Positions 1 through 58,346 of a DNA stretch of 58,346 nt are shown in pieces. Every line of letters begins with the position of its first letter. The first letter of the stretch is position 1. The position numbers and the translations under genes are program-made. Under the pieces are notes generated by a model, which was not told the DNA's origin, ran no database searches, and saw nothing but the letters and a program-made list of their open reading frames with translations. The DNA is from Akkermansiaceae bacterium (GTDB taxonomy: Bacteria; Verrucomicrobiota; Verrucomicrobiia; Verrucomicrobiales; Akkermansiaceae): assembly GCA_013001695.1 (NCBI GenBank), contig JABDMC010000198.1, positions 1 through 58,346 on the forward strand, given 5' to 3'.

Positions 1-1264
1 AGGCGGCGCGGAGCCACGCCGGGGCGGGGGCGGGCCCGTCCGGTCCGGAGGCGGTGACGGCGGCGGGGTCGGCGGCGGCGCGGCGGGCGGTCGCTTCCTG
101 GAGCGCTTCCGGGAGGTTTCCGAAGTCGAGGCGGTCGCCGTGAAAGAGGGCCGCGAAAGCGGCCTCGATGACCGCGGGGGGCAGTTCGCGGCCGTAGCTG
201 CGATAGGTCTCGCGGAGGTCGTGCGCGAGTTGTTGCCGGAGGGCGTCGAGGTCGACCCATGCGGCGGGCACGAGGAGGTGCTCGTAGAGGTCGCCGAGGT
301 GAAGGCCGTCGTTCCTGAAGTCGGCGGTGATTTCGGGGAGGTCGCGGCCGAAGAGCGGTTTGCCCATGGCGATCGGTTCGAGAAAGGCGAGGCCGAATCC
401 TTCCGCGACGGAGGTGGTGAGGAGGTGGCTGGAGTGCGCGATCCAGTTGGCGTAGGTGGGGTCGACGCCCGGGGCGGGGGGCACGCGGTCCACGACGCCG
501 AGGTCGAGGGGGAGCTCGTTCTGCGCGGCGAACGCTTCCCAGCGGTGGTAGACCGGCAGCCACTGGCGGTTTTCGGGGGCGAGGGTGAGGGCGAAGCGGG
601 TTTCAGCGGGAGCGAGGGCCGCGAGGAGGCAGAGTTCGCCGAGGTTCTTGCGGCGGATGCCGCGGACCGGGTAGAGGACGCGCGGCGGCCCGGGAGGGAC
701 GGAAGCGGTGCGGGCCGATTCCTCCGGCGCGGTGACGGCGTTCGGCAGGAAGGCGGTGTTGCCGGCGGGGATCCCGGCCTGGATGAGCAGCCGGCGGTCG
801 CGCGAGTTGATGAAGGCGTGCCGGATCTGCGGGGCGACCGGATAGAGCGCCGGTTCCTCGAAAAACATCTCGTAGTTCCCCGGGCGGCCGTCCTCGGCGA
901 AGTCGTGGTGCTGCCAGACCATGCGTTCCCCGGCCTCCACGAAGGAGCGCAGCATGGCGGGCCAGAGGACGTTCTTCCCGAGGGAGGGATTGTGGATGTG
1001 CCAGATGGAGGGCGCCTCGCCAAGGACCCGCGCCGCGGTGTCGCGCATGGTGGCGGCAAGATCCCCGCCCGATCCGGACCCGCGGGTCGGCCGGTAGTCG
1101 AGCTCCGGGAGGACCGTCACGGGCAGGTCGCCGGGACCTTCGTAGGGCGTGCCGGAGAGGATGACATGGGCGATGCCGCGCTCGTGCAGGACACGGGACT
1201 GGGCCTCGATGACACGGGTCACCCCGCCACGGCGGAGATGATAGTGGACGATGGCTGCAGGCAT
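1..1264 (-). CDS. Glycosyltransferase family 4-like protein (C-terminus beyond window)
   Basis: The reading frame begins at an ATG at 1264 and stays open to the left edge, so the gene is partial. The N-terminus (MPAAIVHYHLRRGGVTRVIE) has the glycine-rich loop typical of the first Rossmann domain of GT-B transferases. A WHIHNPSLGKN segment follows near residue 90, and a VAEGFGLAFLEPIAMGKPL segment lies in the second domain; this is the usual GT4 E-x7-E nucleotide-sugar site. It likely transfers a sugar from a nucleotide or sugar-phosphate donor in the cytoplasm. The gene lies 30 bases downstream of the glucosyl-3-phosphoglycerate synthase on the same strand, so a role in the same solute pathway is inferred. 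Substrate cannot be read from the sequence. Confidence 0.75.
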   Translation of the reverse strand, partial: MPAAIVHYHLRRGGVTRVIEAQSRVLHERGIAHVILSGTPYEGPGDLPVTVLPELDYRPTRGSGSGGDLAATMRDTAARVLGEAPSIWHIHNPSLGKNVLWPAMLRSFVEAGERMVWQHHDFAEDGRPGNYEMFFEEPALYPVAPQIRHAFINSRDRRLLIQAGIPAGNTAFLPNAVTAPEESARTASVPPGPPRVLYPVRGIRRKNLGELCLLAALAPAETRFALTLAPENRQWLPVYHRWEAFAAQNELPLDLGVVDRVPPAPGVDPTYANWIAHSSHLLTTSVAEGFGLAFLEPIAMGKPLFGRDLPEITADFRNDGLHLGDLYEHLLVPAAWVDLDALRQQLAHDLRETYRSYGRELPPAVIEAAFAALFHGDRLDFGNLPEALQEATARRAAADPAAVTASGPDGPAPAPAWLRAA

Positions 1265-1294
1265 GGGGGCGGCAGTCCGGCGGTGGCCGGGTTG

Positions 1295-2257
1295 CTATCG
1301 CGGAAACCTCTCGAGGTATTCCTTGATCTCGATCATCGGGGGGCGTTCCTCCTCGATGATCTCGGTGGTGATTTCCTCGTACTCGCTCCCGTTGGCCTGG
1401 AGGGCGCGGTAGGTATTGGAAATGTCGGCCATGGCACTGGCCTTGCCGTGCTTCTGCAGGCGGTGGAGGAACGACTGGAGGATGCCGAAGGACATCTTGC
1501 CGAGGGCGGCGGTGGACTGGTTGCGGTGGACGCGCTGGTCAAGGTCGGTCTGGCCGAAGGCGCCCATGCCCCACTGGAGGTAGACGTCGAGGAGGTGGGA
1601 GGTCTCGACCCCGTAGCCGATCGGGAAGGGGATGCGCTCGAGGACCTCGCGCCGCACGGCGTATTCCCCCGAGAGCGGCTGGAAGAGCTGGGTGAGTTCC
1701 GGGTAGAAGAGCGAGAAGAGGGGACGGACGAGGATCTCGGTGACGCGCCCCCCGCCGGTGGCCCGGATTCCCTCCGAGAAGGCCATGGGGCGTTCGTAGA
1801 AGGCCTTCACGTAGTGCATCTCGGGATGCCGGAGGAGCGGGCCGACGAGCCCGTAGACGAAGCGGGGGTGGATGTTGGCGATGTCGGCGTCGACGTAACA
1901 GATGATGTCGCTCTTGAGCTGGTAGATCGCCTTCCAGAGGTTTTCACCCTTGCCGCGCTTGAACCCCTCGGACGGGAGGATGTCGCCGGAGTAGTAGAAG
2001 TCGGCGCCGTAGGACTGGACGATCTCGCCGGTGGCATCGGTCGAGCCGGAATCGATCACCGCGAACTCGTCGATGAGCGGGAAGCGGTCCATGAGCTCGC
2101 TCTTGAAGATGACGATCTCCTTGCCGATGGTTTTCTCCTCGTTGAGGGTGGGGATGCAGAGCGAGACGGTGATCCCCGCTTCCTGCTTGGCCTCGCAGAG
2201 GGCCGCGAGGTCGGAGAAATCGGAATGGTGGAAGGTGTTGCGCTTGAGCCAGGACAT
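1295..2257 (-). CDS. gpgS: Glucosyl-3-phosphoglycerate synthase (GT81)
   Basis: A 320-residue GT-A glycosyltransferase. By family it transfers glucose from a nucleotide-glucose donor to 3-phosphoglycerate, the first step of glucosylglycerate synthesis. Visible signatures are IPTLNEE (35-41), DSGSTD (69-74), the metal-binding VDAD (122-125), GGGRVTE (168-174), PLSGEYA (194-200) and YGVE (215-218), all in GpgS order. Length matches the family. It sits between a GT4-like gene and an M20-like gene on the same strand, and a GH13_18 phosphorylase lies nearby on the other strand. No obvious GpgP phosphatase is encoded in the window, so dephosphorylation of the product must be done elsewhere or by an unrecognised enzyme. 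Confidence 0.88.
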   Translation of the reverse strand: MSWLKRNTFHHSDFSDLAALCEAKQEAGITVSLCIPTLNEEKTIGKEIVIFKSELMDRFPLIDEFAVIDSGSTDATGEIVQSYGADFYYSGDILPSEGFKRGKGENLWKAIYQLKSDIICYVDADIANIHPRFVYGLVGPLLRHPEMHYVKAFYERPMAFSEGIRATGGGRVTEILVRPLFSLFYPELTQLFQPLSGEYAVRREVLERIPFPIGYGVETSHLLDVYLQWGMGAFGQTDLDQRVHRNQSTAALGKMSFGILQSFLHRLQKHGKASAMADISNTYRALQANGSEYEEITTEIIEEERPPMIEIKEYLERFPR

Positions 2258-2281
2258 GGGGCGGAAATCGGGGATGGGTTG

Positions 2282-3484
2282 TCAGGCGTCCCCATCGGGT
2301 TCGGCAGGGGACGCGAGGACGCCGTTGTCCAGCGAGGTGAGGATGCCGTTGTCCAGCGACTGGAGGAGGGCGATGAGCTGGGCGAGGCCGGTGAAGATCG
2401 GTTCGATGGCGACGCTTTCGTCGGCCTCGTTGAGATTGCGGGCGGTCGTGAGGCCGATGGTGAGGGAGGGAATCTCCTTGGCGATGAGAATCGAGAGATC
2501 CGAATAGGACGGGCCAAGGCGCGGATGGACGCCGAGTTCGTCCATGATGTCGCGGGCCGCGGAGACAAGGGGGTGGGCGAAGGGGATGCCGCCCGGCTTG
2601 CGCAGGGCGGGAAAGCGGATGGAGCAGTCGGAGGCGGTCTCCGACGAGACCTCGTCGAGGATTTCCTTGATGCGGAAGCGGATTTCGCGGGCCTTGCCGG
2701 GCACCTCGGAGCGGATCTCGAGGCGCAGGCGGGCGGTTTCCGGCGGGCGGTTGAAGGTTTTGCCGGCGGTGATGGAGCCGAGGATGACGGAGGTGCGGGG
2801 TTCCTGCGGGATGGGGATCTCGAGGATGTGCCGGATGATCCGGTGGAGGATGATGATGGCGTTCTCGGAGGCTTCCCAGCGGGTCCCGGGTTCCTGGTGG
2901 ACCTTGCAGGTGATGTCGGCCTGCACCATGCCGAGGCACGAGTGGTTGAGGCGCCCGAGGGTGATGCCCTCCACCACGATGCCGGCCTCGATCGGCTTCG
3001 CGTAATGGTCGAGGAAGAAGCGCAGGCCGGCGAGGTCGTGGGAGCGCAGCGACTTGACGTGGCCGACGAGGAGGATGTTGGCATCGAGCTGGATGTCGAG
3101 GTGCCGGAGGAGGTCCGGGAGGGAGGCGAGGGCGGCGAGGCCGAGGGTGTTGTCCGCCATGCCCGGGCCGTGCAGCTCCTCGGGGCCGACATTCACGGTG
3201 AGGCGCTCCTCCGGGCCGATGGTGAGGAGGGCGTCGGCATGGGCCGCGACCATGATGGTGCGCTTCCCGGTGCGGCCGGGAATGAGCGCCTGGATGTTGC
3301 CCAGTTCATCGACCGAGATGTCGATCAGGGAGGATTCGCTGAAGCGGTTCGCGAGAAAGCGGATCCGGCCGGCCTCGCGGCCGCTGGGGGCCGGGATCTC
3401 GCCCAGCATGAGGGCGTTGGCGAGGAGGATTTCCTGGGCCCCATGGAGCTCATCGCGCAGGCTGGCGGGCTGGGGCGTGCTCAT
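2282..3484 (-). CDS. M20-family peptidase-like protein with degenerate catalytic motif
   Basis: A 400-residue protein with the M20/M28-type metallopeptidase fold. It keeps HAD (82-84, first metal ligand and activating Asp), the bridging-type Asp in GMADN (D111) and a Glu in VEG (E172). The usual GTVGEEG segment, which holds the general base and a metal ligand, is replaced by GHVKSLR (141-147), so the paired glutamates are missing. It may therefore be inactive as a di-zinc peptidase or may have changed function. Frame is open far upstream, but the ATG at 3484 (MSTPQPASL) is the natural start, because upstream sequence overlaps the divergent gene. It ends 24 bases before gpgS and probably shares its transcript; M42/M20-type hydrolases also accompany other osmolyte clusters. 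Confidence 0.7.
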   Translation of the reverse strand: MSTPQPASLRDELHGAQEILLANALMLGEIPAPSGREAGRIRFLANRFSESSLIDISVDELGNIQALIPGRTGKRTIMVAAHADALLTIGPEERLTVNVGPEELHGPGMADNTLGLAALASLPDLLRHLDIQLDANILLVGHVKSLRSHDLAGLRFFLDHYAKPIEAGIVVEGITLGRLNHSCLGMVQADITCKVHQEPGTRWEASENAIIILHRIIRHILEIPIPQEPRTSVILGSITAGKTFNRPPETARLRLEIRSEVPGKAREIRFRIKEILDEVSSETASDCSIRFPALRKPGGIPFAHPLVSAARDIMDELGVHPRLGPSYSDLSILIAKEIPSLTIGLTTARNLNEADESVAIEPIFTGLAQLIALLQSLDNGILTSLDNGVLASPAEPDGDA

Positions 3485-3543
3485 GGGGGGAATCAAGCAG
3501 ATCGGGGCTGGGAAGTGGAGCGGCATTTCTGTCGGATTTGGCA

Positions 3544-3571
3544 TTGAGCTTGCGGCAGGGGCCCGCATAGT
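3544..3571 (+). promoter_or_regulatory. Candidate sigma-70 promoter for the GT4 gene at 3605
   Basis: TTGAGC at 3544-3549 and CATAGT at 3566-3571 are separated by 16 bases, in the intergenic space between the divergent M20-like and GT4 genes. The predicted start of transcription is near 3578, giving a leader of about 27 bases. Judged by eye only. Confidence 0.4.
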
Positions 3572-3604
3572 GCGCACCGATTTCCCACCCCATCCGTTAG
3601 ACCG

Positions 3605-4876
3605 ATGCGAATAGGCTTTGTTTCGACCCGGTTTGCGGGCACCGATGGCGTCTCCCTCGAGAGCGGGAAGTGGGCGGAGGTGCTGGAGGAGATGGGGCAC
3701 GAGGCCTTCTGGTTCAGCGGTCGCAGCGACCGGCCGCCGGAGGTCTCGATGTGCGTCCCGGAGGCCTTTTTCGGGCATGCCGAAAACGAGTGGATCAACG
3801 AGCGGATCTGGAGCGGGCACAAGCGGGACCCGCTCGTCACGGAGCGGATCCGGGAGGTGTCGGCCTACCTGGCGTCGATGCTGCGGCGCTTCGTGGAGCG
3901 GTTCCAGATCGACGTGCTGGTGCCGGAGAACGTCCTGACGATCCCGGTGCACGTTCCGCTGGGGGTGGCGCTGACCGAGTTCCTGGCGGAAACCGGGATG
4001 CCGGCGGTGGCCCACCACCACGATTTCTACTGGGAGCGGGTGAGGTTTTCCTCGAACGCGGTTCCCGACTTTCTCGACATGTCGTTTCCGCCGCGCCAGC
4101 CGAACGTGGTGCACACCGTCATCAACCAGGCGGCGCAGGAGCAGCTGGCGCTGCGCAAGGGGATCAGCTCGACGCTGGTGCCGAACGTCTTCAATTTCGA
4201 GGAGTCCCGGGAGGCCAGCGACCCGTGGGCGGCGGACGTCCGCGAGGAGATCGGGCTGGCGCCGGACGACTTCTTCATCCTGCAGCCGACGCGGATCGTG
4301 CCGCGCAAGGGGATCGAGCACGCCATCAAGCTGGTGGCCATGCTGGACGACCCGCGGTGCAAGCTGGTCATCAGCCACGATTCCGGGGACGAGGGATACG
4401 AGTACCAGCAGATGTTGGAGCACCTCGCGGAAGACGACGGGGTGGACCTGCGCATCATCGCGGACCGGGTGAGCGAGCGGCGGCAGCGGGATTCGCAGGA
4501 CCGCAAGATGTACACCCTGTGGGACATTTATCCGCACGCCGACCTGGTGACCTACCCGAGCGTCTACGAGGGGTTCGGGAACGCCCTTCTCGAGGCCTTT
4601 TATTTCCGGAAGCCGGTGGTGATCAACCGCTACTCGATCTACGTCCAGGACATCGAGCCGAAGGGGTTCCAGATGGTGGAGATGGACGGCTACGTGACGC
4701 GGGAGACGGTGCGGGAGGTCCGGCGCCTCCTGTTTGACGAAGGGCTGCGCGGCGAGATGGTGGACACGAACTACGAGCTGGCGAGCCGGTTTTACGGGTA
4801 TGGCGCGCTGCGCAAGGCCCTCGAGGGGGCCCTCGCGCAGACCGGATGCACCGCGCCGGAGGAGGTGGACCCATGA
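3605..4876 (+). CDS. GT4 glycosyltransferase, possible mannosylglucosylglycerate synthase
   Basis: A 423-residue GT-B enzyme. The N-terminus MRIGFVSTRFAGTDGVSLE is the acceptor-domain glycine loop. PTRIVPRKG (228-236) starts the donor domain and carries the phosphate-binding Arg/Lys. YEGFGNALLEAF (321-332) is the GT4 E-x7-E donor site, with E322 and E330. Genes of this type occur next to GH13_18 phosphorylases and GpgS in organisms that make mannosylglucosylglycerate, so a hexosyl transfer onto glucosylglycerate is the best guess; the donor is unproven. It overlaps the next gene by four bases (ATGA at 4873), which implies translational coupling. Confidence 0.75.
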   Translation: MRIGFVSTRFAGTDGVSLESGKWAEVLEEMGHEAFWFSGRSDRPPEVSMCVPEAFFGHAENEWINERIWSGHKRDPLVTERIREVSAYLASMLRRFVERFQIDVLVPENVLTIPVHVPLGVALTEFLAETGMPAVAHHHDFYWERVRFSSNAVPDFLDMSFPPRQPNVVHTVINQAAQEQLALRKGISSTLVPNVFNFEESREASDPWAADVREEIGLAPDDFFILQPTRIVPRKGIEHAIKLVAMLDDPRCKLVISHDSGDEGYEYQQMLEHLAEDDGVDLRIIADRVSERRQRDSQDRKMYTLWDIYPHADLVTYPSVYEGFGNALLEAFYFRKPVVINRYSIYVQDIEPKGFQMVEMDGYVTRETVREVRRLLFDEGLRGEMVDTNYELASRFYGYGALRKALEGALAQTGCTAPEEVDP

Positions 4877-6621
4877 AGCTCATCCGGCGAAGCACCTTCA
4901 ACCGCATGAAGCTGCGCCTCGGCCGGCTCTACGGCCGGGACCGCGCCGAACAGCTGTCCGACCGGCTCTACATGCTGATCGGCCGCTACGGGGTGAGTCC
5001 CATGAACGGCGACTCGACCGGGAAGCGCCCGCCGCTGTGGTCGGAAAAGGACACCGTCCTGATCACCTACGCGGACATGGTGACCCACCCGGGCGAACGG
5101 CCGCTGCAGACGCTCAAGAATTTCTGCGACCGGCGCCTCCGCGGGGCGGTCAGCGTGGTGCACGTCCTGCCGTTTTTTCCATCCTCCTCGGACGGGGGGT
5201 TTTCGGTGATCGATTACCGGCGGGTCGACCGGGCCCTGGGAACGTGGCGCGACATCGAGTTGCTGGCGCAGGAATACGGGCTGATGGCGGACCTGGTCGT
5301 GAACCATTGCTCGCGGCGGAGTTCGTGGTTCCGGGATTACGTGAGCGGGGTGGCGCCGCAGGATTCCTATTTCCAGGAAGGCGACCCCGGGGCGGACCTC
5401 TCGGCGGTGGTGCGGCCGCGGCCGTGGCCCCTGCTGACGCCGACCGAGACCTCGCGGGGGGAGCGGCACGTCTGGACGACCTTCAGCGCCGACCAGGTCG
5501 ACCTGAACTGGCAATGCCCGGACGTCCTGTTCGAATTCCTCGATCTCCTGCTCGGGTACGTGGCGCGGGGGGCGCGGATCATCCGGCTCGATGCGGTGGC
5601 CTTCCTGTGGAAGAAGCCGGGGACGCGGTGCGTGCACCTTCCGGAGACCCACGAGGTCGTGAAGCTGATGCGGGACATCCTCAAGACGGTGGCGCCGCAC
5701 GTGATCCTGCTGACCGAGACGAACGTCCCGCACGAGGAGAACATCTCCTACTTCGGGAAGGGGGACGAGGCCCACATGGTCTACCAGTTCACGCTGCCGC
5801 CGCTGCTCCTGCACGGGTTGCTGCGGGGGGACTCGCGGGAACTGCAGAAGTGGGCGCGCTCGCTCCCGGAGTTGCCGAAGGGGTGCACCTACCTGAACTT
5901 CACGGCGTCGCACGACGGCATCGGGGTGCGGCCGCTGGAGGGAATCCTCGCGAAGGATGAACTCGAGTGGCTGGTCGGGGAGGTCAAGGAGCGGGGCGGA
6001 CTGGTGAGCTACCGGTCCATGCCGGACGGCAGCGAGCGGCCCTACGAAATGAACATCACCTACCGGGATGCGCTCCGCGACGCGGCGGACAACGAGCTGG
6101 GAATGCGCCGCTTCCTGTGCTCGCAAGCGGTGATGCTGGCCCTGCAGGGGGTCCCGGCCCCGTACTTCCACAGTCTTGTCGGGGAGCGCAACTGGGTCGA
6201 GGGGCCGCAACGCCCGGACGGGGAAAACCGCGACATCAACCGCCGCCGGTGGGATTGGCGCGAACTGGAACGGGAGCTCGATGACCCGGAGAGCGACCAC
6301 GGCTGGCTCCACAACGTCTACGTGCGCATGTTGCGGGCGCGGACGGCCTGCCCCGCCTTTCACCCCGACGGCCCGCAGGAGATCCTCGAGACGGGAGGGG
6401 AGGTGTTCGCGCTGCGGCGGACGTCCCTGAACGGCCGGATCGCGGCCCTGTGCTGCTTCAACTTCCAGCCCGGGGAGGTCACCCTCACGAAGGAGCTCGT
6501 GCAGAACCAGCTGGGATCGGCGGACTGCTACCGGAACCTCCTGAACGGGCAGGAGGTCGAATTCACGGGTGGCGGCCACGCCCTCGCCGCCTACGAGTGC
6601 TGCTGGGTGGTCGCAGGCTGA
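4873..6621 (+). CDS. GH13_18 sugar phosphorylase, probably glucosylglycerate phosphorylase
   Basis: A 582-residue (beta/alpha)8-barrel enzyme. Catalytic residues of the family are in place: nucleophile D240 in IRLDAVAF, acid/base E282 in LLTETN and transition-state D348 in SHDGIG. Subfamily 18 contains sucrose, sucrose-6-phosphate and glucosylglycerate phosphorylases. The FLWKKPGT and HLPETHE segments resemble the glucosylglycerate/YcjM-type branch as far as I can recall, and the gene lies beside gpgS. It would cleave glucosylglycerate with phosphate to alpha-glucose 1-phosphate and glycerate, recycling the solute. Start is the ATG that overlaps the stop of the GT4 gene; an upstream in-frame ATG lies inside that gene. 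Sucrose phosphorylase remains possible. Confidence 0.8.
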   Translation: MKLIRRSTFNRMKLRLGRLYGRDRAEQLSDRLYMLIGRYGVSPMNGDSTGKRPPLWSEKDTVLITYADMVTHPGERPLQTLKNFCDRRLRGAVSVVHVLPFFPSSSDGGFSVIDYRRVDRALGTWRDIELLAQEYGLMADLVVNHCSRRSSWFRDYVSGVAPQDSYFQEGDPGADLSAVVRPRPWPLLTPTETSRGERHVWTTFSADQVDLNWQCPDVLFEFLDLLLGYVARGARIIRLDAVAFLWKKPGTRCVHLPETHEVVKLMRDILKTVAPHVILLTETNVPHEENISYFGKGDEAHMVYQFTLPPLLLHGLLRGDSRELQKWARSLPELPKGCTYLNFTASHDGIGVRPLEGILAKDELEWLVGEVKERGGLVSYRSMPDGSERPYEMNITYRDALRDAADNELGMRRFLCSQAVMLALQGVPAPYFHSLVGERNWVEGPQRPDGENRDINRRRWDWRELERELDDPESDHGWLHNVYVRMLRARTACPAFHPDGPQEILETGGEVFALRRTSLNGRIAALCCFNFQPGEVTLTKELVQNQLGSADCYRNLLNGQEVEFTGGGHALAAYECCWVVAG

Positions 6622-6636
6622 GCCCGCGGGCGTCCC

Positions 6637-7797
6637 CTACGGCGACTTGGCGGTGCGGAACCCGGCGTGGTTCGTGGGGCTGAGCGACTCGGCGTAGTGC
6701 CGGGCCGCGGGGCGGTAGCGCAGGCAGTAGCTGTGGTGGCAGAGGTGGGATCCGCCCTTGGAGACCCAGAGGTAGCTGAGCGGGTGGGGGGGATCCATCA
6801 TCTCGGGATACTCGCCGCTTTGCTGGAAGGCCCGGACGCGGGGTTCGTCGACCGGGAGGGTCGGGCCGGTGGGGTTGGGTTGGGGGTCGCGCGCGAAGGA
6901 GCGGTAGTAATCCGGCCGGTAGAGGTCGCTGCAGATTTCCCAGACGTTGCCGGCCATGTCGTAGAGGCCGTAGCCGTTGGGGGGGAACGACTTGACGGGG
7001 GAAGTTCCGGCGAAACCGTCGAGGGCGGTGTTGTTGTGGGGGAACTCGCCCTGGAAGATGTTGGCGAGCCATTTGCCGTCCGGGACCGGGTCGTCGCCCC
7101 AGGTGAAGACGGCATCCTCCAGCCCGCCGCGGGCGGCGCGCTCCCACTCGGCTTCGGTGGGAAGCCGGCGACCGGCCCATTTGCAGTAGGCTTCGGCGTC
7201 CTCCTTGGTGACGCACACCACGGGGTGATCCATCTTGTCCTCGATCGATGACCCGGGGCCGGTGGGGTGCCGCCAGCCGGCGCCTTCCACAAACCGCCAC
7301 CAGCTCCACTCCGAGCCGGGTTGCCAGAGGTCGACTTGTCCCTCCGGCGCGGAAAAGACGAGGCAGCCGGGCTTGAGCTGGTCCGGCGGGGCCTTCGGGA
7401 AGTCCTCCTTGCTCCAACCCGTCTCGGCCTGCGTCTTGTAGCCGGTCTCGTCGGCGAACTTCATGAATTGCCGGTTGGTGACCTCGGTGGCGTCGAGCCA
7501 GAAGCCGTCGACGGTGACCTTGTGGGCCGGCTGCTCTTCCGGGTAGGTGGCGGTGGTGCCGAGGTTCCGGTCGTTCCCGCGGGTGTAGGTCCCGCCCGGG
7601 ATCCACACCATGCCGTCCGGGGCGGGGCCGGCGGGCGGTTCGGGACCGGAAGCCCCGGGTGCGCCGGGGGCCTCGGCCGGGGGCCTCGCCCCGGTCGCCG
7701 CGGGGGCGTCGTCGGGGGAGGAATTTCCGCCGTCTTCCGGCTGATCGCAGGAGGGCAGGATCAGCAGGAGGGCGAGGAAGAAGGGGGTGAGGCGCAT
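6637..7797 (-). CDS. Formylglycine-generating enzyme family lipoprotein
   Basis: A 386-residue exported protein. The N-terminus MRLTPFFLALLLILPSC is a lipoprotein signal with the lipidated Cys at 17, followed by a Pro/Gly/Ala linker of about 45 residues and one FGE-sulfatase domain (MVWIPGGTYTRG to NHAGFRTAKSP). Near the end, LCHHSYCLRYRPAAR keeps the two cysteines (about C353 and C358) that bind copper in true FGE, where most bacterial paralogues have lost them. It may therefore oxidise a sulfatase cysteine to formylglycine, possibly outside the inner membrane. No sulfatase lies in the window. The ATG at 7797 is preferred over an in-frame TTG at 7818 because it gives a standard signal sequence. 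Confidence 0.8.
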   Translation of the reverse strand: MRLTPFFLALLLILPSCDQPEDGGNSSPDDAPAATGARPPAEAPGAPGASGPEPPAGPAPDGMVWIPGGTYTRGNDRNLGTTATYPEEQPAHKVTVDGFWLDATEVTNRQFMKFADETGYKTQAETGWSKEDFPKAPPDQLKPGCLVFSAPEGQVDLWQPGSEWSWWRFVEGAGWRHPTGPGSSIEDKMDHPVVCVTKEDAEAYCKWAGRRLPTEAEWERAARGGLEDAVFTWGDDPVPDGKWLANIFQGEFPHNNTALDGFAGTSPVKSFPPNGYGLYDMAGNVWEICSDLYRPDYYRSFARDPQPNPTGPTLPVDEPRVRAFQQSGEYPEMMDPPHPLSYLWVSKGGSHLCHHSYCLRYRPAARHYAESLSPTNHAGFRTAKSP

Positions 7798-7844
7798 GTC
7801 GGCTTGGCTTTTGGGCAATAAATGCTCATTTCCCTCCCTTGGCC

Positions 7845-8618
7845 ATGACGAAGTTCCGCCCGTGCATCGACCTCCATGAGGGGAAGGTGAAGCAGATCGT
7901 GGGCGGCTCGCTGCGCGACGGCGGGGACGGCCCGCAGGAAAACTTCGTCGCGGAGCAGGGCGCGGGATGGTTTGCGGAGCGGTTTCGTGAGGACCGGGTC
8001 GGCGGCGGGCACGTCATCATGCTGGGACCCGGGAACGAGACCGCGGCTCGCGAGGCCCTCGCGGCATGGCCGGGGGGCCTGCAGGTGGGCGGCGGAATCA
8101 CCCCGGCGAGTGCGGAGGACTGGCTGCAGGCGGGCGCCAGCCACGTCATCGTGACCTCGTGGTTGTTCGATGGCGAGGGCCGCCTGCGGGACGACCGCCT
8201 GGCGGCCATGACGGCCGCGGTGGGGGCGGAGCGTCTCGTGATTGATCTGAGTTGCCGCCGCGCCGGGGACGGCTGGCGGGTGGCCATGAACCGCTGGCAG
8301 ACGCTCACCGATCTTGAAGTGGGTCCCGGCCTGCTGGAGCGCCTCGCGGATTCCTGCGCGGAGTTCCTCGTCCACGCCGCGGACGTGGAAGGGAAGTGCG
8401 GCGGGGTGGACCGCGAGCTGGTGGAGCTTCTCGGCGGGTGGGACGGGGGCGCGGTGACCTACGCGGGGGGCGCCCGGGGGATCGGGGACCTGCGCCTCGT
8501 GGAGGAAGCGAGCCGCGGCCGGCTGGACGTCACGATCGGCAGCGCCCTCGACCTGTTCGGCGGCAGCGGGGTGCGCTACTCGGAGTTGCTGGAATGGAAT
8601 GCCGGCCGCCTGCGATGA
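7845..8618 (+). CDS. hisA: Eukaryote-type phosphoribosylformimino-AICAR-P isomerase (HisA)
   Basis: A 257-residue TIM barrel. It starts with MTKFRPCIDLHEGKVKQIVG, matching the fungal/plant HIS6 form of the fourth step of histidine synthesis rather than the common bacterial HisA. The catalytic Asp of the first strand is in CIDLHEG (about D9), and the second-half phosphate-binding region reads YAGGARGIGDL. The enzyme isomerises ProFAR to PRFAR in the cytoplasm. Start is set at the ATG at 7845; a TTG two codons earlier also keeps frame. It stands alone from other his biosynthesis genes and overlaps the following mtfA-like gene by four bases (ATGA). Confidence 0.85.
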   Translation: MTKFRPCIDLHEGKVKQIVGGSLRDGGDGPQENFVAEQGAGWFAERFREDRVGGGHVIMLGPGNETAAREALAAWPGGLQVGGGITPASAEDWLQAGASHVIVTSWLFDGEGRLRDDRLAAMTAAVGAERLVIDLSCRRAGDGWRVAMNRWQTLTDLEVGPGLLERLADSCAEFLVHAADVEGKCGGVDRELVELLGGWDGGAVTYAGGARGIGDLRLVEEASRGRLDVTIGSALDLFGGSGVRYSELLEWNAGRLR

Positions 8619-9421
8619 CCGGGATCTGGATTCTCGCCGGGATGGTGCTGGTGGTCCTGCTGGCCGGGATGATCCACAAGCACCTGCGGGGGAAGCGGCG
8701 GGCGGAGGTGCGCGCCCGGGACCTGACGCCGGAGGAGTGGCGGACCCTGCGCCGGCGGGTGCCGATCCTCGGAGAGCTCCCGGGGCAGTACCGCGAGCGC
8801 CTGGGCGGCCTGGTGCAGGTCCTCCTCGACGAGTGGTCGTTCGAGGCGTGCGGCGGACTGCCCGAGGTGACCGACGAGATGCGGCTGGTGGTGGCGGGGC
8901 AGGCCGCGCTCTTGCTGCTGGAAAGCGGCTACGAGGACTTCGGGCGCTTGCGCAGCATCCTGCTGTATCCGGATGCCTTCGGGGTGCGGGACGACTACGG
9001 GATGGAGGACGTGCGCCTCGGGGAGAGCTGGGAGACCGGCAGCGTGGTGCTCTCGTGGCAGAGCATTCTGGAGGGGGCGCAGGTGCCCGACGACGGACTG
9101 AACGTCGTGCTGCACGAGTTTGCGCACCAGCTCGACCAGGCCGACGGGGTGGCGGACGGGGTGCCGGCCCTGCGGGCCTCGAGCGATTACGAGAACTGGT
9201 CGACGGCCTTCCAGCGGTCCTACGACGAGTTGTGCGGGCAGGTGGAGCGGGGGGAGGATCCCTTTCTCGACCCCTACGGGGCGACCGACCCGGCCGAGTT
9301 TTTTGCGGTGGCCACCGAGACCTTCTTCGAGAAGCCCCGGGATCTCCGGCGGCACGACCCGGCCGTTTACCGCGAAATGCGCCAGTTCTACGGACTGGAT
9401 CCGGCCGAATGGGGGGCGTGA
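8615..9421 (+). CDS. mtfA: MtfA-family zinc-dependent peptidase
   Basis: A 268-residue protein with an N-terminal hydrophobic segment (about 4-22) and a cytoplasmic-type zinc peptidase domain. The HEFAH motif at 167-171 with a downstream DPAEFFAVATETFFE segment supplies the zinc ligands and catalytic Glu. In E. coli MtfA binds the repressor Mlc (DgsA) and releases glucose-uptake genes, and it also has aminopeptidase activity. Here the membrane segment is an addition common in non-enteric homologues. It is translationally coupled to hisA, with no evident functional link. Confidence 0.82.
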   Translation: MTGIWILAGMVLVVLLAGMIHKHLRGKRRAEVRARDLTPEEWRTLRRRVPILGELPGQYRERLGGLVQVLLDEWSFEACGGLPEVTDEMRLVVAGQAALLLLESGYEDFGRLRSILLYPDAFGVRDDYGMEDVRLGESWETGSVVLSWQSILEGAQVPDDGLNVVLHEFAHQLDQADGVADGVPALRASSDYENWSTAFQRSYDELCGQVERGEDPFLDPYGATDPAEFFAVATETFFEKPRDLRRHDPAVYREMRQFYGLDPAEWGA

Positions 9422-9477
9422 CGGGACCCGGGGGACCCCGCCGGCGGACGATTTTCGGGCGATCCGGGTCTCGGGGC

Positions 9478-9506
9478 TTGATTTAATTAACATTTCTTAA
9501 TAAAGT
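9478..9506 (+). promoter_or_regulatory. Candidate promoter for the coiled-coil protein gene at 9520
   Basis: TTGATT (9478-9483) and TAAAGT (9501-9506) are 17 bases apart in a short AT-rich stretch. Transcription would start near 9513, about seven bases before the ATG and without room for a ribosome binding site, so the mRNA may be leaderless or nearly so. Confidence 0.5.
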
Positions 9507-9519
9507 AGGTCCTGCTGTT

Positions 9520-10593
9520 ATGAAATCCCTTGACCCGTTTTCCCAGGAAGAGCCGTTTTCCGAGCCCTTGTCCCCGCTCCCGTCCACCCCCGAGGCCGAG
9601 CCGTCTCCAAAGGGCAAGGACGGCGACGCCCAAGTGCAACTCACCGCGACGGCCCCGGCGGAGGCGAAGGGCGACGGGGACGCCAAGCTGGAAATCCAGC
9701 AGCCAAAGGCCCGGCGGGGATGGAAATTGTGGCGGCGCGGCCCGTCGCCGCGTGAACAGCAGCTGGCCGTCCTCCAGCAGGGGTGCAGCGAAATGGTCGG
9801 CCTGATGCGCTCCATCCGCGACCACCTCCACCACGAGCATTCCGAGCGGGAAGGAACCAAGAAGAGCCTCAGTCCGCTGCCCCTCGCCATGGAGAGCCTG
9901 AACACCATGAAGGAGAGCCAGGCGCAGACGGGCGTCATGCTCGGCGAACTGACGACGCACGTGGCCCGTTCGAGGAAGAACGACGAGATGCTGCTGAGTT
10001 CCTTCGAGCGCTTCAACACCACCATGGGCGGCGCCGCGGAAACCTTCGGCAGCATGGACCGGACCCTCAAGACCTTCGAGAAGACGAACCACCGGTCGCT
10101 CCAGACGATGCAGGCGCTCGGCCAGCGGGTCGAGGAATCGGACCGCTTCCTCGGGGAGACCTTCGCGCGCCTGCGCGACTCGGAACGGGAGTTCAGCGAG
10201 CGCCTCGGGAAGTCCGCGAAGCGCTCCGCCCTGGCGACGGTGTCGATGTGCGCCCTGCTCTCGGTGACCGTCGCGATCCTGGCGGTGGCCTTTCACGAGG
10301 GCAACGCCCAGCTGGCGCAGATCGATTCGCAGTCGATGCGCGGGTGGATCGCGCGGACCCCGCAGTTCCAGGACGGGCGCGACACCGCGGTGGCCCTCGA
10401 GGACCTCGGGCGCGACGACGGCATCGACGAACCGGACCGCGAGATCGTGCGGGACCTCGGACCCGTCACGGTGCCGGACCTCGGCCCCGTCGAGGGGCCG
10501 CTGGATTTCAACCAGTCGCCGGTGCAGTATCCGTTCGGCCTCGAGACCCCCGCCGGCGGGTTGCTCTCCATCACCTCACCCCCCAAACGCTAG
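9520..10593 (+). CDS. Hypothetical single-pass membrane protein with coiled coil
   Basis: A 357-residue protein I do not recognise. It has an acidic, low-complexity N-terminus (1-65), a basic patch ARRGWKLWRRG near 68-78, then a long helical, heptad-rich region (about 85-235) with many Glu, Gln, Lys and Ser. One transmembrane segment follows (ATVSMCALLSVTVAILAVAF, about 243-262). The C-terminal 95 residues are acidic with repeated DLG motifs (EDLGRDD, RDLGPV, PDLGPV) and probably lie outside the membrane. Topology suggests a cytoplasmic coiled-coil stalk anchored in the inner membrane. It stands alone, downstream of its own promoter. Confidence 0.7.
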   Translation: MKSLDPFSQEEPFSEPLSPLPSTPEAEPSPKGKDGDAQVQLTATAPAEAKGDGDAKLEIQQPKARRGWKLWRRGPSPREQQLAVLQQGCSEMVGLMRSIRDHLHHEHSEREGTKKSLSPLPLAMESLNTMKESQAQTGVMLGELTTHVARSRKNDEMLLSSFERFNTTMGGAAETFGSMDRTLKTFEKTNHRSLQTMQALGQRVEESDRFLGETFARLRDSEREFSERLGKSAKRSALATVSMCALLSVTVAILAVAFHEGNAQLAQIDSQSMRGWIARTPQFQDGRDTAVALEDLGRDDGIDEPDREIVRDLGPVTVPDLGPVEGPLDFNQSPVQYPFGLETPAGGLLSITSPPKR

Positions 10594-10707
10594 GAGGCCC
10601 GACCCGGCGCCGGCGGCCCGCCTCCCCGCGATGACGCCGGGAGGATATTGACGGGGCCCATATTGGGCGTTGCATGACGGGCGCCGCGCCTGCGAGTATT
10701 GGTCCCA

Positions 10708-11487
10708 ATGAGCAGCGATAAGCCGCTAATCGGAAAGACGGGCGTGGTGTTCGGGGTGGCGAACAAGCGGAGCATCGCGTGGGCCATTGCGAAGGCCTGG
10801 GCCGAAGCCGGGGCGACGCTCATTTTCAATTACCAGGGCGAGCGGCTGAAGGACAACGTCACGCAGTTGACGGGCACCTTCGGGGTCGACACGCCGATGT
10901 ATCCGTGCGACGTCGGGAACGACGAGGAGATCGACTCGTTTTTCGGGAAGGTCGCCACCCACGCGCCGAAGATCGACCTGTTGCTTCATTCCGTGGCGTT
11001 CGCCCCGAAGGAGGCCCTCGAGGGGCAGTTCGTCGACACCAGCCGGGAGGCCTTCCAGGTGGCCCACGACATCAGCGCCTATTCGCTGGTGGCGCTGAGC
11101 CGCCGGGCCGCGCCGCTCATGACCGACGGGGGGAGCATCATCGCGATGAGCTACTACGGGGCCGCGAAGGTGATTCCGCACTACAATGTCATGGGGGTGG
11201 CGAAGGCGAGCCTCGAGGCCTCGACGCGCTACCTCGCCTATGACCTCGGCGCCCGCAACATCCGCGTGAACTGCATCAGCGCCGGGCCGGTGCAGACGCT
11301 GGCGGCGCGGGGCGTGTCGGGTTTCAGCCGCATGATGAAGCACTACGAGGAGCACGCCCCGATGGGGCGCTCGTGCCGGCCGGAAGAGCTGGGCGCGGCG
11401 GGGACCTTCCTTGCCAGCGACGGCGCGGCGGGCATCACCGGACAAACGATTTACGTCGATGGAGGATACGAGATCATGGGAATGTGA
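10708..11487 (+). CDS. fabI: Enoyl-[acyl-carrier-protein] reductase, NADH type
   Basis: A 259-residue short-chain dehydrogenase-fold enzyme for the last step of fatty-acid elongation. The modified Rossmann loop GVANKRSIAWAIA is diagnostic of FabI. The catalytic residues Y149, Y159 and K166 lie in YYGAAKVIPHYNVMGVAK, matching E. coli Y146, Y156 and K163. The C-terminus contains GITGQTIYVDGGY, usual for the family. Start is the ATG at 10708; an in-frame TTG at 10699 is less likely. FabI is the target of triclosan-class inhibitors in other bacteria. Confidence 0.93.
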   Translation: MSSDKPLIGKTGVVFGVANKRSIAWAIAKAWAEAGATLIFNYQGERLKDNVTQLTGTFGVDTPMYPCDVGNDEEIDSFFGKVATHAPKIDLLLHSVAFAPKEALEGQFVDTSREAFQVAHDISAYSLVALSRRAAPLMTDGGSIIAMSYYGAAKVIPHYNVMGVAKASLEASTRYLAYDLGARNIRVNCISAGPVQTLAARGVSGFSRMMKHYEEHAPMGRSCRPEELGAAGTFLASDGAAGITGQTIYVDGGYEIMGM

Positions 11488-11554
11488 CGCGGCCGCCGGG
11501 CGGCGGGCGCGAATGGCGGGGAGGGGCCGCGGCCTCGGGTAGGCTCCGGAGATC

Positions 11555-12082
11555 ATGTGGCACTTTGCACGCGGCGGCGCGCAGGAGGGACCGGTCGTTG
11601 AGGACGAACTGGCCGGGATGCTGCGCCGGGGGACGCTTCCACCGAGCACCCTCGTCTGGCGGGAGGGGATGGGCAGCTGGCAGCCGGCCAGCGAGGTGCC
11701 GGCCTTGTGGGCCTCGGTGGGCAACGTCGTGCAGCCGGCTCCGGGACAGCCGGCCGCCGTGGGGGCTCCCACCAACCCGTTGGCGATCACGTCCCTGGTC
11801 CTCGGGATCGTGTCCTTTGTGCTGACGACCCTGATCCTGACGGCGATTCCGGGGGCGATCTGTGGGCATATCGCGCGCCGGCAAATGCGCGATTCCCCGC
11901 ATCCCCAGGCCGGGAGCGGCATGGTCACCGCCGGGCTGGTGCTGAACTACCTCGCCATCGCGCTGACCTTCGCGGTCATTCTCTTCATTGTCGGAATCTT
12001 TGCATGGGGCATCAACAGTGTCCCGTCGCCCACCGGGCCGCCCCCGCCGGTGGTGGTGCCCACCATCCTGATCGGGGCCTAA
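11555..12082 (+). CDS. GYF_2 and DUF4190 membrane protein, copy 1
   Basis: A 175-residue protein. Residues 1-50 form a GYF_2 domain (MWHFARGGAQEGPVVEDEL to LVWREGMGSWQPASEV), a small fold thought to bind proline-rich peptides. A short Pro/Ala linker is followed by a DUF4190-type membrane region: one helix near 72-95 ending AICGHIARRQM and a second near 120-150. The tail is Pro-rich (PTGPPPPVVVP). It is the first of three tandem paralogues (with 12095 and 12709). A Pro-rich tail next to a GYF domain suggests self- or cross-interaction among them. Molecular role unknown. Confidence 0.75.
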   Translation: MWHFARGGAQEGPVVEDELAGMLRRGTLPPSTLVWREGMGSWQPASEVPALWASVGNVVQPAPGQPAAVGAPTNPLAITSLVLGIVSFVLTTLILTAIPGAICGHIARRQMRDSPHPQAGSGMVTAGLVLNYLAIALTFAVILFIVGIFAWGINSVPSPTGPPPPVVVPTILIGA

Positions 12083-12094
12083 CAGACTGACGTC

Positions 12095-12613
12095 ATGGAA
12101 TGGTTTTACGCGAAATTCGGCAAGCAGGAGGGCCCTGTCGACGAGTCCGCCCTGCGGTCCAAGATCCGGAGCGGGGAAGTGTCTCCGTCGGACCTCGTCT
12201 GGCGGGAAGGGATGGAGAAATGGGAGCCGGCCGGCCAGGTCGCGGAACTGCAGGCGGGTCCGGCGGCGGGTCCCGGAGGGTCGCCGGGGGAAACGGCGAC
12301 CGGCGGGACGGGTGCGGGCCTTCCCGGCACCGCGGGTCCGGGTGTCCCGCTGGCGGCCCCGGTTCCCACCTCCGGCATGGCGATCGCAAGCCTCGTCTGC
12401 GGCATCGTGGGGATCTGCCTCTGCTACGTCCATGGGCTGTGTGCGCTCCCGGCCGTGATCTGCGGGCACATGGCGCTGAAGCAGATCAATAGTGCGCCGG
12501 TGCCGGTGGGCGGGCGGGGGATGGCGGTTGCGGGGCTGGTGACCGGCTACATCGGCCTGCTGTTCCAGGTCGGCTGGATCGTCCTGCTCACAGTCGCAAT
12601 CATGAACAGCTAG
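12095..12613 (+). CDS. GYF_2 and DUF4190 membrane protein, copy 2
   Basis: A 172-residue paralogue of its neighbours, starting 12 bases after copy 1. The GYF_2 domain (1-50) starts MEWFYAKFGKQEGPVDESAL and holds SDLVWREGMEKWEPAGQV. A Gly/Pro/Thr-rich linker (55-88) follows. DUF4190 begins with GMAIASLVCGIVGICLCYVH, then the conserved CGHMALKQI loop and a last helix. Both hydrophobic helices frame the short GHMA loop seen in all three copies. Probably co-transcribed with copy 1. Confidence 0.75.
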   Translation: MEWFYAKFGKQEGPVDESALRSKIRSGEVSPSDLVWREGMEKWEPAGQVAELQAGPAAGPGGSPGETATGGTGAGLPGTAGPGVPLAAPVPTSGMAIASLVCGIVGICLCYVHGLCALPAVICGHMALKQINSAPVPVGGRGMAVAGLVTGYIGLLFQVGWIVLLTVAIMNS

Positions 12614-12662
12614 GTGCCGGGGGAGGCAAGTGCCCTGGGGCGATCCGGGGCGAGACCGGAGG

Positions 12663-12691
12663 TTGATCTCCGGAGCGCGGCCCGTTACGCT
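12663..12691 (+). promoter_or_regulatory. Candidate promoter for GYF_2 copy 3
   Basis: TTGATC (12663-12668) and TACGCT (12686-12691) with a 17-base spacer lie in the 95-base gap before the gene at 12709. The predicted transcript would start near 12698. The -10 box is weak. Confidence 0.35.
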
Positions 12692-12708
12692 CCGCGCAAC
12701 AGCAGGCA

Positions 12709-13368
12709 ATGATGAAGGAATGGTTTTACGCGAAGGGCGGAGCGCAGGAAGGGCCGGTGGATCTGGCCACCCTGCAGGCGAAATTGCAGGGCGGTGAACT
12801 CAGTCCCACCGATCTGGTCTGGCGCGAGGGGATGGCGGAATGGACGGCGGCGGAAAAGGTGCCCGAGGTGGCGCCCCCGGCGGCCGCTCCTGCGGCGGCT
12901 CCCGGAGCCGCGGCCGCGCCGGAGGTCCCGGCTCAACCGGCCGCTGCCACGAGCGCTGCGGCATCGGGGGCGGCCCCGATGACCCCGCCGGCGGGCAGCC
13001 CGGCCCCGCCCGTTTCGGGGTTGGCGATCGCGAGCCTGGTCTGCGGGATCCTCGGCCTCGTGTCGTGCTATGTGCATGCCCTCTTTGCCCTCCCGGCCGT
13101 CATTTGCGGTCACATGGCGATGGGGCGCATCAAGGCGGCGCCCGGGGAGGTCGGCGGCCGGGGGCTGGCCCTCGGGGGCGTGATCATGGGGTACATCGGA
13201 CTGCTGCTGCAGATCCTGACGATTGCGGCTCTCGCCATATTTGCATTGAAGGTGGATTCGATGCAGCAGGAGGCCGAGGGCGAGATGCAGCGGCAACTGC
13301 AGCGGCAAACGGAGATGGAGGAGGAGTTCCAACGCCAGATACAGGAGTCCCCGGGCCAGGAGCCATGA
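12709..13368 (+). CDS. GYF_2 and DUF4190 membrane protein, copy 3
   Basis: A 219-residue paralogue. It has a GYF_2 domain (1-52), an Ala/Pro linker of about 50 residues (53-102), the DUF4190 membrane pair (SGLAIASLVCGILGLVSCYV, then CGHMAMGRI and a second helix), and, unlike the other two copies, a charged Gln/Glu-rich helical tail (about 183-219). The tail may form a coiled coil. Two ATG codons stand in tandem at 12709 and 12712; either could start the protein. It overlaps the DUF2752 gene by four bases. Confidence 0.75.
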   Translation: MMKEWFYAKGGAQEGPVDLATLQAKLQGGELSPTDLVWREGMAEWTAAEKVPEVAPPAAAPAAAPGAAAAPEVPAQPAAATSAAASGAAPMTPPAGSPAPPVSGLAIASLVCGILGLVSCYVHALFALPAVICGHMAMGRIKAAPGEVGGRGLALGGVIMGYIGLLLQILTIAALAIFALKVDSMQQEAEGEMQRQLQRQTEMEEEFQRQIQESPGQEP

Positions 13369-13781
13369 CCGCGGGCCGGCATCCCCTGGTCGTGACGGGC
13401 CTGCTGGCGGTGGCGGCGATCGCGGCGGTGCTCCTCCACCAGGCCAACCCGGCGGAGGCGGGGTGGTTCCCGAAGTGCACCTTCCACTCCCTGACCGGAT
13501 GGCACTGCGCGGGATGCGGGATGACGCGGGCCGGCCACGAGCTGTTGCACCTGCGGTTCGGGGCGGCGCTGGCGCTGAATCCGCTCATGATCATTCTCCT
13601 CTTCGGGGGCGGGGTGGTGGCGGTCATGGAGGGAGCGGCGTATCTTCTCGGGGAGCGCTACCGCGGGCCGCGGGTGCGCCTGCCGGCGTGGTCGGCGTGG
13701 GTGTTCCTCGGGGTGATCCTGGCGTACTGGATCCTGCGCAACGTGCCGGCCTGGCCATTCACGCTGCTGGCGCCGCATTGA
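13365..13781 (+). CDS. DUF2752 family membrane protein
   Basis: A 138-residue protein with three predicted membrane helices (about 8-24, 62-84 and 105-124). The family signature is visible between the first two helices: CTFHSLTGWHCAGCGMTRAG, a Cys-rich loop ending in C-G-M-T-R. Function is unknown for the family. It is coupled by an ATGA overlap to GYF_2 copy 3, so the two are probably made together; GYF_2, DUF4190 and DUF2752 genes occur together in several phyla. Confidence 0.82.
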   Translation: MTAGRHPLVVTGLLAVAAIAAVLLHQANPAEAGWFPKCTFHSLTGWHCAGCGMTRAGHELLHLRFGAALALNPLMIILLFGGGVVAVMEGAAYLLGERYRGPRVRLPAWSAWVFLGVILAYWILRNVPAWPFTLLAPH

Positions 13782-13813
13782 GGCGGCCCGGACGGTCCCG
13801 CCCGGGAGCGGCG

Positions 13814-14398
13814 CTATCGGGCGAGGAGCTTCTCGGCGTACTTCGCGAGGAGGTCGGCCTCGAGGTTGAGACGTTGCCCCGGGGCGGCGGCCTGCAGGTT
13901 GGTGGCCGCGAAGGTGTGCGGGATGATCCAGAAGACCGCCGAGGCGGGAAGGACTTCGGCAATGGTGAGGGAGATGCCGTCCACCGCGAGTGACCCGCGC
14001 TCGACGCAGTAGCGTTGGACCCCGGTGGGAAGGGAAACCTCGAGGCGGTGATCCTGTCCGCGCGGCGAAAGGTCGAGAATCTCGCCGGTGGCATCGACGT
14101 GGCCCTGCACGAAGTGGCCGCCGAGGCGCGCGTTGGCGGCGAGGGCGCGCTCGAGGTTCACGGGGCTGCCGGTGGCGAGCTCGCCGAGGGAGGTGAGTTC
14201 GAGGGTCCGGGCCAGGAGATCGAAGGTGGCGGTGGTGGCATCCCGGGCGGTGGCGGTGAGACAACAGCCATTGACGGCCACCGAGTCGCCGACGGCGAGA
14301 TCCCCGGCGAAGGCCGCGGTCGTCACCAACCGCGCCTGCTCCCCGTGCCGCTCGAGCGACTGCACGGTGCCGACGTCTTCAATCAGGCCGGTGAACAC
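13814..14398 (-). CDS. ribE: Riboflavin synthase, alpha chain
   Basis: A 194-residue enzyme that dismutates two 6,7-dimethyl-8-ribityllumazines to riboflavin. Both lumazine-binding repeats are visible: MFTGLIEDVG with AVNGCCLTA and GGHFVQGHVD in the first half, and GSLAVDGISLT with IPHTF in the second. It starts at GTG 14398, placed inside the 3' end of the antiporter gene with a 20-base overlap, so expression is coupled to it. No FMN riboswitch is seen near this gene. Confidence 0.92.
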   Translation of the reverse strand: MFTGLIEDVGTVQSLERHGEQARLVTTAAFAGDLAVGDSVAVNGCCLTATARDATTATFDLLARTLELTSLGELATGSPVNLERALAANARLGGHFVQGHVDATGEILDLSPRGQDHRLEVSLPTGVQRYCVERGSLAVDGISLTIAEVLPASAVFWIIPHTFAATNLQAAAPGQRLNLEADLLAKYAEKLLAR

Positions 14399-16190
14399 GT
14401 CCGCTCGTCGGGTTGGGGTTGCTGCGCCGGCGGCGCGCCGCGGATTCCGGGGACCGCGGGATGTCGCTCCCGGGCGCCGCGAGCATGGTGGTTGCCGGGC
14501 CCGGGGTGCCGGAATGGAGCCGGACCTCGGCGTGGGGCGCGGCGTCCCCCCCGTGGCCCATCCCCTTGCTGGGAAGGAGCATGAAGGCGGCGCCCATGAT
14601 GACGGTGGGAACCACGGCGGCGACGACGAGCTTGGCCGGCGATACCCCGCCCTCGAAAAAGCGGTTCAGGAGCGACTGGCCCGCCGGGTTGGGGGCGTTG
14701 GCGATGACGGTCAACCCGCCGCCGGTGACGGCGCCGGCGACCACCGCGTATTTCGTCGAGTCGCTCAGGCCGGGAGCCTGCGACGCGAGGTAGGTGATGG
14801 CGGCATTGTCGTTGAAGGCCGTCAGCACGGTGGCGCCGATCATCGCGATCCAGTCGTTCTCGATGGTGTCGAGGAGCAGCGAGATCCACCACGACTGGCA
14901 GCGGCCGTGGATGACGAGGCCGGCGAGGAAGAAGCCGACGAGGAGCGGGAGGCGCATCTTGACGTCGTTCTGGTGGTGGCCGGTGGCCTCGGTGAAGCCG
15001 ACGAGAAACAGGAATCCGCCGATGAAGAGGGGCGGGTAATGGTTGGTGAAGACGGTCCAGCCGAGAAACCCGAGGTGGACGAGGGTGACCCAGGCCGGGA
15101 TGGGATCCTCGCGTTCCTCCCAGCGCATGGGCAGGTGCATGTCGTGGGCCTCGTGGGGTTTGGCGAGCTTCCGGAACTCGTTGCGGAAGGCGACGAAGTA
15201 GAGGACGTTGGCCACCAGGATGCCGATCACGGCCTTCCAGCCGTAGTTGGCCATCATGAAGCCCGTCCCCCAGTCCCAGGTCTTGGCGACCATCAGGACG
15301 GGGGGCGCCGCGAAATGGGTGAGGGTGCCGCCCACCGAGATGTTGACGAAGAGGAGACCCAGCGTGGCGTAGGCAAAGGTCGGCCCCGGGCGGAACTCGA
15401 AGTACTTCTTGGCGAGGAGGAGGGCCGCAATGGTCATGGCGGCGGGTTCGGTGATGAAGGAACCGAGGAGGGGGGTGAGGGTCAGGGCGGCGAACCACCA
15501 TGCCGCCGCGCCGCCGCCGAAGATCATGGCGAAGCGGTTCACGGTGTGCTCCGCGAACCGGATGATGGGGCGGGTGGCGGCCACCGCCATGATGACGATG
15601 ACGAAGAGCGGTTCGGTGTAGTTGACGTCGTGGCCGAGGTAGCGTTTGACCTCCGTGACTCCCACGCCGAGACCCTCCAGCAGCCCGTGCTCGCGGATGC
15701 CGAAAAAGTAGACCGCGGCGCCGGCCAGGGCGATGACCCAGATGCCGAAGACGGCCTCGACCTCGCCGAGGAAATGGAAGGCGCGGGCCCGGAAGGAGAC
15801 GTCGTCGCGGGCATTGACCTGGGGCTTGTCCTCGCCGCGGCGCTTTTCGCGCTCGATGCGTTCGCGGTGCCGGTCTTCGTGGTGGTGCGCCATGTCCTTG
15901 AAAACCCCGGCGATGAAGGTGTGGATGATGGCGCAAAGAAAGATGATGCTGGCGGTGATGTTGAAGCCGTGATGGGCAAAGGCCCTCTCCTTGAGCTGGG
16001 CCCCGAGGCCGAGGGAGGCGTCGTCCTCGTAAAGGGCCAGGGGGAGGGGAAAGGCGGCCCACTGGTCCTTGGCGAGGCCGTATTCCGGGCCGCGGGGGTA
16101 GGCCACCTCGTCCAGCTTGGCGGCCAGCGTTCCGGTCGGCAGCAGTCCCAGCACGAGGACGACGAGGAGAACGAAGCGCGTCAGAATCAT
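14379..16190 (-). CDS. Putative Na+/H+ antiporter (Na_H_antiport_3 type)
   Basis: A 603-residue polytopic membrane protein. A signal-like helix (MILTRFVLLVVLVLGLLPTG) is followed by a roughly 50-residue segment and about a dozen hydrophobic helices. Conserved features include a His/Arg/Glu-rich loop (DMAHHHEDRHRERIER), TEPAAMTIAALLLAKKYFE, GGTLTHFAAPPVLMVA and TAFNDNAAITYLASQ. The last two are the inverted substrate-site repeats of the NhaD/ArsB (ion transporter) superfamily. Sodium-proton exchange is inferred from family. The frame stays open upstream, but the ATG at 16190 gives the proper N-terminus. The C-terminal Pro/Arg-rich tail overlaps ribE. Confidence 0.75.
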   Translation of the reverse strand: MILTRFVLLVVLVLGLLPTGTLAAKLDEVAYPRGPEYGLAKDQWAAFPLPLALYEDDASLGLGAQLKERAFAHHGFNITASIIFLCAIIHTFIAGVFKDMAHHHEDRHRERIEREKRRGEDKPQVNARDDVSFRARAFHFLGEVEAVFGIWVIALAGAAVYFFGIREHGLLEGLGVGVTEVKRYLGHDVNYTEPLFVIVIMAVAATRPIIRFAEHTVNRFAMIFGGGAAAWWFAALTLTPLLGSFITEPAAMTIAALLLAKKYFEFRPGPTFAYATLGLLFVNISVGGTLTHFAAPPVLMVAKTWDWGTGFMMANYGWKAVIGILVANVLYFVAFRNEFRKLAKPHEAHDMHLPMRWEEREDPIPAWVTLVHLGFLGWTVFTNHYPPLFIGGFLFLVGFTEATGHHQNDVKMRLPLLVGFFLAGLVIHGRCQSWWISLLLDTIENDWIAMIGATVLTAFNDNAAITYLASQAPGLSDSTKYAVVAGAVTGGGLTVIANAPNPAGQSLLNRFFEGGVSPAKLVVAAVVPTVIMGAAFMLLPSKGMGHGGDAAPHAEVRLHSGTPGPATTMLAAPGSDIPRSPESAARRRRSNPNPTSGRVHRPD

Positions 16191-16279
16191 AAGTGGTGGC
16201 ACGAATGTAGTGGTCCGGAATCGAGGGGCAATGACAATTGGGCGCCTTGCCTGCGGGCCGATGCTTGTTAGGGTGGGGC

Positions 16280-17242
16280 GTGCGCAGAATCGGCATGGTG
16301 GTCCCCCTGGTGATGATGGCGGCCCTCGCGGGATGCGGGCTGGCGAAGCGTTCGGCGGGGAAGATGCCGGAGGGGTGGACCGGCGAGCTGCCCGAGGTGC
16401 CGGCGCACCTGCGCTCCCGGGGGCCGTCGGCGGCCCCGATCTCGCGGGTGACCCTCGAGGGGGGCGGGGGCACGGGCGGCGCGGGGAGCGGGACCACGGC
16501 GGTATTGCCCGGGGGGCTGACACCCGACAGCGACATCGTGTGGACCGATCCGGACGATCCGGATGCCGAGTTGCCGGGGCTCGAGGACACCCTGGCGACC
16601 CAGAAGAAGAACCGCGGGCCGTGGGAGATCAGTCACGTCGAGGCGAAGCGCCTCGCGATGCGCGCGGGGAAGCCGCTCCTCGTGTGGTTCACGAACTCGC
16701 AGAGCAGCCCGGTGTGCCAGACGCTGAGCCGCGAATTGTTCTCGACCGGGGACTTCGACGGGTGGGCGGCGGAGCACCTCGTCCGGCTCCGTCTCGACTT
16801 CAACGTCCGGGGGAGCGGGGCCGCTTCGGACGACAAGATGGATGACCGCATTCGCAAGGTGGATTATCTCGAGACGCTCAAGAAGCGCTACAAGGTCGGG
16901 GGCTACCCGACAGTGCTGGTGATGGCGCCGGATGGGACCGTGATGGGGCGCTACCGCGGCTACCGGAAGGGGAGCCCCGACTTCTACTGGGGACGGATCA
17001 AGAGCGCCACGGGGCTGGCGGAGGACCACCACGGGAAGTGGGTGGACCGCATGGAGGGGAGGGGCTACCGGGAGTGGACCGACACCAAGGGGCGCACCGT
17101 CTTTGCGAAGCTGCTGCGCTACCACCGGGGGGACATGATCCTGGTGGAGCCGGACGGGCGGCGCCTGAAGGCGCAGGAACGGCAGCTTTCCAGCGCGGAC
17201 CGGCTCTGGATCAAGGGTGAACAGGCGAAACGGGCCCGCTGA
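16280..17242 (+). CDS. Thioredoxin-fold lipoprotein with C-terminal SHD1-like domain
   Basis: A 320-residue protein. MVVPLVMMAALAGCG is a lipoprotein signal ending in a lipidated Cys. A disordered linker (about 25-110) follows. A Thioredoxin_7-like domain (about 115-245) has WEISHVEAKRLAMRAGKPLL and the cis-Pro loop YKVGGYPTVLVM, but the active site reads SSPVC, a single cysteine instead of CxxC. Residues about 265-315 (REWTDTKGRTVFAKLL to SADRLWI) resemble the SHD1 domain often attached to planctomycetal and verrucomicrobial secreted proteins. It likely acts at the periplasmic membrane face. Start is a GTG at 16280; the ATG at 16295 also works. It ends 81 bases before trxB. Confidence 0.6.
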   Translation: MRRIGMVVPLVMMAALAGCGLAKRSAGKMPEGWTGELPEVPAHLRSRGPSAAPISRVTLEGGGGTGGAGSGTTAVLPGGLTPDSDIVWTDPDDPDAELPGLEDTLATQKKNRGPWEISHVEAKRLAMRAGKPLLVWFTNSQSSPVCQTLSRELFSTGDFDGWAAEHLVRLRLDFNVRGSGAASDDKMDDRIRKVDYLETLKKRYKVGGYPTVLVMAPDGTVMGRYRGYRKGSPDFYWGRIKSATGLAEDHHGKWVDRMEGRGYREWTDTKGRTVFAKLLRYHRGDMILVEPDGRRLKAQERQLSSADRLWIKGEQAKRAR

Positions 17243-17271
17243 CCCGGCTTCCGGGGCCCCGCCATTGCTTT

Positions 17272-17298
17272 TTGACCTCCGGGACCGGCGGGCATAAT
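17272..17298 (+). promoter_or_regulatory. Candidate promoter for trxB
   Basis: TTGACC (17272-17277) and CATAAT (17293-17298) both match five of six consensus bases but the spacer is short (15). A transcript would begin near 17305, leaving a leader of about 19 bases. Confidence 0.45.
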
Positions 17299-17323
17299 CT
17301 CCCGCCGCATTACTCACAACGGA

Positions 17324-18250
17324 ATGGAAGACGTCATCATCATCGGAACCGGCTGCGCGGGATGGACCGCGGCCATCTACACCGCCCGGGCGAACCTGAA
17401 CCCGCTGGTCCTCTCGGGGACCCAGCCGGGCGGACAACTCACCACCACCACCGACGTGGAGAACTTTCCCGGGTTCCCGGAGGGCGTCATGGGTCCCGAC
17501 CTCATGCTCAAGATGCAGGAGCAGGCGACCAAGTTCGGCACCCGGGTGGAATACAAGACGGTCGACGGCATCGAGACGAACGGCGACGGGACCTTCACCC
17601 TCAAGTGCGGGGACGACACCCTGCAGGCGCGCTCGGTCATCGTGGCGACCGGCGCGGCGCCGCGGCACCTCGGCCTGCCGAACGAGAAGGAGCTGATCGG
17701 GCACGGCCTGACGTCGTGCGCGACCTGCGACGGGGCGTTTTACCGGGACGTTCCGGTGGCGGTGATCGGGGGGGGCGACAGCGCCTGCGAGGAGGCCACC
17801 TTCCTGACGCGCTTTGCGAGCAAGGTCTACCTGATCCACCGGCGGGACGAACTGCGGGCCTCGAAGATCATGGCGGAACGGGCCCTCGCGCACGAGAAGA
17901 TCGAGCCGGTGTGGAACACGGTGGTCGAGGAGTACCTGACCGACGATGAGGGGAAGATGCGGGCGGTGCGCCTCAAAAACCGCGAAAGCGGGGAGGAGAG
18001 CGAGTTGGAGGTGGCCTGCGTTTTCGTGGCCATCGGGCACGTTCCCAACAGCGCCTTTCTGAACGGGCTCGTCGATCAGGACGAAAACGGCTATATTATC
18101 CAGCAGGCCGGGCGGACGGCCACCAAGACCCCGGGGCTCTTTGCCGCCGGGGATGTTGCCGACCATTATTACCGCCAGGCCGTGACGGCGGCCGGCCAGG
18201 GATGCGCCGCGGCCCTCGAGGCCGAGCGCTTCCTGTCCGACCACGAGTGA
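17324..18250 (+). CDS. trxB: Thioredoxin-disulfide reductase
   Basis: A 308-residue FAD/NADPH enzyme that reduces thioredoxin in the cytoplasm. The FAD site [18 protein letters not shown] lies at the N-terminus. The redox pair C132/C135 in CATCDGAFY and the NADPH loop [12 protein letters not shown] are intact, and the C-terminal FAD segment is [10 protein letters not shown]. Length is normal for low-molecular-weight TrxB. It follows the thioredoxin-fold lipoprotein, suggesting a shared redox theme; no thioredoxin gene is in the window. Confidence 0.95.
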
Positions 18251-18298
18251 TTTTCCCGACAGCGATGGCCGTTTCCGGCGTTTTATCCCTGACCCTCC

Positions 18299-20014
18299 AT
18301 GAATGAACTTCTGATTGACCCGGCCCGGGCCACCGGGTGCGCCGACCTGAACTCCCTCGAGGAGGTCATCCACGATGCCGCCCTGCGGCAGCGGTCGCCG
18401 GTCGACGATATTCTCGATTCGGGGGTGGTGGACGAGGAACCCTACATGCGGACCCTCGCGGAGGGGCTCGGGATGGAGTGGCTGGACGACATCCCGGAGC
18501 CCGGGGAGATGGTGGCCCTGCGGACCGCCTGCGGCCCGCAGGTGGCCCTCAAGCACCGGCTCCTGCCGGTCGAGATCATCGGCGAGGAGGAGGGCGGGCA
18601 GCGCCTCATTCTCGCGACCTACGACCCGCTGAACTTTGCGGCCCGGCAGGCCGCGGTGCAGGCCGTCGCCATGCCGATCATCTGGCGGATGGCGTCGCGG
18701 CGGCGGGTGCACGACGCCCTGCGCCGCCTCTACGGGGTCGGGGCGGACACCTTCGAGCAGATCCTGGAAGGCCGCGACCTCGACTTCGACAACCTCGAGA
18801 TGAAGGACGAGGCGAACGTCATCGACGCCGACGAGGACGAGGAGGCCAGCGTGGTGAAGTTCGTGAACCAGATCATCCGGGAAGCGCTCGACCAGCGCGC
18901 CACGGACATCCACGTCGAGCCGCTGGCCGACAACCTGCGCATCCGCTACCGGGTCGACGGGCGCCTCCTCGACGTGGCGGTGCCGGAGAACATCAAGGCC
19001 CTGCAGAGCTCGGTGATCGCGCGCCTGAAGATCATGTCGCACCTCGACATCGCGGAGCGGCGCCTCCCGCAGGACGGCCGGATCAACCTCTCGTTCGAGG
19101 GGAACGAGATCGACGTGCGGGTCGCCACGGTGCCGACGGTGGAGGGGGAAAGCGTGAGCCTGCGCCTGCTCAACCAGCAGCGCTTCAACCTCGAGATGCT
19201 GGCCCTCGAGCCGTTCATCCGGAACCGCGTCGAGCGCCTCCTGAAGCTCTCCAACGGCATCATCCTGGTCACCGGGCCGACCGGATCGGGAAAATCGACC
19301 AGCCTGTATTCGTATCTCAGCGAGATCAACCGTCCGGAGACGCGCATCGTGACCGTCGAGGACCCGGTGGAGAACAAGCTGAGCGGGGTGATGCAGATTG
19401 CGGTGAAGTCCGAGATCGGGCTGACCTTCGCGAACGGGCTGCGGTCCATCCTGCGGGCCGACCCGGACATCGTGATGGTCGGGGAGATCCGGGACCTGGA
19501 GACCGCCGAGATCGCGATCCGGGCCTCCCTGACGGGCCACCTCGTCTTCAGCACCCTGCACACCAACGACGCCCTCGGGGGGATCAGCCGGCTGAAGGAC
19601 ATGGGCGTGGAGCCGTTCCTGCTGGCGGCCGCGGTGCGGGCCTTCCTGGCGCAACGGCTGGTGCGGCGCCTCTGCACGCGGTGCCGCCGTCCGCGGGACC
19701 TTTCTCCCGCCGAGAGGCAGGAGCTGGGGATCCCGCTCGAGATCGAGGGGACCGCCTACGAGGCGGTGGGCTGCGACGACTGCCGGCACACCGGCTTCTC
19801 CGGGCGCCTCGCCATCAACGAGCTCGTCATGCTGACCAACACCATGCAGGACATGATCGCCCACGGGGCCGGCGCGGCGGAGATCAAGGCGCAGGCCTTC
19901 AAGGACGGCTATGTGCCGATGCGCGAGTACGGGTGGTTCAAGGTGATGAACGGGGACACCACCATCGAGGAGGTCATTTCCGTGACCAGTTCCGACCTGG
20001 GCGGCGAAGAGTAG
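18299..20014 (+). CDS. GspE/PilB-type assembly ATPase (orphan copy)
   Basis: A 571-residue secretion ATPase that powers a type II secretion or type IV pilus machine from the cytoplasmic face. It has an MshEN-like N-terminal domain (1-150), an N2 domain with RATDIHVEP, and the motor domain with Walker A GPTGSGKS (326-333), Asp box and Walker B MVGEIRDLETAE, followed by HTNDA. A zinc tetracysteine (CTRC and CDDC) is present. The Walker A ends in Ser and reads STSLYSYL where the other two copies have TTTLYA. Its C-terminus is shorter and different (MREYGWFKVMNG). It is followed 11 bases later by a GspF homologue. Confidence 0.88.
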   Translation: MNELLIDPARATGCADLNSLEEVIHDAALRQRSPVDDILDSGVVDEEPYMRTLAEGLGMEWLDDIPEPGEMVALRTACGPQVALKHRLLPVEIIGEEEGGQRLILATYDPLNFAARQAAVQAVAMPIIWRMASRRRVHDALRRLYGVGADTFEQILEGRDLDFDNLEMKDEANVIDADEDEEASVVKFVNQIIREALDQRATDIHVEPLADNLRIRYRVDGRLLDVAVPENIKALQSSVIARLKIMSHLDIAERRLPQDGRINLSFEGNEIDVRVATVPTVEGESVSLRLLNQQRFNLEMLALEPFIRNRVERLLKLSNGIILVTGPTGSGKSTSLYSYLSEINRPETRIVTVEDPVENKLSGVMQIAVKSEIGLTFANGLRSILRADPDIVMVGEIRDLETAEIAIRASLTGHLVFSTLHTNDALGGISRLKDMGVEPFLLAAAVRAFLAQRLVRRLCTRCRRPRDLSPAERQELGIPLEIEGTAYEAVGCDDCRHTGFSGRLAINELVMLTNTMQDMIAHGAGAAEIKAQAFKDGYVPMREYGWFKVMNGDTTIEEVISVTSSDLGGEE

Positions 20015-20025
20015 CATCCGGCATC

Positions 20026-21336
20026 ATGGCGAGCTTCGCATACAAGGCCCTCGAGGGGAACGGATCGGTCACCACCGGCGAGATCGACGCCAATGACCGC
20101 GGGGAAGCGCTGCGCATCCTCGACCGCAAGGGGCTGCAGCCCGTGAAGCTGACCCAGAAGAGCGGGGGAGGCGCGGCCGCGGCCCCCGCCGCCAAGAAGG
20201 GCGGGGGCGCCAAGCCGGACGCCAGGGGCGCCGCCCCGGCGGAGGGAAAGGGGAAGGCCGCCGAGGGGAAACCCGTCCCGGAGGGTCCCGTGAAGCTGAA
20301 GCGCAACGAGGTGGTCCTCTTCACCGAGGAACTCAGCGACATGATCGGCGCCGGACTGCAGCTCGAGCCGGCCCTGCGGGCCATGGAATCGCGCCAGCAG
20401 TCGGGAAACCTCAAGAATGTTTCGGAGAAGATCCGCAGCTACGTCCGTGACGGAAGCAGCTTTTCGGGGGCCCTCAAGATGTCGAGCCCGAGCTTCGGGC
20501 CGCTCTACACGAGCCTCGCGGCGGCCGGGGAGGCCTCCGGGGCGCTCGACACCATCCTCCGCCGCCAGGCCGAGTACCTCAAGAAGCTCGCCGAGATCAA
20601 GGGGGTCGTGACCCTCGCGCTCATCTACCCGTCGATCCTGATGCTCTCCGGGGTGGTGGTCGGATTCATCTTCGTCACGAAGCTCATCCCGCAGCTGACC
20701 GCCCTGCTGGAAAGCACGCCCGGATCGGAACTTCCCCTCGGGGCGGTCATCATGATCGGGCTCAGCGATTTCCTGAAGAAGTGGTGGATCGTGGGGCTCC
20801 TGCTCGTGGCGGCGCTTCTCGTGCTCTTCAAGGCGTGGAAGGACGCGGAGGCCAACAAGCCCGCGTGGGACCGGATCAAGCTGAAGATCCCGCTTTTCGG
20901 GCGCGTCATCGAGCAGCAGTTCTACGTGCAGTTCATGGAGACCATGGCGACCCTCGTCGGCAACGGCCTCCCGCTCCTGCGGGCCCTCGAGCTGTCGCGC
21001 GATGCCATGCAGAATCTCCACATGCAGGCCCACCTCGACGACATGATCGAGATGGTCGGAGACGGCCGCTCGCTGTCGAAGTCGATGATCCGCACCGGGG
21101 CCTTCCCGTCGATGCTCATCGACATGGTCTCGGTGGGCGAGCAGACCGGCAAGATCGACAAGGCCCTGCGGCGGGCCGCGGAGCGCTACGACAAGGAGCT
21201 CAACAACGCCCTGCAGCGCATCATGGCGCTCATCACCCCGGCGGTCCTCATCGCCATGGCCCTCCTCATCGGATCCATGGCCTACCTGATGATCACCGCC
21301 ATCTTCCAGACGATCTCGAACCTGGGCGGCGGTTAG
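20026..21336 (+). CDS. GspF/PilC-type inner-membrane platform protein (orphan copy)
   Basis: A 436-residue protein that anchors the assembly ATPase at the inner membrane. MASFAYKALEGNGSVTTGEI is the typical GspF start. A 45-residue Ala/Gly/Lys-rich insertion (about 45-90) separates it from the first cytoplasmic GspF domain. Two GspF domains each contain the conserved pattern (FTEELSDMIGAGLQLEPAL, then FMETMATLVGNGLPLLRAL) with three membrane helices overall, the last at the C-terminus. The insertion is longer than in the second GspF in this window. It probably works with the ATPase encoded just upstream. Confidence 0.88.
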   Translation: MASFAYKALEGNGSVTTGEIDANDRGEALRILDRKGLQPVKLTQKSGGGAAAAPAAKKGGGAKPDARGAAPAEGKGKAAEGKPVPEGPVKLKRNEVVLFTEELSDMIGAGLQLEPALRAMESRQQSGNLKNVSEKIRSYVRDGSSFSGALKMSSPSFGPLYTSLAAAGEASGALDTILRRQAEYLKKLAEIKGVVTLALIYPSILMLSGVVVGFIFVTKLIPQLTALLESTPGSELPLGAVIMIGLSDFLKKWWIVGLLLVAALLVLFKAWKDAEANKPAWDRIKLKIPLFGRVIEQQFYVQFMETMATLVGNGLPLLRALELSRDAMQNLHMQAHLDDMIEMVGDGRSLSKSMIRTGAFPSMLIDMVSVGEQTGKIDKALRRAAERYDKELNNALQRIMALITPAVLIAMALLIGSMAYLMITAIFQTISNLGGG

Positions 21337-21410
21337 GCGGGGCGGCGGCCGGAGTGGCATGACCGACCGGGTCATGGGCATCGAGGGGGCCGGGGCGTGC
21401 CTCGAGGGGC

Positions 21411-22979
21411 TCAGGCCACCTCCTCGACCTCGATGCGCGGGAAGACGGGCTTCGGCTTGCCGGTGGTGTGGCCGGACGGGAGGAGGCCCCAGCGGAGGTC
21501 GTCGAGGGAGAGGGTGGCGAGGTGGTCGGCGCGGAGTTGGCCCTGGATCTTGGCGGCCGCGGCGGGGAGCACGGGGGCGAGGAGCACCGAGAGGTGGGCG
21601 CAGGATTCGCAGAGGTGGTTGAGGACCGCGGCGAGGCGGGGGCGGGCGGCCTCGTCCTTGGCGAGTTCCCACGGCTTGTTGCGCTCCGCGAAGCCGTTGC
21701 AGTGGACGACGTGGGAGTTGATGGCCTCGAGGGCGTGAGGGAGGTCGCAGGCGTCCATGGCGGCCCGGTAGGCCGCGGTGGCGGCCTCGAGCGAGGAGCG
21801 CAGGGCGGCGCACTCCTCGTCGTCGTGGGGGGTGTCCTCGATGGTGGCGGCGAGGAAGCGCTTCGTCATGTTGAGCGAGCGGTTGAGGAGGTTGCCGAGG
21901 TCGTTGGCGAGCTCGGTGTTGAAGAGCATGACGAGGCGCTCGAGGTCGAAGTCGCTGTCCTTGCCGGTGTGGATGTCGCGGACGAGGTAGTAGCGGAGGG
22001 CATCGACCCCGAAGCGGTCGGCGAGCTGGTCGGGGTCGACGACGTTGCCGAGCGACTTCGACATCTTCTCGCCGCGGATGTTCCACCACCCGTGGACGAG
22101 GAGGGTCGGCATCCGGTCGTCGGGGATGCCTATGGCGTGGAGCATGCACGGCCAGTAGATGGCGTGCGCCGGGACGAGGATGTCCTTGCCGATGAGCTGG
22201 GCATCGGCCGGCCAGAGGCCGTCGAAGTCCGGCAGGGGGGCGCCGTCCTCCTTCCGGTAGCCGGCGAAGGAGATGTAGTTGATGAGGGCGTCGAACCAGA
22301 CGTAGGTGACGTAGTCGGGGTCGAAGGGGATCTCGATGCCCCAGTGGAGGCGCTCCTTCGGCCGCGAGATGCAGAGGTCGGTGTCGCCGGCCCGCTCGAG
22401 GGCGTTGAGGACTTCCGCCTTGCGGAATTCGGGGCGGATCCCGAAGGCCCCCGAGGAGACCGCCTCGCGCAGCCACGCGGCGTGCTCGGAGAGCTTGAAG
22501 TACCAGTTGTCTTCCTCGAGTTCCACGACCTCGCCCCACTCGGGACCGAAATTCCCGGCGTCGTCACGGTCCTTCTCGGTGAGGTATTGTTCCTGGCGGA
22601 CCGAGTAGTATCCGCGGTAGGCCTTCTTGTAGAGCTGCCCCTGGTCGTGGAGGTCGCTGAGGATGCGCTGCACGCAGGCCTTGTGGAGGTCGCTGGTGGT
22701 CTCGGCCCAGCCGTCGAATTCCACCCCGAGCTTCTCCCAGAGAGCGAGGAACTTCCTGGTGTTGCGCTTCGCGAGGGTGGCGACATTGACGCCCTCGGCC
22801 TCGGCGGTCTGCTGCATCTTCTGGCCGTGCTGGTCGACGCCGGTCAGGAAGTAGACCTCCTCGCCCCGCAGCCTCCGGTAGCGCGCCACGATGTCCGCGA
22901 AGACCTTCTCGTAGGCATGCCCGATATGAGGCAGCCCGTTCGGGTAGTCGATGGCGGTGGTGATGTAGTACTTTTTCAT
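21411..22979 (-). CDS. metG: Methionine-tRNA ligase, form without zinc-knuckle cysteines
   Basis: A 522-residue class I synthetase charging tRNA-Met. PNGLPHIGH holds the HIGH motif (18-21) and EKMSKSLGN the KMSKS (305-309). The connective domain, which usually carries a CxxC zinc knuckle, has no cysteines in the region between GYYSVRQEQYLTEKD and NWYFKLSEHA. The C-terminal tRNA-binding (EMAPII-like) domain found in longer MetRS is absent. The protein ends after the anticodon-binding helix bundle. It is the last gene of a minus-strand run following the PpiD-like and TPR genes. Confidence 0.93.
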   Translation of the reverse strand: MKKYYITTAIDYPNGLPHIGHAYEKVFADIVARYRRLRGEEVYFLTGVDQHGQKMQQTAEAEGVNVATLAKRNTRKFLALWEKLGVEFDGWAETTSDLHKACVQRILSDLHDQGQLYKKAYRGYYSVRQEQYLTEKDRDDAGNFGPEWGEVVELEEDNWYFKLSEHAAWLREAVSSGAFGIRPEFRKAEVLNALERAGDTDLCISRPKERLHWGIEIPFDPDYVTYVWFDALINYISFAGYRKEDGAPLPDFDGLWPADAQLIGKDILVPAHAIYWPCMLHAIGIPDDRMPTLLVHGWWNIRGEKMSKSLGNVVDPDQLADRFGVDALRYYLVRDIHTGKDSDFDLERLVMLFNTELANDLGNLLNRSLNMTKRFLAATIEDTPHDDEECAALRSSLEAATAAYRAAMDACDLPHALEAINSHVVHCNGFAERNKPWELAKDEAARPRLAAVLNHLCESCAHLSVLLAPVLPAAAAKIQGQLRADHLATLSLDDLRWGLLPSGHTTGKPKPVFPRIEVEEVA

Positions 22980-23103
22980 GGGGAGCCGCGGGGCGGCCGG
23001 TTGCTACTGGATGTGGAAGGATCGATGGCAGGCTTCGGGGGCGGCGGGGAATGGGAAGGCCGCCGTCCCGGCGCCCCGTGGAGGACATCGCTCCAGGGAC
23101 CAT

Positions 23104-23487
23104 TCAGGTCCCGTCTTTGGCTGGTGGCGGGCCGCCCCCGCTCCCTTCCTCCTTGGCGATTTTTCCGCCGAGGGCGAGGATGCGGGCCGCCCCTTTGGCG
23201 TTTTCGGCTTCCACGATCTGGCCGTTCTGGACGTACATCTGCGAGAGGGAGGTCCAGGCGAGGAGGTCGTTGGGGCGGAGGGTGGTCGCCTGGAGGCCGC
23301 AGCCGATGGCTTCCTTGACCTCCCCGGTCTTGAGGAGCGCCATGCCGAGGGCGTGCCAGCCGTCGAAGAATTCGGGGTCGAGTTCGACGCACCGGCGGTA
23401 GGTGGCGACGGCCTGCTCGAAGTCGCCGGTGGCGAAGAGGGCGTTGGCCTCGTCGAAGAGGTCATCGCGGTCATCGGAGGCGGCCAT
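23104..23487 (-). CDS. Small TPR-repeat protein
   Basis: A 127-residue protein built of about three tetratricopeptide repeats: FDEANALFATGDFEQAVATY, then a repeat with ALGMALLKTGEVKEAIGCG, then a third (WTSLSQMYVQNGQIVEAENA). The end is Lys/Gly/Pro-rich. TPR proteins form scaffolds for protein contacts; the partner is unknown. No signal peptide is seen, so it is probably cytoplasmic. It starts 14 bases after the stop of the PpiD-like gene, so the two are likely co-transcribed. Confidence 0.8.
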   Translation of the reverse strand: MAASDDRDDLFDEANALFATGDFEQAVATYRRCVELDPEFFDGWHALGMALLKTGEVKEAIGCGLQATTLRPNDLLAWTSLSQMYVQNGQIVEAENAKGAARILALGGKIAKEEGSGGGPPPAKDGT

Positions 23488-23501
23488 ACCGATGCCGCCG
23501 G

Positions 23502-25505
23502 TCAGGACGACGGGAAGCGCACCTCCGCCGCGGCGTACTGCTGGGCGAACCAGTTCTGCAGGGCGAGCTGGCGGAGGGTGTCGCCGGCCCGGCGGTAGCT
23601 TTGCTCGAGCATGCTCTGGTAAGTCGGGGAGTCGACGAGTTCGCGCTTCTCGACGAAGAGGAAGATGGCGCGGTGCACGCCGTTCTGCTCGTTGATCTGG
23701 GTGGAGACGTCCGAGAGGGACCCGGGGTCGACCTTGGCGGCGATATCGAAGACCTCCTGGGCGAGGGGCTCGCCCGGGACCGGCTTTGAAACGGTGACGT
23801 CGTCGTATTTCAGGAAGGTGAGGTCCTGCTCCTTGGCGGCATCCTCGAAGGACTTGCCGGCCTTCATGGCCTCGGCCACCGCGGTGCGGGCCTGTTCAGC
23901 GGCCTCGGTCATGGCCTCGAGGGCCCGCTCCCGGGCAAGATCCGTCCGGGCCTGCTCCCGGGCTTCCTCGAAGGTGAGTTCCTTCGGCTCGACGGCATCG
24001 TCGATGCGGAAGAGGAACCACTTGTCCTCGCCGACCCGGCGGATGTCGCTGAGGGCATCGGCCGGGGAGGTTCCCTTGTCCCGCTCGAAGGTGGCATCGA
24101 CCGCGAGTTTGCCGGGAGCGTCGCGGAGCGGCTCCTTGAGGTCCTCGGGGGCGGAGTCCCGGGTGTAGAGGTCGGTGCTTTGCACCTCGAAGCCGCCATC
24201 GCGGGCGAACTGCTCGAAGTCGTTGCCGTCGTTTTCGTAGATGCGGGTCCAGAGGTCATCCATTTTGATGCCGAGGTCCCTGATGGCGCCTTCCTTTTCC
24301 TCGGTGGAGAGGGCATCGGCGGGGCTCGGCGGGGTGGCGGGCGTGGCGGGAAGCTCGGCGGCCGGGACGAGTTCCTTCGGCGGGGTGGTGGTCCCGGGCG
24401 CTGGCGTTTCGGTGGGCAGGGCCGGAGGCGCGGGCGCGGGTGGAGGAGAGGATTCCTTGTCGGTGGAGGATTCTCCCTCCGCGGCCGCTTCCTCCGCGGG
24501 AGCCGCTTCCTCCGCGGGAGCCGCCTCCTCCGCGGGAGCTGCCTCCTCCGCGGGAGCCGCTTCCTCGGCGCCCTCCTCCTGGCCGCAGGACGGGCCGGCA
24601 TCGTCGCCGGAAGCCTCTTCCGCTGGCTCGGGGGCTGGCTCGGGGGCCGGCGCGGGCGGGGGATCACCGGCCCCGCCGGGCGCGGGGGTGGGCTCCCCTT
24701 CCGGGGGGGCGGTGTTCTTTTCGAGCTTCTCGGCCAGCGCCGCGTAGTCCGGCGAGGCCATGACGTAGGTGATGCGCCGCCGGGCATCCGACTGGTAGCG
24801 CCCCTTGTGTTCCTCCCAGTAGGTCTTGACCTCCTCCTCGGTGGGGGCCTGGGCGGCCTCGTAGCGCGACCGCGGGAAGTTCACGATCTGGTAGGTGATC
24901 TGTTGCTGGCGGTCGGCGACGTTGGCGCGGACGGCGTCCCGCGAGGCCTGCAGGCCGGACCCGATGACGTCGCCGAGCTTGTCGATGACGACGAGTTCGC
25001 CGAGGAGGTCATTCATGTCCTGAACGCTCATGCCGAGACGGGGGAGGTCGCGTTTGACGTATTTGCCGTAGCGTTCGGCATCGAACTGGCCGGTGCGATC
25101 CGCGAAGACGGTCGTCTGGATGAGCTTCTCGACCTCCTCCTGCGAGGCGTGGATGCCGTACTGGCGGGCGGCGCTCTGCAGATTGATCCGGTTCACGAGG
25201 AAGCGCCGGGCGTCGAACGGGCCCCCGTCGGGCGGCACCGCGAGGTTGTTCAGGTAGAGGCTGATGGCCAGCATCCCCTGGATGTTGCCCTGCCGGCCGG
25301 CGAGGTCCTGGAGGAGGCGGATGGGATTCTGGGCGATGCGCTCGAATTCCTGCTGGGTGTAACCGCGCCCGTGGGCCTGCACGACGGTGGGCCCCGAGCC
25401 GTAGCCCCGCGAGCCGGCCCCATCCATCAGGAACACAAGGCCAAGGAACAGGAGGATCAGGACCACGAGCATCAGCCCCGTATACTTGCGAAAATTCTCG
25501 AGCAT
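23502..25505 (-). CDS. PpiD/SurA_N-type periplasmic folding factor, membrane anchored
   Basis: A 667-residue protein. MLENFRKYTGLMLVVLILLFLGLVFLM is a short cytoplasmic tail plus one membrane helix, as in PpiD. A SurA_N-like chaperone domain (about 45-240) follows. The middle (about 270-410) is a low-complexity Glu/Ala/Pro region containing EEAAPA repeats coded by an 18-bp tandem array. The C-terminal half (about 420-667) is helical with PpiC-like fragments, but a clear parvulin active site is not seen. A role in folding of exported proteins is inferred from layout. The ATG at 25505 is chosen because upstream sequence is unrelated and the promoter lies at 25563-25591. Confidence 0.75.
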   Translation of the reverse strand: MLENFRKYTGLMLVVLILLFLGLVFLMDGAGSRGYGSGPTVVQAHGRGYTQQEFERIAQNPIRLLQDLAGRQGNIQGMLAISLYLNNLAVPPDGGPFDARRFLVNRINLQSAARQYGIHASQEEVEKLIQTTVFADRTGQFDAERYGKYVKRDLPRLGMSVQDMNDLLGELVVIDKLGDVIGSGLQASRDAVRANVADRQQQITYQIVNFPRSRYEAAQAPTEEEVKTYWEEHKGRYQSDARRRITYVMASPDYAALAEKLEKNTAPPEGEPTPAPGGAGDPPPAPAPEPAPEPAEEASGDDAGPSCGQEEGAEEAAPAEEAAPAEEAAPAEEAAPAEEAAAEGESSTDKESSPPPAPAPPALPTETPAPGTTTPPKELVPAAELPATPATPPSPADALSTEEKEGAIRDLGIKMDDLWTRIYENDGNDFEQFARDGGFEVQSTDLYTRDSAPEDLKEPLRDAPGKLAVDATFERDKGTSPADALSDIRRVGEDKWFLFRIDDAVEPKELTFEEAREQARTDLARERALEAMTEAAEQARTAVAEAMKAGKSFEDAAKEQDLTFLKYDDVTVSKPVPGEPLAQEVFDIAAKVDPGSLSDVSTQINEQNGVHRAIFLFVEKRELVDSPTYQSMLEQSYRRAGDTLRQLALQNWFAQQYAAAEVRFPSS
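24485..24570 (-). repeat. 18-bp tandem repeat inside the PpiD-like gene
   Basis: Almost five consecutive copies of an 18-base unit (plus-strand reading CCGCTTCCTCCGCGGGAG) differ by only one or two bases each. On the coding strand they specify repeated EEAAPA. The length is a multiple of three, so copy-number change would keep the frame. Confidence 0.9.
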
Positions 25506-25562
25506 GGATTCGTCGGTTGGGCGGGGCCGGGGGAGGAAATTCCCCCGGAAACGCGCGGGCGC

Positions 25563-25591
25563 TAGATAAGCAGGCGGAACGCGGCCATCAA
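25563..25591 (-). promoter_or_regulatory. Candidate promoter of the PpiD-like operon
   Basis: On the minus strand, TTGATG (25591-25586) and TATCTA (25568-25563) are 17 bases apart, with a predicted start near 25556. It lies downstream of the minus-strand terminator at 25648-25680, so the operon would not depend on any transcript arriving from the right. Confidence 0.45.
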
Positions 25592-25647
25592 GCGTAGAGG
25601 GAAGCCGGGAGGCACAATCTGCCCCGGAAGGGCGGGGACCCGGGGGG

Positions 25648-25680
25648 AAAAAAAATCGCAGGGGGCTTGCGCCCCCTGCG
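25648..25680 (-). terminator. Intrinsic terminator read on the minus strand
   Basis: CGCAGGGGGC (25657-25666) and GCCCCCTGCG (25671-25680) form a perfect 10-bp stem with a four-base TTGC loop. On the minus strand it is followed by eight U residues (plus-strand A run 25648-25655). No protein gene ends here on that strand, so the terminated transcript must be non-coding or very small. Confidence 0.85.
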
Positions 25681-25863
25681 ACGGAGTCCATCAACCTCAA
25701 CACACTTTACAGCGATGCGAAGCTGACAACTGCTGTTCACCCTTACATGAAAACTGCGACTTACGTTGCGGTTTTCATAGGGGTTAGTCTCCTGAATCGG
25801 GAATCCGTTCGAACAAGAGGACACTTTTTTCGGTATTTTTTACAAGTCATTGAAGGTGAACAA
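25651..25863 (-). ncRNA. Candidate structured small RNA in the AT-rich island
   Basis: The 411-base gap between the divergent PpiD-like and DUF255 genes is far less GC-rich than its surroundings and contains nested pairings. P1 is TGTTCACC (25734-25741) with GGTGAACA (25855-25862). P2 is AGTCTCCT (25786-25793) with AGGACACT (25818-25825), one mismatch. P3 is ATGAAAACTGC (25747-25757) with GCGGTTTTCAT (25768-25778). A small CAGC/GCTG hairpin lies at 25710-25725. The minus-strand terminator fixes one end, so a minus-strand RNA of about 200 bases is favoured. P3 pairs slightly better on the plus strand (G-U instead of A-C), and P2 is followed there by T6 at 25825-25830, so strand is not certain. 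No known family was recognised. Confidence 0.5.
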
Positions 25864-25879
25864 TCTAGAGAAATAAAAC
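25850..25879 (+). promoter_or_regulatory. Candidate promoter for the DUF255 gene
   Basis: TTGAAG (25850-25855) and TAAAAC (25874-25879) are 18 bases apart, overlapping the right arm of the P1 pairing. Transcription would begin near 25886. A purine-rich GGAAGGAGGAGGGAAGG directly before the ATG at 25917 is one of the clearest ribosome binding sites in the window. Confidence 0.4.
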
Positions 25880-25916
25880 TTATTCACACGACTAGTATAG
25901 GAAGGAGGAGGGAAGG

Positions 25917-28097
25917 ATGGGGCGTTGCGCGGCGAGGGGAGGCCTCTACGGTGGCGAGGTGAGAGCGACGATTGCATGGGGGTTGCTGGCCCTGTATGGG
26001 AGCGGCATGGGCGCGGCGGGAGCTGAGGAGGAGGAGAAGGCGGCGGAGGCCGGGAAGAAGGCCAACCGGCTTCTCGAGGAGAAGTCGCCGTATTTGCTGC
26101 AGCACGCCTACAATCCGGTGGATTGGTATCCGTGGGGGGAGGAGGCCTTCGCGAAGGCGCGTCAGGAGGAGAAGCCGATCTTGCTGAGCGTGGGCTATTC
26201 GACCTGTCACTGGTGCCACGTGATGGAGCGGGAATCGTTTGAGAATGAGGAGATTGCGAAGTTCCTCAACGAGCATTTCGTGAGCATCAAGCTGGACCGG
26301 GAGGAGCGGCCGGATGTGGACCGGGTCTACATGACGGCCTACCAGGCCATGAGCGGGGAAGGGGGCGGGTGGCCGCTGAACATGATGCTGACGCCGGATC
26401 TGAAGCCGTTTTTCGGCGGGACGTATTTTCCGCCGGAGTCGAAGCGGGGGCGGCCCGGGTTCCTGGAGGTTCTGCAGCAGATCCGGAAGGTGTGGAGCGA
26501 GCAGCGCGAGGAGGTGCTCAAGACGGCGAACACCTCGCACGAGCAGATGCAGAAGTATTTTGAAGAGCGGCCCGCGGCGGAGGGGGGCGCGGCGGAACTC
26601 AGCGCCCAGCTGGTGGCGGACGCGGTGAAGGAAGTGGCCGCGGCGGGGGACGAGCGGAATGGCGGCTGGGGGAGCGGACCGAAGTTTCCGCAGCCCTCGA
26701 ACCTGCGGCTCCTGATGCGGGCCGGCGGCGAGAAGGAGCGGGCCTTCGCCCTGAAGACCTGCCGCAAGATGATGCACGGGGGCATCTACGACCAGATCGG
26801 CGGGGGATTCCACCGCTACGCGGTCGACGGCATCTGGCTGGTGCCGCATTTCGAGAAGATGCTCTACGACCAGGCGCAGTTGGTGGATGTCTACCTCGAC
26901 GCCTGGCAGATCAGCGGGGACGAGGGGTTCAAGCGGGTGGCGACGGAAACCCTGGACTGGGTTCTGCGCGACATGCGGCACAAGGACGGCGGGTTTTTCA
27001 GCGCCGCCGACGCCCAGAGCGAGGGCAAGGAGGGGAAGTACTGGGCGTGGACCGAGGCGGAACTGGAGAAGCTGCTGGAGGCGGAGGAGCTGAAAGCGGT
27101 GAAGCGCCACTACGGGGTGACCCCGACGGGGAACTTCATCGACCACAGCGACCCCGATCCGCTGCCGGACCAGAACGTCCTCTACGTGACGGGGCCGACG
27201 GACGACTGGACCGAGGCGGAGCGGAAGGCCCTCGAGTCGGCGGTGGCGAAGATGCGCGCCGCGCGGGCGAAGCGGGTTCCCCCGGCGGTCGACGACAAGG
27301 TCCTGGCGTCGTGGAACGGCCTCATGATTGCGGCCATGGCGCGGGCCGGACGGACGCTGGGCGAGGACCGCTACCTCGAGGCGGCGGAGAAGGCCCACGC
27401 CTTCGTGGTGGCGAAGCTGTGGGACGGGAAGCAGAAGGTCCTCTACCACCGCTGGCGGGAAGGGGAGCGCGACGACAGCCAGCAGGCGGAAAGCTACCTG
27501 TATTTCCTGCGGGGCACGCGCCTGCTCTACGAGACGACGCTGGAGGCGGACTACCTGGCGCTCGCGGTGGATCTCGCGGAGGGAGCGCGGAAGCGGCTCT
27601 ACGACCGGGAGCGAGGGGGGTTCTTCGACGGCGAGAAGCGCAAGGACCTGGTGCTGCGGCTGAAGGATGATTTTGATTCCGCGATGCCCACCCCGAGCTC
27701 GGTGGGCGCCATGGAGTTCGCGGTGCTGGCGGAGATCACGGGGCGGAAGGAGTTCGGGGAGGTGTCCGAGAAGACCCTCGCGGGCGTCGGGCCGGCCCTG
27801 AAGGAGAGTCCGTTCTCGGTGGCGGAGGCGCTGCGGGCGGTGGATTTCCTGGTGGCGAAGCCCTCGCGGCTGGTGATCACCGGGGGCGACCGCCGGAGGG
27901 AGTTCCTCGAGGCGGCCTGGGGGGGATTCCGGAGGCACCTGGTGGTGATGGGCAACGACGGGCCGGTGGAGGAATTCACGGCGGGCCTGAAGCCGGTGGA
28001 CGGCAAGACGACCGCCTACCTGTGCGTCGGGCAAAGCTGCCGGCCGCCGGAAACCGATCCCGGCAAGATTGCCGCGTGGCTGAAGGAAACGCGGTAG
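25917..28097 (+). CDS. DUF255 thioredoxin-domain protein (YyaL/SSP411 family)
   Basis: A 726-residue protein. An N-terminal hydrophobic stretch (about 15-36) resembles a signal peptide. The thioredoxin-like DUF255 domain follows (about 47-210) with [19 protein letters not shown], the redox motif CHWCH (C97, C100), DREERPDVD and [12 protein letters not shown]. The rest (about 230-726) is an alpha/alpha-toroid related to N-acylglucosamine 2-epimerase or cellobiose-epimerase folds ([36 protein letters not shown]). The family is widespread but its substrate is unknown. A signal peptide is unusual for this family, so a cytoplasmic start further in cannot be excluded. Confidence 0.85.
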
Positions 28098-28200
28098 GGC
28101 CGGCCCGGGCGGCGGCCAGGGCGGGACGGCCGGGGGCTTTTCCACATTCGGGCCGACCGGGCACTCGACAGGGACGAGCCGGGAGCGCTTCACTCGGGGC

Positions 28201-28653
28201 GTGTCGGCGCAGCGCCTGGAGATCCCGCAGTATGCCATGGCCCTGGCGCATGTGGCGTCGTTGCGGTCGGAGGACCCCTACCGGAAGGTCGGGGCGGCGG
28301 CGCTCGACTTCGACAACCGCGTCATCGGGACGGCCTACAACGGGCTGGCACCGGGCTTCGACGCCCCCCCGGGGTTTTGGGACGACCGTGACCAGCGGCA
28401 GCGGTTCATGCTGCACGCCGAGATCAACCTGTGCAGCCTCTTCCGGCGGGGCGAGGCCAAGCTCGTGGCGAGCACCACGATGCCGTGCACGGCGTGCATG
28501 CAGACCATGGCGGCCTACGGGATCCGGGAGATTTACTTCCGGGACGTCTACCACGAGTCCCACGCCCCGGAGATCGCGAAGATCTACGGGATCCGCCTCG
28601 AGCGGGTCGAACACTACCCGCTGAGCGGCTTCGAGCAGCTGGCGGGGTGCTGA
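28201..28653 (+). CDS. Deoxycytidylate (dCMP) deaminase family protein
   Basis: A 150-residue zinc-dependent cytidine-deaminase-fold enzyme. HAE (72-74) supplies a zinc ligand and the proton shuttle, and PCTAC (95-99) the two cysteine ligands. SEDPYRKVGAAALDFDNRVIGTAYNG matches the dCMP/ComE deaminase start. It would convert dCMP to dUMP for thymidylate synthesis, though ComEB-like proteins share the sequence. Start is GTG at 28201; there is no ATG upstream. It stands alone, 103 bases after the DUF255 gene. Confidence 0.82.
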   Translation: MSAQRLEIPQYAMALAHVASLRSEDPYRKVGAAALDFDNRVIGTAYNGLAPGFDAPPGFWDDRDQRQRFMLHAEINLCSLFRRGEAKLVASTTMPCTACMQTMAAYGIREIYFRDVYHESHAPEIAKIYGIRLERVEHYPLSGFEQLAGC

Positions 28654-28659
28654 CGGCCG

Positions 28660-29520
28660 CTATTCGGGGACGGGGACCTCGGTGGGATCCACGGCGAGAT
28701 CGCCGCCGTAGAAGCTCTTGAGGTAGTCGGCTTCGATCATGGTGTCCTCCCAGGCGGCGAGCATGCCGGGTTTCTGGAAGACGCGCCGGGCGGTGGCGCG
28801 GGCGCGTTCCGCGGTTTCCACGTCGCCTTCGTGGTAGGCGAGGGCGGCCTTGGCGTAGTAGTAGAACGGCGAGTCGTCGAGGTAATCGTACTTGGCGGCC
28901 AGGGTCCTGGCCTCCTCCATGCGCCCGAGCTTGATCTTGGCGATGAGGAGCTTCAGCTCGATGAGCCGGATCATCTGCTCCTTGGCCGGATTGATGTTCT
29001 TGAGGAGGTCTGCGAACTGGTCGTGGGCGCGCTGCCAGTTGTTGGTGACGAAGTCCATTTCGGCGATATTGAAGAGGATGTCCGCGACCGAGGCCATGCG
29101 GGCGTAGCGCTTCTCGTCGGGGAGGTTCTCGATGTCGCTGAGGACGACCTTCTGCTTGTCGAAGGCGAGGGAGAAGACCTCGCGGGCCTTCTCGAAGTCG
29201 CGGAACTCGACGTAGCAGGCCCCCTTGAGGTTGAGGGCCACGGGATTGTCCGGGAAGATCTCGTCGGCATCGGCGATGCGGTTGAGGGCCTCGAAGATCC
29301 GCTTCTGGCCGAAGAGCCGGGCGGCGTCACCGAGGATCGAGCCGTAATCCCGGCGGGCCTCGAGGCTGAGGTTCTCGAACTCCATCTGCCACGGCGGGAT
29401 GACGTCGGTGGCGGTGGCGCCCGGTCCGACGGTCTCGTCCCCGGGTTGGAGCTGGGCGCGGGCCGGTCCGGACAGAACCGCGGCGGCGGCCAGGAGGCAG
29501 ATGATGTGACGTGTGTTCAT
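28660..29520 (-). CDS. Exported TPR-like protein
   Basis: A 286-residue protein. MNTRHIICLLAAAAVLSGPARAQ is a Sec signal peptide with AxA cleavage. The mature part is all-helical, with TPR-like units (ALNRIADADEIFPDNPVALN, then ACYVEFRDFEKAREVFSLAF, and YYYAKAALAYHEGDVETAER). It likely acts as a periplasmic scaffold; the partner is unknown. It is the last gene of the minus-strand group scpA-nadD-TPR, 50 bases after nadD. Confidence 0.75.
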   Translation of the reverse strand: MNTRHIICLLAAAAVLSGPARAQLQPGDETVGPGATATDVIPPWQMEFENLSLEARRDYGSILGDAARLFGQKRIFEALNRIADADEIFPDNPVALNLKGACYVEFRDFEKAREVFSLAFDKQKVVLSDIENLPDEKRYARMASVADILFNIAEMDFVTNNWQRAHDQFADLLKNINPAKEQMIRLIELKLLIAKIKLGRMEEARTLAAKYDYLDDSPFYYYAKAALAYHEGDVETAERARATARRVFQKPGMLAAWEDTMIEADYLKSFYGGDLAVDPTEVPVPE

Positions 29521-29570
29521 GGTGATCAGGGGTTCCACGATTTGTAAGGCATGAGGGCCCGGGCCGCAAG

Positions 29571-30149
29571 TCAACTTCCGCTGCCGTAGAGGCCGCGGTC
29601 GCGAATGAAGCGCTCCACGGCGGGATCGAGCCATTCGCCGGGGAGATTCGCGGGGGCCGCCTCGCGGATGGCGGTGGCGGAGGCCGGATGGCGGCCGGAG
29701 ATGAAGTGCGTGCGGAAGGCCGGATTCGGGCCGGGGGTGCCGCCGCGGGAGTGGACAATGATCTCCACGAGGGTGGCGAAATACTCGGGCCGGGCCCACG
29801 AATCGATGACCTCCCACTGGTCTTCCCCCATGAGCCAGAAGAGGCGCGCGGAGGGAAATATCTCGCGCATCGATTCGGCGGTCAGCCACGAATACGACGG
29901 CGGCGGGAGGAGCATCTCGATTTCGCTGATGGCGGCCCACGGGATGTCGGCGGTCGCGATCTCGAGCATCTCGAGGCGGTCGTCCTCGCTCGCCACGGTC
30001 CCATCGTCCTTGTGAGGCGACTGGCGGCAGGGGACGAAGAGGACGAGGTCGAGGTCGAGGGCATCCACCGCGGCCTGGGCGACCTCGATGTGGCCGAGGT
30101 GCACCGGATCGAAGGTGCCGCCGAAGAGAGCGATGCGTTGCGCCTTCAT
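29571..30149 (-). CDS. nadD: Nicotinate-nucleotide adenylyltransferase
   Basis: A 192-residue enzyme that joins ATP and nicotinate mononucleotide to deamido-NAD in the cytoplasm. The nucleotidyltransferase signature GGTFDPVHLGH lies at 10-20, and the second ATP-binding motif SATAIREA near 160 is the family's SxTxIR. Length is normal. It follows scpA with a gap of 17 bases. The usual partner rsfS does not follow; a TPR gene takes its place. Confidence 0.93.
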   Translation of the reverse strand: MKAQRIALFGGTFDPVHLGHIEVAQAAVDALDLDLVLFVPCRQSPHKDDGTVASEDDRLEMLEIATADIPWAAISEIEMLLPPPSYSWLTAESMREIFPSARLFWLMGEDQWEVIDSWARPEYFATLVEIIVHSRGGTPGPNPAFRTHFISGRHPASATAIREAAPANLPGEWLDPAVERFIRDRGLYGSGS

Positions 30150-30166
30150 GCCGGGGGCGGGGTCGC

Positions 30167-30913
30167 TTACAGGACGGCGCGGCGTTCGATCTCGATGTCA
30201 CCGAGAAGCTTGTCCTGCCAGACCTTGAACTGGTTCATCTTCATGAGCTCGAGGAGCGCCAGGAAGGTGACGATGACCTCGGACTTCGTGGAGGCCGCCT
30301 CGAAGAGGGTGCCGAAGGGTTTGCGCTGGCCGGGGTCGAGGGACTCGAGGAGGTGGTCGATCTTGTCGGAGACGGTGAAGCGGTCGTCGACGATGTCCCC
30401 GAGGTCGTGGGCTTCCTCGAACCGCTTCAGAACCCCCTGGAAGGCGCGGATGAGGTCGAAGATGGAGATCTCGCCGACCTGCGGGGTTTCGGGGGCGGGC
30501 AGCTCGGGCTTGTCGGGGGCGTGCGCGAAGTAGTTCGCCTGGTCGCCGGCCTTGCGGGACAACTCCGCGGCGGCATCCTTGAACTTCTTGTACTCGATGA
30601 GCTGGCGGATGAGCTCCCAGCGCGGGTCGTCGTCCTCGACATCGTCGGCCGGCGGCTGCTCGGAGCGGGGGAGCAGGCTGCGGCTCTTGATGTACATCAG
30701 GTTCGCGGCCATCACGATGAACTCCGAGGCGAGGTCGATATTGAGCAGCTTGAAGGTCTCGATGTAATTGAGGTACTGGGCGGTGATGCGCTCGATCGAG
30801 ATCGCCTGGATATCGATCTCGTCCTTCCGGATGAGATAGAGCAGCAGGTCGAGGGGCCCCTCGAAGATCTCGAGTTTGACTTTATAGTCGGCGGTCTCCA
30901 CGGAGGGTTGCAT
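30167..30913 (-). CDS. scpA: Segregation and condensation protein A (kleisin)
   Basis: A 248-residue kleisin bridging the SMC ATPase heads in chromosome condensation. YKVKLEIFEGPLDLLLYLIRK is the SMC-neck-binding N-terminus, and EFIVMAANLMYIKSRSLLP the conserved second helix. The C-terminal winged helix contains VTFLALLELMKMNQ. The ATG at 30913 is chosen although frame remains open further upstream. No scpB is seen in the window, although the two are often adjacent. Confidence 0.92.
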   Translation of the reverse strand: MQPSVETADYKVKLEIFEGPLDLLLYLIRKDEIDIQAISIERITAQYLNYIETFKLLNIDLASEFIVMAANLMYIKSRSLLPRSEQPPADDVEDDDPRWELIRQLIEYKKFKDAAAELSRKAGDQANYFAHAPDKPELPAPETPQVGEISIFDLIRAFQGVLKRFEEAHDLGDIVDDRFTVSDKIDHLLESLDPGQRKPFGTLFEAASTKSEVIVTFLALLELMKMNQFKVWQDKLLGDIEIERRAVL

Positions 30914-31022
30914 AGGGCAGGGGCCCCGGCGGGGCGAGGCAAAATCGACCGCGCTGTCGATACAATAAGAGGTTGGCAAGGGCGCAAGGCCGCGGTAGGG
31001 AGTCTCCAGCTCCATCCGACCC

Positions 31023-32630
31023 ATGCCCGCCGGTATCGACCCGCAGAGACTGCACGCCTTCCAACTGCGGATGGCGCGCTGGGTTGCCAGCCAGGGTCTG
31101 CTCTTCCAGGTCCGGCACGCCCTGGGGGTGCGTGGCGCGGGGACCTCCTTCCTGGCGGGGATCCTGTCGCTCTTCGGGCGGCTGCTGATCCTGGGGGTCC
31201 TGTGCGCCGGCGCCTTCTGGCTGTTCCTGATGAAGCGCGTCGAGTTCGGGTGGTTCCGGACCGACCTGAGCGAGAACGTGGCGGAGGCGGTGAACGCGGA
31301 CGTGGCCAGTTTCGGGGGCTTGCGGACCGAGCGGGGATCGCTGGTGATCGGGAAGGCGGCGCTGGAAGGCGGGGCGGATTCCTTCTTCGAGCGGGCCGAG
31401 CTGCGCAGTGCCCGCACCAAGATGCAGCTTCTCGACGGGGTGACGCGCGGGTGGAACGGGGAGGAGATCAACGTGGAGCAGCTCAAGATCCGCGTCAAAG
31501 CCGGGGCCGATTCCGATGAAGCGGCCGCGAGGGCCTTCGGGGCGCTGTTTTTCGATACCGGCCAGTACCGGTTCGCGCGGATGAAGGTTGAGAGCGCGCA
31601 CGTCGACTGGGGGTATTCCGAGGCGAACCGGGGGAGCATCGTGGATTCCAAAATGGTGGTCGAACCGGACGGGGACGGCTGGAAGGTGGTCTTCACGGGG
31701 GGGACGTTTTCGCAGAACTGGCTGCAGCGCCTGGGGATCGAGCGGCTGGAGGTCGCGATTCGCAGGGAGGGGGTCGAGATCACGGAGGCGCGGTTGACGA
31801 AGGGGAGCGGCACGGTGCAGTTCAGCGCGAAGATCGGCGGCGGGGCGGTGCCGGCGGTGGAAGGCGCGGGGACCTTCGCCTCGCTGCGGATCGAGGACTT
31901 CATCGACTCCGACTTCCGGACCTACCTCGGGGGCGACCTCTCGGGGGATTTCAAGATCGGCGGGTCGACGAATTCCCAGGAGGGCGTGGCGTTGGATTGC
32001 TCCATCGTCCTCGCGGAAGGCGACACCATCGAGCTCTACGACCGGATTTCGCTCTTTCGCGCCATCTCGGCGGTGGACCGGCTGCGCAGCTACAAGAAGG
32101 TGCGCCTCACGAGGGGAACATTTCACCTGGCCACCGCGGGCGGGACGATGCGGATCAACGACATCGCGCTCGAGTCACCGAGCGTCCTGCGTCTCGAGGG
32201 GGACCTGCTGGTGCGGCCCCCGACCGAGGAGGAGGTCGCCGCGATGATGGATGCCGAGGCGCCGGACAGCATCGGCCTGGCGCGCCCGGTGCCGGACCGT
32301 GACAACGGGGGGGGAGGCGGCCCTGGCGGGGCGGGGTCCCGGGAGACCACGGTCGACGGCAACATCACGCCGGGCGAGTACCAGGGTGGCCTGGATGCCA
32401 TGGAGAACGAGGTGCTCCAGCGGGTCCGGGGGGAGCCGCAAATCGAGGGAGAGTTGCGCATCGGGATCACCGCGGAGGCGTTCTCGCGGTCCTCGAAGCT
32501 CTCGGAGCGCTACCCGGTGGACGAAGCCACCGGGATGCGCTGGCTGGACCTGCCGCTCAAGGGGAGCATCTACAAGATCGGGGTGGATCTCGCCGAGGCG
32601 CTCTACCGGCAGAGCCGCGTCGATCGCTGA
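31023..32630 (+). CDS. AsmA-like envelope protein, hypothetical
   Basis: A 535-residue protein with one N-terminal membrane helix (about 45-70: FLAGILSLFGRLLILGVLCA) and a long periplasmic part. Repeated beta-rich segments (FARMKVESAHVDWGY, KMVVEPDGDGWKVVFTGGTF, GTFHLATAGGTMRINDIAL) and a run toward the C-terminus resemble AsmA/YhdP-type lipid-transfer-like proteins. A Gly-rich break lies near 420-440. Family membership is inferred from the layout and I see no diagnostic motif. It is divergent from scpA. Confidence 0.6.
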   Translation: MPAGIDPQRLHAFQLRMARWVASQGLLFQVRHALGVRGAGTSFLAGILSLFGRLLILGVLCAGAFWLFLMKRVEFGWFRTDLSENVAEAVNADVASFGGLRTERGSLVIGKAALEGGADSFFERAELRSARTKMQLLDGVTRGWNGEEINVEQLKIRVKAGADSDEAAARAFGALFFDTGQYRFARMKVESAHVDWGYSEANRGSIVDSKMVVEPDGDGWKVVFTGGTFSQNWLQRLGIERLEVAIRREGVEITEARLTKGSGTVQFSAKIGGGAVPAVEGAGTFASLRIEDFIDSDFRTYLGGDLSGDFKIGGSTNSQEGVALDCSIVLAEGDTIELYDRISLFRAISAVDRLRSYKKVRLTRGTFHLATAGGTMRINDIALESPSVLRLEGDLLVRPPTEEEVAAMMDAEAPDSIGLARPVPDRDNGGGGGPGGAGSRETTVDGNITPGEYQGGLDAMENEVLQRVRGEPQIEGELRIGITAEAFSRSSKLSERYPVDEATGMRWLDLPLKGSIYKIGVDLAEALYRQSRVDR

Positions 32631-32634
32631 AGAG

Positions 32635-33528
32635 TCACGCCAGGCCGATGCGCTGCGCGATCTCGAGGGTGGCGTCGCTCTTGTTGAGCGTGTAGAAGTG
32701 GAGGCCGGCCACGCCGTGGTCGACCAGTTCGGCGCACTGTTCGGTGGCGTAGTCGACTCCCGCCGCGGCGAAGGCCGGGAGGTCGTTTTCGAGGGGAGTG
32801 ACCAGCTTCAGGAGCTTGGCGGGGAAGTGCGCCCCGGCGGCAAGCTCCGCCATGCGGGTCATGCCGCCCGGGGTGGTGATGGGCATGATTCCCGCGATGA
32901 TGGGCACCGTGATCCCGGCCAGTTCGCAACGGTCGCGGAAGTCGAGAAAGTCATGGTTGTCGAAAAAGAGCTGGGTGCAGATGTAGTCGGCCCCGGCATC
33001 GACCTTGGCCTTCAGGTAGTCCATCTCGAGGACGCGGTTCTGGGTCTCGGGATGGCCCTCGGGGAAGCCGGCCACGCCGATTCCGAAGCCGCCCCCGGGA
33101 TGCCGGCCGGACTCGTTGAATTCGCGGATGAAGGCCACCAGTTCGCCCGCGAATTGAAAGGCGTCGCCGGCCCGGTCATAGTCGAGGCGGTCCCGCGGGG
33201 GGTCGCCGCGGAGCGCCAGGATCGTCCGGACGCCGGCCCGGGCGTAGTTTTCGAGGATGTCCTCGATTTCCTCCCTTCCGTGGCAGACGCAGGTGAAGTG
33301 GGGGACCGGGGGAATGGCGGTCTCCTCGAGGATTTTCAGGACGAGTTGATGGGTGAGTTCCCGGGTGGAGCCTCCGGCGCCGTAGGTCACGCTGACGAAG
33401 GACGGGCGGCAGCGCTCGAGTTCCCGAATGGTCTCGAAGAGCTTCCCGGCCGCCTTGGGGGTCTTGGGCGGGAAAAACTCGAACGAGAGGGAGGGCTGGC
33501 GCTGCTGGAGGATCTCCGAAATGTGCAT
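32635..33528 (-). CDS. metF: 5,10-methylenetetrahydrofolate reductase
   Basis: A 297-residue FAD-dependent TIM-barrel enzyme giving 5-methyl-THF for methionine synthesis. Signatures include SFEFFPPKTPKA at the N-terminus, SVTYGAGGSTRE (active-site Glu in the first strand and substrate loop), the RGDPP loop (ALRGDPPRD), and QLFFDN. Start is ATG 33528 (MHISEIL); upstream in-frame codons are poor. No SAM riboswitch was recognised in the 174 bases before it. Confidence 0.94.
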   Translation of the reverse strand: MHISEILQQRQPSLSFEFFPPKTPKAAGKLFETIRELERCRPSFVSVTYGAGGSTRELTHQLVLKILEETAIPPVPHFTCVCHGREEIEDILENYARAGVRTILALRGDPPRDRLDYDRAGDAFQFAGELVAFIREFNESGRHPGGGFGIGVAGFPEGHPETQNRVLEMDYLKAKVDAGADYICTQLFFDNHDFLDFRDRCELAGITVPIIAGIMPITTPGGMTRMAELAAGAHFPAKLLKLVTPLENDLPAFAAAGVDYATEQCAELVDHGVAGLHFYTLNKSDATLEIAQRIGLA

Positions 33529-33667
33529 CCGTGCCGTTCCTGCTAGCGGTCCCCGCGGCCGGATCAATCAAATTCGCCCGCAATGGCCCGCAACCCGGGG
33601 GCCTGCGGGGGGTTCATACCAGTGGCGGACGGTCGGTCCGCTGATCGCCCGCACGGGGGATCGGGGA

Positions 33668-33696
33668 TCGCCAAGGCCGCGGGAATGTGTCATAAT
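33668..33696 (+). promoter_or_regulatory. Candidate leaderless promoter for the EF-hand gene
   Basis: TCGCCA (33668-33673) and CATAAT (33691-33696) are 17 bases apart. The predicted first transcribed base falls on or beside the ATG at 33703, so the mRNA would be leaderless. Confidence 0.4.
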
Positions 33697-33702
33697 AAAA
33701 GA

Positions 33703-34575
33703 ATGAAGGAGGCCCTTCTTGCCAGCGTCGTGCTCCTGCTGATTGCGGGGAGCGCCGGGGCGGATCCGCCCCGTTCTCCGGACGACCGGAGGCGGCCCGA
33801 CCACGGCTGGCCACGGGACCAGGTCCGGCCGGGGCCCCGCGGGGACGAGGGGCCCGGAGCACCCCGGAAGCCGCCGGGAGGGCCGGGAGCGCCGGGAGGG
33901 CGCGACATGGCGGCCCGCATGATGCAAACGCTCGACACCGACCGCGACGGGCAGATCAGCTTCACCGAGTTCCAGGCCGCGAAGACCGTTGCGGAAGTTC
34001 CCGAAAAGATGCAGGAGGTGCTCTTCCGGCGCTTTGACAAGAACCGCGACGGGGTCATCGAGCCCGCTGAACTGCCGAAGGGGGCCGGGCCGTCATGGAA
34101 GCACCGCCCCGGGGACGGCATCGGCCACCTCGACGCCAACCGGGACGGGCGGGTGAGCAAGATGGAATTCTTCGAATCGCCGCGAATCCGCAACATCCCG
34201 ATCGAGAAGAAGACCGAGATCTTCAATCGCATCGATCGCAACCAGGACGGGTTCATCGACAGGCGCGACCACCGCCACCGCGGTCCGCACCCGGGACGGG
34301 GCCGCGGCCCGGGGGACCCCGCCAAGCTGCGCGCCGAGCTCGACCGGAACCAGGACGGGGAGGTGAGCTTCGAGGAATTCAGCGCCCACCCCCGCTTCGG
34401 CGTCATGGACGACGGCCAGCGGAGGAAGGCCTTCGAGAGCATGGATACCAACGGGAACGGCAAGCTCGATGCCGAGGACATGCCCGGCGCGCCGAGGCGG
34501 GAACGCATGCGCCCCGCCCCGAAGGGACCCGGCGGACCGGAGCGGCGCGAACCGCCGCGGGCGCCCGAGGCCTGA
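33703..34575 (+). CDS. Secreted EF-hand protein with six calcium-binding loops
   Basis: A 290-residue exported protein. MKEALLASVVLLLIAGSAGA is a signal peptide. Residues about 21-65 are Pro/Arg/Gly-rich. Six EF-hand loops follow: DTDRDGQISFTE, DKNRDGVIEPAE, DANRDGRVSKME, DRNQDGFIDRRD, DRNQDGEVSFEE and DTNGNGKLDAED, each with the calcium-ligand D-x-[DN]-x-[DN]-G pattern. The tail is basic and Pro-rich. Multi-EF-hand exported proteins are common in planctomycetes and verrucomicrobia and may sense calcium or bind extracellular matrix; the target is unknown. Confidence 0.85.
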   Translation: MKEALLASVVLLLIAGSAGADPPRSPDDRRRPDHGWPRDQVRPGPRGDEGPGAPRKPPGGPGAPGGRDMAARMMQTLDTDRDGQISFTEFQAAKTVAEVPEKMQEVLFRRFDKNRDGVIEPAELPKGAGPSWKHRPGDGIGHLDANRDGRVSKMEFFESPRIRNIPIEKKTEIFNRIDRNQDGFIDRRDHRHRGPHPGRGRGPGDPAKLRAELDRNQDGEVSFEEFSAHPRFGVMDDGQRRKAFESMDTNGNGKLDAEDMPGAPRRERMRPAPKGPGGPERREPPRAPEA

Positions 34576-34588
34576 GTTCGGCCGGGGG

Positions 34589-35299
34589 CTAGAACAGCAC
34601 CTCGAACCAGAGGCCGCCGAAATACTCGTCGCCGTCGGCGTCCTCGATCTCGAGGGACCACCCGAAGAAGGGCGTCAGCGAGATGAGACGGTTGATGTTG
34701 TAGGTCACCGTGGCGCGGCCGTAGAAGTCGTTGATGCCGTCGCGCCCGTAGTAGTCGTCGACCCAGCTCAGGCCGGTGAGGAGGCCGAAGTAGGCGTCGT
34801 CACTGAGCCGGTAGGACCACCCGGCCTCGGCATTGGCATACCACGCCTCGGCGACGATGTCGCGGTAGGCCCCGAAGGTGACGTCGAGGTCGTTGGCATG
34901 GAACATCGTGATGAAGGCGCCGACGTCGGTGGTGTCCCGGAAGAAGAGGGCGTCATCGAAGTCGTGGTAGCTCGCCGAGGCCCCGAGGGTGTAGAACTCG
35001 TTCATGGTCCGCCGGAGGTCGACGAAGAAGGCGGCTTCGGTGAAGTCGTCGCCGAGTTCCGAGGCCACCCAGCCGCCGATGTTCAGGAAGACGTCCTGGG
35101 CGACCGCCAGCTCGGTCTCGAGCTGGAAATCGGTGAGGGCATCGGCCAGGTCGAAGCCGCGGTAGACGTAGCCGGTGCGGACCCCGGCCACGGTTTCCGC
35201 CCCGAGGGGAATCTCCTCGTCGATGGCCGCCGGGGCGGCCGTCGGCACGAGAAGCGCCGGCCAGAGAACCAAGAGCAGGAGGGGAAACCGGGACATCAT
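34589..35299 (-). CDS. Outer-membrane beta-barrel protein, hypothetical
   Basis: A 236-residue protein. MMSRFPLLLLVLWPALLVPTAAPA is a signal peptide. The mature part is a series of short amphipathic strands with alternating aromatic and polar residues (VRTGYVYRGFDLADA, FFVDLRRTMNEFYTLGASAS, SLTPFFGWSLEIE), and the last residue is Phe preceded by a hydrophobic beta strand (GGLWFEVLF), the standard barrel-assembly signal. A small porin-like or TorF-type barrel is likely; substrate unknown. Confidence 0.7.
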   Translation of the reverse strand: MMSRFPLLLLVLWPALLVPTAAPAAIDEEIPLGAETVAGVRTGYVYRGFDLADALTDFQLETELAVAQDVFLNIGGWVASELGDDFTEAAFFVDLRRTMNEFYTLGASASYHDFDDALFFRDTTDVGAFITMFHANDLDVTFGAYRDIVAEAWYANAEAGWSYRLSDDAYFGLLTGLSWVDDYYGRDGINDFYGRATVTYNINRLISLTPFFGWSLEIEDADGDEYFGGLWFEVLF

Positions 35300-35353
35300 G
35301 AAGCGGAGCGGGCCCCCATCGATTAGGTCATGGAAGCAGATCGGTCAACGGAC

Positions 35354-35385
35354 TAAAACGGGCCCGCCGGGGGCCGCGGGTCCGT
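35354..35385 (-). terminator. Candidate intrinsic terminator downstream of aspS
   Basis: ACGGGCCCGC (35358-35367) and GCGGGTCCGT (35376-35385) form a 10-bp stem with one mismatch on the minus strand. The minus-strand transcript then has four U residues (A run 35355-35358). It sits 48 bases after the aspS stop. Confidence 0.5.
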
Positions 35386-35432
35386 CCGTGTGAATAATGC
35401 CCGCGGAAAAAGGCCTTCTTCCCCGCGGCGGG

Positions 35433-37232
35433 TCAGGACTTGGCCTTGTCCTGCGCGGTGCTCTTGATGCGGAGGTCGCGCAGCTGGCGGGGCTCGGCGG
35501 GCGCCGGGCTGGATGTCATGAGATCCATCCCCTTGTTGTTTTTCGGGAAGGCGATCACCTCGCGGATCGACGATTCGCCCGCGATGAGCATCACGATGCG
35601 GTCGAGGCCGAGGGCGATGCCGCCGTGCGGCGGGGCGCCGAACTGGAAGGCCTCGAGGATATGGCCGAACTCGGCGGCGGCCTGCTCGTCGGAGATGCCG
35701 AGGGCGGTGAACATGGCGCGCTGCAGGTCGCTTTCGTGGATCCGGATGGAGCCCCCGCCGAGTTCGTGCCCGTTGAGGACGACGTCGTATGCCTGGGCGC
35801 GGAGCCCGTCGTATTCGCCGGCCTCGAGCTTGGCGCGGTCGGCATCCACCGGGCGGGTGAACGGGTGGTGGACGGCGATGTAGCGGCCCTCCTCCTCGTC
35901 GAGCTCGAGGAGGGGAAACTCGAGGACCCAGAGGAAATCGAGGATGTCGTCCTTGCCGTCGAGGAGGTTCTGCATGGCGGCCGCCTCGAGGCGGATGCGG
36001 CCGAGAATCTCGCTGGCCGCCTGCCACTTGTCGGCGGCGAAGAGGACGAGGTCCCCCTCCTCGATGTGCATCGCCTCGCGCATCGCGGTCAGTTCCTCGG
36101 GAGAAAAGAACTTCGTGATCGGCGAGCGCCACGTCGAGGGGTCCTCGCCGCGCGCCTGGATGTAGGCGAGCCCCTTGGCTCCGTGCGTGACGGCGATCTC
36201 GGTGAGCTTGTCGACCTGGCCGGTGGTGATGCCGGCGAATCCCTTGGCGTTGATCGCCTTGACGACGCCGCCGTTCTTGACGGTCTGCGAGAAGACCTTG
36301 AAGCCGCTCTTCGCGAAGATCTTGCTGAGGTCGACGAGCTTCATCTCGAAGCGGCGCTCGGGCTTGTCGGACCCGTAGAGGTCCATGGCGTCGTGCCAGC
36401 TCATGCGCTCGAAGGGGAGGGGGATGTCGGTCCCGCGCCCGGCCTTGAACATCGCCGCGAGGCAGCCTTCGATGAGGCTGATGACCTGCTCCGGGTCGGT
36501 GAAGGAGGCCTCCACGTCGACCTGGGTGAATTCCGGCTGGCGGTCGGCCCGCAGGTCCTCGTCGCGGAAGCACCGCGCGATCTGGAAGTACTTCTCGACG
36601 CCGGCCACCATGAGGAGCTGCTTGTACTGCTGGGGCGCCTGCGGGAGGGCGTAGAACGCCCCGGGGTGCAGCCGCGAGGGCACGAGGAAGTCGCGGGCCC
36701 CCTCGGGGGTCGATTTCGAGAGGACGGGCGTCTCGACCTCCACGAATCCCTGCGAGTCGAGGAAGTCGCGGGCGGCCTTGGTGACCTTGTGGCGGAGGCG
36801 GATGTTGTTCGCCATGCGCGGGCGCCGGAGGTCGAGGTAGCGGTGGCTCAACCGCAGGTCCTCGTTGGAGAGGTCCTTGTCGAGCTGGAAGGGGAGGACC
36901 TCGGCCTTGTTGATGATCTGGAGGTCGGAGGCCACGAGCTCGATCTCGCCGGTGGCGATGGCCTCGTTGACGGTCGAGTCGCCGTCGATGACGGGACGCT
37001 CATCGACGCGCCCGGTGACCTGGATGACATCCTCGGTGCGCAGGGAGTGGCTCAGCTTGGCGGCCTCGGGGTTTTCCTCGGGGCGGAAGACGGCCTGGGT
37101 GACGCCCTCGCGGTCGCGGATGTCGATGAAGATCACGCCGTGGTGGTCGCGCTTGGTATTGACCCAGCCGACGAGGGTCGAGGCTTGGCCGACGTGTTCC
37201 TTGCGGAGTTCGTTGCAGTGGTGGGTGCGCAT
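35433..37232 (-). CDS. aspS: Aspartate-tRNA ligase, bacterial type
   Basis: A 599-residue class IIb synthetase. The OB-fold anticodon domain (about 1-105) includes GWVNTKRDHHGVIFIDIRDR. The catalytic core has motif 2 (FQIARCFRDEDLRADRQPEF) and motif 3 (GGIALGLDRIVMLIAGE), with the GAD insertion domain between about 290 and 410, as in bacterial AspRS. Such enzymes may also charge tRNA-Asn when GatCAB is present. It follows hisS with a gap of 59 bases, the common hisS-aspS pair. The frame extends far upstream but ATG 37232 is the real start. Confidence 0.95.
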   Translation of the reverse strand: MRTHHCNELRKEHVGQASTLVGWVNTKRDHHGVIFIDIRDREGVTQAVFRPEENPEAAKLSHSLRTEDVIQVTGRVDERPVIDGDSTVNEAIATGEIELVASDLQIINKAEVLPFQLDKDLSNEDLRLSHRYLDLRRPRMANNIRLRHKVTKAARDFLDSQGFVEVETPVLSKSTPEGARDFLVPSRLHPGAFYALPQAPQQYKQLLMVAGVEKYFQIARCFRDEDLRADRQPEFTQVDVEASFTDPEQVISLIEGCLAAMFKAGRGTDIPLPFERMSWHDAMDLYGSDKPERRFEMKLVDLSKIFAKSGFKVFSQTVKNGGVVKAINAKGFAGITTGQVDKLTEIAVTHGAKGLAYIQARGEDPSTWRSPITKFFSPEELTAMREAMHIEEGDLVLFAADKWQAASEILGRIRLEAAAMQNLLDGKDDILDFLWVLEFPLLELDEEEGRYIAVHHPFTRPVDADRAKLEAGEYDGLRAQAYDVVLNGHELGGGSIRIHESDLQRAMFTALGISDEQAAAEFGHILEAFQFGAPPHGGIALGLDRIVMLIAGESSIREVIAFPKNNKGMDLMTSSPAPAEPRQLRDLRIKSTAQDKAKS

Positions 37233-37291
37233 GTGATTCGGTGGGCGGGGATCGGGGAGAGCGTGGGAGGACGATTCGCGGCGGGCGGGCG

Positions 37292-38578
37292 TCAGGCGAT
37301 GAGGGGGCCGTCGGGCCGGGCGAGGCGGTCCCGGATGACCTCGACCGGGTCGGCATTGGGATAGATGGCCTCCTCGGTGCGGGCCGCGAGGATTTTGAGC
37401 TTCAGCTCGGGGTACTCGGAGCCGACGACCAGGGCGAAGCGCGCCAGGGACTGGTCGGCGGCCTTGAACTGCTTGTTGATCTTGGTGGGGGTGAGGGGGA
37501 AATCGACCGCGATGCCGCCGTCGCGCAGGCGGGCGGCGAGGGCGAGGGCGTCGGGACGCCGGGCCTCGTCGGCAATGACGAGGAAGACGTCGCAGGCGGC
37601 CTGCCGTTGCTGCCATGCCTGGAGGCGCAGGAGCGCCTGGGGCGTGTCGTTGATGAGCTCCGCGATGACACAGTCGCCCATGGCGTAGCCCGTGGCGGGG
37701 AGGTCCGACCCGCCGTCGGTGAGCAGCGAGACGAGGGAATCGTATCGTCCGCCGCCGGCCACGGAGCGCAGCGCCTTGCGGGAGTCGAAGACCTCGAAGA
37801 CCACGCCGGTGTAGTAGGCGAGGCCGCGCACCACCGAGAGGTCGACGTTGACGAAGGCCCCGAGGCCGCGCGCCTCGAGGTCGTCCATGATGGCGACGAG
37901 GTTCGGGGACCGGTTGGCATCGTCCGCGATGAACGAGCGGACGCCGTCGAGGGTGACGCCGAAGGGCTCCAGCCTGGCGGTGAGGCGCTCTTCCGGGTCG
38001 CGCTCGATCTTGTCGACGACCTGCAGGAAGGCGTCGAGATCGTCGATCCCCCGGTCGGCGGCGAATTGCCGCCACACCTCGCGGTCGGAGAGCCGCACCG
38101 TGAAGTCGGCATCGGAGAACCCGAGTTCCCGCATGACGTCGATGGCCAGCGCCACCAGCTCGGCGTCCGCGGCGGGGGAGGGTTCGCCGAGGATGTCGGC
38201 GTTGAACTGGTAGAATTCCCGCAGGCGCCCGCGCTGCGGCTTCTCGTAGCGGAAGCAGCGGCCGATCTCGAACCACTTCAGCGGCTTCGGGTAATCGCGC
38301 TGCTGGGCGGCGGCGATGCGTGCCAGGGAGGCGGTCAGCTCGGGGCGGAGGACGACGTCGCGGCCGCCCTGGTCCTCGAAGCGGAAGAGCTGGGTGCTCA
38401 ACTCGCCGCCGGATTTCTTCAGGTAGAGTTCGGCGGACTCCACGATGGGCGCCTCGAACTCGGAGAACCCGTAGCGCCCGGCGACCGCGGCCCAGGCCTC
38501 GAAGAGGTAGCGGGACAGGAGGCGCTCGCGCGGCGCAAAGTCGCGGAATCCGGGGAGCGGCTGGAAGGAGGATGCCAT
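37292..38578 (-). CDS. hisS: Histidine-tRNA ligase
   Basis: A 428-residue class IIa synthetase. GFRDFAPRERLLSRYLFEAW is the motif 1 region and FRYEKPQRGRLREFYQFNADI motif 2. The histidine-A loop LAYYTGVVFEVF and motif 3 (GGGRYDSLV) follow, with a C-terminal anticodon-binding domain (about 330-428) containing AARLRDGGIAVD. Start is the ATG 38578, divergent from the trhO-like gene at 38700. Confidence 0.94.
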   Translation of the reverse strand: MASSFQPLPGFRDFAPRERLLSRYLFEAWAAVAGRYGFSEFEAPIVESAELYLKKSGGELSTQLFRFEDQGGRDVVLRPELTASLARIAAAQQRDYPKPLKWFEIGRCFRYEKPQRGRLREFYQFNADILGEPSPAADAELVALAIDVMRELGFSDADFTVRLSDREVWRQFAADRGIDDLDAFLQVVDKIERDPEERLTARLEPFGVTLDGVRSFIADDANRSPNLVAIMDDLEARGLGAFVNVDLSVVRGLAYYTGVVFEVFDSRKALRSVAGGGRYDSLVSLLTDGGSDLPATGYAMGDCVIAELINDTPQALLRLQAWQQRQAACDVFLVIADEARRPDALALAARLRDGGIAVDFPLTPTKINKQFKAADQSLARFALVVGSEYPELKLKILAARTEEAIYPNADPVEVIRDRLARPDGPLIA

Positions 38579-38699
38579 GGGGGGCGCCGCACGGCGCGGG
38601 CGGGCGGGGAGGATACGGGGCCAAGGCCCGGTGTCGAGCCGAAGTGGCGCGATTTCCCTTTGATCCCGGGGCCGGGAGGCCGCATTTTCCCCCGGCGCG

Positions 38700-39635
38700 A
38701 TGGCCCCCTACCAAATCCTGCTCTATTACCTCTACACCCCGCTGGACGATCCGGCGGCCTACGTCGGGGAGCACACCGTGCTTTGCGAGCGCCTCGGTCT
38801 CCGCGGGCGGGTCCTGGTGGCGGCGGAGGGCATCAACGGCACCGTCTCGGGGACGGTGGAGGCCACGGAGGAGTACATGCGGGCGGTTCATGCCGACGAG
38901 CGCACCGCCGCGGTGGAGTTCAAGATCGACCCCGCGGAGGGGCACGCCTTCCCGCGGCTGGCGGTGAAGCGGCGCGAGGAGGTGGTGGCCCTCGGCCTCG
39001 GGAGGCGCGACTTCTCGCCGCTCGAGACGACCGGCGAGTACCTCGAGCCGCGGGAATGGCGCGCCATGATCGGGCGCGACGACGTCGTCCTCCTCGACGC
39101 CCGCAACGATTACGAGTGGGCCCTCGGGCGGTTCGAGGGCGCCGTCCTTCCGGGCGTGGAGAACTTCCGGGAACTTCCCGGGTGGGTGGAGCGCAACCGC
39201 CGCCGGCTGGAGGGGAAGAAGATCCTCACGTATTGCACCGGCGGGATCCGCTGCGAGAAGTTCAGCGGGTATCTCCGGCGCGAGGGGTTCCCGGACGTCT
39301 ACCAGCTGCACGGCGGCATCGTGTCCTACGGGAAGGACGAGGCGACGCGGGGCGAGAAGTTCGAGGGGAAGTGTTACGTCTTCGACGAACGGCTGGCGGT
39401 CGACGTCAACCGGACCGGGGGGCGGTCGGTGGTGGCGGAGTGCCTGCACTGCGGAACCCGCAGCGACCGTTACGTGAACTGCGCGTGGGCGGCGTGCAAT
39501 GCCCGGCACTTCTGCTGCGAGGGGTGCGAAAGGCGGTCGCGGCGCTACTGTGGCAGGGCCTGCGCGGAGGCGGCGGTGGTTTCGCTTGCCGCGGATGGCA
39601 GCGATGGGTTTTCATGGGGGACTCCCGCGCAATGA
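38700..39635 (+). CDS. trhO: Rhodanese-domain tRNA uridine 5-hydroxylase (TrhO/YceA)
   Basis: A 311-residue protein. An N-terminal acylphosphatase-like UPF0176 domain (1-95) contains VAAEGINGTVSG. The central rhodanese domain (about 115-215) has catalytic C179 in TYCTGGIRCEKFSGYL. A Cys-rich C-terminus (CLHCG, CAWAACN, CCEGC, CGRAC) resembles the zinc-binding end of the longer YceA form. In E. coli this protein is needed for oxygen-dependent 5-hydroxyuridine in tRNA. It overlaps the phoH gene by four bases. Confidence 0.88.
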   Translation: MAPYQILLYYLYTPLDDPAAYVGEHTVLCERLGLRGRVLVAAEGINGTVSGTVEATEEYMRAVHADERTAAVEFKIDPAEGHAFPRLAVKRREEVVALGLGRRDFSPLETTGEYLEPREWRAMIGRDDVVLLDARNDYEWALGRFEGAVLPGVENFRELPGWVERNRRRLEGKKILTYCTGGIRCEKFSGYLRREGFPDVYQLHGGIVSYGKDEATRGEKFEGKCYVFDERLAVDVNRTGGRSVVAECLHCGTRSDRYVNCAWAACNARHFCCEGCERRSRRYCGRACAEAAVVSLAADGSDGFSWGTPAQ

Positions 39636-40618
39636 CGGAACGAGCATCTGCCCCCGGCCAACTCCGGTTGGACTTTGAAACGCCGCAGTTCCTGCACTCG
39701 TTGTTCGCCAATGATCCCCGCGAACTCCAGTACCTGGAGCGCCGGATCGGGGTGAAGACCGTGACGCGGGAAGGCTGGGTGCTCTTCACCGGGGACGAAG
39801 CGGCCCTCGACCAGGGCCGGCGGATCTTTGCGGAGCTTGAAGAGGCCCGCCGGGGCGGCGCCCAGATCGCGGCCCGCGATTTCCGGATGGCGGTGGACCT
39901 CGTGGCGGACGGCGACAACGTCGGCCTGGTGGAGCTGACCGGCACGCGGCTGCTCGGGTCGACCACGCGCGGTCCGGTGGCGCCGCGCACGCCGCACCAA
40001 CTGGCCTACCTGAAGGCGATGCGGGAGCGGGCGGTGGTGTTCGGCCTGGGACCGGCGGGCACGGGGAAGACGTATCTCGCGGTGGCGATGGCCCTCGCGA
40101 TGTTGAAGGAGGGGGATGTCAACCGGGTGATCCTGACGCGGCCGGCGGTGGAAGCGGGGGAGACCCTCGGCTTTCTTCCCGGCGACATGCAGGACAAGGT
40201 GGCCCCCTACCTGCGGCCGATGTACGACGCGCTCCACGACATGCTGGAGCCGGAGGACACCCACCGGCATCTCGAGGAGGGGACCATCGAGATCGCCCCC
40301 CTGGCGTACATGCGCGGGCGGACCCTGGCGCGCTCCTTCGTGATCCTCGACGAAGCGCAGAACACGACCCGCGAGCAGATGTTCATGCTCCTGACGCGCC
40401 TCGGGGAGGGATCGCATTGCGTCATCACCGGGGACGGGTCGCAGGTCGACCTGAAGGGCGGGGTCGCCTCGGGCCTCACCGAGGCCGAGAAGGCCCTCGA
40501 GGCGGTGGAAGGGGTGGCCTTCGTGGAGTTCGATGCCGGGGACGTGGTGCGGCACCCCGTGGTGGGCCGCATCATCGACGCCTACGCGAAGCACCGCAAC
40601 GGATCGGCCGAATCCTGA
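39632..40618 (+). CDS. phoH: PhoH-family ATPase
   Basis: A 328-residue cytoplasmic P-loop protein. An N-terminal KH-like part (about 10-110) precedes the PhoH domain with Walker A GPAGTGKT (140-147), TRPAVEAGETLGFLPGD and Walker B FVILDEAQNTT, then TGDGSQVDL. The family is induced by phosphate starvation in E. coli and is linked with RNA metabolism. Here it forms the conserved group phoH-pgpH-ybeY; the last is an rRNA-processing factor, so an RNA role is favoured. Start is the ATG overlapping the trhO stop. Confidence 0.93.
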   Translation: MTERASAPGQLRLDFETPQFLHSLFANDPRELQYLERRIGVKTVTREGWVLFTGDEAALDQGRRIFAELEEARRGGAQIAARDFRMAVDLVADGDNVGLVELTGTRLLGSTTRGPVAPRTPHQLAYLKAMRERAVVFGLGPAGTGKTYLAVAMALAMLKEGDVNRVILTRPAVEAGETLGFLPGDMQDKVAPYLRPMYDALHDMLEPEDTHRHLEEGTIEIAPLAYMRGRTLARSFVILDEAQNTTREQMFMLLTRLGEGSHCVITGDGSQVDLKGGVASGLTEAEKALEAVEGVAFVEFDAGDVVRHPVVGRIIDAYAKHRNGSAES

Positions 40619-40837
40619 GCCCCGGCCGGGCGGGGGCCATGGAGGCCCCGCGAAAGCGCGCCGCGATCCCGCGCTCTGCAAATCAACGAGATACGAGGGC
40701 GCCGGGGCGGGAGATGTGTGACAGGTTGTCGCGCTCGCACGTGAATGGCGTTGCCTTTGGGACCGGCGCTGGTAGGGTGTGTCCACCTTCGGGAGGGCCC
40801 CGCACCCCCTCCCATCACGATCCTGATTCCAACACCC

Positions 40838-42565
40838 GTGGGACTCTTCGATTTCATCAGGCGCCGTCGCCTGACCCAAAAGGGCCTTTCGTCCGGCAAG
40901 AAACGACGCACCCAGACGGACGGATTGGTGGCCAGCACCCTGGACCGCAGTCACGTCGTGCGCTTCGGCATCTATGCCGTCTTCGGGGCCCTGCTGTCGG
41001 TGATGGTGCTTCTCTCCTCGGGGAGCACCGGCTTCCGCGATCTTCCCGCGCAGGGGATCCTGGTGGCGCTGGTGGTGCTTGCCATGATGCTGGCGGTCTT
41101 TCACCTGAGCCACCCCGAGGTGGTGAAGCGCAACGGCAACGTCCTGCTGGTGTTTGGCGGGATCGCGGCGCACCTCGCGGTGGTGCGCGGCGTGGCGGCG
41201 GTGGTGGAACTCAACGGGTTCGACGCCTCCCTGAAACTGCTCCTCATTCCGTTCGCGCTCGCCCCGATGATTCACGGCGTGCTTCTTGGCCAGCAGGTGG
41301 GGATCTACTCGGTGGGGGCGGTGAGTCTCTTCGGCTGTTTCCTCGTTCCGCAGGAATCGATGCTGACCTACCTGGTGATGAGCCTCGTGGGGGGATTGAG
41401 CGCGGTGTTCATCACGCGGCAGGTCCGGAAGCGGGGACGCCTCCTGCGGGCCGGGCTGGCGGTCGGGGCGGTCGCGCTGGTGCTGGGCTATGTCTTCGAC
41501 CTGATCGCGGTGGGCCCCTTGTTCTCGGAGGGGATGGGCGCCTGGAAGCTGTTCGGCATCAAGAGCGGAAGCGCCTTCATCACGGGGGTGGCCACCGGGA
41601 TGGTGGTGAGCGCCCTCCTGCCGCTCCTCGAGGGCGTCTTCGCGGTGACCTCGGGGATCAGCTGGCTGGAGCTTTCCGACCTGAACCACAAGCTCCTCCG
41701 GAGGATGCAGCTCGAGGCGCCGGGAACCTTCCACCACAGCCTGGTGGTGGCCTCGCTCTCGGAGGCGGCCGCCGAGGCGATCGGGGCCGACGCGATGGTT
41801 TGCCGCGTTTCCTCGTATTTCCACGACATCGGGAAGCTGAACAAGCCGGACTACTTCGTGGAGAACCAGGGCGACGAGAATCCGCACGATTCGCTGACGC
41901 CGACGATGAGCGCCCTGATCATCGTGGCGCACGTCAAGGACGGCGTCGACATGGCGATCAAGCACAAGCTGAACCCGCGGGTGATCGACGTCATCCGCGA
42001 GCACCACGGCGACTCGCTCGTGTATTACTTCTACCGGAAGGCGCAGGAGAAACTGAAGGAAGCCCAGAAGCGGGTCGACGAGGGGTCGGAGAGCACCGAC
42101 GACCTGCCGGAACTCGACGAAAACAACTTCCGCTACCCCGGGCCGCGGCCCCGGAGCAAGGAGAGCGGGATCATCTCGCTGGCGGATGCGGTCGAGAGCG
42201 CCTCCCGCAGCCTGCAGAAGCCGACGCCGCAGAAGATCCGGACTCTCATCAACGACATCGTCTTCAACCGGATCAAGGACGGGCAGCTGAACGACTGCGG
42301 GCTGACCCTGAGCGAACTGAACCAGGTCCGCGCGAGCTTTTCGAAGACGCTGCGCAGCATGCTGCACAGCCGCATCGAGTACCCGAAGCAGGGGAAGAAG
42401 ACGGAGACCAAGGGCGGCGCCGCGCCGGAGGAGGCGACGGAGGCCGCCGCCGAGAAGGCCCCCGCCGGGAAGGCGGGCGGCAAGGAGGACGACGCCGCGG
42501 CGAAGGTGGTTCCCGTGGAGGAACTCGAACGCCAGCGCAAGAAGAAGGCGGCCGGGCAGTCTTGA
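40838..42565 (+). CDS. pgpH: 7TM-HD phosphodiesterase, cyclic-di-AMP type (PgpH)
   Basis: A 575-residue membrane protein with six or seven helices (about 40-290) and a cytoplasmic HD domain (about 295-460). HD residues: HH at 299-300 in FHHSLVVASL, the HD pair H329/D330 in YFHDIGKLNK, and HH at 389-390 in REHHGD. In Firmicutes PgpH hydrolyses cyclic di-AMP. The N-terminal extracellular 7TMR-HDED domain of PgpH is missing, so the protein is shorter. The tail is Ala/Lys-rich. Start is placed at the GTG 40838 (VGLFDFIRRRR) because upstream codons look non-coding. It sits in the phoH-pgpH-ybeY group. Confidence 0.85.
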   Translation: MGLFDFIRRRRLTQKGLSSGKKRRTQTDGLVASTLDRSHVVRFGIYAVFGALLSVMVLLSSGSTGFRDLPAQGILVALVVLAMMLAVFHLSHPEVVKRNGNVLLVFGGIAAHLAVVRGVAAVVELNGFDASLKLLLIPFALAPMIHGVLLGQQVGIYSVGAVSLFGCFLVPQESMLTYLVMSLVGGLSAVFITRQVRKRGRLLRAGLAVGAVALVLGYVFDLIAVGPLFSEGMGAWKLFGIKSGSAFITGVATGMVVSALLPLLEGVFAVTSGISWLELSDLNHKLLRRMQLEAPGTFHHSLVVASLSEAAAEAIGADAMVCRVSSYFHDIGKLNKPDYFVENQGDENPHDSLTPTMSALIIVAHVKDGVDMAIKHKLNPRVIDVIREHHGDSLVYYFYRKAQEKLKEAQKRVDEGSESTDDLPELDENNFRYPGPRPRSKESGIISLADAVESASRSLQKPTPQKIRTLINDIVFNRIKDGQLNDCGLTLSELNQVRASFSKTLRSMLHSRIEYPKQGKKTETKGGAAPEEATEAAAEKAPAGKAGGKEDDAAAKVVPVEELERQRKKKAAGQS

Positions 42566-42571
42566 GGAGCG

Positions 42572-43054
42572 GTGAGCGCCGACTCCTCATCGCCGCCGGC
42601 CCCGCGGATCACGATCGAAAACCGGCAGGAGCGCGTCCCGCTGGAGCAGGCGGAGCTCGACCGCTGGAGGGATCTCGGGGAACGGGCCCTGGCCCGCATC
42701 GATGCCGCCGGATGGGCGAAGGTGGCGAGCCCGGAGCGGGTGGGGGTGGTCGTCGTCGATGATGCCGCCATCGCGGATCTGCACGGGCGGTTTCTCGACG
42801 ACCCGACCCCCACGGATGTCCTGACCTTCCCGCTCGGCGCCGAGAGCGAAATCGTCCTGAGCATCGAAACCGCGGAGCGGCAGGCCGGCGCGTTCGGCAA
42901 CTCCGCGGCGCGAGAGGCATGTCTTTACATCGTGCATGGCCTCCTCCATTTGTGCGGGTACGAAGACGGGTCGGAGGAGGGGCGCGCCGAGATGGCGGAG
43001 CGCCAGGAGCGGCTCCTGCGGGAGGCCGAGCAGGCCGGGCCCGCCGCGCCGTGA
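42572..43054 (+). CDS. ybeY: Endoribonuclease YbeY, with Asp in place of the third zinc His
   Basis: A 160-residue single-strand-specific metallo-RNase needed for 16S rRNA 3' maturation and ribosome quality control. TDVLTFPLG and HGLLHLCGYED (122-132) are the family hallmarks. The usual third zinc ligand His of HGxLHLxGYDH is Asp132 here. As I recall, Asp at this place also occurs in Bacteroidota. The start is a GTG at 42572, six bases after the pgpH stop. Confidence 0.9.
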   Translation: MSADSSSPPAPRITIENRQERVPLEQAELDRWRDLGERALARIDAAGWAKVASPERVGVVVVDDAAIADLHGRFLDDPTPTDVLTFPLGAESEIVLSIETAERQAGAFGNSAAREACLYIVHGLLHLCGYEDGSEEGRAEMAERQERLLREAEQAGPAAP

Positions 43055-43074
43055 CGATGGCGCGATTCGGTGGA

Positions 43075-43103
43075 TTGACAAGTCTTGGGAGCCTGAGCAT
43101 CTT
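43075..43103 (+). promoter_or_regulatory. Candidate promoter of the main secretion/pilus cluster
   Basis: A perfect TTGACA (43075-43080) is followed after 17 bases by CATCTT (43098-43103), just downstream of ybeY. The predicted transcript begins near 43110, giving a 50-base leader before the GspE gene at 43160. Confidence 0.5.
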
Positions 43104-43159
43104 GCAGGTCGCCCGCGACAAACCGGCTCGAGGCGGCCCGACTGAACTGCATTCCCATC

Positions 43160-44836
43160 GTGTATTCCAACCAAGACTTCCTCAGCGAACTCCTAGTCGA
43201 AGGCGGCTACATCACTGCCGAAGACCTCGAAGCGGCACGGGGGAGTCTGGGGTCGGGTCAGGAAGTGGTGGATCATCTCCTCAGCGAGGGGCGCGTGCAG
43301 GAAGACCAGATCGCGCAGGCCATCGCGGACAACGCCGGAACGGAGTTCGCGGACCTCGAGCACATGCCGATCATGCCGGACGTCTTCGAGGCGGTGCCCG
43401 GGGATGTCGCGGCCCGGTTCCACGCCGTGCCGATCGCGGATGACGGGACCTACATGACGGTGGCGGTGGCGGACGCCCTGAACTTCGAGGTGCTCGACAG
43501 CCTGCCGCATGTCCTGAACCGGGAGGTCACCATCGTGAGCGCCACGCCGAGCGCCATCGCGAAGGCCTTGAAGGACAACTACGGCGTCGAGGAAGTGGAG
43601 GAGTCGCAGGTCGAGTCGTTCAAGGTGATCGGTTCGGAGGGCGAGGAAGAGGCCGGCGGGGACGACGCGCCCATCATCAAGATGGTCTCCAACATGTTGA
43701 TGGACGCCTTCAAGATGCGGGCCTCCGACATTCATATCGAGCCGCTGGAGACGAGCTTGCGGGTGCGCTTCCGGGTCGACGGGAAGCTGGTGGAGGTCGA
43801 CAACCACCCGAAGCGGCTGATCCCGGCGATCGTGGCGCGCATCAAGGTGATGAGCGGCACGATGAGCATCGCCGAGAAGCGCCTTCCGCAGGACGGGCGC
43901 ATCCAGATGCGGATCGGCGGAAAGGAGGTCGACCTGCGGGTTTCCACCGTCCCGAGCAACCACGGCGAGAGCGTCGTGATGCGGATCCTGGACAAGACCG
44001 CGCTGATGCTGGGGCTTCCGGAGCTCGGGTTCTTCACCGACGACCAGGAGACCTTCAAGCAGCTCATCGCGCTGCCGGACGGCATCATCCTGGTGACCGG
44101 CCCGACCGGATCGGGCAAGACCACCACCCTCTACGCCTGCCTGAACTACATCAACAAGCCCGACCGCAAGATCATCACGGTGGAGGACCCGGTCGAGTAC
44201 CAGCTGTCGGGAATCAACCAGGTGATGGTGAAGAGCGACATCGGGATGACCTTCGCGGCGGCGCTGCGCGCCATGCTGCGCCAGGCGCCGAATATCATCA
44301 TGGTCGGGGAGATCCGCGATGCGGAGACGGCCAACATCGCGATCAACGCCTCGCTCACCGGGCACCTCGTGTTCTCGACCCTGCACACCAACGACGCCCC
44401 GGGGTCGGTGGCCCGCCTCGCGGACATCGGGGTGCAGCGGTTCCTGATCGCCTCGGCGGTGCGGGCCATCATGGCGCAGCGCCTCCTCCGGGGCCTGTGC
44501 AAGAACTGCAAGGCGCCGGTGGAGCTGACGGAGAGCGAGATGCGGATGCTGCACATCGACGCCTCGCAGGCCAGCCAGAGCGACATCATGGGCCCGGTGG
44601 GCTGCGAGAAGTGCCGGGACCTCGGCTACAAGGGCCGCCTCGGCATCTTCGAGATTTTCAAGATCGACGACGAGGTCCGCCACGCGATCAACGAGAACCT
44701 GAGCACCCCACAGCTTCGGAAGCGGGCCCGGGAGATGGGGATGCGCACCCTGCGGGAGGACGGCATCCGCAAGATCCTCGCGGGCCTGACCTCCGCGGAG
44801 GAGGTCATTGCCGTCACGATGTCCGACGCCGACTGA
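43160..44836 (+). CDS. gspE: GspE/PilB-type assembly ATPase, first of the tandem pair
   Basis: A 558-residue ATPase with an MshEN N-terminal domain (1-145), an N2 domain with RASDIHIEP, and the motor: Walker A GPTGSGKT (314-321), Asp box, Walker B MVGEIRDAETAN, and a CKNC/CEKC zinc site. It powers pseudopilus or pilus growth from the cytoplasm. Start is a GTG at 43160 after a promoter with a full TTGACA. It is followed after 21 bases by a second full-length ATPase, an unusual tandem. Confidence 0.92.
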   Translation: MYSNQDFLSELLVEGGYITAEDLEAARGSLGSGQEVVDHLLSEGRVQEDQIAQAIADNAGTEFADLEHMPIMPDVFEAVPGDVAARFHAVPIADDGTYMTVAVADALNFEVLDSLPHVLNREVTIVSATPSAIAKALKDNYGVEEVEESQVESFKVIGSEGEEEAGGDDAPIIKMVSNMLMDAFKMRASDIHIEPLETSLRVRFRVDGKLVEVDNHPKRLIPAIVARIKVMSGTMSIAEKRLPQDGRIQMRIGGKEVDLRVSTVPSNHGESVVMRILDKTALMLGLPELGFFTDDQETFKQLIALPDGIILVTGPTGSGKTTTLYACLNYINKPDRKIITVEDPVEYQLSGINQVMVKSDIGMTFAAALRAMLRQAPNIIMVGEIRDAETANIAINASLTGHLVFSTLHTNDAPGSVARLADIGVQRFLIASAVRAIMAQRLLRGLCKNCKAPVELTESEMRMLHIDASQASQSDIMGPVGCEKCRDLGYKGRLGIFEIFKIDDEVRHAINENLSTPQLRKRAREMGMRTLREDGIRKILAGLTSAEEVIAVTMSDAD

Positions 44837-44857
44837 TTGTCACGCCCCACACCCACC

Positions 44858-46531
44858 ATGGATCCCAACAACGTCATCGACCTCTTTGTCAACCGCGGCA
44901 TGATCGACCGCTCGCTCGGGGAGGACATGCTTTCCGAGATGGAGAACAGCGGGAAGGACATCGGGGAGATCCTCGCCGATTTCGAGGTGGTGCAGAGCAA
45001 GAAGGACATGTGGCCGATCGTGGCCTCGGAGCTGGGCGCCGATCTCGTGGACCTGTCGGAGTTCACGCCGCCGGAAGCGTTGCTGGCGATGATCCCGGCG
45101 GGGATGGCGCGCCTGCACGGGGCCCTGCCGATCACGGTCGATGCCGACGGCCTGACCGTGGCGCTGGTGGATCCGATGAACCCGCAAACCATCGAGGACC
45201 TGCGCTTCGCCCTGGGGCAGGAGGTCAAGGTGGTGGTGGCGCCGGACCACGTCGTGGAGGCCAAGATCAACGAGCTTTACGGCGGCGGGGAAGGGGAGGC
45301 CATGGAGGAACTCCTCGGCCAGCTGGAGGGAGGGGTGGACGGCATGTCCGACCAGGAACTCGAGCAGGAGGCCAACTCCGCCCCGATCGTCCGCTACGTC
45401 GACCTCGTCCTCTACCAGGCGATCAAGGAGCGCGCCTCGGACATCCACTTCGAGCCGGTCGAGAAGGAATTCAAGATCCGCTACCGGGTCGATGGATCGC
45501 TCTACGAGATGGCTCCGCCCCCGGCGCACCTCGCCCTGCCGATCATTTCGCGGGTCAAGGTGATGTCGAACATGAACATCGCGGAACGCCGCGTCCCGCA
45601 GGACGGACGGATCGTGAAGCAGATCGGCGAGCAGTCGGTCGACCTGCGGGTGTCCTCGCTGCCCACGACCTACGGGGAGAGCGTGGTGCTGCGGGTCCTC
45701 GACCGGTCCAACGTGAACCTCAACCTCGAGGCCCTCGGCCTGCCCCCGCACGTCAGCGAGTACGTCACCCACACGATCCACAAGCCGAACGGGATCTTCG
45801 TGGTGACCGGGCCGACCGGCGCCGGGAAGACGACCACCCTCTACGCCGCCCTGCGCGAGATCAACACCATCGACTCCAAGCTGCTCACCGCCGAGGACCC
45901 GGTCGAGTACGACATCGACGGGATCATCCAGATTCCGGTGCACGAGGCCATCGAGCTGACCTTTGCGCGCATCCTGCGGGCCTTCCTGCGGCAGGACCCC
46001 GACAAGATCCTCGTCGGCGAGATCCGCGACCTCGAGACCGCCCAGATCGCGATCCAGGCGTCGTTGACCGGGCACCTCGTGCTCTCCACGCTGCACACCA
46101 ACGATGCCGCCGGGGCGGTGACGCGCCTCGTTGACATGGGGACCGAGCCCTTCCTGGTGGCGGCCTCCCTCGAGGGGGTCCTCGCCCAGCGCCTGATCCG
46201 GACGATCTGCAAGGAGTGCAAGGCGGCCTACGAGCCGAGCGAAGCGATCCTGACCCAGCTCGGGCTGGCGGCCCACGAGATCGGCGACAAGCAGTTCTTC
46301 ACCGGCCAGGGGTGCGACGAATGCGGGCAAACCGGCTACCGGGGGCGCAAGGGCCTCTTCGAACTCCTCGACGTCTCGGACCCGATCGCGGAATTGATCA
46401 CCGAGCGGGCCCCCAGCGTGGTGATCAAGCAGAAGGCGATCGAGCTCGGCATGACGACGCTGCGGGAAGACGGCTTGCGGAATATCTACGAAGGAGTGGC
46501 CACAATCGAGGAAGTGCTCAAGTATACCTGA
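44858..46531 (+). CDS. gspE: GspE/PilB-type assembly ATPase, second of the tandem pair
   Basis: A 557-residue ATPase with an MshEN N-domain (about 5-150) and RASDIHFEP in N2. The motor has Walker A GPTGAGKT (318-325), Walker B LVGEIRDLETAQ and a CKEC/CDEC zinc site. Its N-terminus differs clearly from the first copy (MDPNNVIDLFVNRGMIDRSL). Either both copies work at one machine (alternating loading) or each has its own platform protein. The ATG at 44858 is chosen over an in-frame TTG at 44837. Confidence 0.92.
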   Translation: MDPNNVIDLFVNRGMIDRSLGEDMLSEMENSGKDIGEILADFEVVQSKKDMWPIVASELGADLVDLSEFTPPEALLAMIPAGMARLHGALPITVDADGLTVALVDPMNPQTIEDLRFALGQEVKVVVAPDHVVEAKINELYGGGEGEAMEELLGQLEGGVDGMSDQELEQEANSAPIVRYVDLVLYQAIKERASDIHFEPVEKEFKIRYRVDGSLYEMAPPPAHLALPIISRVKVMSNMNIAERRVPQDGRIVKQIGEQSVDLRVSSLPTTYGESVVLRVLDRSNVNLNLEALGLPPHVSEYVTHTIHKPNGIFVVTGPTGAGKTTTLYAALREINTIDSKLLTAEDPVEYDIDGIIQIPVHEAIELTFARILRAFLRQDPDKILVGEIRDLETAQIAIQASLTGHLVLSTLHTNDAAGAVTRLVDMGTEPFLVAASLEGVLAQRLIRTICKECKAAYEPSEAILTQLGLAAHEIGDKQFFTGQGCDECGQTGYRGRKGLFELLDVSDPIAELITERAPSVVIKQKAIELGMTTLREDGLRNIYEGVATIEEVLKYT

Positions 46532-46622
46532 AGATTAATCTCCATTTGCCTCACATGGCGCGGGTGATTTTGGAACGCGCCGCTTGATTTAGAAATCCCA
46601 TCAACGCTAGGAATACAACCAG

Positions 46623-47897
46623 ATGTCAAACTTTCAGTATATCGCACTCGACGCCAAGGGGGAGCAGACCACCGGGACGGTGCAGGCCGGTTCCGAGGCG
46701 GATGCCGTGGCGCAACTCCGCACCCAGGGACTTTATCCGACGCAAGTGGTGGAAGAGGGCAAGGGGAAGCTTGCGGCGGGCAAGAAGGCGGCCAAGGGCA
46801 AGCGCAAGGTGAAGGCCAAGGCCAAGACCGGGGGCCGCGTCAAACCCAAGACGCTCATGATTTTCACCCGGCAGCTGGCGACCCTCATCGACTCGGGCCT
46901 GCCGTTGCTGCGGGGATTGACGGTCCTGGCCAAGCAGGAGCCCAATCCGGTCCTGAAGGGGACCATCAATTCCCTCGCGGACTCGGTGCAGGGCGGATCG
47001 ACGTTCTCCGAGAGTCTCGCGCAACACCCGCGCATCTTCAACAAGCTCTACGTCAACATGGTGAAGGCGGGGGAACTCGGCGGGGTGCTCGAGATCGTCC
47101 TGACGCGCCTCGCGGAATACCAGGAGAAGGCCCACAAGCTGAAGAACAAGATCGTCTCGGCGATGGTCTATCCGGTGATCGTGATGTTCATCGCGGTGGC
47201 GATCCTGACCTTCCTGATGTTGTTCATTGTCCCGAAGTTCAAGGACATGTTCAACGAGATGGGCAACGCGCAACTGCCGACGATCTCGAAGGTGGTGTTC
47301 AACTTCTCGGAATGGATGCTGGCGCGGGCCCTCATCGTGCCGAACGCGGTCTGGATCCTGGTGGGGGCCGCCGCGGTCTGGTTCCTCGCCCAGACGTGGG
47401 GCAAGACCAAGGGCGGCCGGCGGGGCATCGACACCTTCAAGCTCAAGATGCCCCTCTTCGGGGACATCCAGCGCAAGAGCGCCATCGCGCGATTCTCGCG
47501 GACCCTCGGAACCCTCGTGACCTCCGGGGTGCCGATCCTGCAGGCCCTCAACATCACGCGGGAGACCGCCGGGAATGTCATCATCTCGGAGGCCATCGGC
47601 AAGGTGCACGAGGCCGTCAAGGAAGGGGAGTCCATCGTGCAACCCCTCTCCGCCAGCGGGGTGTTCCCCGCGATGGTGATCAGCATGGTGGACGTCGGGG
47701 AGGAGACCGGCCAGTTGCCGGAAATGCTCCTCAAGATTGCCGATGTCTACGACGACGAGGTCGACAACGCCGTCACGGCCCTGACCTCCATCCTGGAACC
47801 GATCATGATCGTGTTCCTGGCGCTGGTGGTGGGTTCCATAGTATTTGCACTCTTCCTGCCCCTGATTAAGATTATCCAGACCATGCAGGGAAATTGA
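46623..47897 (+). CDS. gspF: GspF/PilC-type inner-membrane platform protein
   Basis: A 424-residue protein. MSNFQYIALDAKGEQTTGTV is the standard start. The short Lys/Ala linker (about 45-75) is followed by the first GspF domain (FTRQLATLIDSGLPLLRGL), a helix pair near 180-250, the second domain (FSRTLGTLVTSGVPILQAL) and a final helix. A 91-base gap with an AT-rich stretch separates it from the ATPase before it. It is the platform for pseudopilus assembly. Confidence 0.92.
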   Translation: MSNFQYIALDAKGEQTTGTVQAGSEADAVAQLRTQGLYPTQVVEEGKGKLAAGKKAAKGKRKVKAKAKTGGRVKPKTLMIFTRQLATLIDSGLPLLRGLTVLAKQEPNPVLKGTINSLADSVQGGSTFSESLAQHPRIFNKLYVNMVKAGELGGVLEIVLTRLAEYQEKAHKLKNKIVSAMVYPVIVMFIAVAILTFLMLFIVPKFKDMFNEMGNAQLPTISKVVFNFSEWMLARALIVPNAVWILVGAAAVWFLAQTWGKTKGGRRGIDTFKLKMPLFGDIQRKSAIARFSRTLGTLVTSGVPILQALNITRETAGNVIISEAIGKVHEAVKEGESIVQPLSASGVFPAMVISMVDVGEETGQLPEMLLKIADVYDDEVDNAVTALTSILEPIMIVFLALVVGSIVFALFLPLIKIIQTMQGN

Positions 47898-47915
47898 GCC
47901 TGGTCGCCCGAACCC

Positions 47916-48470
47916 ATGAAAACCCCTAACTTTCAGAATACCAGCCGCTTACGCGGATTTACCCTCGTCGAGTTGCTCGCCGTGGTCACCATCATCGTCA
48001 TCCTGTCCGGGTTGACCGTGGGGGCCATGGGCTGGGTGCAGAAGAAGGCCGCCGTCGAGAAAACCAGGGCCCAGGTGGCCCTGATCGAGAACGGACTGGA
48101 GCGCTACAACGCGAAGGTGGGAATCTACCCCGAGTTGCGAACCAGCACCGGGCTGGAGCTCTACATGGTTCTCTTCGGGGACGGGGTGGGAGCCGATGGG
48201 ATCCTCGAGACCGACGACGACACCACCCCGGACGGCAAGCCCGACGAGGGCGCCACGGTCTTCGTCCCGGAACTGGATCCGGTCGCCAATCAGATGAAAA
48301 TGGTGGAGCCCGCGGGCCGGAATGCCAAGCCCGCCAAGATGGTGGATGCCTTTGGCGTTTCCTTCCGCTACGCCGGCGGCAGGTTTGCGCGCAACAACCC
48401 GGATTTTGACCTCTCCTCGGCCGGCGCCGATGGCAGGTTCAATACCGAGGACGACCTGGTGAATTGGTAG
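47916..48470 (+). CDS. gspG: Type II secretion major pseudopilin (GspG-like)
   Basis: A 184-residue prepilin. A basic leader ends MKTPNFQNTSRLRG, cleaved after G14 by prepilin peptidase. The mature protein begins FTLVELLAVVTIIVILSGL with the conserved Glu at +5 and the hydrophobic assembly helix. The globular part is of GspG type: YPELRTSTGLELYMVLFGDG, a Ca-type Asp-rich stretch (ETDDDTTPDGKPDEG), and an ending RYAGGRFARNNPDFDLSSAG with GADGRFNTEDD. It lies 18 bases after gspF. Confidence 0.88.
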   Translation: MKTPNFQNTSRLRGFTLVELLAVVTIIVILSGLTVGAMGWVQKKAAVEKTRAQVALIENGLERYNAKVGIYPELRTSTGLELYMVLFGDGVGADGILETDDDTTPDGKPDEGATVFVPELDPVANQMKMVEPAGRNAKPAKMVDAFGVSFRYAGGRFARNNPDFDLSSAGADGRFNTEDDLVNW

Positions 48471-48569
48471 GACCCGTCCCGGGTCCCCGGATTCGCCCCC
48501 GAGGAGGTTCCGGCGCTGCGCCGGGCGACCCCATTTGCGGTGCCACGGTTTGCGTGGTAATTTAGCCGG

Positions 48570-49160
48570 ATGATGACGAGTGATCCGGGAAAACCAGCCG
48601 TCCGCCGAGTTCTCCAGCCCCGTTCCACCGCTTCGGCGAAGCCGGGCTTCACCCTGATCGAACTGCTGTCGGTGGTCGCGGTCCTCGTGATCCTGGCGGC
48701 CTTGGTGGGCGTGGCGGTCAATGCCGCCCTGCGGAAGAGCCGGATCAGGACGACTTATCAACAAATTGCGCTCCTCGAGAATGGTCTGGAGCGCTTCCAT
48801 GTGGCGACCGGGTGCTATCCTCAGGGAATCGACCATGACGGCCTCATCGTTTACATGGCCCTCAACGGGGACGGCGTGGGGCCTGATGGCGTGGCGGGAA
48901 CGCCGGACGATGAAGCGCCCGACGGGAAGCCCGATCCGGGCCGCACCGTCTTCCTGTCGGGCCTCGACCCCGATGTGAACTCCCTGCGGATGGTGGAGCC
49001 GTCCGGTCCCGGGGCCACGCCGGCCCGCCTCGTGGATCCCTTTGGGCAACCTTATCGTTACGCTGGCGGAAAGAATATTCCCGAGCGCAACCCGGCTCCC
49101 GAGCTGTGGTCCGCCGGCCCCGACGGGCGGTGGAATACCGCGGACGACATCCGGAACTGA
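48570..49160 (+). CDS. Second GspG-like pseudopilin
   Basis: A 196-residue paralogue of the pseudopilin at 47916. The leader MMTSDPGKPAVRRVLQPRSTASAKPG is longer (26 residues), cleaved before FTLIELLSVVAVLVILAALV. The globular part repeats the same elements (GDGVGPDGVAGTPDDEAPDG, RYAGGKN, GPDGRWNTADD). A minor pilin or an alternative major pilin are both possible. It may have its own promoter: TTGCGG (48535-48540) and TAATTT (48558-48563), placing the start at or beside the ATG. Confidence 0.85.
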   Translation: MMTSDPGKPAVRRVLQPRSTASAKPGFTLIELLSVVAVLVILAALVGVAVNAALRKSRIRTTYQQIALLENGLERFHVATGCYPQGIDHDGLIVYMALNGDGVGPDGVAGTPDDEAPDGKPDPGRTVFLSGLDPDVNSLRMVEPSGPGATPARLVDPFGQPYRYAGGKNIPERNPAPELWSAGPDGRWNTADDIRN

Positions 49161-49295
49161 CTGGCCCCCGGCACGGTTTCCGGGGGGGGAGGCTCCCCAT
49201 CCCCGTGACCCTCGGCCCCCCGTGGCGCCGGGGAATTTGATGCGCACATTTCTTTTCTCTCTTCGCTGGCATATCAACTGCCTTGGGTCAAGATT

Positions 49296-50618
49296 ATGGC
49301 CCTCAACCACGCCGGTCCTCTTCCCGTGAGCCGTCTCCGCATTTTGACCTTGGGATGGGAATTTCCGCCATTGATCAATGGCGGGCTCGGGGTGGCGTGT
49401 TTCGGGCTCTCCAAGGCGCTCGCCAAGCACGTCGACCTGGAGGTCATCGTCCCGCAATCCGATCCGTCGGCCGGCTACGACGGCTTCGCCCTCCGGGGGG
49501 TCAACAACCTCGACGTGGTGGACCTCGTCTCCGCGGAGGAGCGCTACAGCTACGAGAGTTTCGCCCAGGTCAGCCGGATTCCGACGCGCCTGGACCCCTA
49601 CGCCGACGAAGCCACCATCCTGGAGAAGCTCTCCCCGGGATCCTCGCAATGGCTGACGTTTTCGCAGACCACCGCCGCGCAGCTCGACATGTTCCGCATG
49701 GGCACCCTCTACGGCGAGGACCTCGGCGTGAAGGTCGTGGAGTTCTCCAAGATTGCCGCCAAGCTCGCCATGCAGCGGGACTTCGACATCGTGCACGCCC
49801 ACGACTGGATGACCTACCTCGCCGGCGTGGAGGTGAAGAAGGCCACCGGCAAGCCGCTGGTGGTGCACGTCCATGCCTCCCAGTACGACCGCGCCGGGGC
49901 CCACGCCCGCGGGTGGATCTACGACCTCGAGAAGTACGGCATGGAAGAGGCCGACTGCGTCATCCCGGTGAGTCACTACACCGGCAAGGTCGTCACCGGC
50001 CACTACCTCATCGACCCGGCCAAGGTGCATCCGATCCACAACGGGGCCGACCCGGTGGCGAGTTACACGACGACCAAGAAATTCCCCGAGAAGCTCGTCC
50101 TCTTCCTCGGGCGGTTGACCGCCCAGAAGGGGCCGGAATACTTCGTGGAGATCGCCTCGAAGGTCGCCACCATGTATTCGGATGTGCGCTTCGTGATGGC
50201 GGGGTCCGGCGAGAAGCTCAAGCAGTTGATCGAGAGCGGGGCCTACCGCGGGCTCGGCGGGAAGTTCCACTTCACCGGGTTCCTCGACATGGACAAGGTC
50301 CACGAACTCCTGTCCATGACGGATGTCTACTGCATGCCCTCGGTCTCGGAGCCGTTCGGGTTGTCGGCCCTGGAAGCCGCCCAGTTCCGTATTCCGGCGG
50401 TGATCTCGCGGCAGTCCGGCGTGTCGGAGGTCCTCAAGGGCGCCCTCAAGGCCGACTTCTGGGATACCGATCTCATGGCGAAGTACATCGTGGACCTCCT
50501 CACCGACGACCAGTTGCGGGAGCGGGTCCTCGACCAGGGGAGCAAGGATGTGGCGGCCGCGACCTGGGACGCCTCCGCCGAGAAAGTCGTCAAGGTCTAC
50601 GAAAGTCTCATGTCGTGA
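49296..50618 (+). CDS. GT4 glycosyltransferase, glycogen synthase-like
   Basis: A 440-residue GT-B enzyme. LTLGWEFPPLINGGLGVACFGL is the acceptor-domain motif shared by bacterial/archaeal glycogen synthases and GT4-type glucan synthases. HAHDWMTYLAGV, LFLGRLTAQKGPEYF (donor domain, RLTAQKG) and SEPFGLSALEAAQFRIPAV (E-x7-E site) are in place. It likely makes alpha-1,4-glucan from a nucleotide or glucose-1-phosphate donor. Coupled by a GTGA overlap to a GH57 enzyme, a pairing seen in many glucan operons. With glgB nearby, a glycogen role is favoured. A classical GlgA (GT5) is not in the window. Confidence 0.8.
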   Translation: MALNHAGPLPVSRLRILTLGWEFPPLINGGLGVACFGLSKALAKHVDLEVIVPQSDPSAGYDGFALRGVNNLDVVDLVSAEERYSYESFAQVSRIPTRLDPYADEATILEKLSPGSSQWLTFSQTTAAQLDMFRMGTLYGEDLGVKVVEFSKIAAKLAMQRDFDIVHAHDWMTYLAGVEVKKATGKPLVVHVHASQYDRAGAHARGWIYDLEKYGMEEADCVIPVSHYTGKVVTGHYLIDPAKVHPIHNGADPVASYTTTKKFPEKLVLFLGRLTAQKGPEYFVEIASKVATMYSDVRFVMAGSGEKLKQLIESGAYRGLGGKFHFTGFLDMDKVHELLSMTDVYCMPSVSEPFGLSALEAAQFRIPAVISRQSGVSEVLKGALKADFWDTDLMAKYIVDLLTDDQLRERVLDQGSKDVAAATWDASAEKVVKVYESLMS

Positions 50619-51829
50619 AGGATACCGCCCCCCTCCCATCCCCCTGCGTCTATTTCCAGGTCCACCAGCCGTTCCGGCTCGTCGAGTACGACTTCTTCCG
50701 GATCGGGCAGCACGCCTACTACGAGAACGACTGGCTGAACCAGGAGGTCTTCGAGAAGGTCGCGGAGAAGAGCTACCTGCCCGCGACCCGCCTCTTCCGG
50801 GAGCTCGTCCGGGAGACCGACGGGCGCTTTCGCCTGGCGTTGTCCTTCAGCGGGCTGGCCCTCGCGCAGATGGCGGATTACCGGCCCGATGTCCTCGAGG
50901 CCTTCCAGGAGCTCGTCGGCACCGGCGCGGTGGAGGTCCTCGGCGAAACCTACTACCATTCCCTGGCGAGCCTCCGGTCGCCCCGCGAGTTCGAGCGGCA
51001 GGTCGACCTGCACCGGGAGAAAGTGGGGAAGCTGTTCGGCGTCGAGCCGCGCGTCTTCCGGAACACGGAGCTGGTGTATTCCAACGACCTCGCGCTGGCC
51101 GCCGAAGAGATGGGTTTCGAGGGAATCCTGGGGGAGGGGGTCTCGTGGCTCCTGCGGTCGCGGTCGCCGAACTACGTCTGCCAGCCGCCGAACACGGCGG
51201 GCATCAAGACCCTCCTCCGCAACCCCGGCCTGTCGGACGACATCGCCTTCCGCTTTTCGGACCGCAACTGGAAGGAATTCCCGGTGACGGCCGAGAAGTT
51301 CGTCGGGTGGATCGGAAAACACCCCGGGGACATCGTGAATCTCTTCATGGACCTCGAGTCGCTGGGAGAGCACCAGTGGGCCGACAGCGGCATTTTCGAT
51401 TTCTGGCGCGACTTCGCGCACCTCACGCTGCGCAAGGGGGGGCGCTTCGTCACCCCCTCGGAGGCCATCGCGGAATTCAAGCCCCGCCACACCTACGATT
51501 GCCGGCAACCGACGTCCTGGGCGGATTACGAGCGCGACCTCTCGGCGTGGCTGGGGAACGTCATGCAGAAGGAGGCCGCCGACAAGGTCAGCGCCCTCGA
51601 GGCGGACGTGCTCGCCACGGAGGACCCGCAATTGATCCACGCCTGGTCGAAGCTGCAGACCTCGGACCACCTCCACTACATGTCGACCAAGGGCGGGACG
51701 GACGGCGAGGTGCACGGCTACTTCTCGCCCTACGACAGTCCCTACGACGCCTACATCTACTTCATGAACGCCCTGGCCGACCTGCAGATCCGCGTCCAGC
51801 GGGCGGTCACCCCGTGCGCAGCGGCCTGA
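50615..51829 (+). CDS. GH57 alpha-amylase-type glucan enzyme
   Basis: A 404-residue retaining glycosidase/transferase. The family's five motifs are visible: HQPFR (17-21), the GETYYH loop (110-115), the nucleophile Glu E152 in FRNTELVY, the acid/base Asp D246 in FMDLESLGEH, and LQTSDHLHYM near 350. Length fits the amylase-type rather than the 520-residue branching-enzyme type of GH57. Start is a GTG in the stop of the GT4 gene. It may trim or shape the glucan made by its partner. Confidence 0.85.
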   Translation: MKDTAPLPSPCVYFQVHQPFRLVEYDFFRIGQHAYYENDWLNQEVFEKVAEKSYLPATRLFRELVRETDGRFRLALSFSGLALAQMADYRPDVLEAFQELVGTGAVEVLGETYYHSLASLRSPREFERQVDLHREKVGKLFGVEPRVFRNTELVYSNDLALAAEEMGFEGILGEGVSWLLRSRSPNYVCQPPNTAGIKTLLRNPGLSDDIAFRFSDRNWKEFPVTAEKFVGWIGKHPGDIVNLFMDLESLGEHQWADSGIFDFWRDFAHLTLRKGGRFVTPSEAIAEFKPRHTYDCRQPTSWADYERDLSAWLGNVMQKEAADKVSALEADVLATEDPQLIHAWSKLQTSDHLHYMSTKGGTDGEVHGYFSPYDSPYDAYIYFMNALADLQIRVQRAVTPCAAA

Positions 51830-51846
51830 CGGTCGCGAAGGCGGGG

Positions 51847-52278
51847 TCAGGCGACCTTCACGGCCGGCACGGGACCGACATCGCTGCCGCCGCGCAGGAA
51901 GGCCTGCAGTTCTCTCGGGAGGACGGGCTGCCGCGCAATGCGATAGCCTTCCTGGAACCCCCCGCAAACTTCCGAAAAGGTGAAGGCGAGCATCTCGACC
52001 ACGGAGCGCACCTCCTCCGAGGTCGCGTGAATGACGACGCCGCTGATGCCGCGGTCGAGGACCTTCTCGTAGATGGATGCGAGTTGCAGGGCGCCGTTCT
52101 CACAAACGTGAAAGCGGGTCACCTCGCTGAAGTCCAGATACTCCACGCACCCCTCGAGCCTCGTGGGCATGTGGGCCAACTCGTTGTAGTAGTTGATGGC
52201 GTCACCGAGGGTGACATGGTCCCATCCCGAAACGAGGAGGGCGTGGTTGTCCAAGTCATATTCGTAGGCTATCGGCAT
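51847..52278 (-). CDS. STAS/SpoIIAA-like hypothetical protein
   Basis: A 143-residue soluble protein. It has alternating strands and helices with MPIAYEYDLDNHALLVSGWD, then CVEYLDFSEVTRF and GVVIHATSEEVRSVVEMLAF, a layout like the STAS-like SpoIIAA/DUF-type fold of about 120 residues. No catalytic residues stand out. It is alone between the GH57 gene and msrA. Upstream the leader contains a clear TAAGGAG. Function unknown. Confidence 0.6.
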   Translation of the reverse strand: MPIAYEYDLDNHALLVSGWDHVTLGDAINYYNELAHMPTRLEGCVEYLDFSEVTRFHVCENGALQLASIYEKVLDRGISGVVIHATSEEVRSVVEMLAFTFSEVCGGFQEGYRIARQPVLPRELQAFLRGGSDVGPVPAVKVA

Positions 52279-52403
52279 GGGGGGGGGAGGGGGGAGACAC
52301 TCCTTACATCCTCACTATAAACCGCATAGCCACTTCGCTAGCTAGAGAAATTCCACAATGTGAACGCCTTGCCCGGCCGGGCGTCCGGCCCCCGCGCGGC
52401 GGT

Positions 52404-53054
52404 TTAGTCCTTCAATTTAAGCTTCTTCAGCTTCGGCTGGATGACCGCCCGGCAGTAGCCGTTGTTACGCTTGTTGAGGAAATAAAAATCCTGATGCTCG
52501 GCTTCGGCGGGGTAGAACGTGGCGGCCTTGCGGATCTCGGTGACGATCGGATCCTTGAAGTGCTCCTGGGCGGCCTTCATGGAGGCTTCCGCGATCTTCT
52601 TCTGGCGATCATCGGCGTAAAAGATGACGGAGCGGTATTGCGGCCCGACGTCGGCGCCCTGGCGGTCCTTGGTGGTCGGGTCGTGCAGTTCCCAGAACCA
52701 CGAGAGGATCTCCTCGAGGGGGATGACGGCGGGGTCGAACTTCAACTCGACGACCTCGACGTGCCCGGAGGTCTTGCTGCAGACCTGTTCGTAGGTCGGA
52801 TTCTCGATGTGCCCGCCCATGTACCCCGAGGTCGCGGAGTGCACGCCCTTCAACTGCTGGTAGACGGCCTCCACGCACCAGAAGCAGCCGCCCCCGAGGG
52901 TGATGGTCTCGTGTCCTTCGGGGACTTCGCGGGCATCGGTGGGGGACTTCTTCATGGCGGGTTTGGGTTCGCGCCCTTCGGCGTTGGACGGTTCGCAGGC
53001 CGCGAGGCCGAGGCCGGCCAGGCAGACGAGGACAGAGAGGGCCAGGGAGCGCAT
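52404..53054 (-). CDS. msrA: Peptide methionine (S)-sulfoxide reductase, lipoprotein form
   Basis: A 216-residue protein. MRSLALSVLVCLAGLGLAAC is a lipoprotein signal with lipidated C20. The MsrA domain (about 48-205) has catalytic C57 in GGGCFWCVE, Glu in SGYMGGH, and the C-terminal HQDFYF. It repairs oxidised methionine with thiol reductants; an exported form implies envelope protein repair. The gene begins 9 bases after the M48 peptidase stop and is probably co-transcribed. Confidence 0.92.
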   Translation of the reverse strand: MRSLALSVLVCLAGLGLAACEPSNAEGREPKPAMKKSPTDAREVPEGHETITLGGGCFWCVEAVYQQLKGVHSATSGYMGGHIENPTYEQVCSKTSGHVEVVELKFDPAVIPLEEILSWFWELHDPTTKDRQGADVGPQYRSVIFYADDRQKKIAEASMKAAQEHFKDPIVTEIRKAATFYPAEAEHQDFYFLNKRNNGYCRAVIQPKLKKLKLKD

Positions 53055-53063
53055 GGCGGGATC

Positions 53064-53846
53064 CTAGGGCCGGTAGTGGCGCAGCGCAACCGGAAGGAAG
53101 TCCTCGAGGGCCTGGATGCGCGTGCTGTCGAGCGGGTGGGTGCGCAGGAATTCCGACCCCTGGCCGCCCTGCTGCCGGTGGTAGGCCCCGAAGCGCTTCC
53201 ACAGCGCCACCGCCTCGCGGGGATCGTAGCCGGCCTTGGCCATGAAGATCAGGCCGACCTTGTCGGCTTCCAGCTCCTGGACGCGGGAAAAGGGGAGTTC
53301 CGCCCCGAGCTTGGTCCCCGTCCCGTAGATCTGGCCGGCCGTCTGGCGGGTGCCTTCCGCGGCTCCCTGCGAATTGAGGATGGCATCGAGAATGAGGCCG
53401 CCGACGGCCACCGCCTGGCCCTGCTGGACGCGGGCTTCGGCGTGGTTCGAGGTGATGTGCGCGATCTCGTGGGCCACCACCGTGGCGAGGCCCGCTTCGT
53501 TCCTGGTGATGCGGAAGAGACCGGAATTGACCCCCACCTTGCCGCCCGGGAGGGCGAAGGCATTGGGGGTCTTGTCCTCAAAGACGACGAATTCCCAGCG
53601 GGCGCCGGGGAGGTTCACGACGCGGCGCAGCCGGGTCGCGACCCGCTGCAACTGGGCGTTGTAGGAGCTGTTGCGGGAGATCGTCTTCTTCTGCTTGTAC
53701 TGCTGGAAGAGCTGGAGCCCCTGCGTCTGGAGTGAGGACGAGGCCTGGCGGATCTCGACGTTTCCGGACGGGTCCACCGCCGGCGGCGGGGGCGCACATG
53801 AGCCGAGAGCCAGGACGGGCGCGAGGAGAAATATGGCCAATCTCAT
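53064..53846 (-). CDS. M48-family zinc metallopeptidase, lipoprotein
   Basis: A 260-residue exported peptidase. The lipobox LALGSC places the lipidated Cys at 17. The zinc site is HEIAH (126-130) with a third-ligand Glu in ELEADKVG. The C-terminus (HPLDSTRIQALEDFLP) is the standard M48 loop. Homologues (LoiP/BepA-like, YcaL) degrade misfolded outer-membrane proteins in the periplasm. Paired with an exported MsrA, it suggests an envelope quality-control unit. Confidence 0.88.
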   Translation of the reverse strand: MRLAIFLLAPVLALGSCAPPPPAVDPSGNVEIRQASSSLQTQGLQLFQQYKQKKTISRNSSYNAQLQRVATRLRRVVNLPGARWEFVVFEDKTPNAFALPGGKVGVNSGLFRITRNEAGLATVVAHEIAHITSNHAEARVQQGQAVAVGGLILDAILNSQGAAEGTRQTAGQIYGTGTKLGAELPFSRVQELEADKVGLIFMAKAGYDPREAVALWKRFGAYHRQQGGQGSEFLRTHPLDSTRIQALEDFLPVALRHYRP

Positions 53847-53931
53847 CGGCGGAAAGGATGGACCGTCCGGCCGCCGCTGTCAAAGGGGGAGGGCTTGCCG
53901 CCGGGGGAGGTTGTCCACTATCCTCCCGCCC

Positions 53932-54867
53932 ATGGAGCCGCCGGTGATCGAACTCTCCCACGTGCGCAAAATGTATCGGGGGCGGGTCGAGGCCCTGCGG
54001 GGCATTTCGCTGCAGGTGCCGAAGGGATGCGTCTTCGGCCTCCTCGGACCCAACGGGGCCGGAAAGAGCACTCTCGTCAAGATCCTCACCACCATCATCC
54101 GGGCCACCGAGTGCCGCGGGATCATGCTGGGGCACCCCGTCGGCCACAAGCCGACCCTGAAGCGCGTCGGCTACCTGCCGGAACACGTGCGGTTCCCGGA
54201 ATACCTGACCGGGGCGCAGGTCATCGACTTCTCGGCCGGGCTGGCGGGCGTCTCGCCCCGGCGCCTGAAGGTCCGCAAGGGGGAATTGCTCGAGCGCGTC
54301 AAGATGAGCGAGTGGCAACGGCGCAAGGTGAGCACCTACTCGAAGGGCATGAAGCAGCGCATCGGCATCGCGCAGGCCCTCGTCAACGATCCGGAGGTCG
54401 TCTTTCTCGACGAGCCCACCGACGGGGTGGACCCGGAAGGGCGCCGCGACATCCGCAATCTCGTGCGCGAACTCCGCGACGAAGGGCGCACCGTCTTCAT
54501 CAATACGCACCTCCTCACCGAGCTCGAGCAGGTCGCGGACCGCGTCGGGATCCTGTCGAAAGGGCGCCTCGTCCGGGAGGGGACCCTCGAGGAGCTCACC
54601 GCCGCGCAACGGCAGTACGAGCTGCGGACGCAGGGACCCATCCCGCCGGGACTCGCCGAGCGCCTCCGCGCGGGTGGCGCCACCACCGGGGGCAACACCG
54701 TGACCATCGATGCCCAGGGCCCGGAGCCCATGCAGCCGGTCATCGACCTCCTGCGGAGTGAAGAGATCATGATCAGATCCATGCATGAGAAGCGATTGTC
54801 GCTCGAAGAGCTGTTCCTGGAGGCCGTGCAGGACGGGCCGGGCGACGGGGAGGGAGGGGCGCGATGA
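53932..54867 (+). CDS. ABC transporter ATP-binding protein
   Basis: A 311-residue ATPase. Walker A is GLLGPNGAGKST, the signature YSKGMKQRIGIAQAL, Walker B VVFLDEPTDGVDP and the H-loop NTHLL. After the ATPase domain (1-225) come about 85 residues of a C-terminal extension. It is of the DrrA/NatA type with a single membrane partner encoded after a four-base overlap (ATGA, 54864). Export or copper/Na+/drug transport are open possibilities; substrate unknown. Confidence 0.92.
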   Translation: MEPPVIELSHVRKMYRGRVEALRGISLQVPKGCVFGLLGPNGAGKSTLVKILTTIIRATECRGIMLGHPVGHKPTLKRVGYLPEHVRFPEYLTGAQVIDFSAGLAGVSPRRLKVRKGELLERVKMSEWQRRKVSTYSKGMKQRIGIAQALVNDPEVVFLDEPTDGVDPEGRRDIRNLVRELRDEGRTVFINTHLLTELEQVADRVGILSKGRLVREGTLEELTAAQRQYELRTQGPIPPGLAERLRAGGATTGGNTVTIDAQGPEPMQPVIDLLRSEEIMIRSMHEKRLSLEELFLEAVQDGPGDGEGGAR

Positions 54868-55853
54868 GGGCGGTCTGGACGCTGCTGGTGGATTCCTACC
54901 GGCTCCTGCGGGCCCGGATCCTCTTTTGGATCGCGCTCGGCATCTCGCTGCTGGTGGGCGTCGTCTACCTGTCGATCGGCTTCACCGAGACGGGGGTCAG
55001 CTTCCTCTTCGGGGCGGCCGAGTTCGAGCACGACGTTCTCCGGCAGGGGACCGACGAGGCCGAGATTCTCTACCTCGGGATCTTCTCGCGGTTCATCGTC
55101 GGGCTCTGGTTGTCGTGGGTGGCCATCATCCTGGCCCTCGTTTCCTGCGCTTCGATCTATCCGGATTTCATGAGCGAGGGGTCCATCGAGCTGGCCCTCT
55201 CGAAGCCGGTCCGGCGCCTGACCCTCTTCTTCTCGAAGTACCTCGGGAGCCTCCTCTTCATGCTCCTGCTCTCCGGCTCCTTCGTGCTGCTCGTCTTCCT
55301 GGCCCTGCGGTGGCGCATCGGGACGTGGAACCCGTCGATCTTCTGGTACGTCCCGCTGACGGTCCTGGTCTTCAGCTACCTCTACTCGGTGGTGGTCCTT
55401 GTGACGGTCCGGACGCGCTCCACGCTCGCCGGGGTCCTCTTCGCGATGCTGGTTTGGTTCATGTCCTTCATCCTCGATTTTGCCGACGAGATGCTCTACA
55501 CGTTTTCCTACGAGGGCCGTCCCGACGAGGAATTGTACGAGGACGAGCTGAAGCTCAAGCAGCAGTTGCAGAAGTGGCACCGGGTGAACCTCGTCGCATT
55601 CGGGGTGCTTCCGAAGACGAAGCAGACCATGCTCTTCGCCGACCGCCTCGTGGTGGTGGCGGGGGACCGGGGGTTCAGCGAACGGGATTTCGCGAACCTC
55701 CTCATGGGGGGCATGCTGCCGGAACCCGTCGGGGACGAGGTCGACCGCGCCTTGCGGCGAAACTCGGTGTTCTACATCCTCGGGACCTCCCTCGGATTCG
55801 AGGCCGTCATGCTCGGCCTCGCCGCCCTCGGCTTCTGCCGCCGGGATTTCTGA
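54864..55853 (+). CDS. ABC-2-type transporter permease
   Basis: A 329-residue membrane protein with an N-terminal helix (LFWIALGISLLVGVVYLSIGF), then four to five further hydrophobic segments (around 75-95, 125-150, 163-190, 195-215 and 305-325). A charged cytoplasmic or periplasmic stretch (YEDELKLKQQLQKWHRVN) lies near 225-245. The layout is ABC-2 permease type, forming a half or full channel with the ATPase encoded upstream. Substrate cannot be inferred. Confidence 0.85.
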   Translation: MRAVWTLLVDSYRLLRARILFWIALGISLLVGVVYLSIGFTETGVSFLFGAAEFEHDVLRQGTDEAEILYLGIFSRFIVGLWLSWVAIILALVSCASIYPDFMSEGSIELALSKPVRRLTLFFSKYLGSLLFMLLLSGSFVLLVFLALRWRIGTWNPSIFWYVPLTVLVFSYLYSVVVLVTVRTRSTLAGVLFAMLVWFMSFILDFADEMLYTFSYEGRPDEELYEDELKLKQQLQKWHRVNLVAFGVLPKTKQTMLFADRLVVVAGDRGFSERDFANLLMGGMLPEPVGDEVDRALRRNSVFYILGTSLGFEAVMLGLAALGFCRRDF

Positions 55854-55873
55854 CGAGGCGGCCGCGGGCGGTG

Positions 55874-57871
55874 TCAGGCCGGCACGAGGACCTGGGCGCT
55901 GCGGGCCGGCAGGTAGAGCGACAGTTGCGGCGGGGTGCCGGTCGGCTGGTGCGTCACGGTCGGGTCGATGCGGTCCTGCCCGCCGAACTCCCCGGCGTCC
56001 GAGTCGAAGAGCGGCCGGTAACTCCCCTTCTCGGGCGGATCGAAGCGGTAGTCGGGGAACGAGTCGGCCGGCGAGAAGTTGAAGGCGAAGATGAGGCGTC
56101 CCCGCTCGCAGATGAGGACCTTGTTGTCGTTGTGGACGTGCAGGAGCTGGGCCGGCGGGGCGCTCAGGATCTTGTGCTGGCCGGCATTCCTGACCATGGC
56201 GCGGTCGAAGGCCGCGAGGAACCGGTAGCGGAGCTCGCGGTTGTCGAGCAGCGACCACTGGCGCCGGCAGTGGTGGTAGGACCAGTCGTTCCCTTCCCGC
56301 GGGAAGTCGACCCATTCCGGGTGGCCGAACTCGTTCCCGATGAAATTCAGCCATCCTTCCCCGCCGGCCGCGAGGGTGAGGAGGCGGATCATCTTGTGCA
56401 GGGCGATGCCGCGCTCGATGACCGGGTGCTCGTCGTCGATCCGCATGTGCCAGTACATCTCCTGGTCCATCAGCCAGAAGGCGAGGGTCTTGTCGCCCAC
56501 GAGGGCCTGGTCGTGCGATTCCGCATAGGCGATGTTGGGCTCCCCGTAGCGGCGGTTGGCGAGCATCCCCCAGATCTCCTCGAGGTTCCATTGCTCGTCG
56601 GTGGAGTGCTTCAGGAGCTTGATCCAGTAATCCGGGATGCCCATGGCGAGCCGGTGCGTGAAGCCGAAGCCGCCGTCGTCGATCGGCCGGCAGAGGCCCG
56701 GCATCCCGGACATGTCCTCCGCGATGACGATGGCGCCCGGGCGCGCCTCCTCGATGAGCTTCGTGGCAAGCTGCAGGTAGAGGACGGCGTCCTCGTCCAC
56801 GTCGTGGACGAAATACTTGTCGTAGTGGTCGAAGGAGGTGTGCCCGCGGTGCCAGTAGAGGAGGGAGGTCACCCCGTCGAAGCGGAAGCCGTCGAAGCGG
56901 AATTCCTCGAGCCAGTAGCGGAGGTTCGACAGGAGAAAGCGCTGCACCTCCGGGCGCCCGTAGTCGAAGCATTTCGAATCCCACCCGGAATGCTCCCCGC
57001 GGCCGTCGGCATGAAAATACTGGTTCCCCGAGCCGTCGAAGTTGTTCAGCCCCTCGGCGTAGTTCTTGATGGCGTGCGAGTGGACGATGTCCATCAGGAC
57101 CGCCAGCCCGTGGCCGTGGGCCTCGTCGACGAGGTATTTCAGCTCCTCCGGGGTGCCGAATCGTGACGAGGGCGCGAAGAACGAGGAGACATGGTAGCCG
57201 AAGGAGCCGTAGTAGGGGTGCTCCGCGACGGCCATGAGCTGCACCGTGTTGTAGCCGGCCTTCTTGATGCGCGGGAGGACCTTTTCGGCGAACTCGCGGT
57301 AGGAGTGCACCCGGTGCTCCTCGCCGGCCATGCCGACGTGGGCCTCGTAGATGATCGGGGCGCCGAGGCCCTTGGGGTCGAACGGATGCTTCCAGCGGAA
57401 GGCTTCTCCCGGCGCCACGATCTGCCCGGAAAAGTCGTGCGTCTCGGGGTCCTGCACGGTGCGGCGGATGCATGCCGGGATGCGGTCGTGTTCCGATCCG
57501 TCCGCGCCGACGATGTGCAGCTTGACCCGCTCGCCCGGCGAGAGGGCGTCCTCGGGGAGCACCAGTTGCCAGATGCCGTCCCCGGCCATGGCGAGGGGAT
57601 GACTCCGGGGGTCCCAATCGTTGAAATCGCCGATGAGCGAGATCTCGCGGGCGGCCGGGGCCCATTCCCGGACAGTCCAGGTGTCGGAGGCCTCCTGGAA
57701 GTGGATCCCGGACCGGCGGTGCACGCTGGCGTAGGTGAGGAGGCTGCCATGCTTCTGGCGGATCTCCTTGAGTTCGTGCTGGAAACGCTCCAGCCGCCGC
57801 TGGATGGAATCCTGGTAGGGCTCCAGCCACGGATCGTCACGAACGATGGGAAGTAATACGGCCTCGGACAT
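55874..57871 (-). CDS. glgB: 1,4-alpha-glucan branching enzyme (GH13)
   Basis: A 665-residue enzyme that forms alpha-1,6 branches in glycogen. A CBM48 domain (about 60-165) precedes the barrel. Catalytic segments: ALMDIVHSHA-type region (VLMDIVHSHAIKN), the nucleophile Asp in FRFDGVTSLLY, the acid/base Glu in VIAEDMSGMPG, and the last Asp in YAESHDQALVG. The enzyme resembles the eukaryote-like GBE1 branch more than E. coli GlgB (for example RFDGVTSLLYWHRG). Together with the GT4/GH57 pair at 49-52 kb it points to glycogen turnover. It is convergent with the ABC exporter. Confidence 0.92.
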   Translation of the reverse strand: MSEAVLLPIVRDDPWLEPYQDSIQRRLERFQHELKEIRQKHGSLLTYASVHRRSGIHFQEASDTWTVREWAPAAREISLIGDFNDWDPRSHPLAMAGDGIWQLVLPEDALSPGERVKLHIVGADGSEHDRIPACIRRTVQDPETHDFSGQIVAPGEAFRWKHPFDPKGLGAPIIYEAHVGMAGEEHRVHSYREFAEKVLPRIKKAGYNTVQLMAVAEHPYYGSFGYHVSSFFAPSSRFGTPEELKYLVDEAHGHGLAVLMDIVHSHAIKNYAEGLNNFDGSGNQYFHADGRGEHSGWDSKCFDYGRPEVQRFLLSNLRYWLEEFRFDGFRFDGVTSLLYWHRGHTSFDHYDKYFVHDVDEDAVLYLQLATKLIEEARPGAIVIAEDMSGMPGLCRPIDDGGFGFTHRLAMGIPDYWIKLLKHSTDEQWNLEEIWGMLANRRYGEPNIAYAESHDQALVGDKTLAFWLMDQEMYWHMRIDDEHPVIERGIALHKMIRLLTLAAGGEGWLNFIGNEFGHPEWVDFPREGNDWSYHHCRRQWSLLDNRELRYRFLAAFDRAMVRNAGQHKILSAPPAQLLHVHNDNKVLICERGRLIFAFNFSPADSFPDYRFDPPEKGSYRPLFDSDAGEFGGQDRIDPTVTHQPTGTPPQLSLYLPARSAQVLVPA

Positions 57872-58174
57872 TCCGCGGGGAGAGAATCACAATTGAGGCG
57901 CTTTGCATATCCCCACATGGGGGAATGTGGAGCGGCGGCGGGCCGCGGCTCCCAACCCCGACATTTCGGGAGATTTCCGCCCCCGCGACGGCGGGGGCCG
58001 GGACGCTCCGGCTGGTCAGAGCGCTCGGGGTTCGCCCCGACGCCAAAGGAAACGCATTTTGCGGGATTCCCTGGATTCGGCCTTGCGAATTCAAGGGTGG
58101 CGCTTCGGCCATATGCGCAAAACGCCTCGTTCAGTTCCTGAACCAGGCGGGCTAGGGGGGTGTCCCGTAAGTAG
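57872..58174. other. Intergenic tail upstream of glgB, no gene recognised
   Basis: Short open frames run on both strands here but none has recognisable protein content. The stretch 58080-58160 looks like a degenerate repeat or a remnant of a mobile sequence, since it adjoins GTGTCCCGTAA, a kind of motif found at ends of many transposable sequences. The glgB promoter should lie within the first 100 bases of this stretch, but no good boxes are seen. Confidence 0.4.
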
Positions 58175-58346
58175 TGCAATATGATGCGCGAGGATGATTT
58201 TCCAAACTCAAGGCGCTCCGAAGGAGTGAATCGAGATTCACGACTGAGGAGGAACGAAGAAGTTGGGAAACCAGGCCGCGCTTCGACCTTCCCCGCGAAC
58301 GAAGTGAGCCACTTTTTGAAACTCTGAAAACCCCAGCATGTTGCAG
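58175..58346. repeat. Inverted-repeat-bounded, hairpin-rich element (MITE-like), may run beyond window
   Basis: TGCAATATGATG near 58175-58186 and CAGCATGTTGCA near 58334-58345 are imperfect inverted repeats bounding about 170 bases. Inside are a perfect hairpin (GTGAATC GA GATTCAC, 58226-58241), a CGAAG/CTTCG pairing, and an AGTG/CACT hairpin near 58305. It has no gene. The layout is that of an intergenic repeat or a non-autonomous mobile element; copy number cannot be judged from one window. Confidence 0.5.

What the first reader, a model, noticed from the sequence alone, without database searches (positions are those of the whole stretch)
25651..25863. Candidate undescribed structured RNA in an AT-rich island between divergent genes
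The region is much more AT-rich than its surroundings and holds a minus-strand intrinsic terminator with no protein gene before it, an 8-bp long-range pairing (25734-25741 with 25855-25862), an 11-bp hairpin (25747-25778) and a third stem (25786-25825) followed by T6 on the plus strand. The PpiD-like gene has its own promoter downstream of the terminator, so a separate RNA is needed to explain the terminator. No known family (6S, tmRNA, RNase P, SRP, known riboswitches) was recognised.
Basis: partly seen in the sequence, partly recalled or inferred. Interest (0 to 1): 0.75.

Follow-up and report, generated by a model that had tools for sequence, protein, structure and literature searches.

The report
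Multicopy small regulatory RNA in Akkermansiaceae
Between two genes of a Verrucomicrobiota bacterium lies the gene of a previously undescribed small RNA of about 130 letters, found in one to six copies in most lineages of its family outside Akkermansia and probably switched on by a stress-type sigma factor, so it looks like a new family of stress-response RNA in a phylum where very few are known.

Summary
The AT-rich island holds a real, conserved small-RNA gene on the MINUS strand (about 25778 to 25650). Upstream sits a promoter, TTCGAAC-N17-GACTAA, of the extracytoplasmic-function (ECF) sigma type; 82 of 96 copies have NAAC-N17-G[AT]C just upstream. Homologues (96 aligned, 1-6 per genome, some in tandem) occur in Akkermansiaceae (Roseibacillus, Haloferula, Luteolibacter and MAGs); no credible match was found in Akkermansia or elsewhere in the phylum. 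Compensatory changes are abundant: 30 of 32 pairs. No Rfam family matches. Best explanation: a trans-acting base-pairing RNA resembling the sigma-E RNAs RybB/MicA, but in genomes where no Hfq was found. In Roseibacillus the linker is complementary over 11 nt to a conserved start-codon hairpin of an outer-membrane secretin (10 of 11 orthologues). That target is a lead only: the 11-mer is not enriched over its control and the window's genome lacks this secretin. Sigma factor, targets and transcript remain unproven.

The parts
25822..25841 (-). A-rich UP-element-like stretch upstream of the promoter (AAAAAATACCGAAAAAA)
   Evidence: sequence; an A-rich stretch is seen upstream of -35 in most copies
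25806..25813 (-). -35 element TTCGAACG
   Evidence: NAAC at fixed distance in 82 of 96 copies
25784..25789 (-). -10 element GACTAA (family consensus GTCTRA), 17 bases after GAAC
25650..25778 (-). predicted sRNA, about 129 nt (start inferred from the promoter; model R1 matches 25780-25647)
   Evidence: (132.9 bits)
25747..25778 (-). P1, 5' hairpin AUGAAAAC...GUUUUCAU with GUAA (GNRA) loop
   Evidence: 10 of 11 pairs with changes on both sides
25731..25746 (-). nearly invariant linker GUAAGGGUGAACAGCA, predicted mostly unpaired; proposed pairing seed
25686..25730 (-). P2, variable stem-loop (GUU.UCAGC / GUUGA..GGAC)
25655..25682 (-). intrinsic terminator stem, GCAA loop
   Evidence: 12 of 12 pairs with double changes, 99.3% of cells paired
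25647..25654 (-). T8 tract of the terminator

Best explanation
A stand-alone trans-acting small regulatory RNA of about 129 nt, transcribed on the minus strand from an ECF-sigma-type promoter and ended by its own intrinsic terminator. The three hairpins stabilise the RNA and hold the invariant linker GUAAGGGUGAACAGCA open (shown: conservation, covariation, predicted accessibility). The linker is the seed that pairs with the translation-initiation regions of target mRNAs and blocks or destabilises them when the sigma factor is active (inferred). Likely targets are envelope proteins: in Roseibacillus relatives the seed is perfectly complementary, over 11 nt, to a conserved start-codon hairpin loop of an outer-membrane secretin mRNA (complementarity shown; regulation inferred). 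No Hfq was found, so pairing would need no chaperone or a different one.
For: Homologues: BLASTN in 74 of 195 family genomes and 8 of 16 genera; in the phylum-wide sample credible model matches are only in this family. Covariation on 93 distinct copies: 30/32 pairs with double changes, 235 such cells against 47 +/- 10 in shuffles and 42-69 when slid; 89.4% of cells paired. Promoter: NAAC-N17-G[AT]C in 82 of 96 copies, 81 of them ending 5-6 nt upstream of the matched RNA; TTTGAAC-N17-GTCTRA gives 23 matches in 12 genomes against 2 for the reversed control, 12 of the 23 being sRNA copies recognised by the seed and one more (L146) by the model. ECF promoters typically have AAC in -35 and CGT in -10 (PMC3426412); sigma-E promoters of rybB/micA have GGAACTTTT and GTCAAA (PMC1804206). 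Copies lie beside unrelated genes, which suits a trans-acting RNA. Target lead: GTTCACCC[CT]TATG at the start of a secretin (PF00263) in 10 of 11 orthologues, identity 0.98 in the block against 0.53-0.59 further out; duplex -19.8 kcal/mol, and -23.2 in the variant L237, which loses seed pairs on one side and gains them on the other.
Against: No expression data. The 11-mer seed complement is not enriched over its control in Roseibacillus genomes (10 non-sRNA hits against 12 control hits), nor clearly near ATG in another genus, where no conserved target emerged. The 0.98 identity is inflated because the 10 orthologues were picked by that block; it could also be conserved for the secretin's own initiation hairpin. 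The window's own genome has no match to this secretin, and the secretin gene occurs in genomes where no sRNA copy was found (G011, G013, G014; incomplete MAGs). No sigma gene among 30 examined shows a convincing autoregulatory copy of the promoter, so the sigma factor is unidentified. Hfq was not found in 10 genomes, unlike the RybB/MicA model.
Confidence: 0.5

Rival explanations
1. The RNA is a decoy or scaffold: the invariant linker binds a protein (a global RNA-binding regulator, RNase or the transcription machinery) and multiple copies titrate it, as CsrB/6S-type RNAs do.
For: The linker is near-invariant across genera, more than is usual for a seed with diverging targets; the family is multicopy; in divergent copies the two halves UAAGGGU and AACAGCA stay while the link between them varies by a few bases (L146, L129, L134, L166, L167, L174), which suits a bipartite protein site; no enrichment of complementary sites.
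Against: One linker per molecule, not many repeated sites; perfect 11-nt complementarity to a conserved start-codon hairpin in Roseibacillus.
Confidence: 0.27
2. It is a leader or attenuator of the downstream PpiD gene.
For: Same strand and just upstream of a PpiD-like gene in 22 loci; a periplasmic chaperone would suit an envelope-stress promoter.
Against: Many copies lie beside unrelated genes: secretin, RNase D, RsmA-NUDIX, others. The terminator is the best-supported helix (99.3% of cells paired) and no alternative antiterminator pairing has covariation support.
Confidence: 0.1
3. The transcript encodes a small protein.
For: An open frame starting at the NTG of P1 (MKTA...FHVRVNS) exists in some lineages.
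Against: Stop codons interrupt that frame in the window and others (MKTAT*), indels are not multiples of three, the predicted leader before it is only a few nt, and conservation follows base pairs instead of codons.
Confidence: 0.03
4. A bistable RNA switch: the strand GUUUUCAU pairs either with the 5' GAAAAC (P1) or with GUGAACAGC in the linker, hiding the seed.
For: RNAalifold chose the second hairpin on alignment A1; L018 and L162 could form both hairpins at once (by eye).
Against: Little covariation for the alternative (1 of 8 pairs, 2 cells); P1 is far more stable (-10.6 against -2.7 kcal/mol).
Confidence: 0.06
5. One reading: one long-range domain with three stems spanning 25734-25862.
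For: The complementarities are literally present in the window.
Against: The long-range arm is absent from nine relatives and lies upstream of the promoter; the third stem overlaps the promoter.
Confidence: 0.02

Closest known systems
RybB and MicA (sigma-E-dependent envelope-stress sRNAs of enterobacteria; PMC1804206)
   Same: Short intergenic sRNA with intrinsic terminator and an alternative-sigma promoter (theirs GGAACTTTT / GTCAAA, here TTTGAAC / GTCTRA or GTCAAA); conserved promoter and conserved seed; possible outer-membrane protein mRNA as target, at the 5' end.
   Different: No sequence or structural homology (no Rfam match); 5' end is a hairpin, with the seed between two stems and not at the extreme 5' end; 1-6 copies per genome; Hfq not found; restricted to Akkermansiaceae.
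Multicopy sibling sRNAs of other bacteria (LhrC, CcsR/cuckoo families; from my own knowledge, not tested here)
   Same: Several near-identical copies per genome sharing one single-stranded motif, stress-type promoters.
   Different: Different motif, structure and phylum; here the second stem diverges strongly between copies.
CsrB/CsrC and 6S RNAs (protein-binding RNAs; from my own knowledge)
   Same: Small stable intergenic RNA; protein titration cannot be excluded.
   Different: No repeated GGA loops and no 6S-type single long hairpin with open bubble in the predicted fold; no Rfam match.

Membership tests
Any Rfam 15 family | Score at or above a family's gathering cut-off | tested here: not met
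   No match in the window at gathering threshold; only chance-level terminator matches at E 2.7-6.9 for the 400-base region
Conserved structured ncRNA (general) | Covarying base pairs across homologues beyond controls | tested here: met
   30/32 pairs, 235 cells against 47 in shuffles
Conserved structured ncRNA (general) | Detected transcript | not testable with these tools
   No RNA-seq data available
Sigma-E-type envelope-stress sRNA (RybB/MicA-like) | Alternative-sigma (ECF-type) promoter, conserved with the RNA | tested here: met
   By sequence only: 82/96 copies with NAAC-N17-G[AT]C; motif 23 against 2 controls. The cognate sigma factor was not identified
Sigma-E-type envelope-stress sRNA (RybB/MicA-like) | Intrinsic terminator | tested here: met
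Sigma-E-type envelope-stress sRNA (RybB/MicA-like) | Pairs with 5' regions of outer-membrane protein mRNAs | tested here: inconclusive
   Secretin start site in Roseibacillus; no enrichment overall; this secretin not found in the window's genome
Sigma-E-type envelope-stress sRNA (RybB/MicA-like) | Hfq dependence | tested here: not met
   PF17209 found in 0 of 10 genomes while it rings in 5 of 14 control genomes
Sigma-E-type envelope-stress sRNA (RybB/MicA-like) | Induction by envelope stress | not testable with these tools
   needs expression data
Cis-regulatory leader (riboswitch/attenuator) of ppiD | Fixed association with one downstream gene class | tested here: not met
   PpiD downstream in 22 loci, but many copies beside unrelated genes

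The most novel reading that the evidence does not exclude
A large, multicopy sRNA family of the Verrucomicrobiota that independently evolved the sigma-E/RybB-MicA logic (ECF sigma, sRNA, outer-membrane protein start sites) without Hfq, in a network that also contains a second undescribed ncRNA with the same promoter next to mutL; or, alternatively, a decoy RNA for an unknown global RNA-binding protein recognising UAAGGGU...AACAGCA.
Probability: 0.4. Interest if true: 0.72.

Novelty: new member of a known kind. Interest (0 to 1): 0.55.

Why it matters
A 2022 review counted only 8 sRNAs for the whole PVC group against 345 for Proteobacteria (PMC9029176). Here is a well-supported sRNA family with a model, named hosts, a promoter motif and one candidate target, in genomes where no Hfq was found. 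It makes testable whether an envelope-stress sRNA strategy arose outside Proteobacteria and how sRNAs work there without Hfq.

Tried and rejected
Rfam at relaxed thresholds: only chance terminator-like hits. Alternative hairpin UUUUCAU/GUGAA: hardly any covariation. An ECF gene carrying the same promoter in a Haloferula/Luteolibacter-type genome (G032): none convincing in 30 sigma loci; the best-scoring site (L190) lies inside the sigma gene's own coding sequence. L153 ORF behind one promoter match looked sigma-like to me but matches no Pfam family. Seed-complement-plus-ATG pattern in genus g7: no conserved target family. Bacteriovoracaceae pattern hit (L073): judged a chance match inside what looks like an ABC-transporter gene, 26.9 bits. 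Akkermansia hit G145 and the out-of-family model hits (L169-L173): terminators without promoter or seed. Small-protein reading: frame broken in several lineages. Literature: no paper on a Verrucomicrobia sRNA of this kind surfaced.

Full report
WHAT WAS CHECKED. The island between the PpiD-like gene (minus) and the DUF255/thioredoxin-like gene (plus) is AT-rich (40.5% GC against 58-81% in most neighbouring windows) and holds a strong minus-strand terminator. No Rfam family matches. The minus strand folds at z = -6.2.

CONSERVATION. BLASTN with the minus strand found homologues in 74 of 195 genomes of the same family, in 8 of 16 genera, often several per genome, including a second divergent copy in the window's own genome (G000:C143, L021). 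A pattern scan of named genomes places them in Akkermansiaceae: Roseibacillus, Haloferula, Luteolibacter and many MAGs. A covariance model (R1) confirms them and finds up to six per genome, some in tandem (L022, L023). In the order (240 genomes) and phylum (388 genomes) samples, the matches that survive inspection lie only in this family. Those in Akkermansia (G145) and in other families are weak terminators without the promoter or seed (L161, L169-L173). Several weak matches within the family are real by eye (L162, L164-L167, L174-L177), because the promoter or seed is kept.

ANATOMY. From 5' to 3' on the minus strand: A-rich stretch, TTCGAACG (25813-25806), 17 bases after GAAC, GACTAA (25789-25784), 5' hairpin P1 (25778-25747) with a GNRA-type loop in most copies, the nearly invariant linker GUAAGGGUGAACAGCA (25746-25731), variable stem P2 (25730-25686), terminator (25682-25655) and T-tract. 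On 93 distinct copies, 30 of 32 pairs change on both sides at least once, 235 cells are double changes (shuffles 47 +/- 10; slid controls 42-69), and 89.4% of cells pair. The alignment was fitted to the model, which leans towards the structure, but the slid and shuffled controls are far below. An alternative hairpin between P1 and the linker has hardly any covariation and is weaker.

PROMOTER. Checked without choosing copies by promoter, 82 of 96 copies carry NAAC-N17-G[AT]C, and in 81 of them it ends 5-6 nt upstream of the matched RNA. Three of the other 14 (L112, L094, L126) read by eye as the same motif with an 18-nt spacer; five Roseibacillus copies (L060, L063, L074, L051, L077) have lost it. 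The strict motif TTTGAAC-N17-GTCTRA occurs 23 times in 12 genomes against 2 for its reversal; 12 of the 23 are sRNA copies by the seed test and a thirteenth, L146, by the model. AAC in -35 and CGT in -10 are ECF hallmarks (PMC3426412), and the closest described motif is that of sigma-E at rybB/micA, GGAACTTTT/GTCAAA (PMC1804206). The sigma factor itself was not found.

INDEPENDENCE FROM NEIGHBOURS. PpiD lies downstream in 22 loci, but other copies sit behind a secretin gene (12 loci), beside RNase D/MetX, RsmA-NUDIX and others (these annotations of other loci are by eye, not by domain search). Together with the terminator this makes a stand-alone RNA more likely than a ppiD leader.

MECHANISM. 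The linker is predicted mostly unpaired. Hfq was not detected in 10 genomes. Searching 10 genomes of the genus and a sister genus for the complement GTTCACCCTTA gave, besides sRNA copies, four orthologous hits exactly at the start codon of a 477-aa secretin (PF00263). Ten of eleven orthologues have GTTCACCC[CT]TATG inside a potential start-codon hairpin; the block is 98% identical while the surroundings are 53-59%. In L237 the flanking letters change so that pairing shifts register and the duplex is kept (-23.2 against -19.8 kcal/mol). Limits: the orthologues were picked by that block, so the 98% is inflated; overall hit numbers equal the control; the block could serve the mRNA's own structure; this secretin was not found in the window's genome, and the gene is present in three incomplete genomes where no sRNA copy was found. 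It is therefore a lead.

VERDICT. A real, previously undescribed sRNA gene family: about 0.93 that the minus-strand RNA gene is real, about 0.75 that an ECF-type sigma factor drives it, about 0.5 that it acts by base pairing as described, about 0.27 that it is mainly a protein decoy. It works like a known kind (alternative-sigma sRNA) but is not homologous to any described family tested here.

Noticed in passing
L139, L150, L154, L160 (about 1500-1900 in the strand of the promoter match): A second conserved intergenic element, probably another undescribed ncRNA of ~250 nt, behind the same promoter type (CAAACAAGAAATTTCT...TTTGAAC-N17-TGTCTAAG), facing a gene that reads by eye like the 3' end of mutL; no Rfam match.
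   Followed up: partly
L141 and L151 near 1500 on the - strand: A gene for a membrane protein that looks Wzz/polysaccharide chain-length-like by eye is preceded by the same promoter motif with a similar leader in two genomes.
   Followed up: no
L214, L218, L220, L222, L233-L237, L239: Conserved start-codon block (GACGACCACCGTTCACCCTTATGGTCTCGTC), potentially a hairpin, at a Roseibacillus secretin gene with no evident Shine-Dalgarno sequence.
   Followed up: partly
L224, L225, L232, L293: Possibly degenerate sRNA-like 3' ends (GTAAGGGTGAACC then a terminator) behind what looks like a PEP-CTERM protein gene.
   Followed up: no
L060, L063, L074, L051, L077 upstream of the sRNA: Roseibacillus copies that keep the RNA but have lost the ECF-type promoter; a TTGTTAATAACTT block further upstream is shared by this genus and a sister genus.
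   Followed up: no
L097, L099, L022, L023: Tandem or clustered sRNA copies, often directly behind gene ends, in Haloferula-type genomes.
   Followed up: partly
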